Below are positions 1 to 35,352 of a DNA stretch of 35,352 nt, in pieces. The number at the start of each line of letters is the position of its first letter. The stretch's first letter is position 1. Location of the stretch: positions 1 through 35,352 of the forward strand of contig JAFGAO010000143.1 of assembly GCA_016933615.1 (NCBI GenBank), written 5' to 3'. The position numbers were made by a program, and so were the translations under genes. This DNA is from Acidobacteriota bacterium (GTDB taxonomy: Bacteria > Acidobacteriota > UBA6911). Under the pieces are notes generated by a model. That model had not been told where the DNA came from, did not search any database, and saw only the letters and a list, made by a program, of their open reading frames with translations.

Positions 1-624
1 ATCCTCCTCGCCTCCCAGGGCGCCGACGGTGGTTTTGAACATGAGGTTGAATTCGCGCGGCTCGGTCAGGGTGCCCAGGGTCCGGGCGTCCGGGCCGAGA
101 ACCCTGGAAAGGTCGCCGACTTGCGGCAGGGCGACGAACCTTTCTTCCCAATGAAGCCGGTCGGCCTGCTTGGAACGCAGGTCGAAATATTTCAGGGCGC
201 GGGACAGGGTGTCCTCCTCCTCCCGGTCGGCTTCGGCAACCGTGGCGACGAAAATACGCTCGCCCCCGGCTTGCACCCACCGGCCCCGGATCTGGTCGTA
301 GCGGTAGCGGCGCTTCGATTCGCGGCAGTCCACCATCTGGTCGTGAAACAGGTCGTAGTGGCCCGAGCATTTCCACACCTGGGGGTGCATGATGATCGTG
401 CAGTCGAGGCCGGTCATTTCATACGCCTCCGGGGCTCCCGCCGGCACGCTGGAATCGTCATGGCCCGACACCATGTCGCGCCACCACGCGTCCTTGACGT
501 TGCGCTTCAGTTCCGTGCCCAGGGGGCCGTAATCCCAGAATCCGTTGAGGCCGCCGTAAATCTCGCTCGACTGGAACATGAAACCCCGGCGTTTGCACAG
601 CGATACAAGTTTCTCCATTTCCAT
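1..624 (-). CDS. glyQS: Glycyl-tRNA synthetase, single-chain type, N-terminal part (gene runs off the left edge)
   Basis: Class II aminoacyl-tRNA synthetase that charges tRNA(Gly) in the cytoplasm. Reading leftward from ATG at 624, 208 codons are present. The start [15 protein letters not shown], followed by [20 protein letters not shown] and, further on, [16 protein letters not shown], is the family's characteristic N-terminal catalytic block. The frame then continues through [14 protein letters not shown], also typical, and is open at the window edge. This is the homodimeric (eukaryote/archaea-like) enzyme, not the alpha2beta2 GlyQ/GlyS pair. A purine-rich AAGGAAAG lies about 11 bases upstream of the ATG at 624; the ATG at 618 is a possible alternative. 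The 3' end is outside the window, so total length cannot be judged. The gene is divergent from the M3 peptidase. Identification is secure. Confidence 0.93.
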
Positions 625-1085
625 TTTCAATTTTCTTTCCTTTTCTGTCCGCTCCCGTCCGCAAGCCGGGATCGCGCCCCGCCTTCATTTCCAAACGGCG
701 GCCCGGTTGCGTTGCCTTCTTTTAATCGAGATAAACATATTGCTGAATCCGCCCGCACTTTACAAGAATCCAAAGAAAAGGGAGGGTTTCAATATCCCCT
801 GCAAACGGCGGCGATTCCCTGATTTGACAACCAACTTTAAATAACTTTCCCGTTATCCGGCCCCGGATGCCTGGAGCGATTCTACTATGGGTGAAGATGA
901 AACAACCTGGAATTTTGCTCGCTTTCCCTTTCTCTTTCGGCATGCACGCGGTTTCCGATGAGAATCGGCCGGGATATCCGGGGGTTCGCGCAAAAATAAG
1001 CTTTCATTTTTGCGCGAGCCCTTAATCGACGGATCCTGTAGAATAGACTTTGCGCCGGATCCAACAAATCGCGAGGATTCAGAAG
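625..1085. other. Divergent intergenic region, glyQS to M3 peptidase
   Basis: This 461-base gap lies between two divergent genes and must carry promoters for both. Several open frames cross it, but none has recognisable protein character. The only strong structure is the hairpin at 982-1021, listed separately. A TAGAAT at 1039-1044 could be a -10 box for the peptidase gene, but no convincing -35 box lies at the right distance. Confidence 0.6.
982..1021. repeat. Long perfect-stem inverted repeat upstream of the M3 peptidase gene
   Basis: TCGCGCAAAAAT (986-997) and ATTTTTGCGCGA (1006-1017) are exact reverse complements around an 8-base loop. The stem continues outward through one G-T wobble to GGG/CCC at 982-984 and 1019-1021, giving about 16 pairs. 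Neither side has a following T-run, so it is not a standard intrinsic terminator. It could be a regulatory cruciform or mRNA leader hairpin, or a small palindromic repeat. Confidence 0.6.
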
Positions 1086-3170
1086 ATGAAAACAACAGTC
1101 TGGAGTTTTATGCTGATTCTTACGGCGGGCTGCGGCACGCAGCCCCAAAATCCTTTACTTGTCGAGTGGGACACCCCCTTCGGCACACCCCCTTTCGAAG
1201 AAATCCAGAACGGGCACTTCATGCCCGCGTTCAGGGAAGCCATGGCCGTTCATAAGGGTGAAGTGGGAAAAATCATCCAAAATCCCGAGGAGCCCACGTT
1301 CAAAAATACCGTTGAGGCGTATGAAAAATCGGGCAGGCTTCTCGACAGGGTCGACCGCGTTTTCGGATGCCTGAACGACGCCGAAACCAATCCCGAGCTG
1401 CAGGCCGTTTCCGAGGAAGTCGAGCCCCTGCTCACCAAACACTACGACGACATTCTTCTCGATCCCGGACTTTTCAACCGTGTCGATGCAATTTACAGCC
1501 GGCGCGAAAGTATCGGCCTGAACGAGGAGGAAAGCACGCTTCTCGAAAACATCTACAAGGATTTTGTAAGAAGCGGGGCCGGCCTCGACGAAAAAGACAA
1601 AGCGGCACTTCGAACCGTTAACGAGGAGCTGAGCGCTCTTTATGTCAAATTCCGCAAAAACCATCTCGACCAGACCAACGCCGCAGCGTTGACAATCGAA
1701 AACGAATCCGACCTCGCGGGCCTGCCCGGAAACCTGGTTGCCGCGGCCGCCGACAACGCCAGGAGCCGGGGCATGGAAGGCAAATGGGTGATCACGCTGC
1801 AGAAGCCCAGCTTCGAGCCGTTTCTGCAGTATTCCGAAAAGCGCCCGTTGCGCGAGAAGGTCTACAAAAGCTATATCAACCGGGGCAACAACGGGGGCGA
1901 ATCCGACAACAAGGCGGTGGTGGCGCGCATCGCGGCCCTGCGCGCGAAGCGGAGCCGCCTGCTCGGATATAAAACGCACGCGGACTTTATTCTGGAACGG
2001 AACATGGCGAAGAATCCCGATAACGTCTACCGGTTCCTCAACGACCTCTGGGAACCCGCGCTCGCGCGCGCCAGGGCTGAAGCCGCCGAGATGCAGGCCA
2101 TCATCGACCGTGAGGGAGGCGGTTTCCGGCTCGCAGGCTGGGACTGGTGGTACTATGCGGAAAAACTGAAAAAGGAAAAATACGCGCTCGATGACGCCAT
2201 GCTGCGCCCCTACTTTGAAATGGACAAGGTGCGCCGGGGCGCTTTCGGCGTCGCCGAAAAACTCTACGGGATACAGTTCATCCCGAGAAGCGACATCCAG
2301 GTCTACCATCCCGATGTCGAGGTCTTCGAGGTGCAGGAAGCCGACGGCAGCCATCTCGGCATATTCTACACCGACTATTTCCCGCGCGCAGGCAAGCGCG
2401 CCGGGGCCTGGTCGGGCTCCCTGCGCAGCCAGTCGAACATGGACGGAAATTACATCGCGCCCCTGGTTTTCAACGTCGGCAACTTTTCAAAACCCGCCGG
2501 GACGGAACCGGCGCTGTTGAACACCGACGAGGTCGAAACGCTTTTCCACGAACTGGGGCACGCGCTCGACAGCCTGTTCAGCGACACGGTCTACGCCGGA
2601 TCGCGCCGGACGCCGCGCGATTTTGTCGAACTGCCGTCGCAGATAATGGAGAACTGGGCCATGGACCCGGAGGTGCTTCCCACCTATGCGGTGCATTACG
2701 AGACCAAGGAGCCGATTCCGCAGGAGCTGATCGACAAAATACAGAAAGCCTCCCTTTTCAACCAGGGATTCCGCACGGTCGAATACCTCGCGGCTTCTTT
2801 TCTGGATATGGACTGGCACTCGCTCACGGAGGAAAATGAGGTGGACACGGGCGATTTCGAGGCCGAATCCCTGAACGCTATCGGTCTGATGGAGGAGATC
2901 GCCTCGCGCTATCAGAGCACCAACTTCGGCCATATTTTCGACAGCCAGGGATATTCCGCGGGCTACTACAGCTACATATGGGCCGAAGTGCTCGACGCCG
3001 ACGCGTTTCAGGCATTCAAGGAAGCCGGCCTGTTCAACCGGGAACTGGCCCAATCGTTCCGGGAAAACGTTCTTTCGCACGGCAGCACCGACATGATGGC
3101 GCAGTACGTCCGGTTCCGCGGAGCGGAGCCCAAGGTGGATGCCCTGCTGGCAAGGAGAGGGCTGAAGTAG
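1086..3170 (+). CDS. M3-family metallopeptidase (oligopeptidase / peptidyl-dipeptidase), predicted lipoprotein
   Basis: Zinc metallopeptidase of the thimet oligopeptidase/Dcp family, 694 residues, close to the usual size. The zinc motif HELGH lies near residue 487 (LFHELGHALDSL), and about 37 residues on is the family's FVELPSQIMENW block, which supplies the third zinc ligand (Glu). The N-terminus (MKTTVWSFMLILTAGCGTQ) is a short hydrophobic stretch ending in the lipobox LTAGC, so the mature protein is probably lipid-anchored on the periplasmic side. Many bacterial M3 enzymes are cytosolic. I chose ATG 1086 because GAGGA lies 8 bases upstream and because the lipobox would be buried if the longer in-frame start at 1050 were used. 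Expected role: degradation of short peptides in the envelope. No partner gene is adjacent. Confidence 0.92.
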   Translation: MKTTVWSFMLILTAGCGTQPQNPLLVEWDTPFGTPPFEEIQNGHFMPAFREAMAVHKGEVGKIIQNPEEPTFKNTVEAYEKSGRLLDRVDRVFGCLNDAETNPELQAVSEEVEPLLTKHYDDILLDPGLFNRVDAIYSRRESIGLNEEESTLLENIYKDFVRSGAGLDEKDKAALRTVNEELSALYVKFRKNHLDQTNAAALTIENESDLAGLPGNLVAAAADNARSRGMEGKWVITLQKPSFEPFLQYSEKRPLREKVYKSYINRGNNGGESDNKAVVARIAALRAKRSRLLGYKTHADFILERNMAKNPDNVYRFLNDLWEPALARARAEAAEMQAIIDREGGGFRLAGWDWWYYAEKLKKEKYALDDAMLRPYFEMDKVRRGAFGVAEKLYGIQFIPRSDIQVYHPDVEVFEVQEADGSHLGIFYTDYFPRAGKRAGAWSGSLRSQSNMDGNYIAPLVFNVGNFSKPAGTEPALLNTDEVETLFHELGHALDSLFSDTVYAGSRRTPRDFVELPSQIMENWAMDPEVLPTYAVHYETKEPIPQELIDKIQKASLFNQGFRTVEYLAASFLDMDWHSLTEENEVDTGDFEAESLNAIGLMEEIASRYQSTNFGHIFDSQGYSAGYYSYIWAEVLDADAFQAFKEAGLFNRELAQSFRENVLSHGSTDMMAQYVRFRGAEPKVDALLARRGLK

Positions 3171-3516
3171 TTCATGACGGTCCGCCGGCACAGCCCGGGA
3201 ACGCTGCATGCCGGCACGTTGCACGCTGCACGTCAAAGGCTAGAAGCGTCGTTGCAGATTTTCCAATACTCCGATGCATTCCAAAGACGTCGAGATGGGA
3301 ATCGACCAATGGCCGCAGAGCAGTCGCACGTTGCGGAATGAGCCGGTCTGCAGAATTCGCGGGCATAGGATCCCGATCTGGGATACAATTCTTCCCAACA
3401 CCCAAGTTGAGCATTTATAAGCAGTTTGCCGTTACAACCGCCGCGAACGCTGAGGAAAGTTCCATTCGGGCGGAGCCGCAGACTCGCCCCGCCTCTTTGC
3501 ATGGAAAGGACGGAAT
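3171..3516. other. Intergenic region carrying a GTTGCA-type repeat
   Basis: This 346-base gap has no convincing gene. It contains repeat copy A (3214-3260) and a further CGCACGTTGCGG fragment near 3327. A TACAAT at 3384-3389 resembles a -10 box for the downstream secreted-protein gene but lacks a clear -35. ATCCC/GGGAT at about 3370-3384 could form a small hairpin next to it. Confidence 0.5.
3214..3260 (+). repeat. GTTGCA-family dispersed repeat, copy A
   Basis: Begins GCACGTTGCACGCTGCACG and ends AAGCGTCGTTGCAG-ATT. The second part matches copies B (6216-6259) and C (11384-11430), which share AAGC-TCG-TGCAGGTT with small variations. It lies in non-coding DNA directly behind the M3 peptidase gene. 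Confidence 0.6.
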
Positions 3517-5157
3517 ATGAAAACGGGAACGATCGTTTTTCTGACATTTGTGCTTTCGGGATATGCATGTGGGTTGCTGACATATGCGGACGAAGCCGCA
3601 CTGCTGAAAGAAGCTTCCGAAGAGCTCTCTCAAAAGCAGGAGGAGGCCGGCGACGCAAGGCAAAGGGCCGCCCTGGGCAACGCGGTGAAGGCGCTGGAGG
3701 CAGCCGGGGAAGCCCTTGCGGCGGGAGATGAGGCGCAGGCCGAAAAGATGAAAAAGCGGGCCTTGCGCTGGGCCGTTCAGGCGGTCCGGGAGTGTTCGAA
3801 TCCCGGCGACGCGCCGGGACAGATCGGCGAAGCGCTCAGGGAAGAAGGCGCCATGAGCGCCAATGCGCTGGCGCGTTTTAACGACCTCCTCGACGACCTT
3901 GTCAGGGCCAAGAAAAAAAAGGCGGAATCGGGCAGCCCCTTCGACGTGGGAATGGCCGTCAACCAGATCATGCTTGCCCTGGACCGGCTGATCACGGACG
4001 GATGGGACGGCTGGCATCCCGACAAAGCGATTGCGTGGTACCTGAATGCCGCGGGCATGTGCGAGAACGTCCAGGAACAGATCAATGATCTCCTGGATTA
4101 TCTGAATAAACACGCCGACGATACCGGCATCCCGGACCTGAGCCACGCAGGATGCGCCAAGGCCAAAGAAATGCTGGATGACCTCTACAAGAAAAAAGCT
4201 GCGGGCGCCCCTTTCGAGGAAATCATGGATCTTGTGGAAAAAATCAAGGCTTTTCTCAAGGACCAGAGCACGCTGACCGGGCAGGCCCGAAAGGCCAAGC
4301 TCAATCGCGAAGCCGGGGAAGAAGAGAGTCGGGAATCAGAAAAATCCGGGGAGGCCCGGACGCCGCCGGCAGTAACGACCATGACCTTTACCGCCCTGCA
4401 GGGCAAAACGGTTGTCAATCAGGACTTCCTCGGTCCGGTGGAAACGGTTAAGTTTACGGCCGTTGACGGCAGGGAAATCGCTCCAAAGGAGGCGGACGCC
4501 GATTTCGACGATCACGGAGATCACATAACCGTCCGTGTCGGCAAGCTCGCAAGATTGGGCGGGATCGTCATTACGGGAGTTGCCGGGACGGTTCAGCTGC
4601 TTGCAGGCGGGGGCGGCGCCCCGACTCCTGCCGCCGGCGTGGCGGCGGCGGACGGGATGATTGAAGTCCGAAACGGGGCAGTACGCGAAACCTTTTCCGT
4701 GCCGGAGGAAGCCACAGACATTTTGGGGAATCCGCGCGAACACATCGCGACCATCGACGGCCAGCCCGTTTCGGTTGTGGCGGTTCGGGAAGGGCAGATA
4801 GGGATTTCGGGCCGGAACATACAACCTTCGGGCAGCGGCCTGAGCAGACTGGAGGTCACATCCCCGTCCGGGAGTCTGGTCGCGGGCACGAGCGCCAGCT
4901 GGGGGTACGATATTACAATGCCCGAAATAACGAAAACCGGCTTATGGGTGCCGGTAATGGCTCAGGTGTACGGACTCGATCCCCAGGTCCGGGTCATCTT
5001 CAGATTCATACCGCAGCCCGGCCAGCAGCTGGATCCCGAAACCGCAACCATGACGGCGGCGGAACTGATGGTGCCTGCGCCTGTAACCAGAATCCGGGCG
5101 GAACGTCCGGGCACGCAGAGCCTGAATGTCTCCGTAGAAGCGGTGCCGGAGCCATGA
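3517..5157 (+). CDS. Secreted protein of unknown function, 546 aa
   Basis: I do not recognise a family. Residues 1-24 form a signal peptide (MKTGTIVFLTFVLSGYACGL, probable cut after TYA). Residues 25-100 are alanine/glutamate-rich and helical, likely coiled coil. Residues 100-260 look helical, with two tryptophans in DGWDGWHPDKAIAWY. A charged linker near 265-290 (EEESRESEKSGEAR) leads to a C-terminal half of beta character, including a Gly-rich stretch (LLAGGGGAPTP) and the segments FLGPVETVKFTAVDGREI and SGLSRLEVTSPSGSL. The architecture suggests an exported helical domain followed by a beta-sandwich-like domain. ATG 3517 follows AAAGGA at good spacing. Its stop overlaps the start of the next, broken frame (ATGA), implying a former two-gene unit. 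Function unknown. Confidence 0.75.
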   Translation: MKTGTIVFLTFVLSGYACGLLTYADEAALLKEASEELSQKQEEAGDARQRAALGNAVKALEAAGEALAAGDEAQAEKMKKRALRWAVQAVRECSNPGDAPGQIGEALREEGAMSANALARFNDLLDDLVRAKKKKAESGSPFDVGMAVNQIMLALDRLITDGWDGWHPDKAIAWYLNAAGMCENVQEQINDLLDYLNKHADDTGIPDLSHAGCAKAKEMLDDLYKKKAAGAPFEEIMDLVEKIKAFLKDQSTLTGQARKAKLNREAGEEESRESEKSGEARTPPAVTTMTFTALQGKTVVNQDFLGPVETVKFTAVDGREIAPKEADADFDDHGDHITVRVGKLARLGGIVITGVAGTVQLLAGGGGAPTPAAGVAAADGMIEVRNGAVRETFSVPEEATDILGNPREHIATIDGQPVSVVAVREGQIGISGRNIQPSGSGLSRLEVTSPSGSLVAGTSASWGYDITMPEITKTGLWVPVMAQVYGLDPQVRVIFRFIPQPGQQLDPETATMTAAELMVPAPVTRIRAERPGTQSLNVSVEAVPEP

Positions 5158-5450
5158 AGCTTTTTCCCCGGACCGCAAAATACGGAGCGCTGCCCGTTTT
5201 CTTTTTTATCAGGCCCTCTTCGCACAGCCGCCCCCGAATCCGCGGACCCGATCCGGCGATCACGAAGATAGATTCTGTCGCCGTCGGGGACCTCAAAAAC
5301 GAATCAGGCTGCAAACTCCGGCTTGCCCTGAAGCCGGGAGCAGGTTTGGGATTCCCGGAAATGGACCGACTCCACGAATAGACCGCTTGGAACGACCGCA
5401 CCTCGGACGTCGATATCGGCGGCGTGGAATACGCCGGCCGGTACAGCTTA
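5154..5450 (+). pseudogene. Broken downstream partner of the secreted protein, CARDB-like remnant
   Basis: An ATG at 5154 overlaps the preceding stop (ATGA), a translational-coupling arrangement. The frame starts like a signal peptide (MKLFPRTAKYGALPVFFF), then becomes unlike one (IRPSSHSRPRIRG). It resumes plausible extracellular-domain sequence (PDPAITKIDSVAVGDL, then KNESGCKLRLALKPGAG) before a TAG at 5379. In-frame sequence continues beyond the stop as WNDRTSDVDIGGVEYAGRY. The pattern recalls a secreted CARDB/Ig-like domain with a frameshift in the signal region and an internal stop. It could instead be a genuine 75-residue product. Family assignment is tentative. Confidence 0.35.
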
Positions 5451-6038
5451 TTGATGGCGGGAATAAAGCGAAATGCCGTCGAGAAACAGTTGTATCGAGA
5501 TGGCCACGAGAATCATGCCCATCAGGCGCGCAATCGCCGTCAGGCCGTTCTTGCCGAGAACGCGGAGAAGGCAGGTCGAAAAATATAAAATCAAGGACGT
5601 CAGGAACCAGGCAGACAGCGCCGCCAGGCTCAGTGTCGTGAAATCCGGCGATTCCGAGGATGCGAACAGCAGCAGCACGGCCATAAGCGACGGACCGGCA
5701 ATAAGGGGAATGGCCAGCGGAACCAGGAGCGGTTCGCCGTCGGCTTCGTCTCTGGTTTCGAATATCTTGAACGGATAAATCATTTGGACGGCGATGAGAA
5801 AAAGAATGATCCCGCCGGCGATGCTGATGGCCTCGGGCTCGAGCCCCATCAGGCCCACGATCTGCCTGCCGGCCACAATGCAGACGATGACCGCGGCCAG
5901 GGCGAACATCAGTTCCCGTATCAGTACCTTCTTCCTCCTTTCCGGCGCCACTTTGTCGAGCACCGCGAGGAACACCGGGATATTCCCGAACGGGTCCATG
6001 ATCAGAAACAGCGCCACAAATACCGACAGGAATTCCAT
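5448..6038 (-). CDS. MarC-family integral membrane protein
   Basis: Small inner-membrane protein of the MarC/UPF0056 family, 196 residues, the normal length, with about six hydrophobic segments. The diagnostic N-terminus is present (MEFLSVFVALFLIMDPFGNIPVF), as are the conserved central stretch VPLAIPLIAGPSLMAVLLL and the ending ARLMGMILVAISIQLFLDGI. The family is widespread; despite the name, its members are not established antibiotic-resistance proteins and their substrate is uncertain. ATG 6038 is preceded by GGAGGGG about 5 bases upstream. The gene converges with the unknown secreted-protein locus and has no evident operon partner. Confidence 0.93.
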   Translation of the reverse strand: MEFLSVFVALFLIMDPFGNIPVFLAVLDKVAPERRKKVLIRELMFALAAVIVCIVAGRQIVGLMGLEPEAISIAGGIILFLIAVQMIYPFKIFETRDEADGEPLLVPLAIPLIAGPSLMAVLLLFASSESPDFTTLSLAALSAWFLTSLILYFSTCLLRVLGKNGLTAIARLMGMILVAISIQLFLDGISLYSRHQ

Positions 6039-6076
6039 GCATCCCCTCCAAATTCCGGTAACTGTCGCCGAAATTA

Positions 6077-6205
6077 TTAGCGCTTCCTGTACGTCTCCAT
6101 GCAGGCGGGAGGCAGGCCGCCGTCCTGTGTGATGATGCGTTTGGTGATAAGCCAGCGACCGTCGATTTTCCTGAACCAGGTAAATTTATCAAGAACGTTC
6201 AGACA
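6077..6205 (-). pseudogene. C-terminal remnant of a SnoaL/NTF2-like protein
   Basis: The minus-strand frame ends LDKFTWFRKIDGRWLITKRI followed by ITQDGG. The pattern F-x(4)-DGRW-x-I-x-KR is the usual last strand pair of SnoaL/NTF2-fold proteins. Upstream in the same frame the sequence becomes repeat copy B (FNAQRATVPC), so the rest of the domain is missing. The frame remains open through the repeat for 83 codons, but without a ribosome-binding site. I read it as a decayed gene whose 5' part was lost or replaced by the repeat. The fold assignment rests on one short motif. Confidence 0.3.
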
Positions 6206-6215
6206 GGGAACCGTC

Positions 6216-6330
6216 GCACGTTGCGCGTTAAAAACGAAAAGCGTCGCTGCAGGTTGCATAACATGCGAGGGATTTCTTTTAAAGTCGGGCCGTTTCCCAC
6301 GTGCAACATTCCAACGTGTAACATGCAACG
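6216..6330 (+). repeat. GTTGCA-family dispersed repeat, copy B
   Basis: Left arm at 6216-6259 reads GCACGTTGCGCGTTAAAAAC, then GAAAAGCGTCGCTGCAGGTT. The right arm at 6298-6330 (CACGTGCAACATTCCAACGT, then GTAACATGCAACG) contains reverse-complement forms of the same words. The two arms therefore face each other, as in copy C. Confidence 0.6.
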
Positions 6331-6335
6331 GCAGT

Positions 6336-7616
6336 TTATCTTCCCTCCCACCTTTCCCTGTCCGACTCGGGGATTCCCGTGATGAAATAGACGCTCCTCC
6401 CCTGCCGCTGCATCCCGTGGTATTCCCCGTCCTGGACCGTCGAAAGGGCGGTCGAGGGTTCGCCTTCGCTTTTCCCGTCCGGATAGCGCTTCAGCAACCA
6501 CTCCTCCATGGCTTGGCAGAATTTATCCGCGTCCTCGTCGCTGTCCCAGATCGTGTTGACGAAAACGGCGTCCCGGCCGGCCCCGTTCTCGAGGAGCGTC
6601 GCCTGGTCCCCGCCCCACCCGGCGACCGACTTCCTGGAGCGCTCCTCGGTCAGGTTCAGATTCAGCAGGAGGCCCAGGGAGAATTCGCCCAGCACATTCT
6701 GGTAAACGATTCTCCAATCGCCTCCCAGCCTTGCGGCGGGATCCACGAACGTCACCGGCTGCGGGTCCTCCCGCGTGCCGAAATACTTCTCCGGGTGCAG
6801 GATCTGCTCCGTGGAAGCCGGGAGGTCGAAGTATATCGAATTGACGGACTGCCAGCTCGACGTGTCCTTCCAGGCATTCTGCATGAACGAAGCTCCATAG
6901 CCGTAGGGGAACACCACGATCTGCCGGATGTAGGCGGGGGCTTCCCTGAAGAGCGCGGACTGAGCTTCCATCGCCGCCATCTGGAACTGCATGACGGAAG
7001 CCAGGTCGGGAAGCTCGGCAAAATGCCTCGTGGGCCTGTTCTGCTCAAGAACGGACTGAAGCGCCACCACCATCCTGTCCCCTTCCAGGAGCGATTTGAG
7101 GGCCAGGGCGCGATCGCCGTTCTTCTTCGCGCCTCCGTCCTGGAGGATCCGCCGGATATTGAAGTGCTGATCCTGAAGCGCACGGGCGGCCTCACGCACC
7201 ATTTCGGGCGCCTGATCCTCCGCAGGCAGCCATGAGGCCAGGTAGAGCGTTTTCTTCGTCTCGTCGTAATGACAGCCGGTCTGTTCCGTCAGGAGTTTAA
7301 GGATATAATCCCGGTATTCGATTTCAACCGGGACCAGCCCCAGCCTGCGCAGCATTTTCCCTTCATTGCCCAGCGCTTCCCCACCGTACTCCCCGCGAAC
7401 GCGTCGGTTCACGTAGGAGGCGATTTCGGCCCGTCCCTTGACTTCCTTTTGCACCGGCTCCTTAAAATCGAGCTCCCGAAGCCGCTGCACGGTCTTCATG
7501 ACCTCATCGGCGGTCTCAAACAGACGGTCGGAATCCGCACCCGGCGCCGATAAAGAGAAATGAATGCATAGAACCGCGGTGATGAAAAGCGTTAACGGCC
7601 AACGGCCTGCTAGCAT
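6336..7616 (-). CDS. Secreted protein related to a HExxH metallopeptidase-like family, with the zinc motif lost
   Basis: 426 residues with a signal peptide (MLAGRWPLTLFITAVLCIHF, then SLSAPGA). Residues 80-155 carry landmarks I associate with an uncharacterised family found in Acidobacteria and Desulfobacterota: GKMLRRLGLVP, LLTEQTGCHYDETKKTLYLA-W and ALQDQHFN. In that family I recall a HELTHALQDQHF zinc motif. Here residues 141-145 read REAAR before ALQDQHF, and both arginines are CGT, one transition from the histidine codon CAT. No compensating HExxH occurs elsewhere, so peptidase activity is doubtful. ATG 7616 is favoured over the upstream start at 7661 because GGGAGG precedes it by about 7 bases and the signal peptide begins there. 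Its role is unknown; it may be a non-catalytic binding homolog. Confidence 0.75.
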   Translation of the reverse strand: MLAGRWPLTLFITAVLCIHFSLSAPGADSDRLFETADEVMKTVQRLRELDFKEPVQKEVKGRAEIASYVNRRVRGEYGGEALGNEGKMLRRLGLVPVEIEYRDYILKLLTEQTGCHYDETKKTLYLASWLPAEDQAPEMVREAARALQDQHFNIRRILQDGGAKKNGDRALALKSLLEGDRMVVALQSVLEQNRPTRHFAELPDLASVMQFQMAAMEAQSALFREAPAYIRQIVVFPYGYGASFMQNAWKDTSSWQSVNSIYFDLPASTEQILHPEKYFGTREDPQPVTFVDPAARLGGDWRIVYQNVLGEFSLGLLLNLNLTEERSRKSVAGWGGDQATLLENGAGRDAVFVNTIWDSDEDADKFCQAMEEWLLKRYPDGKSEGEPSTALSTVQDGEYHGMQRQGRSVYFITGIPESDRERWEGR

Positions 7617-7758
7617 GACTGTGCCTCCCGGTATAACCCCGATACGTCTATTTATCCGCAAAAACTCAAAAAAAAGAGCCGTCGGACACCCCTCGGATCC
7701 ATTGGGACCGGTTTTCTAGGAAATGCGGGTTCACGGGCGAAGCTTAGACATTATCAAA

Positions 7759-7788
7759 TTGATTTTCAAGAGCCTGCGATGCTACAGT
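7759..7788 (+). promoter_or_regulatory. Candidate sigma-70 promoter of the nuoACGH operon
   Basis: TTGATT (7759-7764) and TACAGT (7783-7788) are separated by 18 bases, with a TGC immediately before the -10 box (extended -10). Each box matches the consensus at four of six positions. It lies about 30 bases before nuoA's ATG, whose ribosome-binding site is GGAGGGAG at 7800-7807. Confidence 0.45.
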
Positions 7789-7816
7789 TACCTGCCAGCG
7801 GAGGGAGCTTAAAATT

Positions 7817-8170
7817 ATGGACCCGCTTATTCCGATCATTATGATGGCGCTCATCGCGGGCGGCATCGCGGCGGTATTTATTCTCGCATCGGTTTTTCTC
7901 GGCCCCAGGAGGAGGCATCCGGTCAAGGACACCCCCTTCGAGTGCGGTTTTGCTTCCGAAGGCTTCAACAGGGGATCGATGCCGGTGCGCTTTTATTTGA
8001 TGGCAATCCTTTTTATTGTCTTTGACGTGGAATTGGCATTCCTTTTCCCGTGGGCGGTGGTTTTCCGCTCGCTCGGGCTCTACGGATTCGTGGGGATGCT
8101 GGTATTTTTCTTTGTTGTAGGCGCGGGCTTCATCTACGCCTGGAAAATCGGCGCACTGGAATGGGAATAG
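7817..8170 (+). CDS. nuoA: NADH-quinone oxidoreductase subunit A
   Basis: Membrane subunit of respiratory complex I, 117 residues with three membrane helices, standard length. Conserved blocks are visible: TPFECGF near residue 40, and SMPVRFYLMAILFIVFDVEL leading to FLFPWA. These correspond to the cysteine loop between TM1 and TM2 and to the acidic second helix near the quinone channel. GGAGGGAG ends 9 bases before the ATG. It is the first gene of an A-C-G-H run. Its last 10 bases overlap the start of nuoC, where nuoB would be expected. Confidence 0.95.
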   Translation: MDPLIPIIMMALIAGGIAAVFILASVFLGPRRRHPVKDTPFECGFASEGFNRGSMPVRFYLMAILFIVFDVELAFLFPWAVVFRSLGLYGFVGMLVFFFVVGAGFIYAWKIGALEWE

Positions 8171-8664
8171 AGAAGAACTCCGAGAAAAATTCCGAATTCT
8201 CTCTCCAGCTCCTGAGAGAAAATCATCCTGAAGGCATCCTGGACACCCTGCTGCCCCAGGGAGACGCGACCGCGGTCGTTCGACCGGAATTTCTCACGAA
8301 AATCATGGATTTCCTGAAGAACGACTCCCGGTTGCTCTTCAATGTCCTCATGGATATGACCGCAGTGGACTATTACGAAAGAAAGCCGCGCTTCGACGTG
8401 GTCTATCACCTGCTGTCGCTTTCTTTCAATCGGCGCCTGCGCGTAAAATTGCCGGTCGCGGAGGGCAAACCGGTCGATTCGCTCACGCCGTTCTGGGGAT
8501 GCGCCAACTGGCTGGAGCGCGAAGTCTGGGACATGTTCGGGATTCCCTTCTCCGGGCACCCCGATCTGAAGCGGATTCTGATGTACGATGAGTTTGAAGG
8601 ACATCCCCTGAGGAAAGATTACCCGCTCAAAAAGCGGCAGCCGCGGATCGGCCCCAAAAACTGA
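8161..8664 (+). CDS. nuoC: NADH-quinone oxidoreductase subunit C (30 kDa)
   Basis: Peripheral-arm subunit of complex I, 167 residues. It has the diagnostic block WLEREVWDMFGIPFSGHPDL followed by KRILMYDEFEGHPLRKDYPL, plus the upstream MTAVDYY and FDVVYHLLS segments. NuoC binds NuoD and NuoB at the quinone-reduction site, but neither of those genes is in this window. ATG 8161 lies within the last codons of nuoA. The frame is open further upstream only inside nuoA, where it is not NuoC-like. The extreme N-terminus (MGIEKNSEKNSEF) is variable and gives no start confirmation. It is a stand-alone NuoC, not fused to NuoD. Confidence 0.93.
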   Translation: MGIEKNSEKNSEFSLQLLRENHPEGILDTLLPQGDATAVVRPEFLTKIMDFLKNDSRLLFNVLMDMTAVDYYERKPRFDVVYHLLSLSFNRRLRVKLPVAEGKPVDSLTPFWGCANWLEREVWDMFGIPFSGHPDLKRILMYDEFEGHPLRKDYPLKKRQPRIGPKN

Positions 8665-8671
8665 GGTTCTT

Positions 8672-10285
8672 GTGTCTGAAAAGGAATTGATCCATCTCAC
8701 AATCGACGGGCGGAGCGTCGAGGCGCCCAAAGGAACGGTCATTCTTGAAGCGGCCAGGAAGGCCGGCATCCATATCCCGCACTACTGCTATCATCCCGGG
8801 CTTTCCTGCGTCGGCAGCTGCCGTATGTGCCTGGTGGAAATCGAAAAGAGCCCCAAGCTGCAGCCGTCCTGCGCCACGCCTGTAGCCGAAGGAATGATCG
8901 TCAGCACCGAAACGCCCGCAACTCTCAAGAACCGCCGGTCCGTCCTGGAATTCCTGCTGGCCAATCATCCCCTGGACTGCCCCGTGTGCGATCAGGCCGG
9001 CGAATGCGAACTGCAGAACTACTACATGGAGCACGGGCGCTACGACGCGCGCTTCAACGAAAACAAGACCAAGAAGAAAAAAGCGTACCCGATCGGCCCC
9101 CATATAATTCTGGACCAGGAAAGGTGCGTTCTCTGCACCCGGTGCGTCCGCTTCACCCAGGAAATCTCCAGGACCTTCGAACTGGGGGTCATCGACCGCG
9201 GCCACCGGAGTTTCATCGACATCTTCCCCGGCAACGAACTGGAAAACCGATACTCCGGGAACCTCAACGACGTCTGCCCGGTCGGCGCCCTGACGGATCG
9301 GGATTTCCGCTTCAAGTGCCGCGTGTGGTTTCTCGGAAAGGCGGATTCGATCTGCCCCGGATGCAGCCGCGGCTGCAATATCGAGATCCATTTCAACGAG
9401 CGCTTCAATCCCCGCTATCACAACGCGCGCGTGCATCGGCTGAAACCCAGATTCAACAAAGAGGTAAACGGGCACTGGATCTGCGATGAGGGCAGGTACG
9501 GCTACCACTGCATCGACGCGGAGAACAGGCTGAAAGCGCCCCGGCTGGGAAAAAGCGGCGACTCCGGGAAAGCTTCCTGGCAGGACGCGATTGCAAGCGT
9601 GGCGAATTCACTCAAACAAACCCTGGAGAAACACGGGCCCGGGGGAATTGCCGTTCTGGCTTCGCCGCAGCAGACCAATGAGGAGCTGTTCGGAATCCGG
9701 CGGCTGTTTCGGGATCATCTGAAAATAGAGAACATCGAGTTCCGCGTCCCGCCCGTGCAAGAGCCCTATTCGGACGATTTCCTTATAACGGCGGACAAAA
9801 ATCCCAATTCCAGGGGGGCGGAAGCCTTCTTCCCGGCCGGACCCGGCGCCCGGAAACTGCTCCAGGACTGCTCCGAGGGACGGATTCATCTTCTATTTAT
9901 TTTCCATCATGATCTGACGCTCTCGTTCGATTCCGAATACGTCCGCGCCGCCCTGGGGAAGGTGGACCGGGTGGTCCTGCAGGGATGCTGGAACCACGCC
10001 ACGGCGGCGCTGGCCGACACCATCCTGCCGGCAGCGGTTTACGCGGAAAAAGAGGGAACCTTTACCAATCTCGAGGGGCGCGTCCAGCGCATCCGCGCCG
10101 CGGTTCCTCCAATCGGCCGGTCCCTGCCCGATCTCGATATCCTCGCGCTGTTGGCGCGGGAACTGGGAGTTTCGGCCGAAAAAACGCCGGCGGCGGCATT
10201 CGAGGAAATCGCGCAAAACATCGGTGCCTTCTCAGGGATGGCCTATAAAACCGTAGGAAACGGCGGTCAGCTGCTGAAACCGTAA
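8672..10285 (+). CDS. nuoG: NADH-quinone oxidoreductase subunit G, short form
   Basis: Iron-sulfur subunit of complex I, 537 residues, clearly shorter than the common 680-910. All cluster ligands of the N-terminal half are present: 2Fe-2S C39, C50, C53, C67; the His-ligated cluster H99, C103, C106, C112; a 4Fe-4S cluster C152, C155, C158, C202; and an N7-type set C228, C231, C235, C271. The C-terminal molybdopterin-oxidoreductase-like region is cut down to about 250 residues but keeps the typical DTILPAAVYAEKEGTFTNLE block. It therefore looks naturally shortened rather than truncated by mutation. The start is GTG at 8672 with GAGG 5 bases upstream, 7 bases after nuoC. NuoE and NuoF, which should feed it electrons from NADH, are not adjacent. 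Confidence 0.93.
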   Translation: MSEKELIHLTIDGRSVEAPKGTVILEAARKAGIHIPHYCYHPGLSCVGSCRMCLVEIEKSPKLQPSCATPVAEGMIVSTETPATLKNRRSVLEFLLANHPLDCPVCDQAGECELQNYYMEHGRYDARFNENKTKKKKAYPIGPHIILDQERCVLCTRCVRFTQEISRTFELGVIDRGHRSFIDIFPGNELENRYSGNLNDVCPVGALTDRDFRFKCRVWFLGKADSICPGCSRGCNIEIHFNERFNPRYHNARVHRLKPRFNKEVNGHWICDEGRYGYHCIDAENRLKAPRLGKSGDSGKASWQDAIASVANSLKQTLEKHGPGGIAVLASPQQTNEELFGIRRLFRDHLKIENIEFRVPPVQEPYSDDFLITADKNPNSRGAEAFFPAGPGARKLLQDCSEGRIHLLFIFHHDLTLSFDSEYVRAALGKVDRVVLQGCWNHATAALADTILPAAVYAEKEGTFTNLEGRVQRIRAAVPPIGRSLPDLDILALLARELGVSAEKTPAAAFEEIAQNIGAFSGMAYKTVGNGGQLLKP

Positions 10286-10299
10286 ACGGGAAGACAAAT

Positions 10300-11382
10300 A
10301 TGTGGGTCGATGCATTCATATCGTTGATAAAAATCGCCTTTTTCATATCCTGCGTCCTCGCCCTCACTTCATTGCTGACCTGGCAGGAACGGAAGCAGTC
10401 CGCGGTCATGCAGGACCGCCTGGGCGCCAACCGCGCCTCCATTTTAGGCATCCGCGCATTCGGGCTTCCCCACATACTTTCCGACGCCCTGAAGATGTTC
10501 TTCAAGGAGGACTATGTACCCCCCGGGGCCGACAAGCTGCTGCACACCATGGCCCCGTTCATCTCCCTGTTCTGCGCATTGATGGCCTTTGCGGCGATCC
10601 CGTTCGGCAACACCATCGAAATCGCCGGCCGCACGATCGAGCTGCAGATTCTCCCAGTGAACGTCAGCCTGCTTTTCGTGTTCGCCATGATGTCGCTGGC
10701 GGTTTTCGGGACCTTCCTGGCCGGCTTTTCCTCCAACAACAAATTCGCATTCCTGGGAGGATTGCGGTCCTCGAGCCAGATGATCAGCTACGAAATCGCG
10801 ATGGGCTCCTCTGTCGTCGGCGTTCTGATGATTTTCGGAACCCTGGACCTGGCCCAGGTCGTGCGGGGGCAGGGCGGACTCCTCTGGGGATGGCTGCCCA
10901 TGTGGGGCATTTTCCTCCAGCCCGTGGCGTTCATACTTTTCGTGGCGGCCGGCATGGCTGAAACCAAGCGCGTTCCGTTCGACCTCCCCGAAGGGGAATC
11001 CGAGATCGTGGGCTACTTCGTCGAATACAGCAGCATGAAGTTCGGCGCCTTCTTTATGACGGACTTCGTCGAGACCATCCTGATCGCCGCGCTGATCGCC
11101 ACACTGTTCTTCGGCGGCTGGCAGGTCCCCTACCTGCAGTCCGACGGGTTCCATTTCCCCTGGGGCTCATCCGTCGCCCTGTCCTCCTTGCTCGTCACCC
11201 TGATCCAGATCGCGGCCCTGGCGGTCAAAGTGGTTTTCTTCTGCTGGTTCCTGCTGGTAATCCGGTGGACCCTGCCCCGATTCCGCTACGACCAGCTCAT
11301 GCACTTCGGCTGGAAAATCATGCTGCCCATCGCGGTCCTGAACGTCTTCGTCACCGGCCTCATAATTGTCCTTATTCAATAA
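10300..11382 (+). CDS. nuoH: NADH-quinone oxidoreductase subunit H
   Basis: Membrane subunit of complex I, 360 residues with eight or nine membrane helices, standard length. Landmarks: WQERKQSAVMQDRLGANRAS near residue 28, LSDALKMFFKEDYVPPGADK near 60, and the loop ETKRVPFDLPEGESEIVGYF with VEYSSMKFGAFFMTDF near 225-260, which lines the quinone pocket and the first proton path. It follows nuoG by 14 bases and ends the run; no nuoI or nuoJ follows. Immediately after its stop begins repeat copy C, and no intrinsic terminator is visible. Confidence 0.96.
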   Translation: MWVDAFISLIKIAFFISCVLALTSLLTWQERKQSAVMQDRLGANRASILGIRAFGLPHILSDALKMFFKEDYVPPGADKLLHTMAPFISLFCALMAFAAIPFGNTIEIAGRTIELQILPVNVSLLFVFAMMSLAVFGTFLAGFSSNNKFAFLGGLRSSSQMISYEIAMGSSVVGVLMIFGTLDLAQVVRGQGGLLWGWLPMWGIFLQPVAFILFVAAGMAETKRVPFDLPEGESEIVGYFVEYSSMKFGAFFMTDFVETILIAALIATLFFGGWQVPYLQSDGFHFPWGSSVALSSLLVTLIQIAALAVKVVFFCWFLLVIRWTLPRFRYDQLMHFGWKIMLPIAVLNVFVTGLIIVLIQ

Positions 11383-11383
11383 A

Positions 11384-11529
11384 ACACGCTGAACGTTGAA
11401 CGTAAAAGTAAAAAGCTTCGTTGCAGGTTAAAATAGAACTGCCGCCGCAGCATGCATCCAACCGACTTGTCAACATGCAACGACGCGGTTGTTTTTAACG
11501 TGCAACGTGTTAACGTTCAACTTGCAACG
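11384..11529. repeat. GTTGCA-family dispersed repeat, copy C, with facing arms
   Basis: The left arm at 11384-11430 contains GAACGTTGAACGTAAAAG and AAAAAGCTTCGTTGCAGGTT. The right arm at 11471-11529, read on the minus strand, contains GCACGTTAAAAACAACCGCG followed by TCGTTGCATGTT, closely matching copy B's left arm. The arms form a large inverted repeat with about 40 bases between. The right end abuts the ATG of the hydrolase gene at 11530. Confidence 0.65.
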
Positions 11530-12384
11530 ATGACAGATATTTCAAAAAGGCTTTCCAGGTTGTCGGGGATACTCTTTAAAGTACTGATTGTCTACGCCAT
11601 CGTGGTTTTGCTGGCCTGCATATTTCAGAATCGGCTCATTTATCTGCCTGCAAAATCCGGCCTGGATCCGCTCCGACAGGCGGCCCGGCTCAACGGGCTG
11701 AAACTCTGGCCGGAGGCAAACGGAAATTACCGCGGTTTCATTCCGGACGGCGTCCCTTCGGCGGCACGGGGAACCGTCATCGTCTTGCACGGCAATGCCG
11801 GCGCCGCCATAGACCGGCAATACTATGTTCCGCCCCTGCAAAAGCGGGGCTACCGGGTCATTCTTGCGGAATACCCGGGGTATGGAGCGCGCGGCGCAAA
11901 GCCCTCGCAAGCGGCCCTGGCCGCCGACGCCCGGGAAACAGTGCGGACGGCGCTTGAGGAATTCGGGGGGCCTGTCTTTCTCTGGGGAGAGTCCCTGGGG
12001 TGCGGGGTGGCGGCCGCGGCGGCGGCCGATCCCGACCTGAAGATAGACGGAATCGTTATGCTGACTCCCTGGAACAATCTTCCCGCGACAGCCCAGTCGC
12101 ACTACTGGTTCCTTCCCGCACTCTGGCTCGTTCGCGACCGTTACGACAACATCCGCAATTTGAGGCAATTCCACGGACCTGTCGCCGTGCTGATGGCGGA
12201 CAAGGACGAGGTCATACCCAACCGTTTGACGCTGTCGCTGTACCGGAACATTCACCCGGCCAAGCGCCTTTGGACTTTTCGAGACGCCGGCCACAACAGC
12301 TGGCCCTCCGATGCAGGCCTTCCGTGGTGGTCTGAGGTCATGGATTTTGTCTCAGGCGGACCATCGATCCCGGGTTCCGGCTGA
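11530..12384 (+). CDS. Membrane-anchored alpha/beta hydrolase (BEM46/ABHD13-like)
   Basis: 284 residues. One N-terminal membrane helix (about 13-31) is followed by a periplasmic or cytoplasmic hydrolase domain. Motifs: oxyanion-hole HGNAG at 87-91, nucleophile elbow GESLG at 153-157 (Ser155), acid D226 in DEVIP, and His255 in DAGHNS. The segment FQNRLIYLPAKSG after the helix is typical of this subgroup. The substrate is unknown; likely a serine esterase, thioesterase or peptidase. I chose ATG 11530 because everything upstream in the longer frame (from 11452) is repeat sequence. No Shine-Dalgarno sequence precedes 11530, since the repeat occupies that position, so translation may be weak. It is separated from nuoH by the repeat and is probably not part of that operon. 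Confidence 0.85.
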   Translation: MTDISKRLSRLSGILFKVLIVYAIVVLLACIFQNRLIYLPAKSGLDPLRQAARLNGLKLWPEANGNYRGFIPDGVPSAARGTVIVLHGNAGAAIDRQYYVPPLQKRGYRVILAEYPGYGARGAKPSQAALAADARETVRTALEEFGGPVFLWGESLGCGVAAAAAADPDLKIDGIVMLTPWNNLPATAQSHYWFLPALWLVRDRYDNIRNLRQFHGPVAVLMADKDEVIPNRLTLSLYRNIHPAKRLWTFRDAGHNSWPSDAGLPWWSEVMDFVSGGPSIPGSG

Positions 12385-12520
12385 ATCATATAAAAGATTG
12401 TGAGAAAAACGAGGCGGGCGTGCTATGGTAGATCCCGCACCAACATGCATTCCACTCAATTTGATTATTGCGGAATTATCCGGTTGCTCACCGCTCCCGT
12501 ATTGAAGGAGACCTGGAAGA

Positions 12521-13840
12521 ATGGCCGATAAAACGACAGTCGACGGCAGGTTTTACGGATGGATCAACCTCGTGGCAGCAGGCGTTATCGGCATTATAGG
12601 GGGGTTCTACGTCGTCTCCCACAGCTATTTTCTGCGCCCTCTGGTAAACACTTTCGGCTGGGACTATGAGGCCGTTTCCCGCGCCCAACAGATCAATGTG
12701 ATAGCGCTGGGATTATGCGGTCCGCTGGCCGGCTTCTTCATAATGAAATTCGGCGCAAGGCGCGCCATAGTTCTGGGCAATCTTCTGGGTTTCGCCGGGT
12801 TTCTCCTTCTCTATTTCCACTCCAGTCTGTGGCAGCTTTATCTCGGTTTCGGACTGCTGGTGGGCACGGCCGCGGGGCTGGGAGGCATGCTGGCCACAAC
12901 CACGGTAGTCAACAACTGGTTTTTCAGGAAAAGATCCATGGCGCTGGGCATATTTCTCGGAACCGGCGGCCTCGGCGGAATTTTCATGGGACCGTCGATT
13001 CAGGCGTCCATCGAAAACTACGGCTGGCGCAATACCTATCTTTTCATTTCCCTGCTTGTCCTGGTGTTCGCGGTCATAATTCCGGGGATCCTGATAAGAA
13101 ACAAACCGGCGGATCTCGGACAGGTTCCGGACGGCCCGGACCGCGCATCCGTTTTTTCCAAGAAACGAAAGCCCGTTCCTCCAAAGGCCGCCTATAAAAC
13201 AGCCGTGGATTTTACTCTGGGAGAAGCCGTGCGGACCCGATGCTATTGGCTTCTGATCGCCTATTTCAGCATGAACATGCTGGCCATGAACGCGCTGATG
13301 TTCCCCCAGATTGCCTATCTGGAGGACATCGGCATCGCCAGCATTGTCGCAGCCTTCGCCTTGAGTACGATGACGGGCGTCATGACGTTCAGCCAGTTCG
13401 GCACCGGTTTTTTAGGCATGAGATTCAGCATGCATTCCATCGCCATCGGCGCCGAAATCATCAAAACGGCCGGGCTGGTCATCTGCGTAACCACCCAATC
13501 CCTTTTCTTCGCTTTTGTTTATATGGTTGTTCTCGGGCTGAGCTTCGGAGCTTTCATTGTCGCCACGATGAATATTTTCCCGAACTACTTCGGAACCGCG
13601 CACTACCCGAAAATCATGGGGTTCGCCCGCCTGTTCTTCGCCATCATCGGATCGTTCGGAGCCCCCATTGCAGGCTATATCAAAGACACGACCGGCAGTT
13701 TTGTGCCGGCATTCCGGGGATCCATAGTTATTGTCTTTATAGGCATTTTGTTCCTTGCCCTGGCCCGGCCGCCGGTCCATCCCTCCCTGAAGACACCCCA
13801 GCCGGAAGCCGGACCGCTGGATGAACCTGAAACGGCATAA
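12521..13840 (+). CDS. Major facilitator superfamily transporter (oxalate/formate or monocarboxylate type)
   Basis: 439 residues with twelve predicted membrane helices. The loop after TM2 has the MFS signature (GFFIMKFGARRAIVLGNLLG), and a second conserved segment is TTVVNNWFFRKRSMALGIFL followed by GTGGLGG. The N-terminal YGWINLVAAGVIGII and the RSMALGI signature are usual in the oxalate/formate antiporter and monocarboxylate porter group, which exchange small carboxylates. AAGGAG at 12505-12510 precedes the ATG by 10 bases. An extended -10-like TGCTATGGT lies at 12421-12429 without a well-spaced -35. No neighbour indicates a substrate. Confidence is high for MFS and moderate for carboxylate specificity. 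Confidence 0.9.
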   Translation: MADKTTVDGRFYGWINLVAAGVIGIIGGFYVVSHSYFLRPLVNTFGWDYEAVSRAQQINVIALGLCGPLAGFFIMKFGARRAIVLGNLLGFAGFLLLYFHSSLWQLYLGFGLLVGTAAGLGGMLATTTVVNNWFFRKRSMALGIFLGTGGLGGIFMGPSIQASIENYGWRNTYLFISLLVLVFAVIIPGILIRNKPADLGQVPDGPDRASVFSKKRKPVPPKAAYKTAVDFTLGEAVRTRCYWLLIAYFSMNMLAMNALMFPQIAYLEDIGIASIVAAFALSTMTGVMTFSQFGTGFLGMRFSMHSIAIGAEIIKTAGLVICVTTQSLFFAFVYMVVLGLSFGAFIVATMNIFPNYFGTAHYPKIMGFARLFFAIIGSFGAPIAGYIKDTTGSFVPAFRGSIVIVFIGILFLALARPPVHPSLKTPQPEAGPLDEPETA

Positions 13841-14096
13841 ATAAATTACGGTCACTCCGGATTCCTGCATTCGAAACCGGCGGAGTCCCCGGGATTCCTT
13901 TCGCTTCCGTTCAGGTCGGCTGCGCCGCATTCCGGGCTTGGATGATCTCAAGGGCCGTGACCTGAATCCGAAAATCTGCCGCTCCGTCAAAATAGCGGAT
14001 GTAGAATAAGCGCCCCATAGAAATTTGTACTCGCCGTCCAGACAGTCCTGTGTTTTAATCACCGGGAGTGAAATCTTGGTTTTAGGAGTGTTGAAA

Positions 14097-15155
14097 ATGA
14101 TTCGAGTGAAGCTGATTGGAGCAGGGGGCTACGGAGGCATAGGGCTTATTGAACTCCTGCTGAGGCATCCCGAAGCGTCCCTGGCGGCGCTTGTGGACGT
14201 CCAGGGCGTGGGGGCGAAACTGAGCGACATGTGGCCATACCTTCGGGGCTACTGCGACCGGACCATCGTCGCGCCGGATTCCGTAGAAGCGCAGTCGGCC
14301 GGGGCGGACGCGGTCGTCTGCGCCACGCCCGACGGCGTCGGGCAGACCGCGGCCCCGGCGGAACTGTCCGCGGGCCGGAAAGTGATCGACTATTCGGGAG
14401 ACTTCCGTTTCAACTCCACGGAGCTTTACCGCGAGTACGCCGCGCGGGTCGGCCGCAACCCGGAGCACAAGGCGCCGGAACTGCTTCGGGAAAGCGTCTA
14501 CGGATTGACCGAACTTCACCGGGATGCCATAAGCAAAGCCCGCGTTGTGGGCAATCCCGGCTGTTTTGCCATGAGCTGCATCTGCGGCCTCTGGCCCGCC
14601 GTGAAATACGGGCTGGTTGAACTCGAGGGCATCTGCTGCGACTGCAAGACCGGCGTTTCGGGAGCCGGCAAGAAGCCGGCGCCCGCCCTGCATTTTCCGG
14701 AGCGGTACGACAACAGCAACGCCTACCGTCTCACCGGCCACCAGCACGTCATGGAAATCGAACGCGAGCTCAGCCTCCTGGCCGGCAGAACCGTGCAGGT
14801 TACGTTCACGCCCCAGATCGTGCCGATGACGCGGGGCATCCTCTCGACTCTCTACGGCCGCCTTCCGGAAGGCGCGACTCATGCCGGGATACTGGAGGCA
14901 TACCGCGACGCCTTCTCGGGCGAGCCCTTCCTGCAAGTGCGCGACTTTACCGAAACCACGGGAACGAGCGACGTCCGCGGATCGAACCGCCTCATCGTGA
15001 CCGTGGCCACCGACGAGCGCACGGGAACGTTTCGCGTCGTCAGCCACGTGGACAACCTCGTCAAGGGCCAGGCGGGTTCCGCGCTGCAGAACCTGAACGT
15101 GATGTTCGGCCTTCCGGAAACGATGGGGCTGGACCTTCCGCCGCAGCATCCGTAG
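14097..15155 (+). CDS. argC: N-acetyl-gamma-glutamyl-phosphate reductase
   Basis: Third enzyme of arginine synthesis. It reduces N-acetylglutamyl phosphate to the semialdehyde with NADPH in the cytoplasm. 352 residues, normal length. Visible: NADP-binding GAGGYGGIGLIELLLRHPE at 8-26; catalytic Cys in VVGNPGCFAMS (about residue 160); KTGVSGAGKKP; and the closing VVSHVDNLVKGQAGSALQNL with NVMFGLPE. ATG 14097 has AGGAG 8 bases upstream. The upstream in-frame start at 14025 adds 24 residues with no family character. It stands alone, with no other arg gene in the window, so the pathway genes are scattered. Confidence 0.96.
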   Translation: MIRVKLIGAGGYGGIGLIELLLRHPEASLAALVDVQGVGAKLSDMWPYLRGYCDRTIVAPDSVEAQSAGADAVVCATPDGVGQTAAPAELSAGRKVIDYSGDFRFNSTELYREYAARVGRNPEHKAPELLRESVYGLTELHRDAISKARVVGNPGCFAMSCICGLWPAVKYGLVELEGICCDCKTGVSGAGKKPAPALHFPERYDNSNAYRLTGHQHVMEIERELSLLAGRTVQVTFTPQIVPMTRGILSTLYGRLPEGATHAGILEAYRDAFSGEPFLQVRDFTETTGTSDVRGSNRLIVTVATDERTGTFRVVSHVDNLVKGQAGSALQNLNVMFGLPETMGLDLPPQHP

Positions 15156-15388
15156 AAATACAGTTCACGGTATGTTGCGGCTCTTGAACAGGACCATCTT
15201 CCCATTCCTCCCGAAAAGTTTGACGCCTTACTGGCAGCAGTATGAGCGATTTGCCGCCTATTTCGGGACAACTGGCTTGATTCGGAGCGGATCGCCGGTG
15301 AATCGTCATGAGATCCTGGAATTATTGGGGACTTTGCCGGCCGCAGTTGCCGCCGGACACGACAGGGAAGATTCATCCCCTGAAATCC

Positions 15389-18106
15389 TCAATCTTCAAT
15401 CATGAGCGATGCGACCGCGTTGCGCAGAATCTCGGTATCCGCCTGATAGGGATCGTCCGCGCTCCCCCGGTAAGGAAGAACAGGTTTCCCGAATCGGACC
15501 GTGACCCTGTGCGGGCGGATCCGGACGCTGTCCCGGGGCCAGACCCGGTGGGTGCCCTGGATGCCGGCCGGGATCACGGGAAGCGAGAGCTCCCTCGACA
15601 GAATAGCCGCCCCTTTTTTGAATTGCTGAAGCTGTCCGTCAAAAGAGCGGCCGCCTTCGGGAAAGATGCACAGGACAAGCCCGTCCCGGAGGCCCGACGC
15701 CCCAGTTTTCATGGCGCGCAGAAGATGGGAATCCGGATCGACGGGCACGATGTTGGTCAGGCGGGCCGCCAGCTTCATGAAGCCGGTTGCAAAAAAAACG
15801 CTGTACCCCACAAAAAACAACTGCCTGAAAATCCTGTATGGAAGAGCCGATGTGAGAACGAAAGGATCCAGGTAGCTCTGATGGTTCGGGCATATAAGAT
15901 ACGGGCCCTTGAGGGGGAGATGCTCCAGCCCGTGCACCCGTATCCTCAGAAGGGTGCGGAACAGGGTGTAATAGATAACCCTAAGACAAACATATTTAAA
16001 AAGCGTCATTGCCTTACCGGACACGGGGACCCGTATGTCCGCATCACGGCTTAGGGATTCTTCAGAAAGGATGGAGCCCCAGCTCTGGCGGGCCTCCCGG
16101 GAGGGGATTACGGATCCCGCCTGTTTTGCCAGCTGAACGACAAGATCCCGTACCGTTATGATGTCGGCGCCGAAATCCTCCGGCAGCTTCAGCCGCAGGG
16201 ACTGTTCGAGACCGGCCAGCAGTTCCACCCGTTCCATGGAATCGAAACCCAGGTCCAGTTCCAGGTTCATTGCCGCCTCGATAGGCGGTTTCCGGTGGTA
16301 GGAATCACACATGCAGCGGACCACCTCCCTTGCCACCGCAGATTCCATCAAAGCCCTGTCTTCGAGGAGGGACGGGGCCGGCACGTCCCCGGTCGCGGCC
16401 GGTTGCGCGCCCGCGCTTTCCACCTGCCTCTTCAGCTCCAGCCTTCTGATCTTCCGTGTCGTCGTGCGCGGCAGGGCTTCGGACCGGATGCTGTAGCTCA
16501 TCAGCCGCTTGTACATGGGAAGCTGGTTGGAAAGGCCCGCAATCTGATCCCGCAGGGCTTCCCTGGCATTGGCGATCCTGCGCGATTTCATGTATTCGAA
16601 ATTCGGCACGACGACGGCATGCAGCTTTTCCCCCCTGTCCTTTTCGCTCGAGATCCCTACGACGGCGATCTCCTGAATGAACGGCGATTGAAGATAGTGC
16701 GCCTCCAGTTCATCCGGGTAAATGTTCTTCCCGCTGGGCAGGACAATGACTTCCTTCTTCCTTCCTGTTATAAACAGGTTCCCCCGCCCATCCAGCCGGC
16801 CGAGATCCCCGGTATGCAACCAGCCGTCCCGAACCGCCTGCCCGGTGGCTTCGGGGTTCCGGTAATATTCTTTCATGACGACCGGTCCCCGTATCAGAAT
16901 TTCCCCCGTCCCGGCTTCGTCCGGGTCGAGAATTTTGATGTCGATTCCCGGAAGAGCGGGTCCGACCGAACCCAGAACGTTGTTTTCAACCCGCGTCACC
17001 GCGCACGCGCCCGTGGTCTCCGTCAGCCCGTATCCCTGAAGTATCGTGAATCCCATGTCTTGAAAATCACGGGCCACACGGGGATCGAGAGTGGAACCGC
17101 CGCTGACAAACAGCCGGAGGCTGCCCCCGAAACTCTTATAGATCTGGGTAAAGAATATTCTTCCCAAATTCAACTTCAGGGTTGTCACAGAGAACCGGTT
17201 CAGTCGGAGCATCCATTGGAACAGCCATCGTATCGGCGGGGACTGTTTGGCGAGTTCGTCGCGGATCCTGGTGTGAAACAGGTAAAAAAACTGCGGGACG
17301 GTTGCCAGGATCGTGATGCCGGCCTCCTCGAGCGCCTTGAGGATTTCCGTACGCTTCAGCGTGTCGGCGAAGACGACCTGCGCCCCGAGGTACAGGGGCA
17401 CCAGGACATTGATCACGGACGCCAGGACATGCTGAAGGGGCAGCAGGCACAGCAGCGCATCGTTTTCGTCGGCCCGTATGGCGCCCAGGATACTGCGGAT
17501 TTCGCCTACGATATTGGACTGCGTCAGAACGACGCCCTTCGGAGCGCCCGTTGTGCCCGACGTGTATATGACCGTGACGACGTCCGAGGGGCCGCACTCC
17601 GGCAGCGCCGGCGCCGGCGAGAGCGCTTCCGCCCATTCGATCAGCCCGCCGAGTTCCGTGCGCGCATCCCGGTCGCCCGGCACCGGGTCGAAACAAACCA
17701 CGCGAAGCGGCGGGCGGAAATCTTTCGTCTCTTCGCGGAGTTTTGACAGCAGAAGGCCGCTCGTAAAAACCGTGCGCGCGTCCGAATCCTCAATCAAGCG
17801 CCGCCATTCCCGGGGAGAGATCTGGATATCCAGAGGAACCGCCACCATGCCCGCCATGTAAACGCCCAGGTAGGCGGTCACCCACTCCGGCCGGTTCTCC
17901 GAAAGAATGGCCACCCGGCTGCCGCGCTTCAGACCCAAGGCTATGAGACCCGACGCGACACCGGCCGCCCGCCGGTGCGCCTCCCGGTAAGTCGTGGCGG
18001 GGTATCCCGCGGGAGTTTTAAGCCGGAAGGCGATCCTGTCGGGGAAACGGCGCACGATCTCCTCGAATCTTTGATTGAATGTTTCAGGGATCCGTTTCGA
18101 AGCCAT
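15389..18106 (-). CDS. Three-domain acyl-activating enzyme: AMP ligase, acyl carrier, PlsC-like acyltransferase
   Basis: 905 residues. (1) Residues 1-560: acyl-CoA/acyl-ACP synthetase with YTSGTTGAPKG at 181-191, GYGLTETTG at 359-367, HTGDLG at 431-436, and a lysine-bearing C-terminal hinge (RTTTRKIRRLELKR). (2) About 585-662: acyl carrier domain with LGFDSMERVE at 619-628; Ser623 is the expected phosphopantetheine site. (3) About 710-900: lysophospholipid-type acyltransferase with NHQSYLD (741-747, the NHx4D motif) and FPEGGRS (815-821). The order implies that a fatty acid is activated, loaded on the in-cis carrier, and transferred to a lysophospholipid or other acceptor, a self-contained relative of Aas. 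ATG 18106 is preferred, and an in-frame TTG at 18127 is possible; neither has a good ribosome-binding site. Confidence 0.92.
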   Translation of the reverse strand: MASKRIPETFNQRFEEIVRRFPDRIAFRLKTPAGYPATTYREAHRRAAGVASGLIALGLKRGSRVAILSENRPEWVTAYLGVYMAGMVAVPLDIQISPREWRRLIEDSDARTVFTSGLLLSKLREETKDFRPPLRVVCFDPVPGDRDARTELGGLIEWAEALSPAPALPECGPSDVVTVIYTSGTTGAPKGVVLTQSNIVGEIRSILGAIRADENDALLCLLPLQHVLASVINVLVPLYLGAQVVFADTLKRTEILKALEEAGITILATVPQFFYLFHTRIRDELAKQSPPIRWLFQWMLRLNRFSVTTLKLNLGRIFFTQIYKSFGGSLRLFVSGGSTLDPRVARDFQDMGFTILQGYGLTETTGACAVTRVENNVLGSVGPALPGIDIKILDPDEAGTGEILIRGPVVMKEYYRNPEATGQAVRDGWLHTGDLGRLDGRGNLFITGRKKEVIVLPSGKNIYPDELEAHYLQSPFIQEIAVVGISSEKDRGEKLHAVVVPNFEYMKSRRIANAREALRDQIAGLSNQLPMYKRLMSYSIRSEALPRTTTRKIRRLELKRQVESAGAQPAATGDVPAPSLLEDRALMESAVAREVVRCMCDSYHRKPPIEAAMNLELDLGFDSMERVELLAGLEQSLRLKLPEDFGADIITVRDLVVQLAKQAGSVIPSREARQSWGSILSEESLSRDADIRVPVSGKAMTLFKYVCLRVIYYTLFRTLLRIRVHGLEHLPLKGPYLICPNHQSYLDPFVLTSALPYRIFRQLFFVGYSVFFATGFMKLAARLTNIVPVDPDSHLLRAMKTGASGLRDGLVLCIFPEGGRSFDGQLQQFKKGAAILSRELSLPVIPAGIQGTHRVWPRDSVRIRPHRVTVRFGKPVLPYRGSADDPYQADTEILRNAVASLMIED

Positions 18107-18271
18107 AGTATTTTCAGGAGTCCGCAATCATTTGCGGCGTTCCGACCCAATGAGTTCCGCCGCTGATTTTACATCGATGCCAGTATTAAAGATTGAAGAT
18201 TCAAAAGCCCGGTTCCTTGCTCAAATTCCCGCGCGGGGGCATTCAAGGGAAAAACCGCCATCAGCCCACGA

Positions 18272-18742
18272 CTACTTTTCATCCAGTTCCCGAAGCTCTT
18301 TTTCTATGCGCGAAGCGTACCGGTTGTCGGGCGCCGGTGCGGTAGAAGGCTCCGCAGCGGGCGCATGGAGCTTTTTCATCAGCGCAAAGACGATCCAGGC
18401 GCCGAAAGCCAGGGCAAACCACGGCAGGATATAGACCAGGCGGTTGAAGCCCTCGGGCCGGGGAGAGGCGAGGATCCTTTCGCCGTACAGGGCCACGAAA
18501 TGGTCCAGGATCTCTTCCCGGCCCTTTCCGGCGGCGACCATCCTGCGAACCTCTTCCCGCATCTGCTCGGAGACGGCCGACTCGTGCTGGGAAATCGGCT
18601 GCGTCCAGCAGCAGGGCGCAATCAGGTGATCTTCAATATCCCGCACCAGGGCCGCATCCGGTTCGCTGCCGCCGCCGGACAGGGCCGCCGCCGGGAGCAG
18701 AATCAGCCGCGCGCAAAGGTTTAAAAATATCAAGCATTTCAT
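18272..18742 (-). CDS. CcmH/CycL-like cytochrome c maturation protein with a CC motif
   Basis: 156 residues: signal peptide at 1-25, a soluble helical domain, a membrane helix at about 102-122 (YILPWFALAFGAWIVFALMK), and a charged C-terminal tail. The body MREEVRRMVAAGKGREEILD with FVALYGERILASP is the CcmH signature. These proteins keep the haem-binding cysteines of apocytochrome c reduced in the periplasm. Canonical CcmH has LRCxxC; here the site reads APCCWTQPISQHES, with Cys44 and Cys45 adjacent. I have seen this CCW variant in other anaerobe/deltaproteobacterial CcmH-like proteins. No other ccm gene is nearby. The gene lies upstream of the acyl-activating enzyme on the same strand with a 165-base gap. 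Confidence 0.82.
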   Translation of the reverse strand: MKCLIFLNLCARLILLPAAALSGGGSEPDAALVRDIEDHLIAPCCWTQPISQHESAVSEQMREEVRRMVAAGKGREEILDHFVALYGERILASPRPEGFNRLVYILPWFALAFGAWIVFALMKKLHAPAAEPSTAPAPDNRYASRIEKELRELDEK

Positions 18743-19139
18743 GGAATATTTTCTCTTTCGCTGTCGTAAACATCCCTATTTACACTCTGATCATAACATT
18801 TTCATTCATATTGTCAGTCCGGATCGGAGCTTTTCAACCGGGTGCTTTTACAGCGCCCGGACTTTCTCCTTTGCAAACAACATATCATCTTATCTCCGTC
18901 CGGACAGGGCATGAAAACTTCAATTTTATCCCCTGCCCCGATTCTCTCCACGGCAGTCGTTCTGCAGGCGTCCGCGGCGCTTGCGGCGTAGGCGTAAACT
19001 TCCAATCTCCTTTTATAAATCAGGTGAAAACGCCGCCGGCTTATGATATTACCAGTTTTCGAGATCCGGACGCGGTTTTCAGGATTGCCTGAACCGAATC
19101 GTAAAAACGCCGATACGTTTCTCAATGGGGAGGATGACT
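18743..19139. other. Divergent intergenic region, CcmH-like gene to pfkA
   Basis: A gap of about 400 bases. Frames cross it in both directions but none looks like protein. The visible structure is a hairpin at 18838-18860: CCGGGTGC and GCGCCCGG around a 7-base loop (8 pairs with one G-T), followed by a pyrimidine-rich ACTTTCTCCTTT. It could be a weak terminator or leader hairpin on the plus strand. No clear promoter boxes were found. Confidence 0.45.
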
Positions 19140-20231
19140 GTGAAAGACATCCATCGAATCGGAATCCTGACGGCTGGGGGCGATTGCCCGGGATTGAATG
19201 CCGTAATTCGCGCAGTGGCCAAGACCGCCCTGAGAAAATACGACCTGGAGGTCATAGGCATCGAGGACGGCTTCCTGGGTCTGATCCAGAACCGCATGAG
19301 ACCCCTGGACAACGAATCGGTCAGCAACATTCTCACGCTCGGGGGTACCATACTGGGCACAAACAACAAGATCGCGCCCCGCAGGTATCCCATGAAAGTC
19401 AACGGCAAGATCGAATTCCGGGACGTGACCGACCGGTGCATGGAATACATCGCCGCCAACAAGCTCGACGCCCTGGTGGTCATCGGGGGCGACGGGTCGA
19501 TGTCCATCGCATCGGACTTTGTCGGGATGGGGGTCAATTGCATAGGGGTGCCGAAAACCATCGACAACGATCTGTACGGAACCGACGTCACTTTCGGTTT
19601 CGCCACGGCCGTTTCGGTCGCGACCGACGCTCTCGACCGCGTCCACACCACGGCATCCAGCCACCACCGGGTCATGGTCGTGGAGGTTATGGGAAGAAAC
19701 GCGGGATGGATCGCGCTTCATTCCGGGATCGCAAGCGGTTCGGACATAATCCTCATCCCTGAAATACCCTTCGATATAGAGGTTATCTGCGATTGCGTCG
19801 CAGGCCGTTCCAGGCGCGGCCGGGCATTCAGCATCGTCTGCGTGGCCGAAGGCTCCCGCTATCAAGGGGGAGAACAGGTCGTCAACCATGTCGATCCCAC
19901 CAGCCCGGACCCGATCCGGCTCGGGGGCATCGGGCAGAAAGTCGCCGCCGACATTGAAACCAGAACCGGCATCGAGACCCGGACGATCACGCTCGGCCAC
20001 ATCCAGCGCGGCGGAACACCCGTAGCCGCCGACAGGGTGCTGGCCACGGAATTCGGCAACCAGGCGATCGAACTGCTCATGGCCGGGGAAAAATCGAGGC
20101 TCGTGGTGATGAAAGGCAGAACGGTCACGCACATCCCTCTGCAGGAGGCGGCGAACAAACAGCGGCTTATACCCCCGGACCACCCTCTCATCGCAGCGGG
20201 CCGCAACGTCGGCACCTGCTTTGGAAACTGA
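19140..20231 (+). CDS. pfkA: 6-phosphofructokinase
   Basis: Phosphorylates fructose 6-phosphate in glycolysis. 363 residues, homologous to the PfkA superfamily. Motifs: TAGGDCPGLNAVIR at 11-24; GGDGS at 116-120; PKTIDNDLYGTD at 138-149, which carries the catalytic Asp; a MGRNAGWIA block near 185; and LGHIQRGGTP near residue 280. Gly119 is what ATP-using enzymes have at the position where PPi-using enzymes have Asp, while Lys139 in PKTIDND is typical of PPi enzymes and group III. This Gly-plus-Lys pair fits the group III ATP type described for actinobacteria, so I infer ATP use with caution. GGGGAGG at 19127-19133 is 6 bases from GTG 19140, so I prefer that start to the ATGs at 19125 and 19134, which overlap or touch the ribosome site. 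Confidence 0.93.
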   Translation: MKDIHRIGILTAGGDCPGLNAVIRAVAKTALRKYDLEVIGIEDGFLGLIQNRMRPLDNESVSNILTLGGTILGTNNKIAPRRYPMKVNGKIEFRDVTDRCMEYIAANKLDALVVIGGDGSMSIASDFVGMGVNCIGVPKTIDNDLYGTDVTFGFATAVSVATDALDRVHTTASSHHRVMVVEVMGRNAGWIALHSGIASGSDIILIPEIPFDIEVICDCVAGRSRRGRAFSIVCVAEGSRYQGGEQVVNHVDPTSPDPIRLGGIGQKVAADIETRTGIETRTITLGHIQRGGTPVAADRVLATEFGNQAIELLMAGEKSRLVVMKGRTVTHIPLQEAANKQRLIPPDHPLIAAGRNVGTCFGN

Positions 20232-20232
20232 T

Positions 20233-20251
20233 GCGGGCAAGCTACGCCCGC
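20233..20251. terminator. Short hairpin in the convergent gap after pfkA
   Basis: GCGGGC (20233-20238) and GCCCGC (20246-20251) pair exactly around a 7-base loop, starting two bases after the pfkA stop. The position between convergent genes suits a shared terminator, but no T-run follows on either strand. Confidence 0.35.
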
Positions 20252-20278
20252 CTCCGGCAATCCTCCGGATTTTCCCGC

Positions 20279-20572
20279 TTACGGCTGTGGAGATTTCAGC
20301 GCGGACAGGTGCTCCTGGAGAACGGCCGCGGGCGTTGTATAGAAAAGATACCTCGTACAGAGAAGCAAAACGGCCACGTCGTCAAGAGATCCTATGACCG
20401 GCACCAGCAGATCGGGAATCAGATCGGCCGGCCATATGACATATGCGATTCCCATAAGGAAAACGAACTTCCCGAAAACGGGGACGCGCGCGTCCCGAAT
20501 CAACCGGGAAATTAAACGGGCCAGTTTGGGCAGATGCGGGAGCATGCGCCAGAAGGATGGCTTGATATTCAT
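20279..20572 (-). CDS. YkvA/DUF1232-family small membrane protein
   Basis: 97 residues with one clear hydrophobic helix-turn segment: GKFVFLMGIAYVIWPADLIP followed by DLLVPVIGSLDDVAVLLL. The YVIWPADLIPDLLVPVIGSLDD motif is diagnostic of DUF1232. Members are small, of unknown function, and usually found singly. The flanking sequence here is a basic N-terminus and a short C-terminal tail. ATG 20572 has only a weak GAG upstream. The gene converges with pfkA and shares its orientation with the downstream end of the IclR-MetV-cupin group, but is separated by 33 bases from the cupin gene's stop and need not be related to it. Confidence 0.88.
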   Translation of the reverse strand: MNIKPSFWRMLPHLPKLARLISRLIRDARVPVFGKFVFLMGIAYVIWPADLIPDLLVPVIGSLDDVAVLLLCTRYLFYTTPAAVLQEHLSALKSPQP

Positions 20573-20605
20573 CTCGATATAATAACCGGAGTCAACCCGT
20601 ATCCC

Positions 20606-21187
20606 CTACCTTTCGGTCTGCTCTTTTTCGTCTGTATATCTGAATTCGTACTGCGTCGTTAACGACACCGCCATACACAGGAAAGGCCGGTCGCACCGCA
20701 GCGTCTCCATCGGGCAGTGCCAAACGCCGCCGGGAATCACCACGGCGGTGGGCGCGGAAAAAACATGATCCTCTTCCCCGCCCCTGGGTCCGATTTTGAA
20801 ATTCACAGTGGCACCCAATTCGGGATCGGCAGGGTCGGATCCGATGAAGTAAATCACCTCGTCGTGGTCGTGAACGTGCGGCTCCCGGGACAGTCCCAGG
20901 GGCCCGACCTGCGTCCCGAACGCATAAATAATGTTGCATGGAAAGCCGTTCAGCAGGTCGGCGCCGGCGGAAAACATCACCGTTTCGCCCATTTTTCTGA
21001 CAGGCAAAGGGACGATGCATTTGCCGTATCTGCTTTCCCCGTCCGAGGTTTCCCGGGCGACATTCTGGGCTTCGGCAACGGCACCAAACATGGCCCCTGC
21101 GGCCGCCAGCGACGCGCCTCCGACGGCCAGCTGCCGGACGAAAACCCTTCTCGTGGATCCGTCTGCAATTTCTCCATCCCGATTCAT
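20606..21187 (-). CDS. Twin-arginine exported cupin-like protein
   Basis: 193 residues. The N-terminus STRRVFVRQLAVGGASLAAA is a twin-arginine signal (Arg13-Arg14), so the protein is exported folded, probably with a metal already bound. The mature part is a single cupin-type barrel: HVHDHDEVIYFIG supplies likely metal ligands and a later PGGVWHCPMET supplies the final His. I do not recognise a named subfamily and no substrate is apparent. AAGGAGAT lies 7 bases before the ATG. It is the last gene of the leftward group IclR, ferredoxin, MetV, cupin, 37 bases after metV, so co-transcription is likely. Confidence 0.8.
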   Translation of the reverse strand: MNRDGEIADGSTRRVFVRQLAVGGASLAAAGAMFGAVAEAQNVARETSDGESRYGKCIVPLPVRKMGETVMFSAGADLLNGFPCNIIYAFGTQVGPLGLSREPHVHDHDEVIYFIGSDPADPELGATVNFKIGPRGGEEDHVFSAPTAVVIPGGVWHCPMETLRCDRPFLCMAVSLTTQYEFRYTDEKEQTER

Positions 21188-21224
21188 GGTCTTATCTCCT
21201 TTTTATGAACAGGCGGCGGTGACG

Positions 21225-21890
21225 CTATTCGATGCCGGTACGGCGGCGTTCCCGCGCCGTCCGGCTGCCCGCCTTGCGCCAGTCGCGGAATCCTCTGAAT
21301 TCGTCCATCAGGTCCAGCCTGCCCTGCTTTTCAAGGCGCGCATGGATCCTGGCCCAGGCGCACGGGGTTTCGGAATCCACCTCGCAATGCCCGTCCCGGG
21401 AGCCGCCGCAAGGGCCGTTGAGCAGGCGCTTGGCGCAAAGCGCGATCGGGCAGATGCCGGCCGTAGAAGCCAGAATGCAGTCTCCACAGCCGCGGCACTT
21501 TTCCCGCCATATTCCGGGCTCGTCGCTCCCCCCCATAAAAGTGGTCGAAAGAGCGGGAATGACGGGCAAAGGTTCCAGTGCATCGGCCATAATCTGCACG
21601 CCGGCGCCGCAGGCGAGCGACAGCACCGCTTCCGTTGCTACAGGAACCTTCAGGTATGCCCGGACAAGATCGCTTTCACACTGCCTCTCGATGGTATCGA
21701 CCGTAAATTCCGGCGGCATTGCACCGTGATGTTCCATACGGGAGAGTTCGCGCGCCAGATCATGGGCTTCGGCGTCCCCGCCGGACCGGCAGACCGTCAC
21801 GCATCCCCCGCAGCCGAGGACCAGAACTTTCCCGTAGCCGGCGATGGAGGACGCTATTTCGCGTATCGGCTTCAAATCCCCTACGATCAT
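21225..21890 (-). CDS. metV: MetV-type methylene-tetrahydrofolate reductase C-terminal-domain protein
   Basis: 221 residues. The C-terminal half is the MTHFR_C domain: KCRGCGDCILASTAGICPIA, then LCAKRLLNGPCGGSRDGHCE and PCAWARI. In acetogens MetV partners MetF, binds iron-sulfur and zinc, and passes electrons between a redox carrier and the flavin reductase. The N-terminal half has another cysteine group (LGCGGCVTVCRSGG, C27/C30/C34) and C94, typical of the long form. It overlaps the upstream ferredoxin gene by ATGA, showing translational coupling. The matching MetF is at 26487-27422 on the opposite strand, 4.6 kb away beyond the AOR genes, an unusual split. Confidence 0.88.
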   Translation of the reverse strand: MIVGDLKPIREIASSIAGYGKVLVLGCGGCVTVCRSGGDAEAHDLARELSRMEHHGAMPPEFTVDTIERQCESDLVRAYLKVPVATEAVLSLACGAGVQIMADALEPLPVIPALSTTFMGGSDEPGIWREKCRGCGDCILASTAGICPIALCAKRLLNGPCGGSRDGHCEVDSETPCAWARIHARLEKQGRLDLMDEFRGFRDWRKAGSRTARERRRTGIE

Positions 21891-22282
21891 TCGACTCCTC
21901 CTCCGGCAACCGGGACCCTGCCCGACAAAATGGCCGCCTGCCGCTCCAGTTTGTGCCTGGCGCAGAGCGGCTCGACCAGTTGCCGCACTTTTTCATCCAG
22001 GCTTCGGGTCAAAGGCTCCGTGTAGACGACTTCTCCGCACACCTGACAGCGAACAAGGACATGCGTGACTACCTCGTCCCAGCGATTTTCGAGCATGTGC
22101 CGGAACTCGACGGCACCCTGCGGGCATATGCGCCAGCAGGTGGCGCAGCGGGCGCAGCGCGCCATATTGTGGAGCAATGTCTGGAGGCCTCCGGCCTCCC
22201 TGGCCTCGAGCGCCCGAGCCGGGCAGTTCTGCACACAGGCAAGGCATCCGTTGCATTTTTCATTCACCTGAAAATAGCTCAT
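21887..22282 (-). CDS. Dicluster 4Fe-4S ferredoxin with C-terminal zinc-ribbon-like motif (HycF/HyfH-like)
   Basis: 131 residues. Cluster 1: C10, C13, C16, C20. Cluster 2: C43, C46, C49, C53. A third motif, C79-x2-C82 plus C107-x2-H110, resembles the metal site at the C-terminus of hydrogenase/formate-lyase ferredoxin subunits. It is an electron carrier, probably for the MetV it is coupled to. ATG 22282 overlaps the IclR stop (ATGA), and its own stop overlaps metV's start (ATGA), so the three genes form a tightly coupled unit. The longer open frame to 22495 lies inside the IclR gene in another frame and is a shadow. Confidence 0.85.
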   Translation of the reverse strand: MSYFQVNEKCNGCLACVQNCPARALEAREAGGLQTLLHNMARCARCATCWRICPQGAVEFRHMLENRWDEVVTHVLVRCQVCGEVVYTEPLTRSLDEKVRQLVEPLCARHKLERQAAILSGRVPVAGGGVE

Positions 22283-23052
22283 GGCTTTTGCCCGTCGAAA
22301 GAATGCGAGGCGATTCTTTTGGCGATCGCCTCGGCAGCGCGCCTGGTTTCTCTGGCGATATCCAGCATCCTGTCCGCCCCCATGCTGGGCGTGAATCCCA
22401 CAACCCAGACAGCCGCCGTAGGCTGTCCGGACCGCCGTATAACCGCGGCGGCGGCACGGACTCCCTGGATATACTCCTCGTCGTCGAGTCCCCAACCGGA
22501 TGCGCGCGCCTCGTCCACCATCTCCATATAGCGATCCGGGTCGGTGACGGAATTGCCCGTAAATCCGCGAAGACCGATCGACCGGATGAGAGACATCGCG
22601 CGTTTGTCGTCCATCGATGCCAGGAAGGCTTTGCCCAGAGCCCCGGCCAGCAGCGGCACACGGGTCCCGATCGGGGACGTGATCTTGAGATTCTGCGCGG
22701 ATTCGACGATATCCACAATCGAAACGTGGCTCCCCGAGCGAATGCCCAGAAAAACGGATTGCCCGGTTGCCCGCATCAGTTTTTCCATGACAGGCCGGGC
22801 GGCATCCTTCAGGTCGATCCGGGCGTAGCCCATCCTGGCCAGTTCGAAAAGAGCCGTGCCGAGGTTGTAGCGTTTCGAATTCCTGTCCCGGTAAAGGGCG
22901 CCCGCCTCCTCAAGCGCACGGGTGATCCCGTGCACGGTGCTTTTGCTGATGCCCAGTTCCCGGGAAAGGTCGCTGATGGTGGGATGCTTTTCCTTCCCGG
23001 CAACGAGTTCAAGGATCTGGAAAGCCTTTTTGACCGTCGGCGCCTGGTACAC
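22279..23052 (-). CDS. IclR-family transcriptional regulator
   Basis: About 257 residues. The N-terminal winged helix (TVKKAFQILELV, then ISDLSRELGISKSTVHGITR) is followed by the IclR effector domain, with landmarks RYNLGTALFELA, GQSVFLGIRSG, GTRVPLLAGALGKAFLAS and AAVWVVGFTPSM. Such proteins usually repress or activate catabolic operons in response to a small acid. The start is uncertain. GTG 23052 gives VYQAPTVKKAF, the normal beginning, and leaves a leader of about 45 bases after a good promoter. The longer TTG start at 23091 would sit five bases from the predicted transcript start and inside an operator-like palindrome. It lies divergent from the AOR operon, so it probably controls that operon and its own coupled genes. 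Confidence 0.92.
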   Translation of the reverse strand: MYQAPTVKKAFQILELVAGKEKHPTISDLSRELGISKSTVHGITRALEEAGALYRDRNSKRYNLGTALFELARMGYARIDLKDAARPVMEKLMRATGQSVFLGIRSGSHVSIVDIVESAQNLKITSPIGTRVPLLAGALGKAFLASMDDKRAMSLIRSIGLRGFTGNSVTDPDRYMEMVDEARASGWGLDDEEYIQGVRAAAAVIRRSGQPTAAVWVVGFTPSMGADRMLDIARETRRAAEAIAKRIASHSFDGQKP

Positions 23053-23073
23053 GGTGGATGTTCCGGAATTTGT

Positions 23074-23089
23074 GTTTACTATAGTGAAC
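23074..23089. promoter_or_regulatory. Operator-like palindrome, site 1
   Basis: GTTTACTATAGTGAAC is a 16-base palindrome broken only at one symmetric pair. It shares ATAGTGAAC with site 3. It lies in the leader, or over the alternative start, of the IclR gene. Confidence 0.5.
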
Positions 23090-23100
23090 AATTTAAAAAC

Positions 23101-23112
23101 CCACTATGAACG
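23101..23112. promoter_or_regulatory. Operator-like site 2, over the iclR -10 box
   Basis: CCACTATGAACG; on the minus strand it contains TTCATAGTG, identical to nine bases of site 3. It coincides with the -10 region of the predicted leftward promoter. Confidence 0.4.
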
Positions 23113-23132
23113 CAACGCTTGATTCCTGTCAA
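23103..23132 (-). promoter_or_regulatory. Candidate promoter of the IclR-ferredoxin-metV-cupin group
   Basis: On the minus strand a perfect TTGACA (23132-23127) is followed after 18 bases by CATAGT (23108-23103; four of six matches). Site 2 overlaps the -10 box, as expected for autoregulation. Confidence 0.45.
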
Positions 23133-23181
23133 CCCATAATTTAAAAAATTAAATATGTTATTGATAATTAAGTTTTTATTG

Positions 23182-23212
23182 TTGACACCGCTACTGCGTC
23201 GCATGTTAAGGT
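23182..23212 (+). promoter_or_regulatory. Candidate promoter of the AOR operon
   Basis: Perfect TTGACA at 23182-23187. The -10 box is weak (GTTAAG at 17 bases, or TAAGGT after TGT at 19 bases). Operator-like site 3 begins 14 bases further on. A weak -10 next to a strong -35 would suit an activated or tightly controlled promoter. Confidence 0.4.
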
Positions 23213-23225
23213 GGAACCGTCATTC

Positions 23226-23241
23226 GTTCTTCATAGTGAAC
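23226..23241. promoter_or_regulatory. Operator-like site 3, at the AOR operon transcript start
   Basis: GTTCTTCATAGTGAAC matches site 1 at 12 of 16 positions, with GTTC and GTGAAC ends. It lies between the predicted promoter and the zinc-ribbon gene's start, a repressor-compatible position. Confidence 0.45.
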
Positions 23242-23258
23242 CAATATGGAGCAATATC

Positions 23259-23516
23259 ATGGCTGACGAAGATATTTCAACCGCGGAAGCCCTTAGAAAA
23301 ACCAGGACGTACGGAAAAATCCGTTGCCAAAACCCGAGCTGCATGGGACGGATCGAACCGAAAGCCGGGCAGACCCATGTGAAGTGCCCCGAATGCGGCA
23401 TGGAGTTCCGGGTCCACTGGTTGCGCCCCGACTTCCCCAGGATCCGGGGCCCTGTCTGGGAAGTGAACCGGAAGCTTGCCGAGGAGGCCCTGAAGAAAAA
23501 GGAAAAGGAGCGGTAA
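23259..23516 (+). CDS. Small zinc-ribbon protein, first gene of the AOR operon
   Basis: 85 residues. C23-x4-C28 and C43-x2-C46 (CQNPSC, CPECG) form a zinc-ribbon or rubredoxin-like knuckle, followed by a tail of aromatic/proline and then charged helical residues (EEALKKKEKER). I do not know a named family. ATG 23259 has GGAG 7 bases upstream. It ends one base before the AOR start, so the two are almost certainly co-translated. A role as a metal-bound accessory or small electron carrier of the AOR is inference. Upstream in-frame extensions to 23211 or 23155 run through the promoter and are unlikely to be translated. Confidence 0.75.
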   Translation: MADEDISTAEALRKTRTYGKIRCQNPSCMGRIEPKAGQTHVKCPECGMEFRVHWLRPDFPRIRGPVWEVNRKLAEEALKKKEKER

Positions 23517-23517
23517 A

Positions 23518-25458
23518 ATGGCGCTTAAACGCAAAATCGCCTACATCGATCTGACAACGGGCGAGATCCAGGTCAAACCGATACCGGTTGAAATCCGGAA
23601 GCAGTTCCTCGGCGGACGGGGACTGGACGCCTACCTGCTCTACAATCACACGAAAAAAGGGGTGGATCCGCTCTCGCCGGACAACGTTCTGCTTATTTCC
23701 GCGGGCCTTCTGGCCGCCACATGCGCGTCGGCCACGACCCGCACCCATGTCATGGCAAAATCGGCCCTGACCGGTCTGCTGGGATCGACCAACATGGGCG
23801 GCTTTTTCGCCCCGGAGCTTGCCTGGGCGGGATTCCACCACCTGGTCATCCGGGGCAAAGCGGAGAAACCCTCCTACCTTTTCATTCACGACGGGGAGAT
23901 CGAGATCCGGGACGCCGGGAACCTCTGGGGCAGGAGCACGACCGAAACCCAGTGGGCCATCCGCGAGGAGCTGCGCGATCCCGAGGTCAAATGCCTCGTG
24001 ATCGGCCCCGCCGGCGAAAAGCTTGTGCGTTTCGCCAACGTCATGACCGGCATCAAGGACTCCGGCGGCAGAACCGGCATGGGATGCATCATGGGCTCCA
24101 AGAACCTCAAAGCGGTCGCGGCCCGGGGAACCATGGACATCGGCATCGCCCATCCCGAGGAAGCTCTTGAATTCAACAAGCGCTTCATCGACCAGATCGC
24201 GAGCTCCAAGGTCAACCAGACCCAGGGCACCCTCGGCACGCCGTTTATCTGGGGGGCGACAAACTCCTGGGGCGGCGTGCGCGCCCGCAATTTTCAATAC
24301 AACCAGTGCGAGTTCGCCGACGACATCGAGCCGGAACGTCTCGACGAAATCGCGACCGAAACGATGGGGCCGCACCACATGGCCGGCTGCTTCGGCTGCC
24401 AGGTCCACTGCAGGGCCCGCTACAAACTGCCCTCGGGCCCTTATGCCGGGAAATACGACGAAGGCCCGGAGTATACGACCCTGGGCGCTTTCGGCGCCAT
24501 GCCCGACTGCCGCAACGCCGAAACCGTCCTGACCTGCAACTACCTCGTCAATCAGTACGGAATGGACAACCTGGAGACCGGGGCCATGATTTCATGGGCC
24601 ATGGAGCTTTACGAACTGGGGATCCTGACCAGGGAGCAAACCGACGGGATCGACCTCCGCTTCGGCAACGACGAAGCGCTTGTTGAAATGGTTTCGCGCA
24701 TCTGCGGCCGGAAGGGCTGGCTGGGCGACACCCTGGCAGACGGCGGCATTCCCGCCTCGGAAAAAATCGGCAGAAACTCCTTTGACTACCTGGTTCAGGT
24801 CAAAGGCATGAACAACCTCCATTCCGATGAAAGGGCCACCCCGGCGCTGGCGCTCAATGTCGCCACAGCTTCGAGGGGGTCCGATCACCTGAGAAGCCGG
24901 CCGGCCATCGACCTCTATCATCTGCCGGAGGAGGTCCTGAGGAAAATCTACTCCAGTCCCGTCCCCTACGACGGCCCGCTCAGTTCGGATCATACGGTCT
25001 ACGAAGGCAAGCCCTGGCAGGTCTTCTGGCAGGAAAACTGCTACATGGCGGTCGACTGCCTGGGGATATGCAAATACCACACGGTATTTCTCGGCCCCAC
25101 GCACCCGAACTTCGAGGACTGGGCGAAAGTCATCCGCTACAACACGGGCCTGGAATTCACGCCAAAGGATATTTGGGATGTGGCCGTGCGGTGCAATACG
25201 ATAGAGCGAATGTTCAACCTGCGCGAGGGCCTGACCCGCAGCGATCTGAAAAAAGGGGACATGCTCAACCACCGCTACTTCGACGAACCGTGCCGGAGAG
25301 GCGCCCCTGGTGTCGTAGGAAGATACATCGACAAGGAAAAGTTCATCCGGATGGTCGACGAGCTTTACGAACACAAAGGGTTGGATAAGGAAGGCGTCCC
25401 GAAACCGGAAACCCTCAAAAAGCAGGGCCTGGAAAGCGAACCCTCACACCGGCTGTAA
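23518..25458 (+). CDS. Aldehyde:ferredoxin oxidoreductase family tungsten/molybdenum enzyme
   Basis: 646 residues, usual length. The N-terminal domain has YIDLTTGEIQVKPI and FLGGRGLDAYLLYNH. The pterin-binding region has GGRTGMGCIMGSKNLKAVAA near 183-202. The 4Fe-4S ligands are C291, C294, C298 and C518, the last in the DxxGxC motif D513-C-L-G-I-C518, which also contacts the cofactor. The family interconverts aldehydes and carboxylates with ferredoxin, and includes BamB of class II benzoyl-CoA reductase and related carboxylate/thioester enzymes. The sequence does not let me choose between these. The next two genes, a four-cluster ferredoxin and a MoaD-like protein, are typical AOR partners. 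It is probably cytoplasmic; no signal peptide. Regulation is likely by the divergent IclR protein. Confidence 0.93.
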   Translation: MALKRKIAYIDLTTGEIQVKPIPVEIRKQFLGGRGLDAYLLYNHTKKGVDPLSPDNVLLISAGLLAATCASATTRTHVMAKSALTGLLGSTNMGGFFAPELAWAGFHHLVIRGKAEKPSYLFIHDGEIEIRDAGNLWGRSTTETQWAIREELRDPEVKCLVIGPAGEKLVRFANVMTGIKDSGGRTGMGCIMGSKNLKAVAARGTMDIGIAHPEEALEFNKRFIDQIASSKVNQTQGTLGTPFIWGATNSWGGVRARNFQYNQCEFADDIEPERLDEIATETMGPHHMAGCFGCQVHCRARYKLPSGPYAGKYDEGPEYTTLGAFGAMPDCRNAETVLTCNYLVNQYGMDNLETGAMISWAMELYELGILTREQTDGIDLRFGNDEALVEMVSRICGRKGWLGDTLADGGIPASEKIGRNSFDYLVQVKGMNNLHSDERATPALALNVATASRGSDHLRSRPAIDLYHLPEEVLRKIYSSPVPYDGPLSSDHTVYEGKPWQVFWQENCYMAVDCLGICKYHTVFLGPTHPNFEDWAKVIRYNTGLEFTPKDIWDVAVRCNTIERMFNLREGLTRSDLKKGDMLNHRYFDEPCRRGAPGVVGRYIDKEKFIRMVDELYEHKGLDKEGVPKPETLKKQGLESEPSHRL

Positions 25459-25485
25459 GCGGCGGGAAACGCCGGGAGATCGTCC

Positions 25486-25992
25486 ATGCAGAAAAACAAT
25501 AAAATCCTTAAAATCGACTATGAGAAATGCACCGGGTGCAGGCTGTGCGAGCTGGTCTGCGCCGTGAAGCACGACCGCGTGTCCAATCCGGTGCGCAGCC
25601 GGATCCGGGTCATCAAGTGGGAATCCGAGGGAGTCTACATCCCGGTGACCTGCCAGCAGTGCGAAGAAGCCCCCTGCGTCCTGGGATGCCCGGCCAAAGC
25701 CCTGTCCCGCAACGAAGACCTGGGGCGGGTGGAGGTGGACTACACCAAATGCATCGGCTGCCGCACCTGCGTGTCGGTGTGCCCTTTCGGAGCCATGCAT
25801 TTTGTGGCAACGGACCGCAAGGTCATCAAATGCGACCTGTGCGACGGCGATCCCCAATGCGTCCGGTTCTGTGAGGTCGAGGCGGTCCGCTTCGTCGACA
25901 CGAGAGACCTCGGCCTGGAGAAGGGAAGAGAAGCGGCCCGCAGGCTCCAGGCCGCGGACCGCAAGGCGGTCTCCCTGCTCGGGGCTCAATGA
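25486..25992 (+). CDS. Four-cluster 4Fe-4S electron-transfer protein, AOR partner
   Basis: 168 residues with the DmsB/HycB pattern of four cysteine groups: CTGCRLCELVC near residue 15; CQQCEEAPCVLGC near 57; CIGCRTCVSVC near 88; and a last group CDLCDGDPQC plus C-x3-E near 116. In the last group the expected final Cys appears as FCEVEAVRF, so C-x3-CP is altered to C-E. No signal peptide. In AOR operons this protein carries electrons between AOR and ferredoxin or a flavin subunit. It starts 27 bases after the AOR stop and overlaps the MoaD-like gene (ATGATG). Confidence 0.9.
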   Translation: MQKNNKILKIDYEKCTGCRLCELVCAVKHDRVSNPVRSRIRVIKWESEGVYIPVTCQQCEEAPCVLGCPAKALSRNEDLGRVEVDYTKCIGCRTCVSVCPFGAMHFVATDRKVIKCDLCDGDPQCVRFCEVEAVRFVDTRDLGLEKGREAARRLQAADRKAVSLLGAQ

Positions 25993-26279
25993 TGGCCGTA
26001 ACGGTTGAATTCCTCAGCCTGCCCAATGTCGCAAAAATTGTGGGCGGAAAAACAATCACAATGGATTTCACCAACCAGACGTTGGAGGAACTGATCCGGC
26101 AGGTGGCCGATAAATACGGGAACAAAGTCCGGCAATTTCTTTTGGGCGAAGACGGCCGGCTGGACATGATGCTCAAGGTCCTGCGCAACAAGGAGGAATG
26201 GATAGAGCGGGATGGGATGCAGAAGCTCCTTGAGGACAGGGACCACATAACCATCATGCTGCTGGCTGCAGGCGGCTGA
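25989..26279 (+). CDS. MoaD/ThiS-family sulfur-carrier protein
   Basis: 96 residues ending in the diagnostic Gly-Gly (LLAAGG), with the ubiquitin-fold pattern FTNQTLEELIRQVADKYG. MoaD-like proteins, as C-terminal thiocarboxylates, deliver sulfur to molybdopterin. Copies next to AOR genes are thought to serve the tungsten/molybdenum cofactor of that enzyme. ATG 25989 overlaps the ferredoxin stop, so expression is coupled. It is the last tightly packed gene of the AOR group; a 207-base gap with repeats follows. Confidence 0.9.
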   Translation: MMAVTVEFLSLPNVAKIVGGKTITMDFTNQTLEELIRQVADKYGNKVRQFLLGEDGRLDMMLKVLRNKEEWIERDGMQKLLEDRDHITIMLLAAGG

Positions 26280-26284
26280 GCGGG

Positions 26285-26400
26285 CGAAATCGGGGTCGGT
26301 ATCGAAATCGGGGTCGAAAGCACGGGATTGGATTCGGACATGCCGGCATGAAAGACTATCGCAACGAAAAGCCTCCGGCGGGAGCGATTCCGACACCGAC
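26285..26400. repeat. Direct and inverted repeat cluster between the moaD-like gene and metF
   Basis: CGAAATCGGGGTCG occurs exactly twice, at 26285-26298 and 26303-26316 (period 18). GATTCCGACACCGAC at 26386-26400 is an imperfect reverse complement of the intervening GTCGGTATCGAAATC, so a long hairpin is possible. A perfect 12-base palindrome, CATGCCGGCATG, sits at 26339-26350. No gene is seen here. Confidence 0.55.
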
Positions 26401-26486
26401 GGGAACCTGCCGCGAAAGTACACGCCGACCTCCGGCTCCGGGAGACAATGCAAACCGGGCTGGAGCCACTATACAGAGAGCGTTCG

Positions 26487-27422
26487 ATGGCTGGAGCGAT
26501 GAAATCGGGCAGTAATTTTGAACGCGTGCTGCGCGCGGGACATTTCGCATTCACGGGCGAACTGGGACCGCCCCGCGGCGCCAACGCCGCCAGAATCCGG
26601 GAAAAATCCAGACACCTCAAAGGCTGCGTCGATGCCGCCAATATTACCGACAATCCGACGGCCATGGTGCGGATGTCGAGCTGGGGCGCTTCGCTCATCG
26701 CGCTGGAGGAAGGACTGGAGCCGAACTACCAGATGGTCTGCCGCGACCGCAACCGGCTGGCGATGCAGAGCGACATCCTGGGCGCCTGCGCCAACGGGAT
26801 TCGCAATATCGTATGCCTGTCCGGCGACCACCAGGATTTCGGGGACCATCCCGACGCCTTGGGGGTTTTCGATATCGATTCCATGCAGCTCATTCACATG
26901 GTCCGGCTCATGCGGGACGAAGGCCGCTTTGCCGGCGGAGAGCCGATCGACGAGCCGCCGAAGATGTTCATCGGAGCGGCCGCCAACCCTTTCGCCGACC
27001 CCTTTGAATTCGGCGTGCGGCGCCTCGCCAAGAAAATCCGGGCCGGCGCGGATTTCGTCCAGACCCAGTGTATCTACAACATGAAAAAATTCGGCGACTT
27101 TGTCGCCCGCGCCGGGGAAACGGGTCTTCTGGAAAACGTGCATCTTCTTGCCGGAATCACGCCGCTGAAGAGCGTTTCCATGGCCCTGCACATGCAGAGG
27201 GAGGTTCCGGGCATGGAAGTCCCGGAAGCGGCCATCCGGCGTCTCAAGGGCGTCCCCCGGGACCGGGAAGCCGATGAAGGGATACGGATGGCCTGCGAGC
27301 AGATCGAGGCGTTGAAGCAGACAAGGGGAGTTGCGGGGATTCACCTTATGGCGATCGAATGGGAGCACAGGGTGCCCGAGATTGCCGAACGGGCCGGGAT
27401 GCTGCCCAGGCCGAGGGTTTAA
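26487..27422 (+). CDS. metF: Methylenetetrahydrofolate reductase
   Basis: About 311 residues. Flavin-dependent TIM-barrel enzyme interconverting methylene- and methyl-tetrahydrofolate. Landmarks: FAFTGELGPPRGANAARI near residue 20, ANITDNPTAMVRMSS near 50, CLSGDH near 112, AAANPFADPFEFGVRRL near 160, and ADFVQTQCIYNMKKF near 187. It lacks the C-terminal zinc/iron-sulfur domain, which here is the separate MetV at 21225-21890. That pairing is the acetogen/anaerobe MetFV arrangement, not the NAD(P)H-only E. coli type. ATG 26487 is a compromise: ATGs at 26448 and 26499 are in frame and no site has an ideal ribosome-binding sequence. Its position after the AOR-ferredoxin-MoaD genes suggests a shared transcript or shared control. 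Confidence 0.92.
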   Translation: MAGAMKSGSNFERVLRAGHFAFTGELGPPRGANAARIREKSRHLKGCVDAANITDNPTAMVRMSSWGASLIALEEGLEPNYQMVCRDRNRLAMQSDILGACANGIRNIVCLSGDHQDFGDHPDALGVFDIDSMQLIHMVRLMRDEGRFAGGEPIDEPPKMFIGAAANPFADPFEFGVRRLAKKIRAGADFVQTQCIYNMKKFGDFVARAGETGLLENVHLLAGITPLKSVSMALHMQREVPGMEVPEAAIRRLKGVPRDREADEGIRMACEQIEALKQTRGVAGIHLMAIEWEHRVPEIAERAGMLPRPRV

Positions 27423-27445
27423 AGATTGCAGGCCTCCCATTTTTA

Positions 27446-27474
27446 TTGACAGTTTTCAGAAGGTTGTTTATAGA
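27446..27474 (+). promoter_or_regulatory. Strong sigma-70-like promoter of the molybdopterin oxidoreductase operon
   Basis: Perfect TTGACA (27446-27451), a 17-base spacer, then TATAGA (27469-27474; four of six). It lies between metF and the oxidoreductase gene and would give a leader of about 170 bases. Confidence 0.55.
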
Positions 27475-27487
27475 GGAAGCATCCTCT
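27472..27487. promoter_or_regulatory. Inverted repeat at the transcription start of the oxidoreductase operon
   Basis: AGAGGA-AGCA-TCCTCT is an exact 6-base inverted repeat overlapping the -10 box and the expected start point. It could be an operator or a leader hairpin. Confidence 0.4.
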
Positions 27488-27649
27488 CCGTGAAATGCCC
27501 GTGATGAACTGTTCGGAAAATATTGAATACCGCATTCATTTCCGTGGAACCTCGAACGAGTTCCGCCCCGGCTATCCGGAAAAGAGAATCCGCGGATTTC
27601 TGCGATCAGGGAATACGCCTTGGCGGCGTTGTCCCGAAGGAGTGCAACC

Positions 27650-29773
27650 ATGGGAGACGTGAAAAAAGTGCGGACCCACTGCCGCTGCTGCCACGGCGCC
27701 TGCGGCGTCTTTGCATACGTGAAGGACGGAAAGGTGATCAAGGTGGAGGGGAATCCCGACGACCCCATAAGCCGCGGCAGCATGTGCAGCAAGGGCCTGG
27801 CCGTGACGCAGCTGGCCTACCACCCCGACCGGATCCTTTATCCCATGAAGAGGACCGGACCGAAGCCGAGCGGAAACTGGGAACGCATCACCTGGGACGA
27901 GGCGCTCGACACCGTGGCGGACAGGTTTCAGGCCGTCGTCGACCGGCACGGGCCGGAATACATCGTCGTCGGGCAGGGAACGGGCCGGGACTACGAAAGC
28001 CATATGTACCGCTTCGCCAATCTCCTGGGAACGCCGAACGTATTGACGGCCGGCCACATGTGCTACGTGTCGAGAGTCTCCACGAGTCTTGCCACCTGCG
28101 GGAACCTCCCGGTCGTCGATTATTTTGTCGGCGAACCCAAACTGATCGTGATGTGGGCGAGCAACCCCATGTGGACCAACGCGGACGAATACAAGGGCGA
28201 AAACTTTTACCGGGCCTACAAAAACGGGGCCAAACTGATCAGCATCGATCCCCGGAATTCCTTCTACGGAGGCAAGGCCGACATCTGGCTGCAGATCCGG
28301 CCGGGCACCGACTGCGCCATGGCCCTGGGCTGGCACAACGTGATCATAGAGGAGGAGCTTTACGACAGGGATTTCGTGGAAAACCACGTCCACGGCTGGG
28401 ACGCATTCAAAGACAGGGTCATGAAGGACTACCCCCTCGACAAGGTCGAGAAAATCACGTGGGTGGACAGGGAAAAGATCCGTGCGGCGGCAAGGCTTTA
28501 CGCCGCAACGAAGCCGGCGGCGATCCACTGGGGCGTGCCCACCGAGCAGAACAACAACTGCACGGATTTCACCCGGACCGCGATCGGCCTGATGGGAATC
28601 ACGGGCAACCTGGACGCCCCCGGCGGGAACGCCCTGTTCGTCAATCCCCCCGTGCGCACCGTGGCGGAATTCTCCTGCCACAAAAGCCTTTCAAAAGAGG
28701 TGCAGCAGAAGAGGCTGGGAGGCATGGAGTTTTTCCTCGGCGCCAGGGTGCAGTTCATCAATCCCAAGAAGGCCTGGGATTCCATCGTTTACGGAACGCC
28801 CTACCAGCTCAAAGCCGGGCTTCTGTGCGGCACCAACCCGGTCGTGTCCCGCGCCAACGCCAAGCAGGCCTATCGCGCGCTGCAGATGCTGGACTTCCTG
28901 GTCGTCATCGACCACTTCATGACTCCGACCGCCGAACTGGCCGATATATTCCTGCCGGCCGGGACCTGGCTGGAGCAGAACTACGTCGCGGACAACTGGA
29001 AACGCCACGGCTACGTGTTCGCGCGGCAGAAATGCGTCGAGATCGGCGAAGCCTGGCAGGACCACAAGATCTTCCTGGAACTCGGAAAGCGCATGGGGCA
29101 GCAATGGTTCCCCACCGTCGAAGATTCCCTGGACTACATCCTGGAGCCGTCGGGGCTCGACTGGGCGCAGTTCAAGGAGGCGGATTACCTGCACGGCGAA
29201 ATGGTCTATTACAAATACAGGGAAAGAGGCTTTTCCACGCCGACCGGGAAGCTGGAGCTCTGGTCGACCCTTATCGAAAAGTGGGGGCGCGATCCTCTGC
29301 CCCAATACCGGGAGATTCCCGAAAGCCCCGTATCCACGCCGCAGGTAGCCAAAAAGTACCCGTACATTTTCAACTCGGGGCTCCGGACCCCGACGTTTTT
29401 CCACACGGAAATGCGCATGATTCCGTGGCTGAGGGAGATCCGGCCGCACCCCATCTGCGAGATCCACCCCGAAACCGCGGCCAGGCACGGCATCACCGAC
29501 GGGCAGTGGATCTGGATCGAATCCCCGAGAGGGCGCATCAGGCAGAAAGCGAAGATTACCGATTCCCTGCTCCCCGACGTGATCGCGGCCGAACACGGGT
29601 GGTGGTACCCGGAGATGAAGGATCCGGGGCACGGCTGGGAGATATCCAACTCCAACGTCATCACCGACAACGCGTTCGAAACCTGCGACGCCAACATGGG
29701 CGCAACCAACCTCAGGGTATGCCTGTGCAGCATCTCGCCCTGCGACGAGGAATGGGAGGGGGCCAATGGCTAA
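27650..29773 (+). CDS. Molybdopterin oxidoreductase, acetylene-hydratase-like branch of the DMSO reductase family
   Basis: 707 residues, catalytic subunit with a bis-pterin Mo or W cofactor. N-terminal 4Fe-4S ligands are C11, C14, C18 and C46 (followed by SKG). Cys138 in AGHMCYVSR is the likely metal ligand. The block GRDYESHMYRFANLLGTPN before it is typical of acetylene-hydratase-like proteins. In true acetylene hydratase the residue right after the second cluster cysteine is the catalytic Asp; here it is His15, which argues against hydratase chemistry. No twin-arginine signal, so it is cytoplasmic. AAGGAG lies about 8 bases before ATG 27650; the 10 extra upstream codons are not family-like. 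It overlaps the next gene by 8 bases, tying it to that flavin/iron-sulfur protein. The substrate is unknown. Confidence 0.9.
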   Translation: MGDVKKVRTHCRCCHGACGVFAYVKDGKVIKVEGNPDDPISRGSMCSKGLAVTQLAYHPDRILYPMKRTGPKPSGNWERITWDEALDTVADRFQAVVDRHGPEYIVVGQGTGRDYESHMYRFANLLGTPNVLTAGHMCYVSRVSTSLATCGNLPVVDYFVGEPKLIVMWASNPMWTNADEYKGENFYRAYKNGAKLISIDPRNSFYGGKADIWLQIRPGTDCAMALGWHNVIIEEELYDRDFVENHVHGWDAFKDRVMKDYPLDKVEKITWVDREKIRAAARLYAATKPAAIHWGVPTEQNNNCTDFTRTAIGLMGITGNLDAPGGNALFVNPPVRTVAEFSCHKSLSKEVQQKRLGGMEFFLGARVQFINPKKAWDSIVYGTPYQLKAGLLCGTNPVVSRANAKQAYRALQMLDFLVVIDHFMTPTAELADIFLPAGTWLEQNYVADNWKRHGYVFARQKCVEIGEAWQDHKIFLELGKRMGQQWFPTVEDSLDYILEPSGLDWAQFKEADYLHGEMVYYKYRERGFSTPTGKLELWSTLIEKWGRDPLPQYREIPESPVSTPQVAKKYPYIFNSGLRTPTFFHTEMRMIPWLREIRPHPICEIHPETAARHGITDGQWIWIESPRGRIRQKAKITDSLLPDVIAAEHGWWYPEMKDPGHGWEISNSNVITDNAFETCDANMGATNLRVCLCSISPCDEEWEGANG

Positions 29774-31682
29774 AGTGTCTTTGATATTCAGCCAGAAGGA
29801 TTGCTGCGGGTGCCACACCTGCGAGATTGCATGCAAGCAGGAGCACGGTCTTCCGGTCGGCCCCAGGCTCGTGAGGGTCCTGGAGAGGGCGCCGCTGTTC
29901 ATGCAGTACTACTGCCACCACTGCGGGGATGCGCCCTGCGCCCTGGCCTGCCCGGAAGAAGCCATTACAAAGGACCCGGACACGGGCGTTGTGCTCCTCG
30001 ATCCCGGAAAATGCACCGGATGCAGTGCCGTGGAGGGCCGCTCCGGCCGCGAGAAACAGCAGACCTCCCCTTGCAAATTCAACTGCCCGGCGGGCAACGA
30101 CATCCAGGGATTTATCGGGCTCACCGCCGGGGGAAAATTCACGGAAGCCTTGCGGCTCCTGAAGGAAACCAGCCCCTTCCCTTCCGTCTGCGGCCGGGTA
30201 TGCACCTTCCCCTGCGAATCCGACTGCAACCGGAAGCAGATCGACGATCCCGTTTCCATCCGGGCCATAGAGCGTTTCCTGGCGGACCGGAACCGGGCAG
30301 GCGGGGACGCCTATGTCCCGAAGCTTCAGCCTGCAAGAGAAGGGAAAGTCGCCATTGTCGGATCCGGCCCCGCCGGGCTGGCGGCTGCATACTTCCTGGC
30401 GAAAAACGGCTACAAGGCGACCGTCTTTGAAAAACTTCCCGTTGCCGGCGGCATGATGGCCGTGGGCATCCCGCTGTACCGTCTCCCCAGGGAGGCCCTG
30501 GCGGCGGACATCGGGGTGATCGGGAAGATGGGCGTGGAAATCAAAACAGGCGTGGCTTTCGGCAGCGACGTGACGTTCGAGAGCCTGAAAAAAGAGGGAT
30601 ACGGGGCCTTCTTCCTGGCTACGGGCCTCCACAAAAACGTTCCGCTGGATATACCCAACCCGAACCTGAAGGGAATATTGAACGGAATCGATTTTCTCCG
30701 GGACACCGCACTGGGCAATCCCGTCGCGCTCGGCAGGACCGTGCTTGTCGTCGGCGGCGGAAACGTGGCCATGGATGTGGCCATGACCGCGATCCGCAGG
30801 GGAGCCGGGGATGTCGCCATCGTCTACCGGCGCGCGCAGGCGGAAATGCCGGCATGGAAGCGGGAGGTGAACGAAGCCGTCGAGGAAGGGATCCGGATCG
30901 TCACCGGCCTGGCCCCGAAACAATTCCTCGGTAAAGACGGCCGGCTGGCAGGAGTCGAATTCAAAAGGAGCCAATCCGTTCGCAATGAAGATGGCGTCGT
31001 GGAACTCCGCTTCGACGAAGCGGATCTCACACGCATGGAAGCCGACACGGTCATTATCGCCGCCGGTCAGGCGGCCGATGTCCCGCTTGCCGAGAGCCAG
31101 GGGATCCCGGTCGATGTGGAGGGGCGGTTTATTGCGGACCCCGTCAGCCTGAAAACGCCGCTCCAGGGAGTGTTCGCCGGCGGCGACGCCTTATACGGCC
31201 CGAGGACCGTTGTGGAGGCGATCGGCTCCGGCAAGGCGGCCGCGGTCTCCATAGACCGCTACTTCAGGGGGCTCGATCTGCTCACGGGCCGAGAGGCCCG
31301 GGACGCCGGGCTGACTCCCATTACGGAACCGGTGAAGGACAAATACGACCCCGCGCCGCGCATGGAAAGCGCCTGGCTGCCGGTCGGGGAGCGCATGGGT
31401 TCCGACGAGGTCCAGCTCGGATTCAGCGAACAGGAAGCCCTAGAGGAGGCGAAACGATGCATCACATGCGGCGCCGCCTGCGTGCAGGCCTGCCCCTACG
31501 GCGTCATGCAGTTCAACCACGAGACGCTCAAGGCCGTCAAATGCGACCTTTGCCTCGATAAGCGGAAACGTGGGGAAGCGCCCGCCTGCACCTGGTCCTG
31601 TCCGGCCCACTGCGTCTACTGGGGCGATGCGTCCGAATTCCCCGCCGGGATTAATGACGGCCTGCAGCGCATCGTCCCTTAA
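29766..31682 (+). CDS. GltD/NfnB-like flavin oxidoreductase nested inside a DmsB-like iron-sulfur subunit
   Basis: 638 residues. Residues 1-86 begin a DmsB-type ferredoxin: C13/C16/C19/C23, C50/C53/C58/C62, then C83-x2-C86. At that point a complete GltD-type module intervenes (about 95-505). It comprises an N-terminal cysteine set C103, C107, C142, C146, C150, C154 with CGRVCTFPCESDCNR; FAD motif VGSGPAGLAAAYFLAKNGY at 198-216; NAD(P)H motif VVGGGNVAMDVAM at 328-340 with YRR at 354-356, suggesting NADPH; and FAD-binding AGGDA near 471. The DmsB part then resumes at 565-620 with C565/C568/C572/C576 and C593/C596/C608/C612, ending CPAHCVYWGD. It should wire NAD(P)H and FAD to the molybdopterin subunit, whose gene overlaps it. 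GGGAGGGGG precedes the ATG. No signal peptide; cytoplasmic. Confidence 0.9.
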   Translation: MAKVSLIFSQKDCCGCHTCEIACKQEHGLPVGPRLVRVLERAPLFMQYYCHHCGDAPCALACPEEAITKDPDTGVVLLDPGKCTGCSAVEGRSGREKQQTSPCKFNCPAGNDIQGFIGLTAGGKFTEALRLLKETSPFPSVCGRVCTFPCESDCNRKQIDDPVSIRAIERFLADRNRAGGDAYVPKLQPAREGKVAIVGSGPAGLAAAYFLAKNGYKATVFEKLPVAGGMMAVGIPLYRLPREALAADIGVIGKMGVEIKTGVAFGSDVTFESLKKEGYGAFFLATGLHKNVPLDIPNPNLKGILNGIDFLRDTALGNPVALGRTVLVVGGGNVAMDVAMTAIRRGAGDVAIVYRRAQAEMPAWKREVNEAVEEGIRIVTGLAPKQFLGKDGRLAGVEFKRSQSVRNEDGVVELRFDEADLTRMEADTVIIAAGQAADVPLAESQGIPVDVEGRFIADPVSLKTPLQGVFAGGDALYGPRTVVEAIGSGKAAAVSIDRYFRGLDLLTGREARDAGLTPITEPVKDKYDPAPRMESAWLPVGERMGSDEVQLGFSEQEALEEAKRCITCGAACVQACPYGVMQFNHETLKAVKCDLCLDKRKRGEAPACTWSCPAHCVYWGDASEFPAGINDGLQRIVP

Positions 31683-31865
31683 GCAGGATTTGCAGCAGCG
31701 CGGTTTGCGGATGTTTTGAAGCGTGCGAGCTTCCGGCTTCGCTTCTGCTACGCCGGACAGGTGCTTGCGCCATAAACCTTTAATATCCAGACACTTTGCG
31801 GGCAGCTTGCCGCCGCACTCCCCATAGCAATTTCGTTGAATGGCTATATGCGTAGTCAGCATCCA

Positions 31866-32285
31866 ATGTCAGAACAAAGTCACGATCCCAAAACAAATGA
31901 AAATGTGGCTGCGGCCGAGGAAACGCCTACCTGGACAGATCCCCAGACGAAGCTGGAATGGCAGTTCCGCTCCCCGGGGGAAATGACCTGGCACGACGCC
32001 CTTGAATATGCGCGCTCGCTTCGACTCAATGGAAAGGGCGACTGGCGCCTGCCGACGGCGCCCGAACTGGAGACGCTGCTCGACCGGAAAATCCTGCTGG
32101 AAAGCATGCGTCCGGCTATGAGAATGGACGTCCCTTTCCGCGACACCCTCAGCTACTGGTCCTCTACGACGTTTGCGCCCGACACCCGAAGCGCCTGGAT
32201 CGTCATGTTCGACGGTGCCTACATCCTGAGCTACTATAAAACGAGCAGATACCGCATCCGCTGCGTCCGCGGCTCCTTGGGATAG
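31866..32285 (+). CDS. DUF1566 (Lcl C-terminal-like) domain protein
   Basis: About 139 residues, nearly all one DUF1566 domain: TWTDPQTKLEWQF, then MTWHDALEYARSLRLNGKGD, WRLPTAPELETLL, YWSSTTFAPDTRSAWIVMFD and IRCVRGS at the end. The domain is common in exported or surface proteins of Desulfobacterota and others, with unknown function. This copy lacks a signal peptide. Three ATGs are in frame (31836, 31848, 31866) and none has a clear ribosome-binding site; 31866 is an arbitrary middle choice. It stands alone after the oxidoreductase operon. Confidence 0.8.
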   Translation: MSEQSHDPKTNENVAAAEETPTWTDPQTKLEWQFRSPGEMTWHDALEYARSLRLNGKGDWRLPTAPELETLLDRKILLESMRPAMRMDVPFRDTLSYWSSTTFAPDTRSAWIVMFDGAYILSYYKTSRYRIRCVRGSLG

Positions 32286-32396
32286 CGTGGTCGGGCCACG
32301 ATAAAGTCCTGGTCCATTTATGGAAACCTTCAGGATTATCGAGAGCCGGATTGTCCCCACCACGAAGGCTTTTTTGAATTGCTTTTTGGCGCACCC

Positions 32397-32494
32397 GGCC
32401 CGACTTTGACAACTGGGACGGCAATTCAAGAAAGATTGAATTGGGCGCGGCTACAAGTCATTATCCCCCCCCTCCCAGTTGCCAAAGTCGGGCT
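32397..32494. repeat. Large inverted repeat with a nested inner hairpin
   Basis: Arms at 32397-32418 and 32473-32494 are reverse complements at 20 of 22 positions (core CCCGACTTTG/CAACTGGGA). The 54-base interior includes CAATTC and GAATTG around ten bases. No ORF is present. It resembles a small non-autonomous element or a structured RNA. Confidence 0.6.
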
Positions 32495-32552
32495 GGATTC
32501 GGAGCGGGTTCGACCGGTTCGGCTAAGGTCATAAATCTATCAGCGCTTGTAT

Positions 32553-32586
32553 TATCGCACAATATATTATGGATTTTCGTGCGATA
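32553..32586. promoter_or_regulatory. Palindromic operator candidate of the Phd-Uma2 gene
   Basis: TATCGCAC (32553-32560) and GTGCGATA (32579-32586) are exact reverse complements 18 bases apart. Between them lie -10-like TATATT/TATTAT at 32563-32570. Phd-type antitoxins usually bind palindromes over their own promoter, so autoregulation by the N-terminal domain is plausible. Confidence 0.5.
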
Positions 32587-32631
32587 TTCAGGCAATATTT
32601 CGTTCATGGCGGCAATGACGGAGGTGGAACC

Positions 32632-33423
32632 ATGGCATCAAGCGCTTATCGGGAAGGACTCGTGATCAGCGCGACCGAGCTGAAGCAGAATCTCGGGAAG
32701 TACCTGGACGTAGTGGAACAACAGAACGACGTAGTGATTACCAAGAACGGCGGCAAAATCGCCAGGCTGACTCCATATGTGACGGATATCGAACAGTATT
32801 TCCTGGTGAGGGAAAGGGCGCTGGATTACCAGTACGGCGGCAAGAAAGTGTCCTATGAAGAATTCATGCAGATATACGAGAAAAGCACCCTGCGCATGGA
32901 GTTCATTAACGGAGAAATCCATCTGTTGGCTTCGCCCGCTCTCCGGCATCAGGAGATCCTCGGCAGGCTGCACCTGATCTTCCACGGGTATTTTCAGAGC
33001 AAGTCATGCCGGGTGTACTTCGCTCCGTTCGACGTGCATTTCCGCAAGCGGGAGATCAAGGAGCCTGATGTCATGCAGCCGGATTTGATGGTGGCATGCG
33101 ATCTGGAGAATAACGTCACGGAAAAGGGACGCTACATGGGCACCCCCTCCCTGGTCCTCGAGATCCTTTCGGACGGCACGCGAAGCAAGGATATGATCGA
33201 CAAGCTGAATACTTACAGGCTGTCCGGGGTGCAGGAGTACTGGATCGTCGATCCGAGGCAGGAGAATATCATAATCTACAGCTTCGAGGATTGTGAGATC
33301 GGCAAATATAAGACCTTCGAAGCGGGGGCCGCGGCCCAATCGATACTCTTCGCCGGTTTGACGGTGGAGGTTTCCGATTTGTTCCATGAACTGGTGGTGC
33401 AAACCGTACCGGCGTCCGACTGA
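32632..33423 (+). CDS. Phd/YefM antitoxin domain fused to a Uma2-family (DUF820) PD-(D/E)XK nuclease
   Basis: 263 residues. Residues 10-50 are a Phd/YefM antitoxin domain (ISATELKQNLGKYLDVVEQQ, then DVVITKNGGKIARLTP). Residues about 70-250 are a Uma2 nuclease-fold domain: YEEFMQIYEKSTLRMEFING, then EIHLLASPALRHQEILGRL, EPDVMQPDLMVACD, PSLVLEILSDGTRSKDMIDK and the closing VQEYWIVDPRQENIIIY. D in PDLMV and E-x-L in LEILS are the expected catalytic residues, and both are present. ATG 32632 has GGAGG 7 bases upstream; the longer frame from 32569 runs through the operator palindrome. No separate toxin or antitoxin gene is adjacent. The fusion suggests a nuclease with its own DNA-binding or regulatory domain. 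Function in vivo is unknown. Confidence 0.88.
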   Translation: MASSAYREGLVISATELKQNLGKYLDVVEQQNDVVITKNGGKIARLTPYVTDIEQYFLVRERALDYQYGGKKVSYEEFMQIYEKSTLRMEFINGEIHLLASPALRHQEILGRLHLIFHGYFQSKSCRVYFAPFDVHFRKREIKEPDVMQPDLMVACDLENNVTEKGRYMGTPSLVLEILSDGTRSKDMIDKLNTYRLSGVQEYWIVDPRQENIIIYSFEDCEIGKYKTFEAGAAAQSILFAGLTVEVSDLFHELVVQTVPASD

Positions 33424-33480
33424 CTCACACACCGGCCGGCCCTCTCGCCTTCAGCTCCAGATTCATGTGGAAGCGGACAT

Positions 33481-34272
33481 TCAAATGGATCGCGTCTCCA
33501 AGGCGGACACCATTTCCAGGCGCCGGACCAGCCGCGCCAGTGAATTCTCAAAGGGGATTTGAGTCTGAACATCCACGGCCGCGGAGAGGATTGCGGGGCG
33601 GGTAGCCCGCCCTGCAGAGGCGAAATACAGAATATTGTCCGATTTCAGTCCGGGCAGCTGCCAGACCGGGCCCACGGACCCTTCGATCATCTTCAGCAGG
33701 GTGTCGCGTTTTCGCCTGTCCCCGCTCAGCCAGTTCACTGCCAGCACGCCGTCGTCGAGCAGGCATTTCCTGGCATCCATGATGAATTCCCGCGTCGCAC
33801 ACTGATCCGGGAACTGTTCCCCGAGATAGGTGTCGACCATGACGATCGCATACCGCGAAGTGCAGCGCCCGAGGAACGCGACGGCGTCTTGCAGGCGAAT
33901 ACGGCACCGCGGCAGGGCGTGAATGTCGAAATATTTTTCGGCCAGTTCCACGATTGCCGGGTCGATTTCGACCGCTTCCACTTCCATATGCGGGCTGGCT
34001 TTGAGAAGCATGCGCGGGACGGAGCCCCCGCCGAGCCCCAGGACGAGGCAGGATCGCGCTTTTGGGCAGAATGCCAGCGCCGCCAGCATATTGCGCGCAT
34101 ATTCCAGACCGGGCAGATGCGGAGCGTTCATGTCGAAAACGGTATGCCGGATCCCGGCCGAGGACCAGAGCGTGATTACCGCTCCCTTTCTTGTGACGAT
34201 CAGGTCTTCGGCAAGCCCCCGTATCCGGCAAAGAGTTTTGCTGTTGTTTCGAGCTTGTTTCAATGATCCCAT
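33481..34272 (-). CDS. Spermidine-synthase-like SAM-dependent methyltransferase-fold protein
   Basis: 263 residues with a class I SAM-binding core: LVLGLGGGSVPRML at 77-89, VEAVEIDPAIVELA at 98-111, LQDAVAFL at 127-134 and YAIVMVDTYLGEQFP at 141-155. This is the polyamine aminopropyltransferase (SpeE-like) superfamily pattern, but the usual DxxDPxGP catalytic stretch is replaced by DTYLGEQFPDQC, so spermidine synthesis is doubtful. It may be a different transferase. No membrane segment. ATG 34272 lacks a good ribosome-binding site. The gene is convergent with the Phd-Uma2 gene and divergent from the TraB/GumN gene. Confidence 0.85.
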   Translation of the reverse strand: MGSLKQARNNSKTLCRIRGLAEDLIVTRKGAVITLWSSAGIRHTVFDMNAPHLPGLEYARNMLAALAFCPKARSCLVLGLGGGSVPRMLLKASPHMEVEAVEIDPAIVELAEKYFDIHALPRCRIRLQDAVAFLGRCTSRYAIVMVDTYLGEQFPDQCATREFIMDARKCLLDDGVLAVNWLSGDRRKRDTLLKMIEGSVGPVWQLPGLKSDNILYFASAGRATRPAILSAAVDVQTQIPFENSLARLVRRLEMVSALETRSI

Positions 34273-34670
34273 ACCGTTTAAAAATGGCGGGAGGCCGGAA
34301 TTCCACCCATTTTAAAAGCAGAGCGGTGCCGCATAGACACGAAAATGAGTGCAATCCAGTCCTGTCGCCATTTTATGGCGTCGTTCAGATCCGTGTTCTC
34401 TATGAAACCTTACCACGCCTCAGCTTTTGCGGATCGAAAAAACGCCCGGACCGCCCTAATTTCTCTAAGCGGATTTCACCCCGGTTACGATACGAACCAG
34501 GAAATCAGGTCTGTGTCCGCGCCCCTTTGCGCCGCGCCGGGACGCGGACCATCATGCTGTAAGATATTTGTTTTTGCGGAACAATGCCGGACGGGATTAT
34601 TATTCCGGAACAGATGCATGAAGGAACTGAAAAGAGGCTCGACAGATACGATCCGCAAAGGAGACAACCG
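34273..34670. other. Divergent intergenic region before the TraB/GumN gene
   Basis: 398 bases. A frame on the plus strand (34345-34674) has no protein character. An imperfect inverted repeat (TTTAAAAATGG near 34275 against CCCATTTTAAAA near 34308) sits next to the minus-strand start. No clear promoter pair was identified for either gene. Confidence 0.4.
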
Positions 34671-35352
34671 ATGAACACATTTCCGGACACCGGCGACGCC
34701 CGCTCCGGCCGCAAGCGCGCCTTTCCCGTGCAGGTAGCCGTCCTGGCCGTCTTTTTATTTTGGATCTCTTCCGCCCGTCCGGTGCCGGCGCAGTCTCTTC
34801 TGTGGGAGGTAAAATCCGGCACGGCGACTGTTTACCTTTATGGATCCATTCATTATGCAAAACCGGAAATGTATCCGCTGGATGCCGCGGTCGAGGATGC
34901 GTTCGGCAAATCTTCGGCCCTGGTCCTGGAGCTGGATCCCCTGAGCGTCGATCCGATGGAGGTGCTGCAGGAAGTCCTGTCGAAAGGCATGTATGCCGGC
35001 GACAAAACAATCAAGGACGAACTCAGCGGCGAAGTGTACGCCATGCTCGAGGAATATCTCGAAAAGGCCGGGCTTCCCCCGGCCGCTTTTATGAAAATGA
35101 AACCTGCGCTCCTGTCGATCACCCTGAGCACGATGAAAGTTTCCGAGCTCGGCTACTCGCCCGACCAGGGCATCGACATGTACTTCGCCCGGAAAGCCGC
35201 CGGGAAGAAGCCCATCCTCGAACTCGAGTCGGCCGGGGAACAGATGGACATGCTCTTTAACCTGCCGGACGCCGGACTGTACCTCAAATATACCCTTATG
35301 GATATTTCCAGGACCGGCGAACAGATCGAAGCGATCGTAGAGGCCTGGAAAA
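34671..35352 (+). CDS. TraB/GumN-family protein, N-terminal part (gene runs off the right edge)
   Basis: 227 codons are present. A signal peptide or N-terminal anchor (FPVQVAVLAVFLFWISSARP, then VPAQS) precedes the family signature SLLWEVKSGTATVYLYGSIH and, later, SALVLELDP, which belong to the TraB/GumN (PF01963) fold with conserved GSxH and ExE-type residues. Homologs include the eukaryotic TIKI Wnt proteases, but bacterial members are mostly uncharacterised exported proteins. AAAGGAG at 34658-34663 precedes ATG 34671 at good spacing. The C-terminus is outside the window. Confidence 0.88.
   Translation, partial: MNTFPDTGDARSGRKRAFPVQVAVLAVFLFWISSARPVPAQSLLWEVKSGTATVYLYGSIHYAKPEMYPLDAAVEDAFGKSSALVLELDPLSVDPMEVLQEVLSKGMYAGDKTIKDELSGEVYAMLEEYLEKAGLPPAAFMKMKPALLSITLSTMKVSELGYSPDQGIDMYFARKAAGKKPILELESAGEQMDMLFNLPDAGLYLKYTLMDISRTGEQIEAIVEAWK

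Follow-up and report, generated by a model that had tools for sequence, protein, structure and literature searches.

The window is a 35,352-nucleotide stretch of Acidobacteriota DNA, analysed at its full length (contig JAFGAO010000143.1, assembly GCA_016933615.1). On its plus strand, an open reading frame at 32632..33423 encodes a protein of 263 residues that joins a Phd/YefM antitoxin-type domain to a Uma2 nuclease-like domain. A sequence-only reading of this DNA had the frame and coordinates right, as well as the single ribosome-binding site: GGAGG (32620..32624, plus strand), read directly in the sequence, precedes the ATG at 32632. Both domains exceed their Pfam gathering cut-offs. The Phd/YefM DNA-binding domain (residues 11-49, 32662..32778) matches PhdYeFM_antitox (PF02604) at 32.4 bits against a cut-off of 29.8, and NCBIfam phd_fam also scores above cut-off at the N-terminus. 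The Uma2 PD-(D/E)XK nuclease-like domain (residues 76-243, 32857..33360) matches PF05685 at 95.7 bits (cut-off 27). Between them lies a linker (residues 50-72, 32779..32847), recognised from AlphaFold2 secondary structure, conservation and low dN/dS, which includes a third helix at residues 53-62.

The gene is flanked by an Lcl_C-domain gene on its upstream side (31836-32285, plus strand) and by a spermidine-synthase-like gene on its downstream side (33481-34272, minus strand). According to Pfam neither neighbour is a phd or toxin gene, which bears out the claim that no separate toxin gene is present. A two-gene type II toxin-antitoxin system consists of separate antitoxin and toxin genes; this locus holds a single gene. 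The genome contains one other Uma2 gene, unfused, and two further Phd domains elsewhere. Contamination of the contig was rejected, as the third-position G+C of the gene (0.74) fits that of its neighbours (0.70-0.84). Positions 29766-31682 of the window encode a long protein with ferredoxin domains on either side of a pyridine-nucleotide oxidoreductase core, adjoined by a molybdopterin oxidoreductase gene.

The fusion protein

The catalytic-type motif of the Uma2 part reads P150-D151...E177-I178-L179, with K191 in addition. These PD...ExL residues had been called intact from the sequence, and their loss across homologues had been named as a finding that would count against the proposal. An alignment of 73 homologues shows no such loss: Q149, D151, E177 and K191 do not vary at all, and conservation is at least 90% at P150 and L179. 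Over the gene, dN/dS lies between 0.06 and 0.24 in 16 pairs, and each of the three parts, Phd, linker and Uma2, has a low value. To judge by its sequence, the fusion gene is still functional.

The AlphaFold2 model (mean pLDDT 83) predicts the whole β-α-α-β-β-α order of Phd at the N-terminus, with the third helix at 53-62, and then Uma2. The earlier description of a full Phd domain thus holds for the predicted fold and not for the sequence match, which spans only positions 3-42 of the 74 in the profile, that is, the DNA-binding half. Foldseek matches the N-terminus to operator-bound P1 Phd, to YefM and to the N-terminal domain of VapB46, and the Uma2 part to 6okh, 9y1l, 3ot2 and 1wdj. Helix 53-62 and the conserved linker stand where the neutralising segment of Phd would be expected; the profile match stops at residue 49, and the model is of low confidence in the linker at residues 59-69. 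Linker residues 53-72 are as conserved as the Phd domain (mean major-residue frequency 0.82). The PADLOC candidate model PDC-S03 matches residues 71-252 at 3.9e-52 and is the sole link of the fusion to defence.

Distribution and mobility

About 125 distinct Phd-Uma2 fusions were gathered, nearly all from Bacillota, so that the fusion is no one-off peculiar to the genome of the window. Within the genus, one relative shares 83% identity across the full length. The species-genome scan, biased to fusions because its query peptides include the Phd part, returned 80 loci; among these and neighbouring loci, 76 open reading frames match over the full length, again nearly all from Bacillota. An even sample of 299 genomes from the phylum of Candidatus Formimonas warabiya (Bacillota), which is less subject to this bias, gave a match in 147 genomes and 79 full-length fusions in 40 of them (rows counted by hand). 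Thirty of these fusions show 57-78% identity and the other 49 show 37-49%.

The tree unites the two Acidobacteriota sequences in a single clade (100/100) that lies among sequences from Bacillota, and the fork containing them is placed at 85/90. This nesting suggests a horizontal transfer of the gene into this Acidobacteriota lineage. The flanks of the two Acidobacteriota genes share no DNA, and similarity is confined to the gene itself (84%). Between relatives with 80-97% DNA identity at different loci, the similar stretch usually runs from about 40-65 bp ahead of the start codon to near the stop, so that the gene seems to travel with its operator. Fusion genes are scattered among unrelated flanks, and in another member of the genus the two downstream neighbours of the window gene stand together without it.

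An all-against-all comparison of flanking open reading frames found no conserved partner gene, only occasional Uma2 paralogues, antisense shadow frames and common families at scattered positions. A restriction-modification system was rejected: the adjoining methyltransferase-fold gene is spermidine-synthase-like, its same-genus relatives have no fusion beside them, and a conserved partner is lacking. Plasmid or phage addiction was rejected as well, since no full-length Phd-Uma2 was found on the plasmid and phage records searched and the viral contigs gave Phd-only matches.

Predicted operators and alternative DNA-binding domains

Two putative operator palindromes precede the gene, TCGCACAA at 32555..32562 and TCGTGCGA at 32577..32584, the second starting 22 bp after the first. 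Both follow from the family motif, which the first fits in relaxed form only. The paired pattern, relaxed accordingly, has no second occurrence in the 3.6 Mb genome with up to one mismatch, and a regulon was rejected on this ground. Since 22 bp correspond to two DNA turns, bound dimers would sit on one face of the DNA. A sigma-70 promoter scan of the plus strand upstream of the gene gave no passing candidate. Just upstream of the operator lies a 32-nt inverted repeat (84%; 32390-32421 and 32470-32501) that folds with z = -4.55; it was rejected as a dispersed mobile element, being single-copy in the genome and matching no Rfam family over threshold.

Across the main clade, upstream regions contain 170 half-sites TCGTAC/TCGCAC, against a mean of 16.7 and a maximum of 26 in shuffled sequences. 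Of the 85 main-clade genes, 75 are preceded by the palindrome TCG[CT][AG]CGA with at most one mismatch, compared with a mean of 10.7 and a maximum of 18 in shuffles; 40 genes have a pair 21-22 bp apart, an arrangement that did not occur in 100 shuffles. The 10 genes with no site within one mismatch may partly reflect start codons assigned by a simple ribosome-binding-site rule. Because related sequences are not independent, the counts for either clade exaggerate how many separate events they represent. In the diverged clade (37-49% identity), 37 of 40 genes carry the palindrome TTAGCTAA instead. The TCGTACGA form of one clade and the TTAGCTAA form of the other rarely cross: the motif of the other clade precedes just 5 of the 85 main-clade genes and 2 of the 40 diverged ones. 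Operator and Phd type thus appear to change together, which is what a cognate operator would predict. When nine Bacillota genomes were scanned, every exact pair turned up immediately before one of the Uma2 fusion genes of the collection; one-mismatch pairs elsewhere are about as numerous as in a reversed control. A built-in DNA-binding and autoregulatory domain, as proposed in the sequence-only reading, is well supported by these clade-specific palindromes and by the uniqueness of the window pair.

Two diverged fusions (loci L138 and L140) lack TTAGCTAA upstream and have ATATTGATTAA-like repeats, which may represent a third type of operator. Tandem pairs of Phd-Uma2 genes are found at L036:6001-7637 and L077:5977-7502; the second copy in L036 has the other main-clade operator form.

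The Uma2 family is very abundant, and most solo Uma2 genes lack these palindromes. In the same genomes, an HTH_17 (excisionase/MerR-like) domain takes the place of Phd in several Uma2 genes, some of them adjacent. Examples on the plus strand are L038:6773-7546, L116:1243-2019 and L119:1174-2037, and others are found in L085, L091, L115, L120 and L142; some have TTAGTTGATT-like sequences in their upstream regions. HTH_17-Uma2 is a second, independent DNA-binding fusion. The feature in common is a DNA-binding domain before Uma2 rather than an antitoxin as such, and the Phd module may therefore serve DNA binding rather than neutralisation. A search beside solo Uma2 genes for separate phd-uma2 operons yielded just a fragment in L091 and one very weak hit in L018, and such operons were rejected.

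Interpretation and relation to known systems

With an antitoxin-type DNA-binding domain, an intact-looking nuclease domain and paired sites in the promoter, the gene gives the impression of encoding a nuclease that represses its own expression. Phd-Uma2 is probably a horizontally spread, one-gene, autorepressed nuclease in which Phd would be a built-in operator-binding module. Dimers of the Phd domain would bind the two palindromes in the promoter and repress the gene, as Phd does in phd-doc modules. Such autorepression would keep a potentially harmful Uma2 PD-(D/E)XK nuclease scarce, and its relief would allow the nuclease to act as a stress or defence effector. The reading draws on comparative evidence, namely the architecture, the intact catalytic residues, purifying selection, clade-specific operators, uniqueness of the site and horizontal spread; we infer repression, nuclease activity, substrate, trigger and benefit to the host. 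Toxicity, neutralisation in cis and phage defence are plausible, as is the one-protein toxin-antitoxin or defence unit that the sequence-only reading suggested.

A true one-protein toxin-antitoxin, in which the Uma2 toxin is held inactive in cis by Phd together with the linker helix until proteolysis or another trigger frees it, would resemble EzeT, and we consider it unlikely. The order of antitoxin then toxin is that of a fused phd operon, the third helix lies at the start of the neutralising tail of Phd within a linker that is conserved to the same degree as Phd, and fused antitoxin-toxin proteins are documented: EzeT, whose toxin is quenched in cis (PMC4826407), and listed YefM-YoeB fusions (PMC11980606). 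However, part of this linker is modelled with low confidence, the same genomes hold many solo Uma2 genes for which no Phd partner can be recognised, and the plasmid records searched lack the full-length fusion. Moreover, the replacement of Phd by the unrelated HTH_17 in sister genes weakens the case for a neutralising role of Phd.

It is very unlikely that the protein is a transcription regulator whose catalytically silent Uma2 domain serves dimerisation or sensing. The strongest evidence does concern DNA binding, but the catalytic positions are invariant and every other promoter of the genome lacks the paired site. Phd might instead aim the nuclease at or near its palindromes, making the protein a site-specific endonuclease of a selfish or homing-like element; scattered genes with unrelated flanks, homology ending near gene boundaries and intact catalytic residues would fit. 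The paired site nevertheless lies in the gene's own promoter and is unique in the genome, so that such an enzyme would cut its own host. A homing enzyme usually destroys its own site on insertion, whereas here the predicted site travels with the gene. This reading is very unlikely as well.

Tentatively, Phd-Uma2 might belong to a widespread class of single-gene self-repressing nucleases. Solo Uma2 would have repeatedly captured DNA-binding domains (Phd, HTH_17), each with its own operator, and antitoxin-type domains would be autoregulators rather than neutralisers. Literature searches found no description of Phd-Uma2, its operators or HTH_17-Uma2, which architecture databases may list; the family is apparently undescribed. 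Fused antitoxin-effector proteins are already known as a kind, and the operator evidence for Phd-Uma2 is new. With its predicted operator, Phd-Uma2 offers a concrete handle, having promoter, binding site and catalytic residues in one short gene, and it sets the DNA-binding role of an antitoxin domain apart from its neutralising role.

Phd-Uma2 shares with the Phd/YefM modules phd-doc and yefM-yoeB the Phd fold and, by prediction, palindromic operators at its own promoter. The Phd-Doc of E. coli (P1) likewise engages two adjacent palindromes (PMC13034048). Phd-Uma2 differs from these modules in being one polypeptide and in having Uma2, not Doc or YoeB, as partner domain. With other Uma2 (DUF820, COG4636) proteins, proposed to be likely solo toxins rarely linked with antitoxins (Makarova et al. 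2009, PMC2701414), it has in common the nuclease-like domain, the invariant acidic residues and the fold of the matched structures; typical Uma2 genes lack a DNA-binding domain and operator of their own, whereas Phd-Uma2 has the former and, as predicted, the latter. PDC-S03, which is no more than a candidate model, resembles it in the Uma2 part but extends to no other domain. EzeT, YefM-YoeB, CapRel and HicA-HicB Slr1999 also combine antitoxin-type and effector domains in one chain; Phd-Uma2 is distinguished from them by its effector domain and by forming a large conserved family with putative clade-specific operators.
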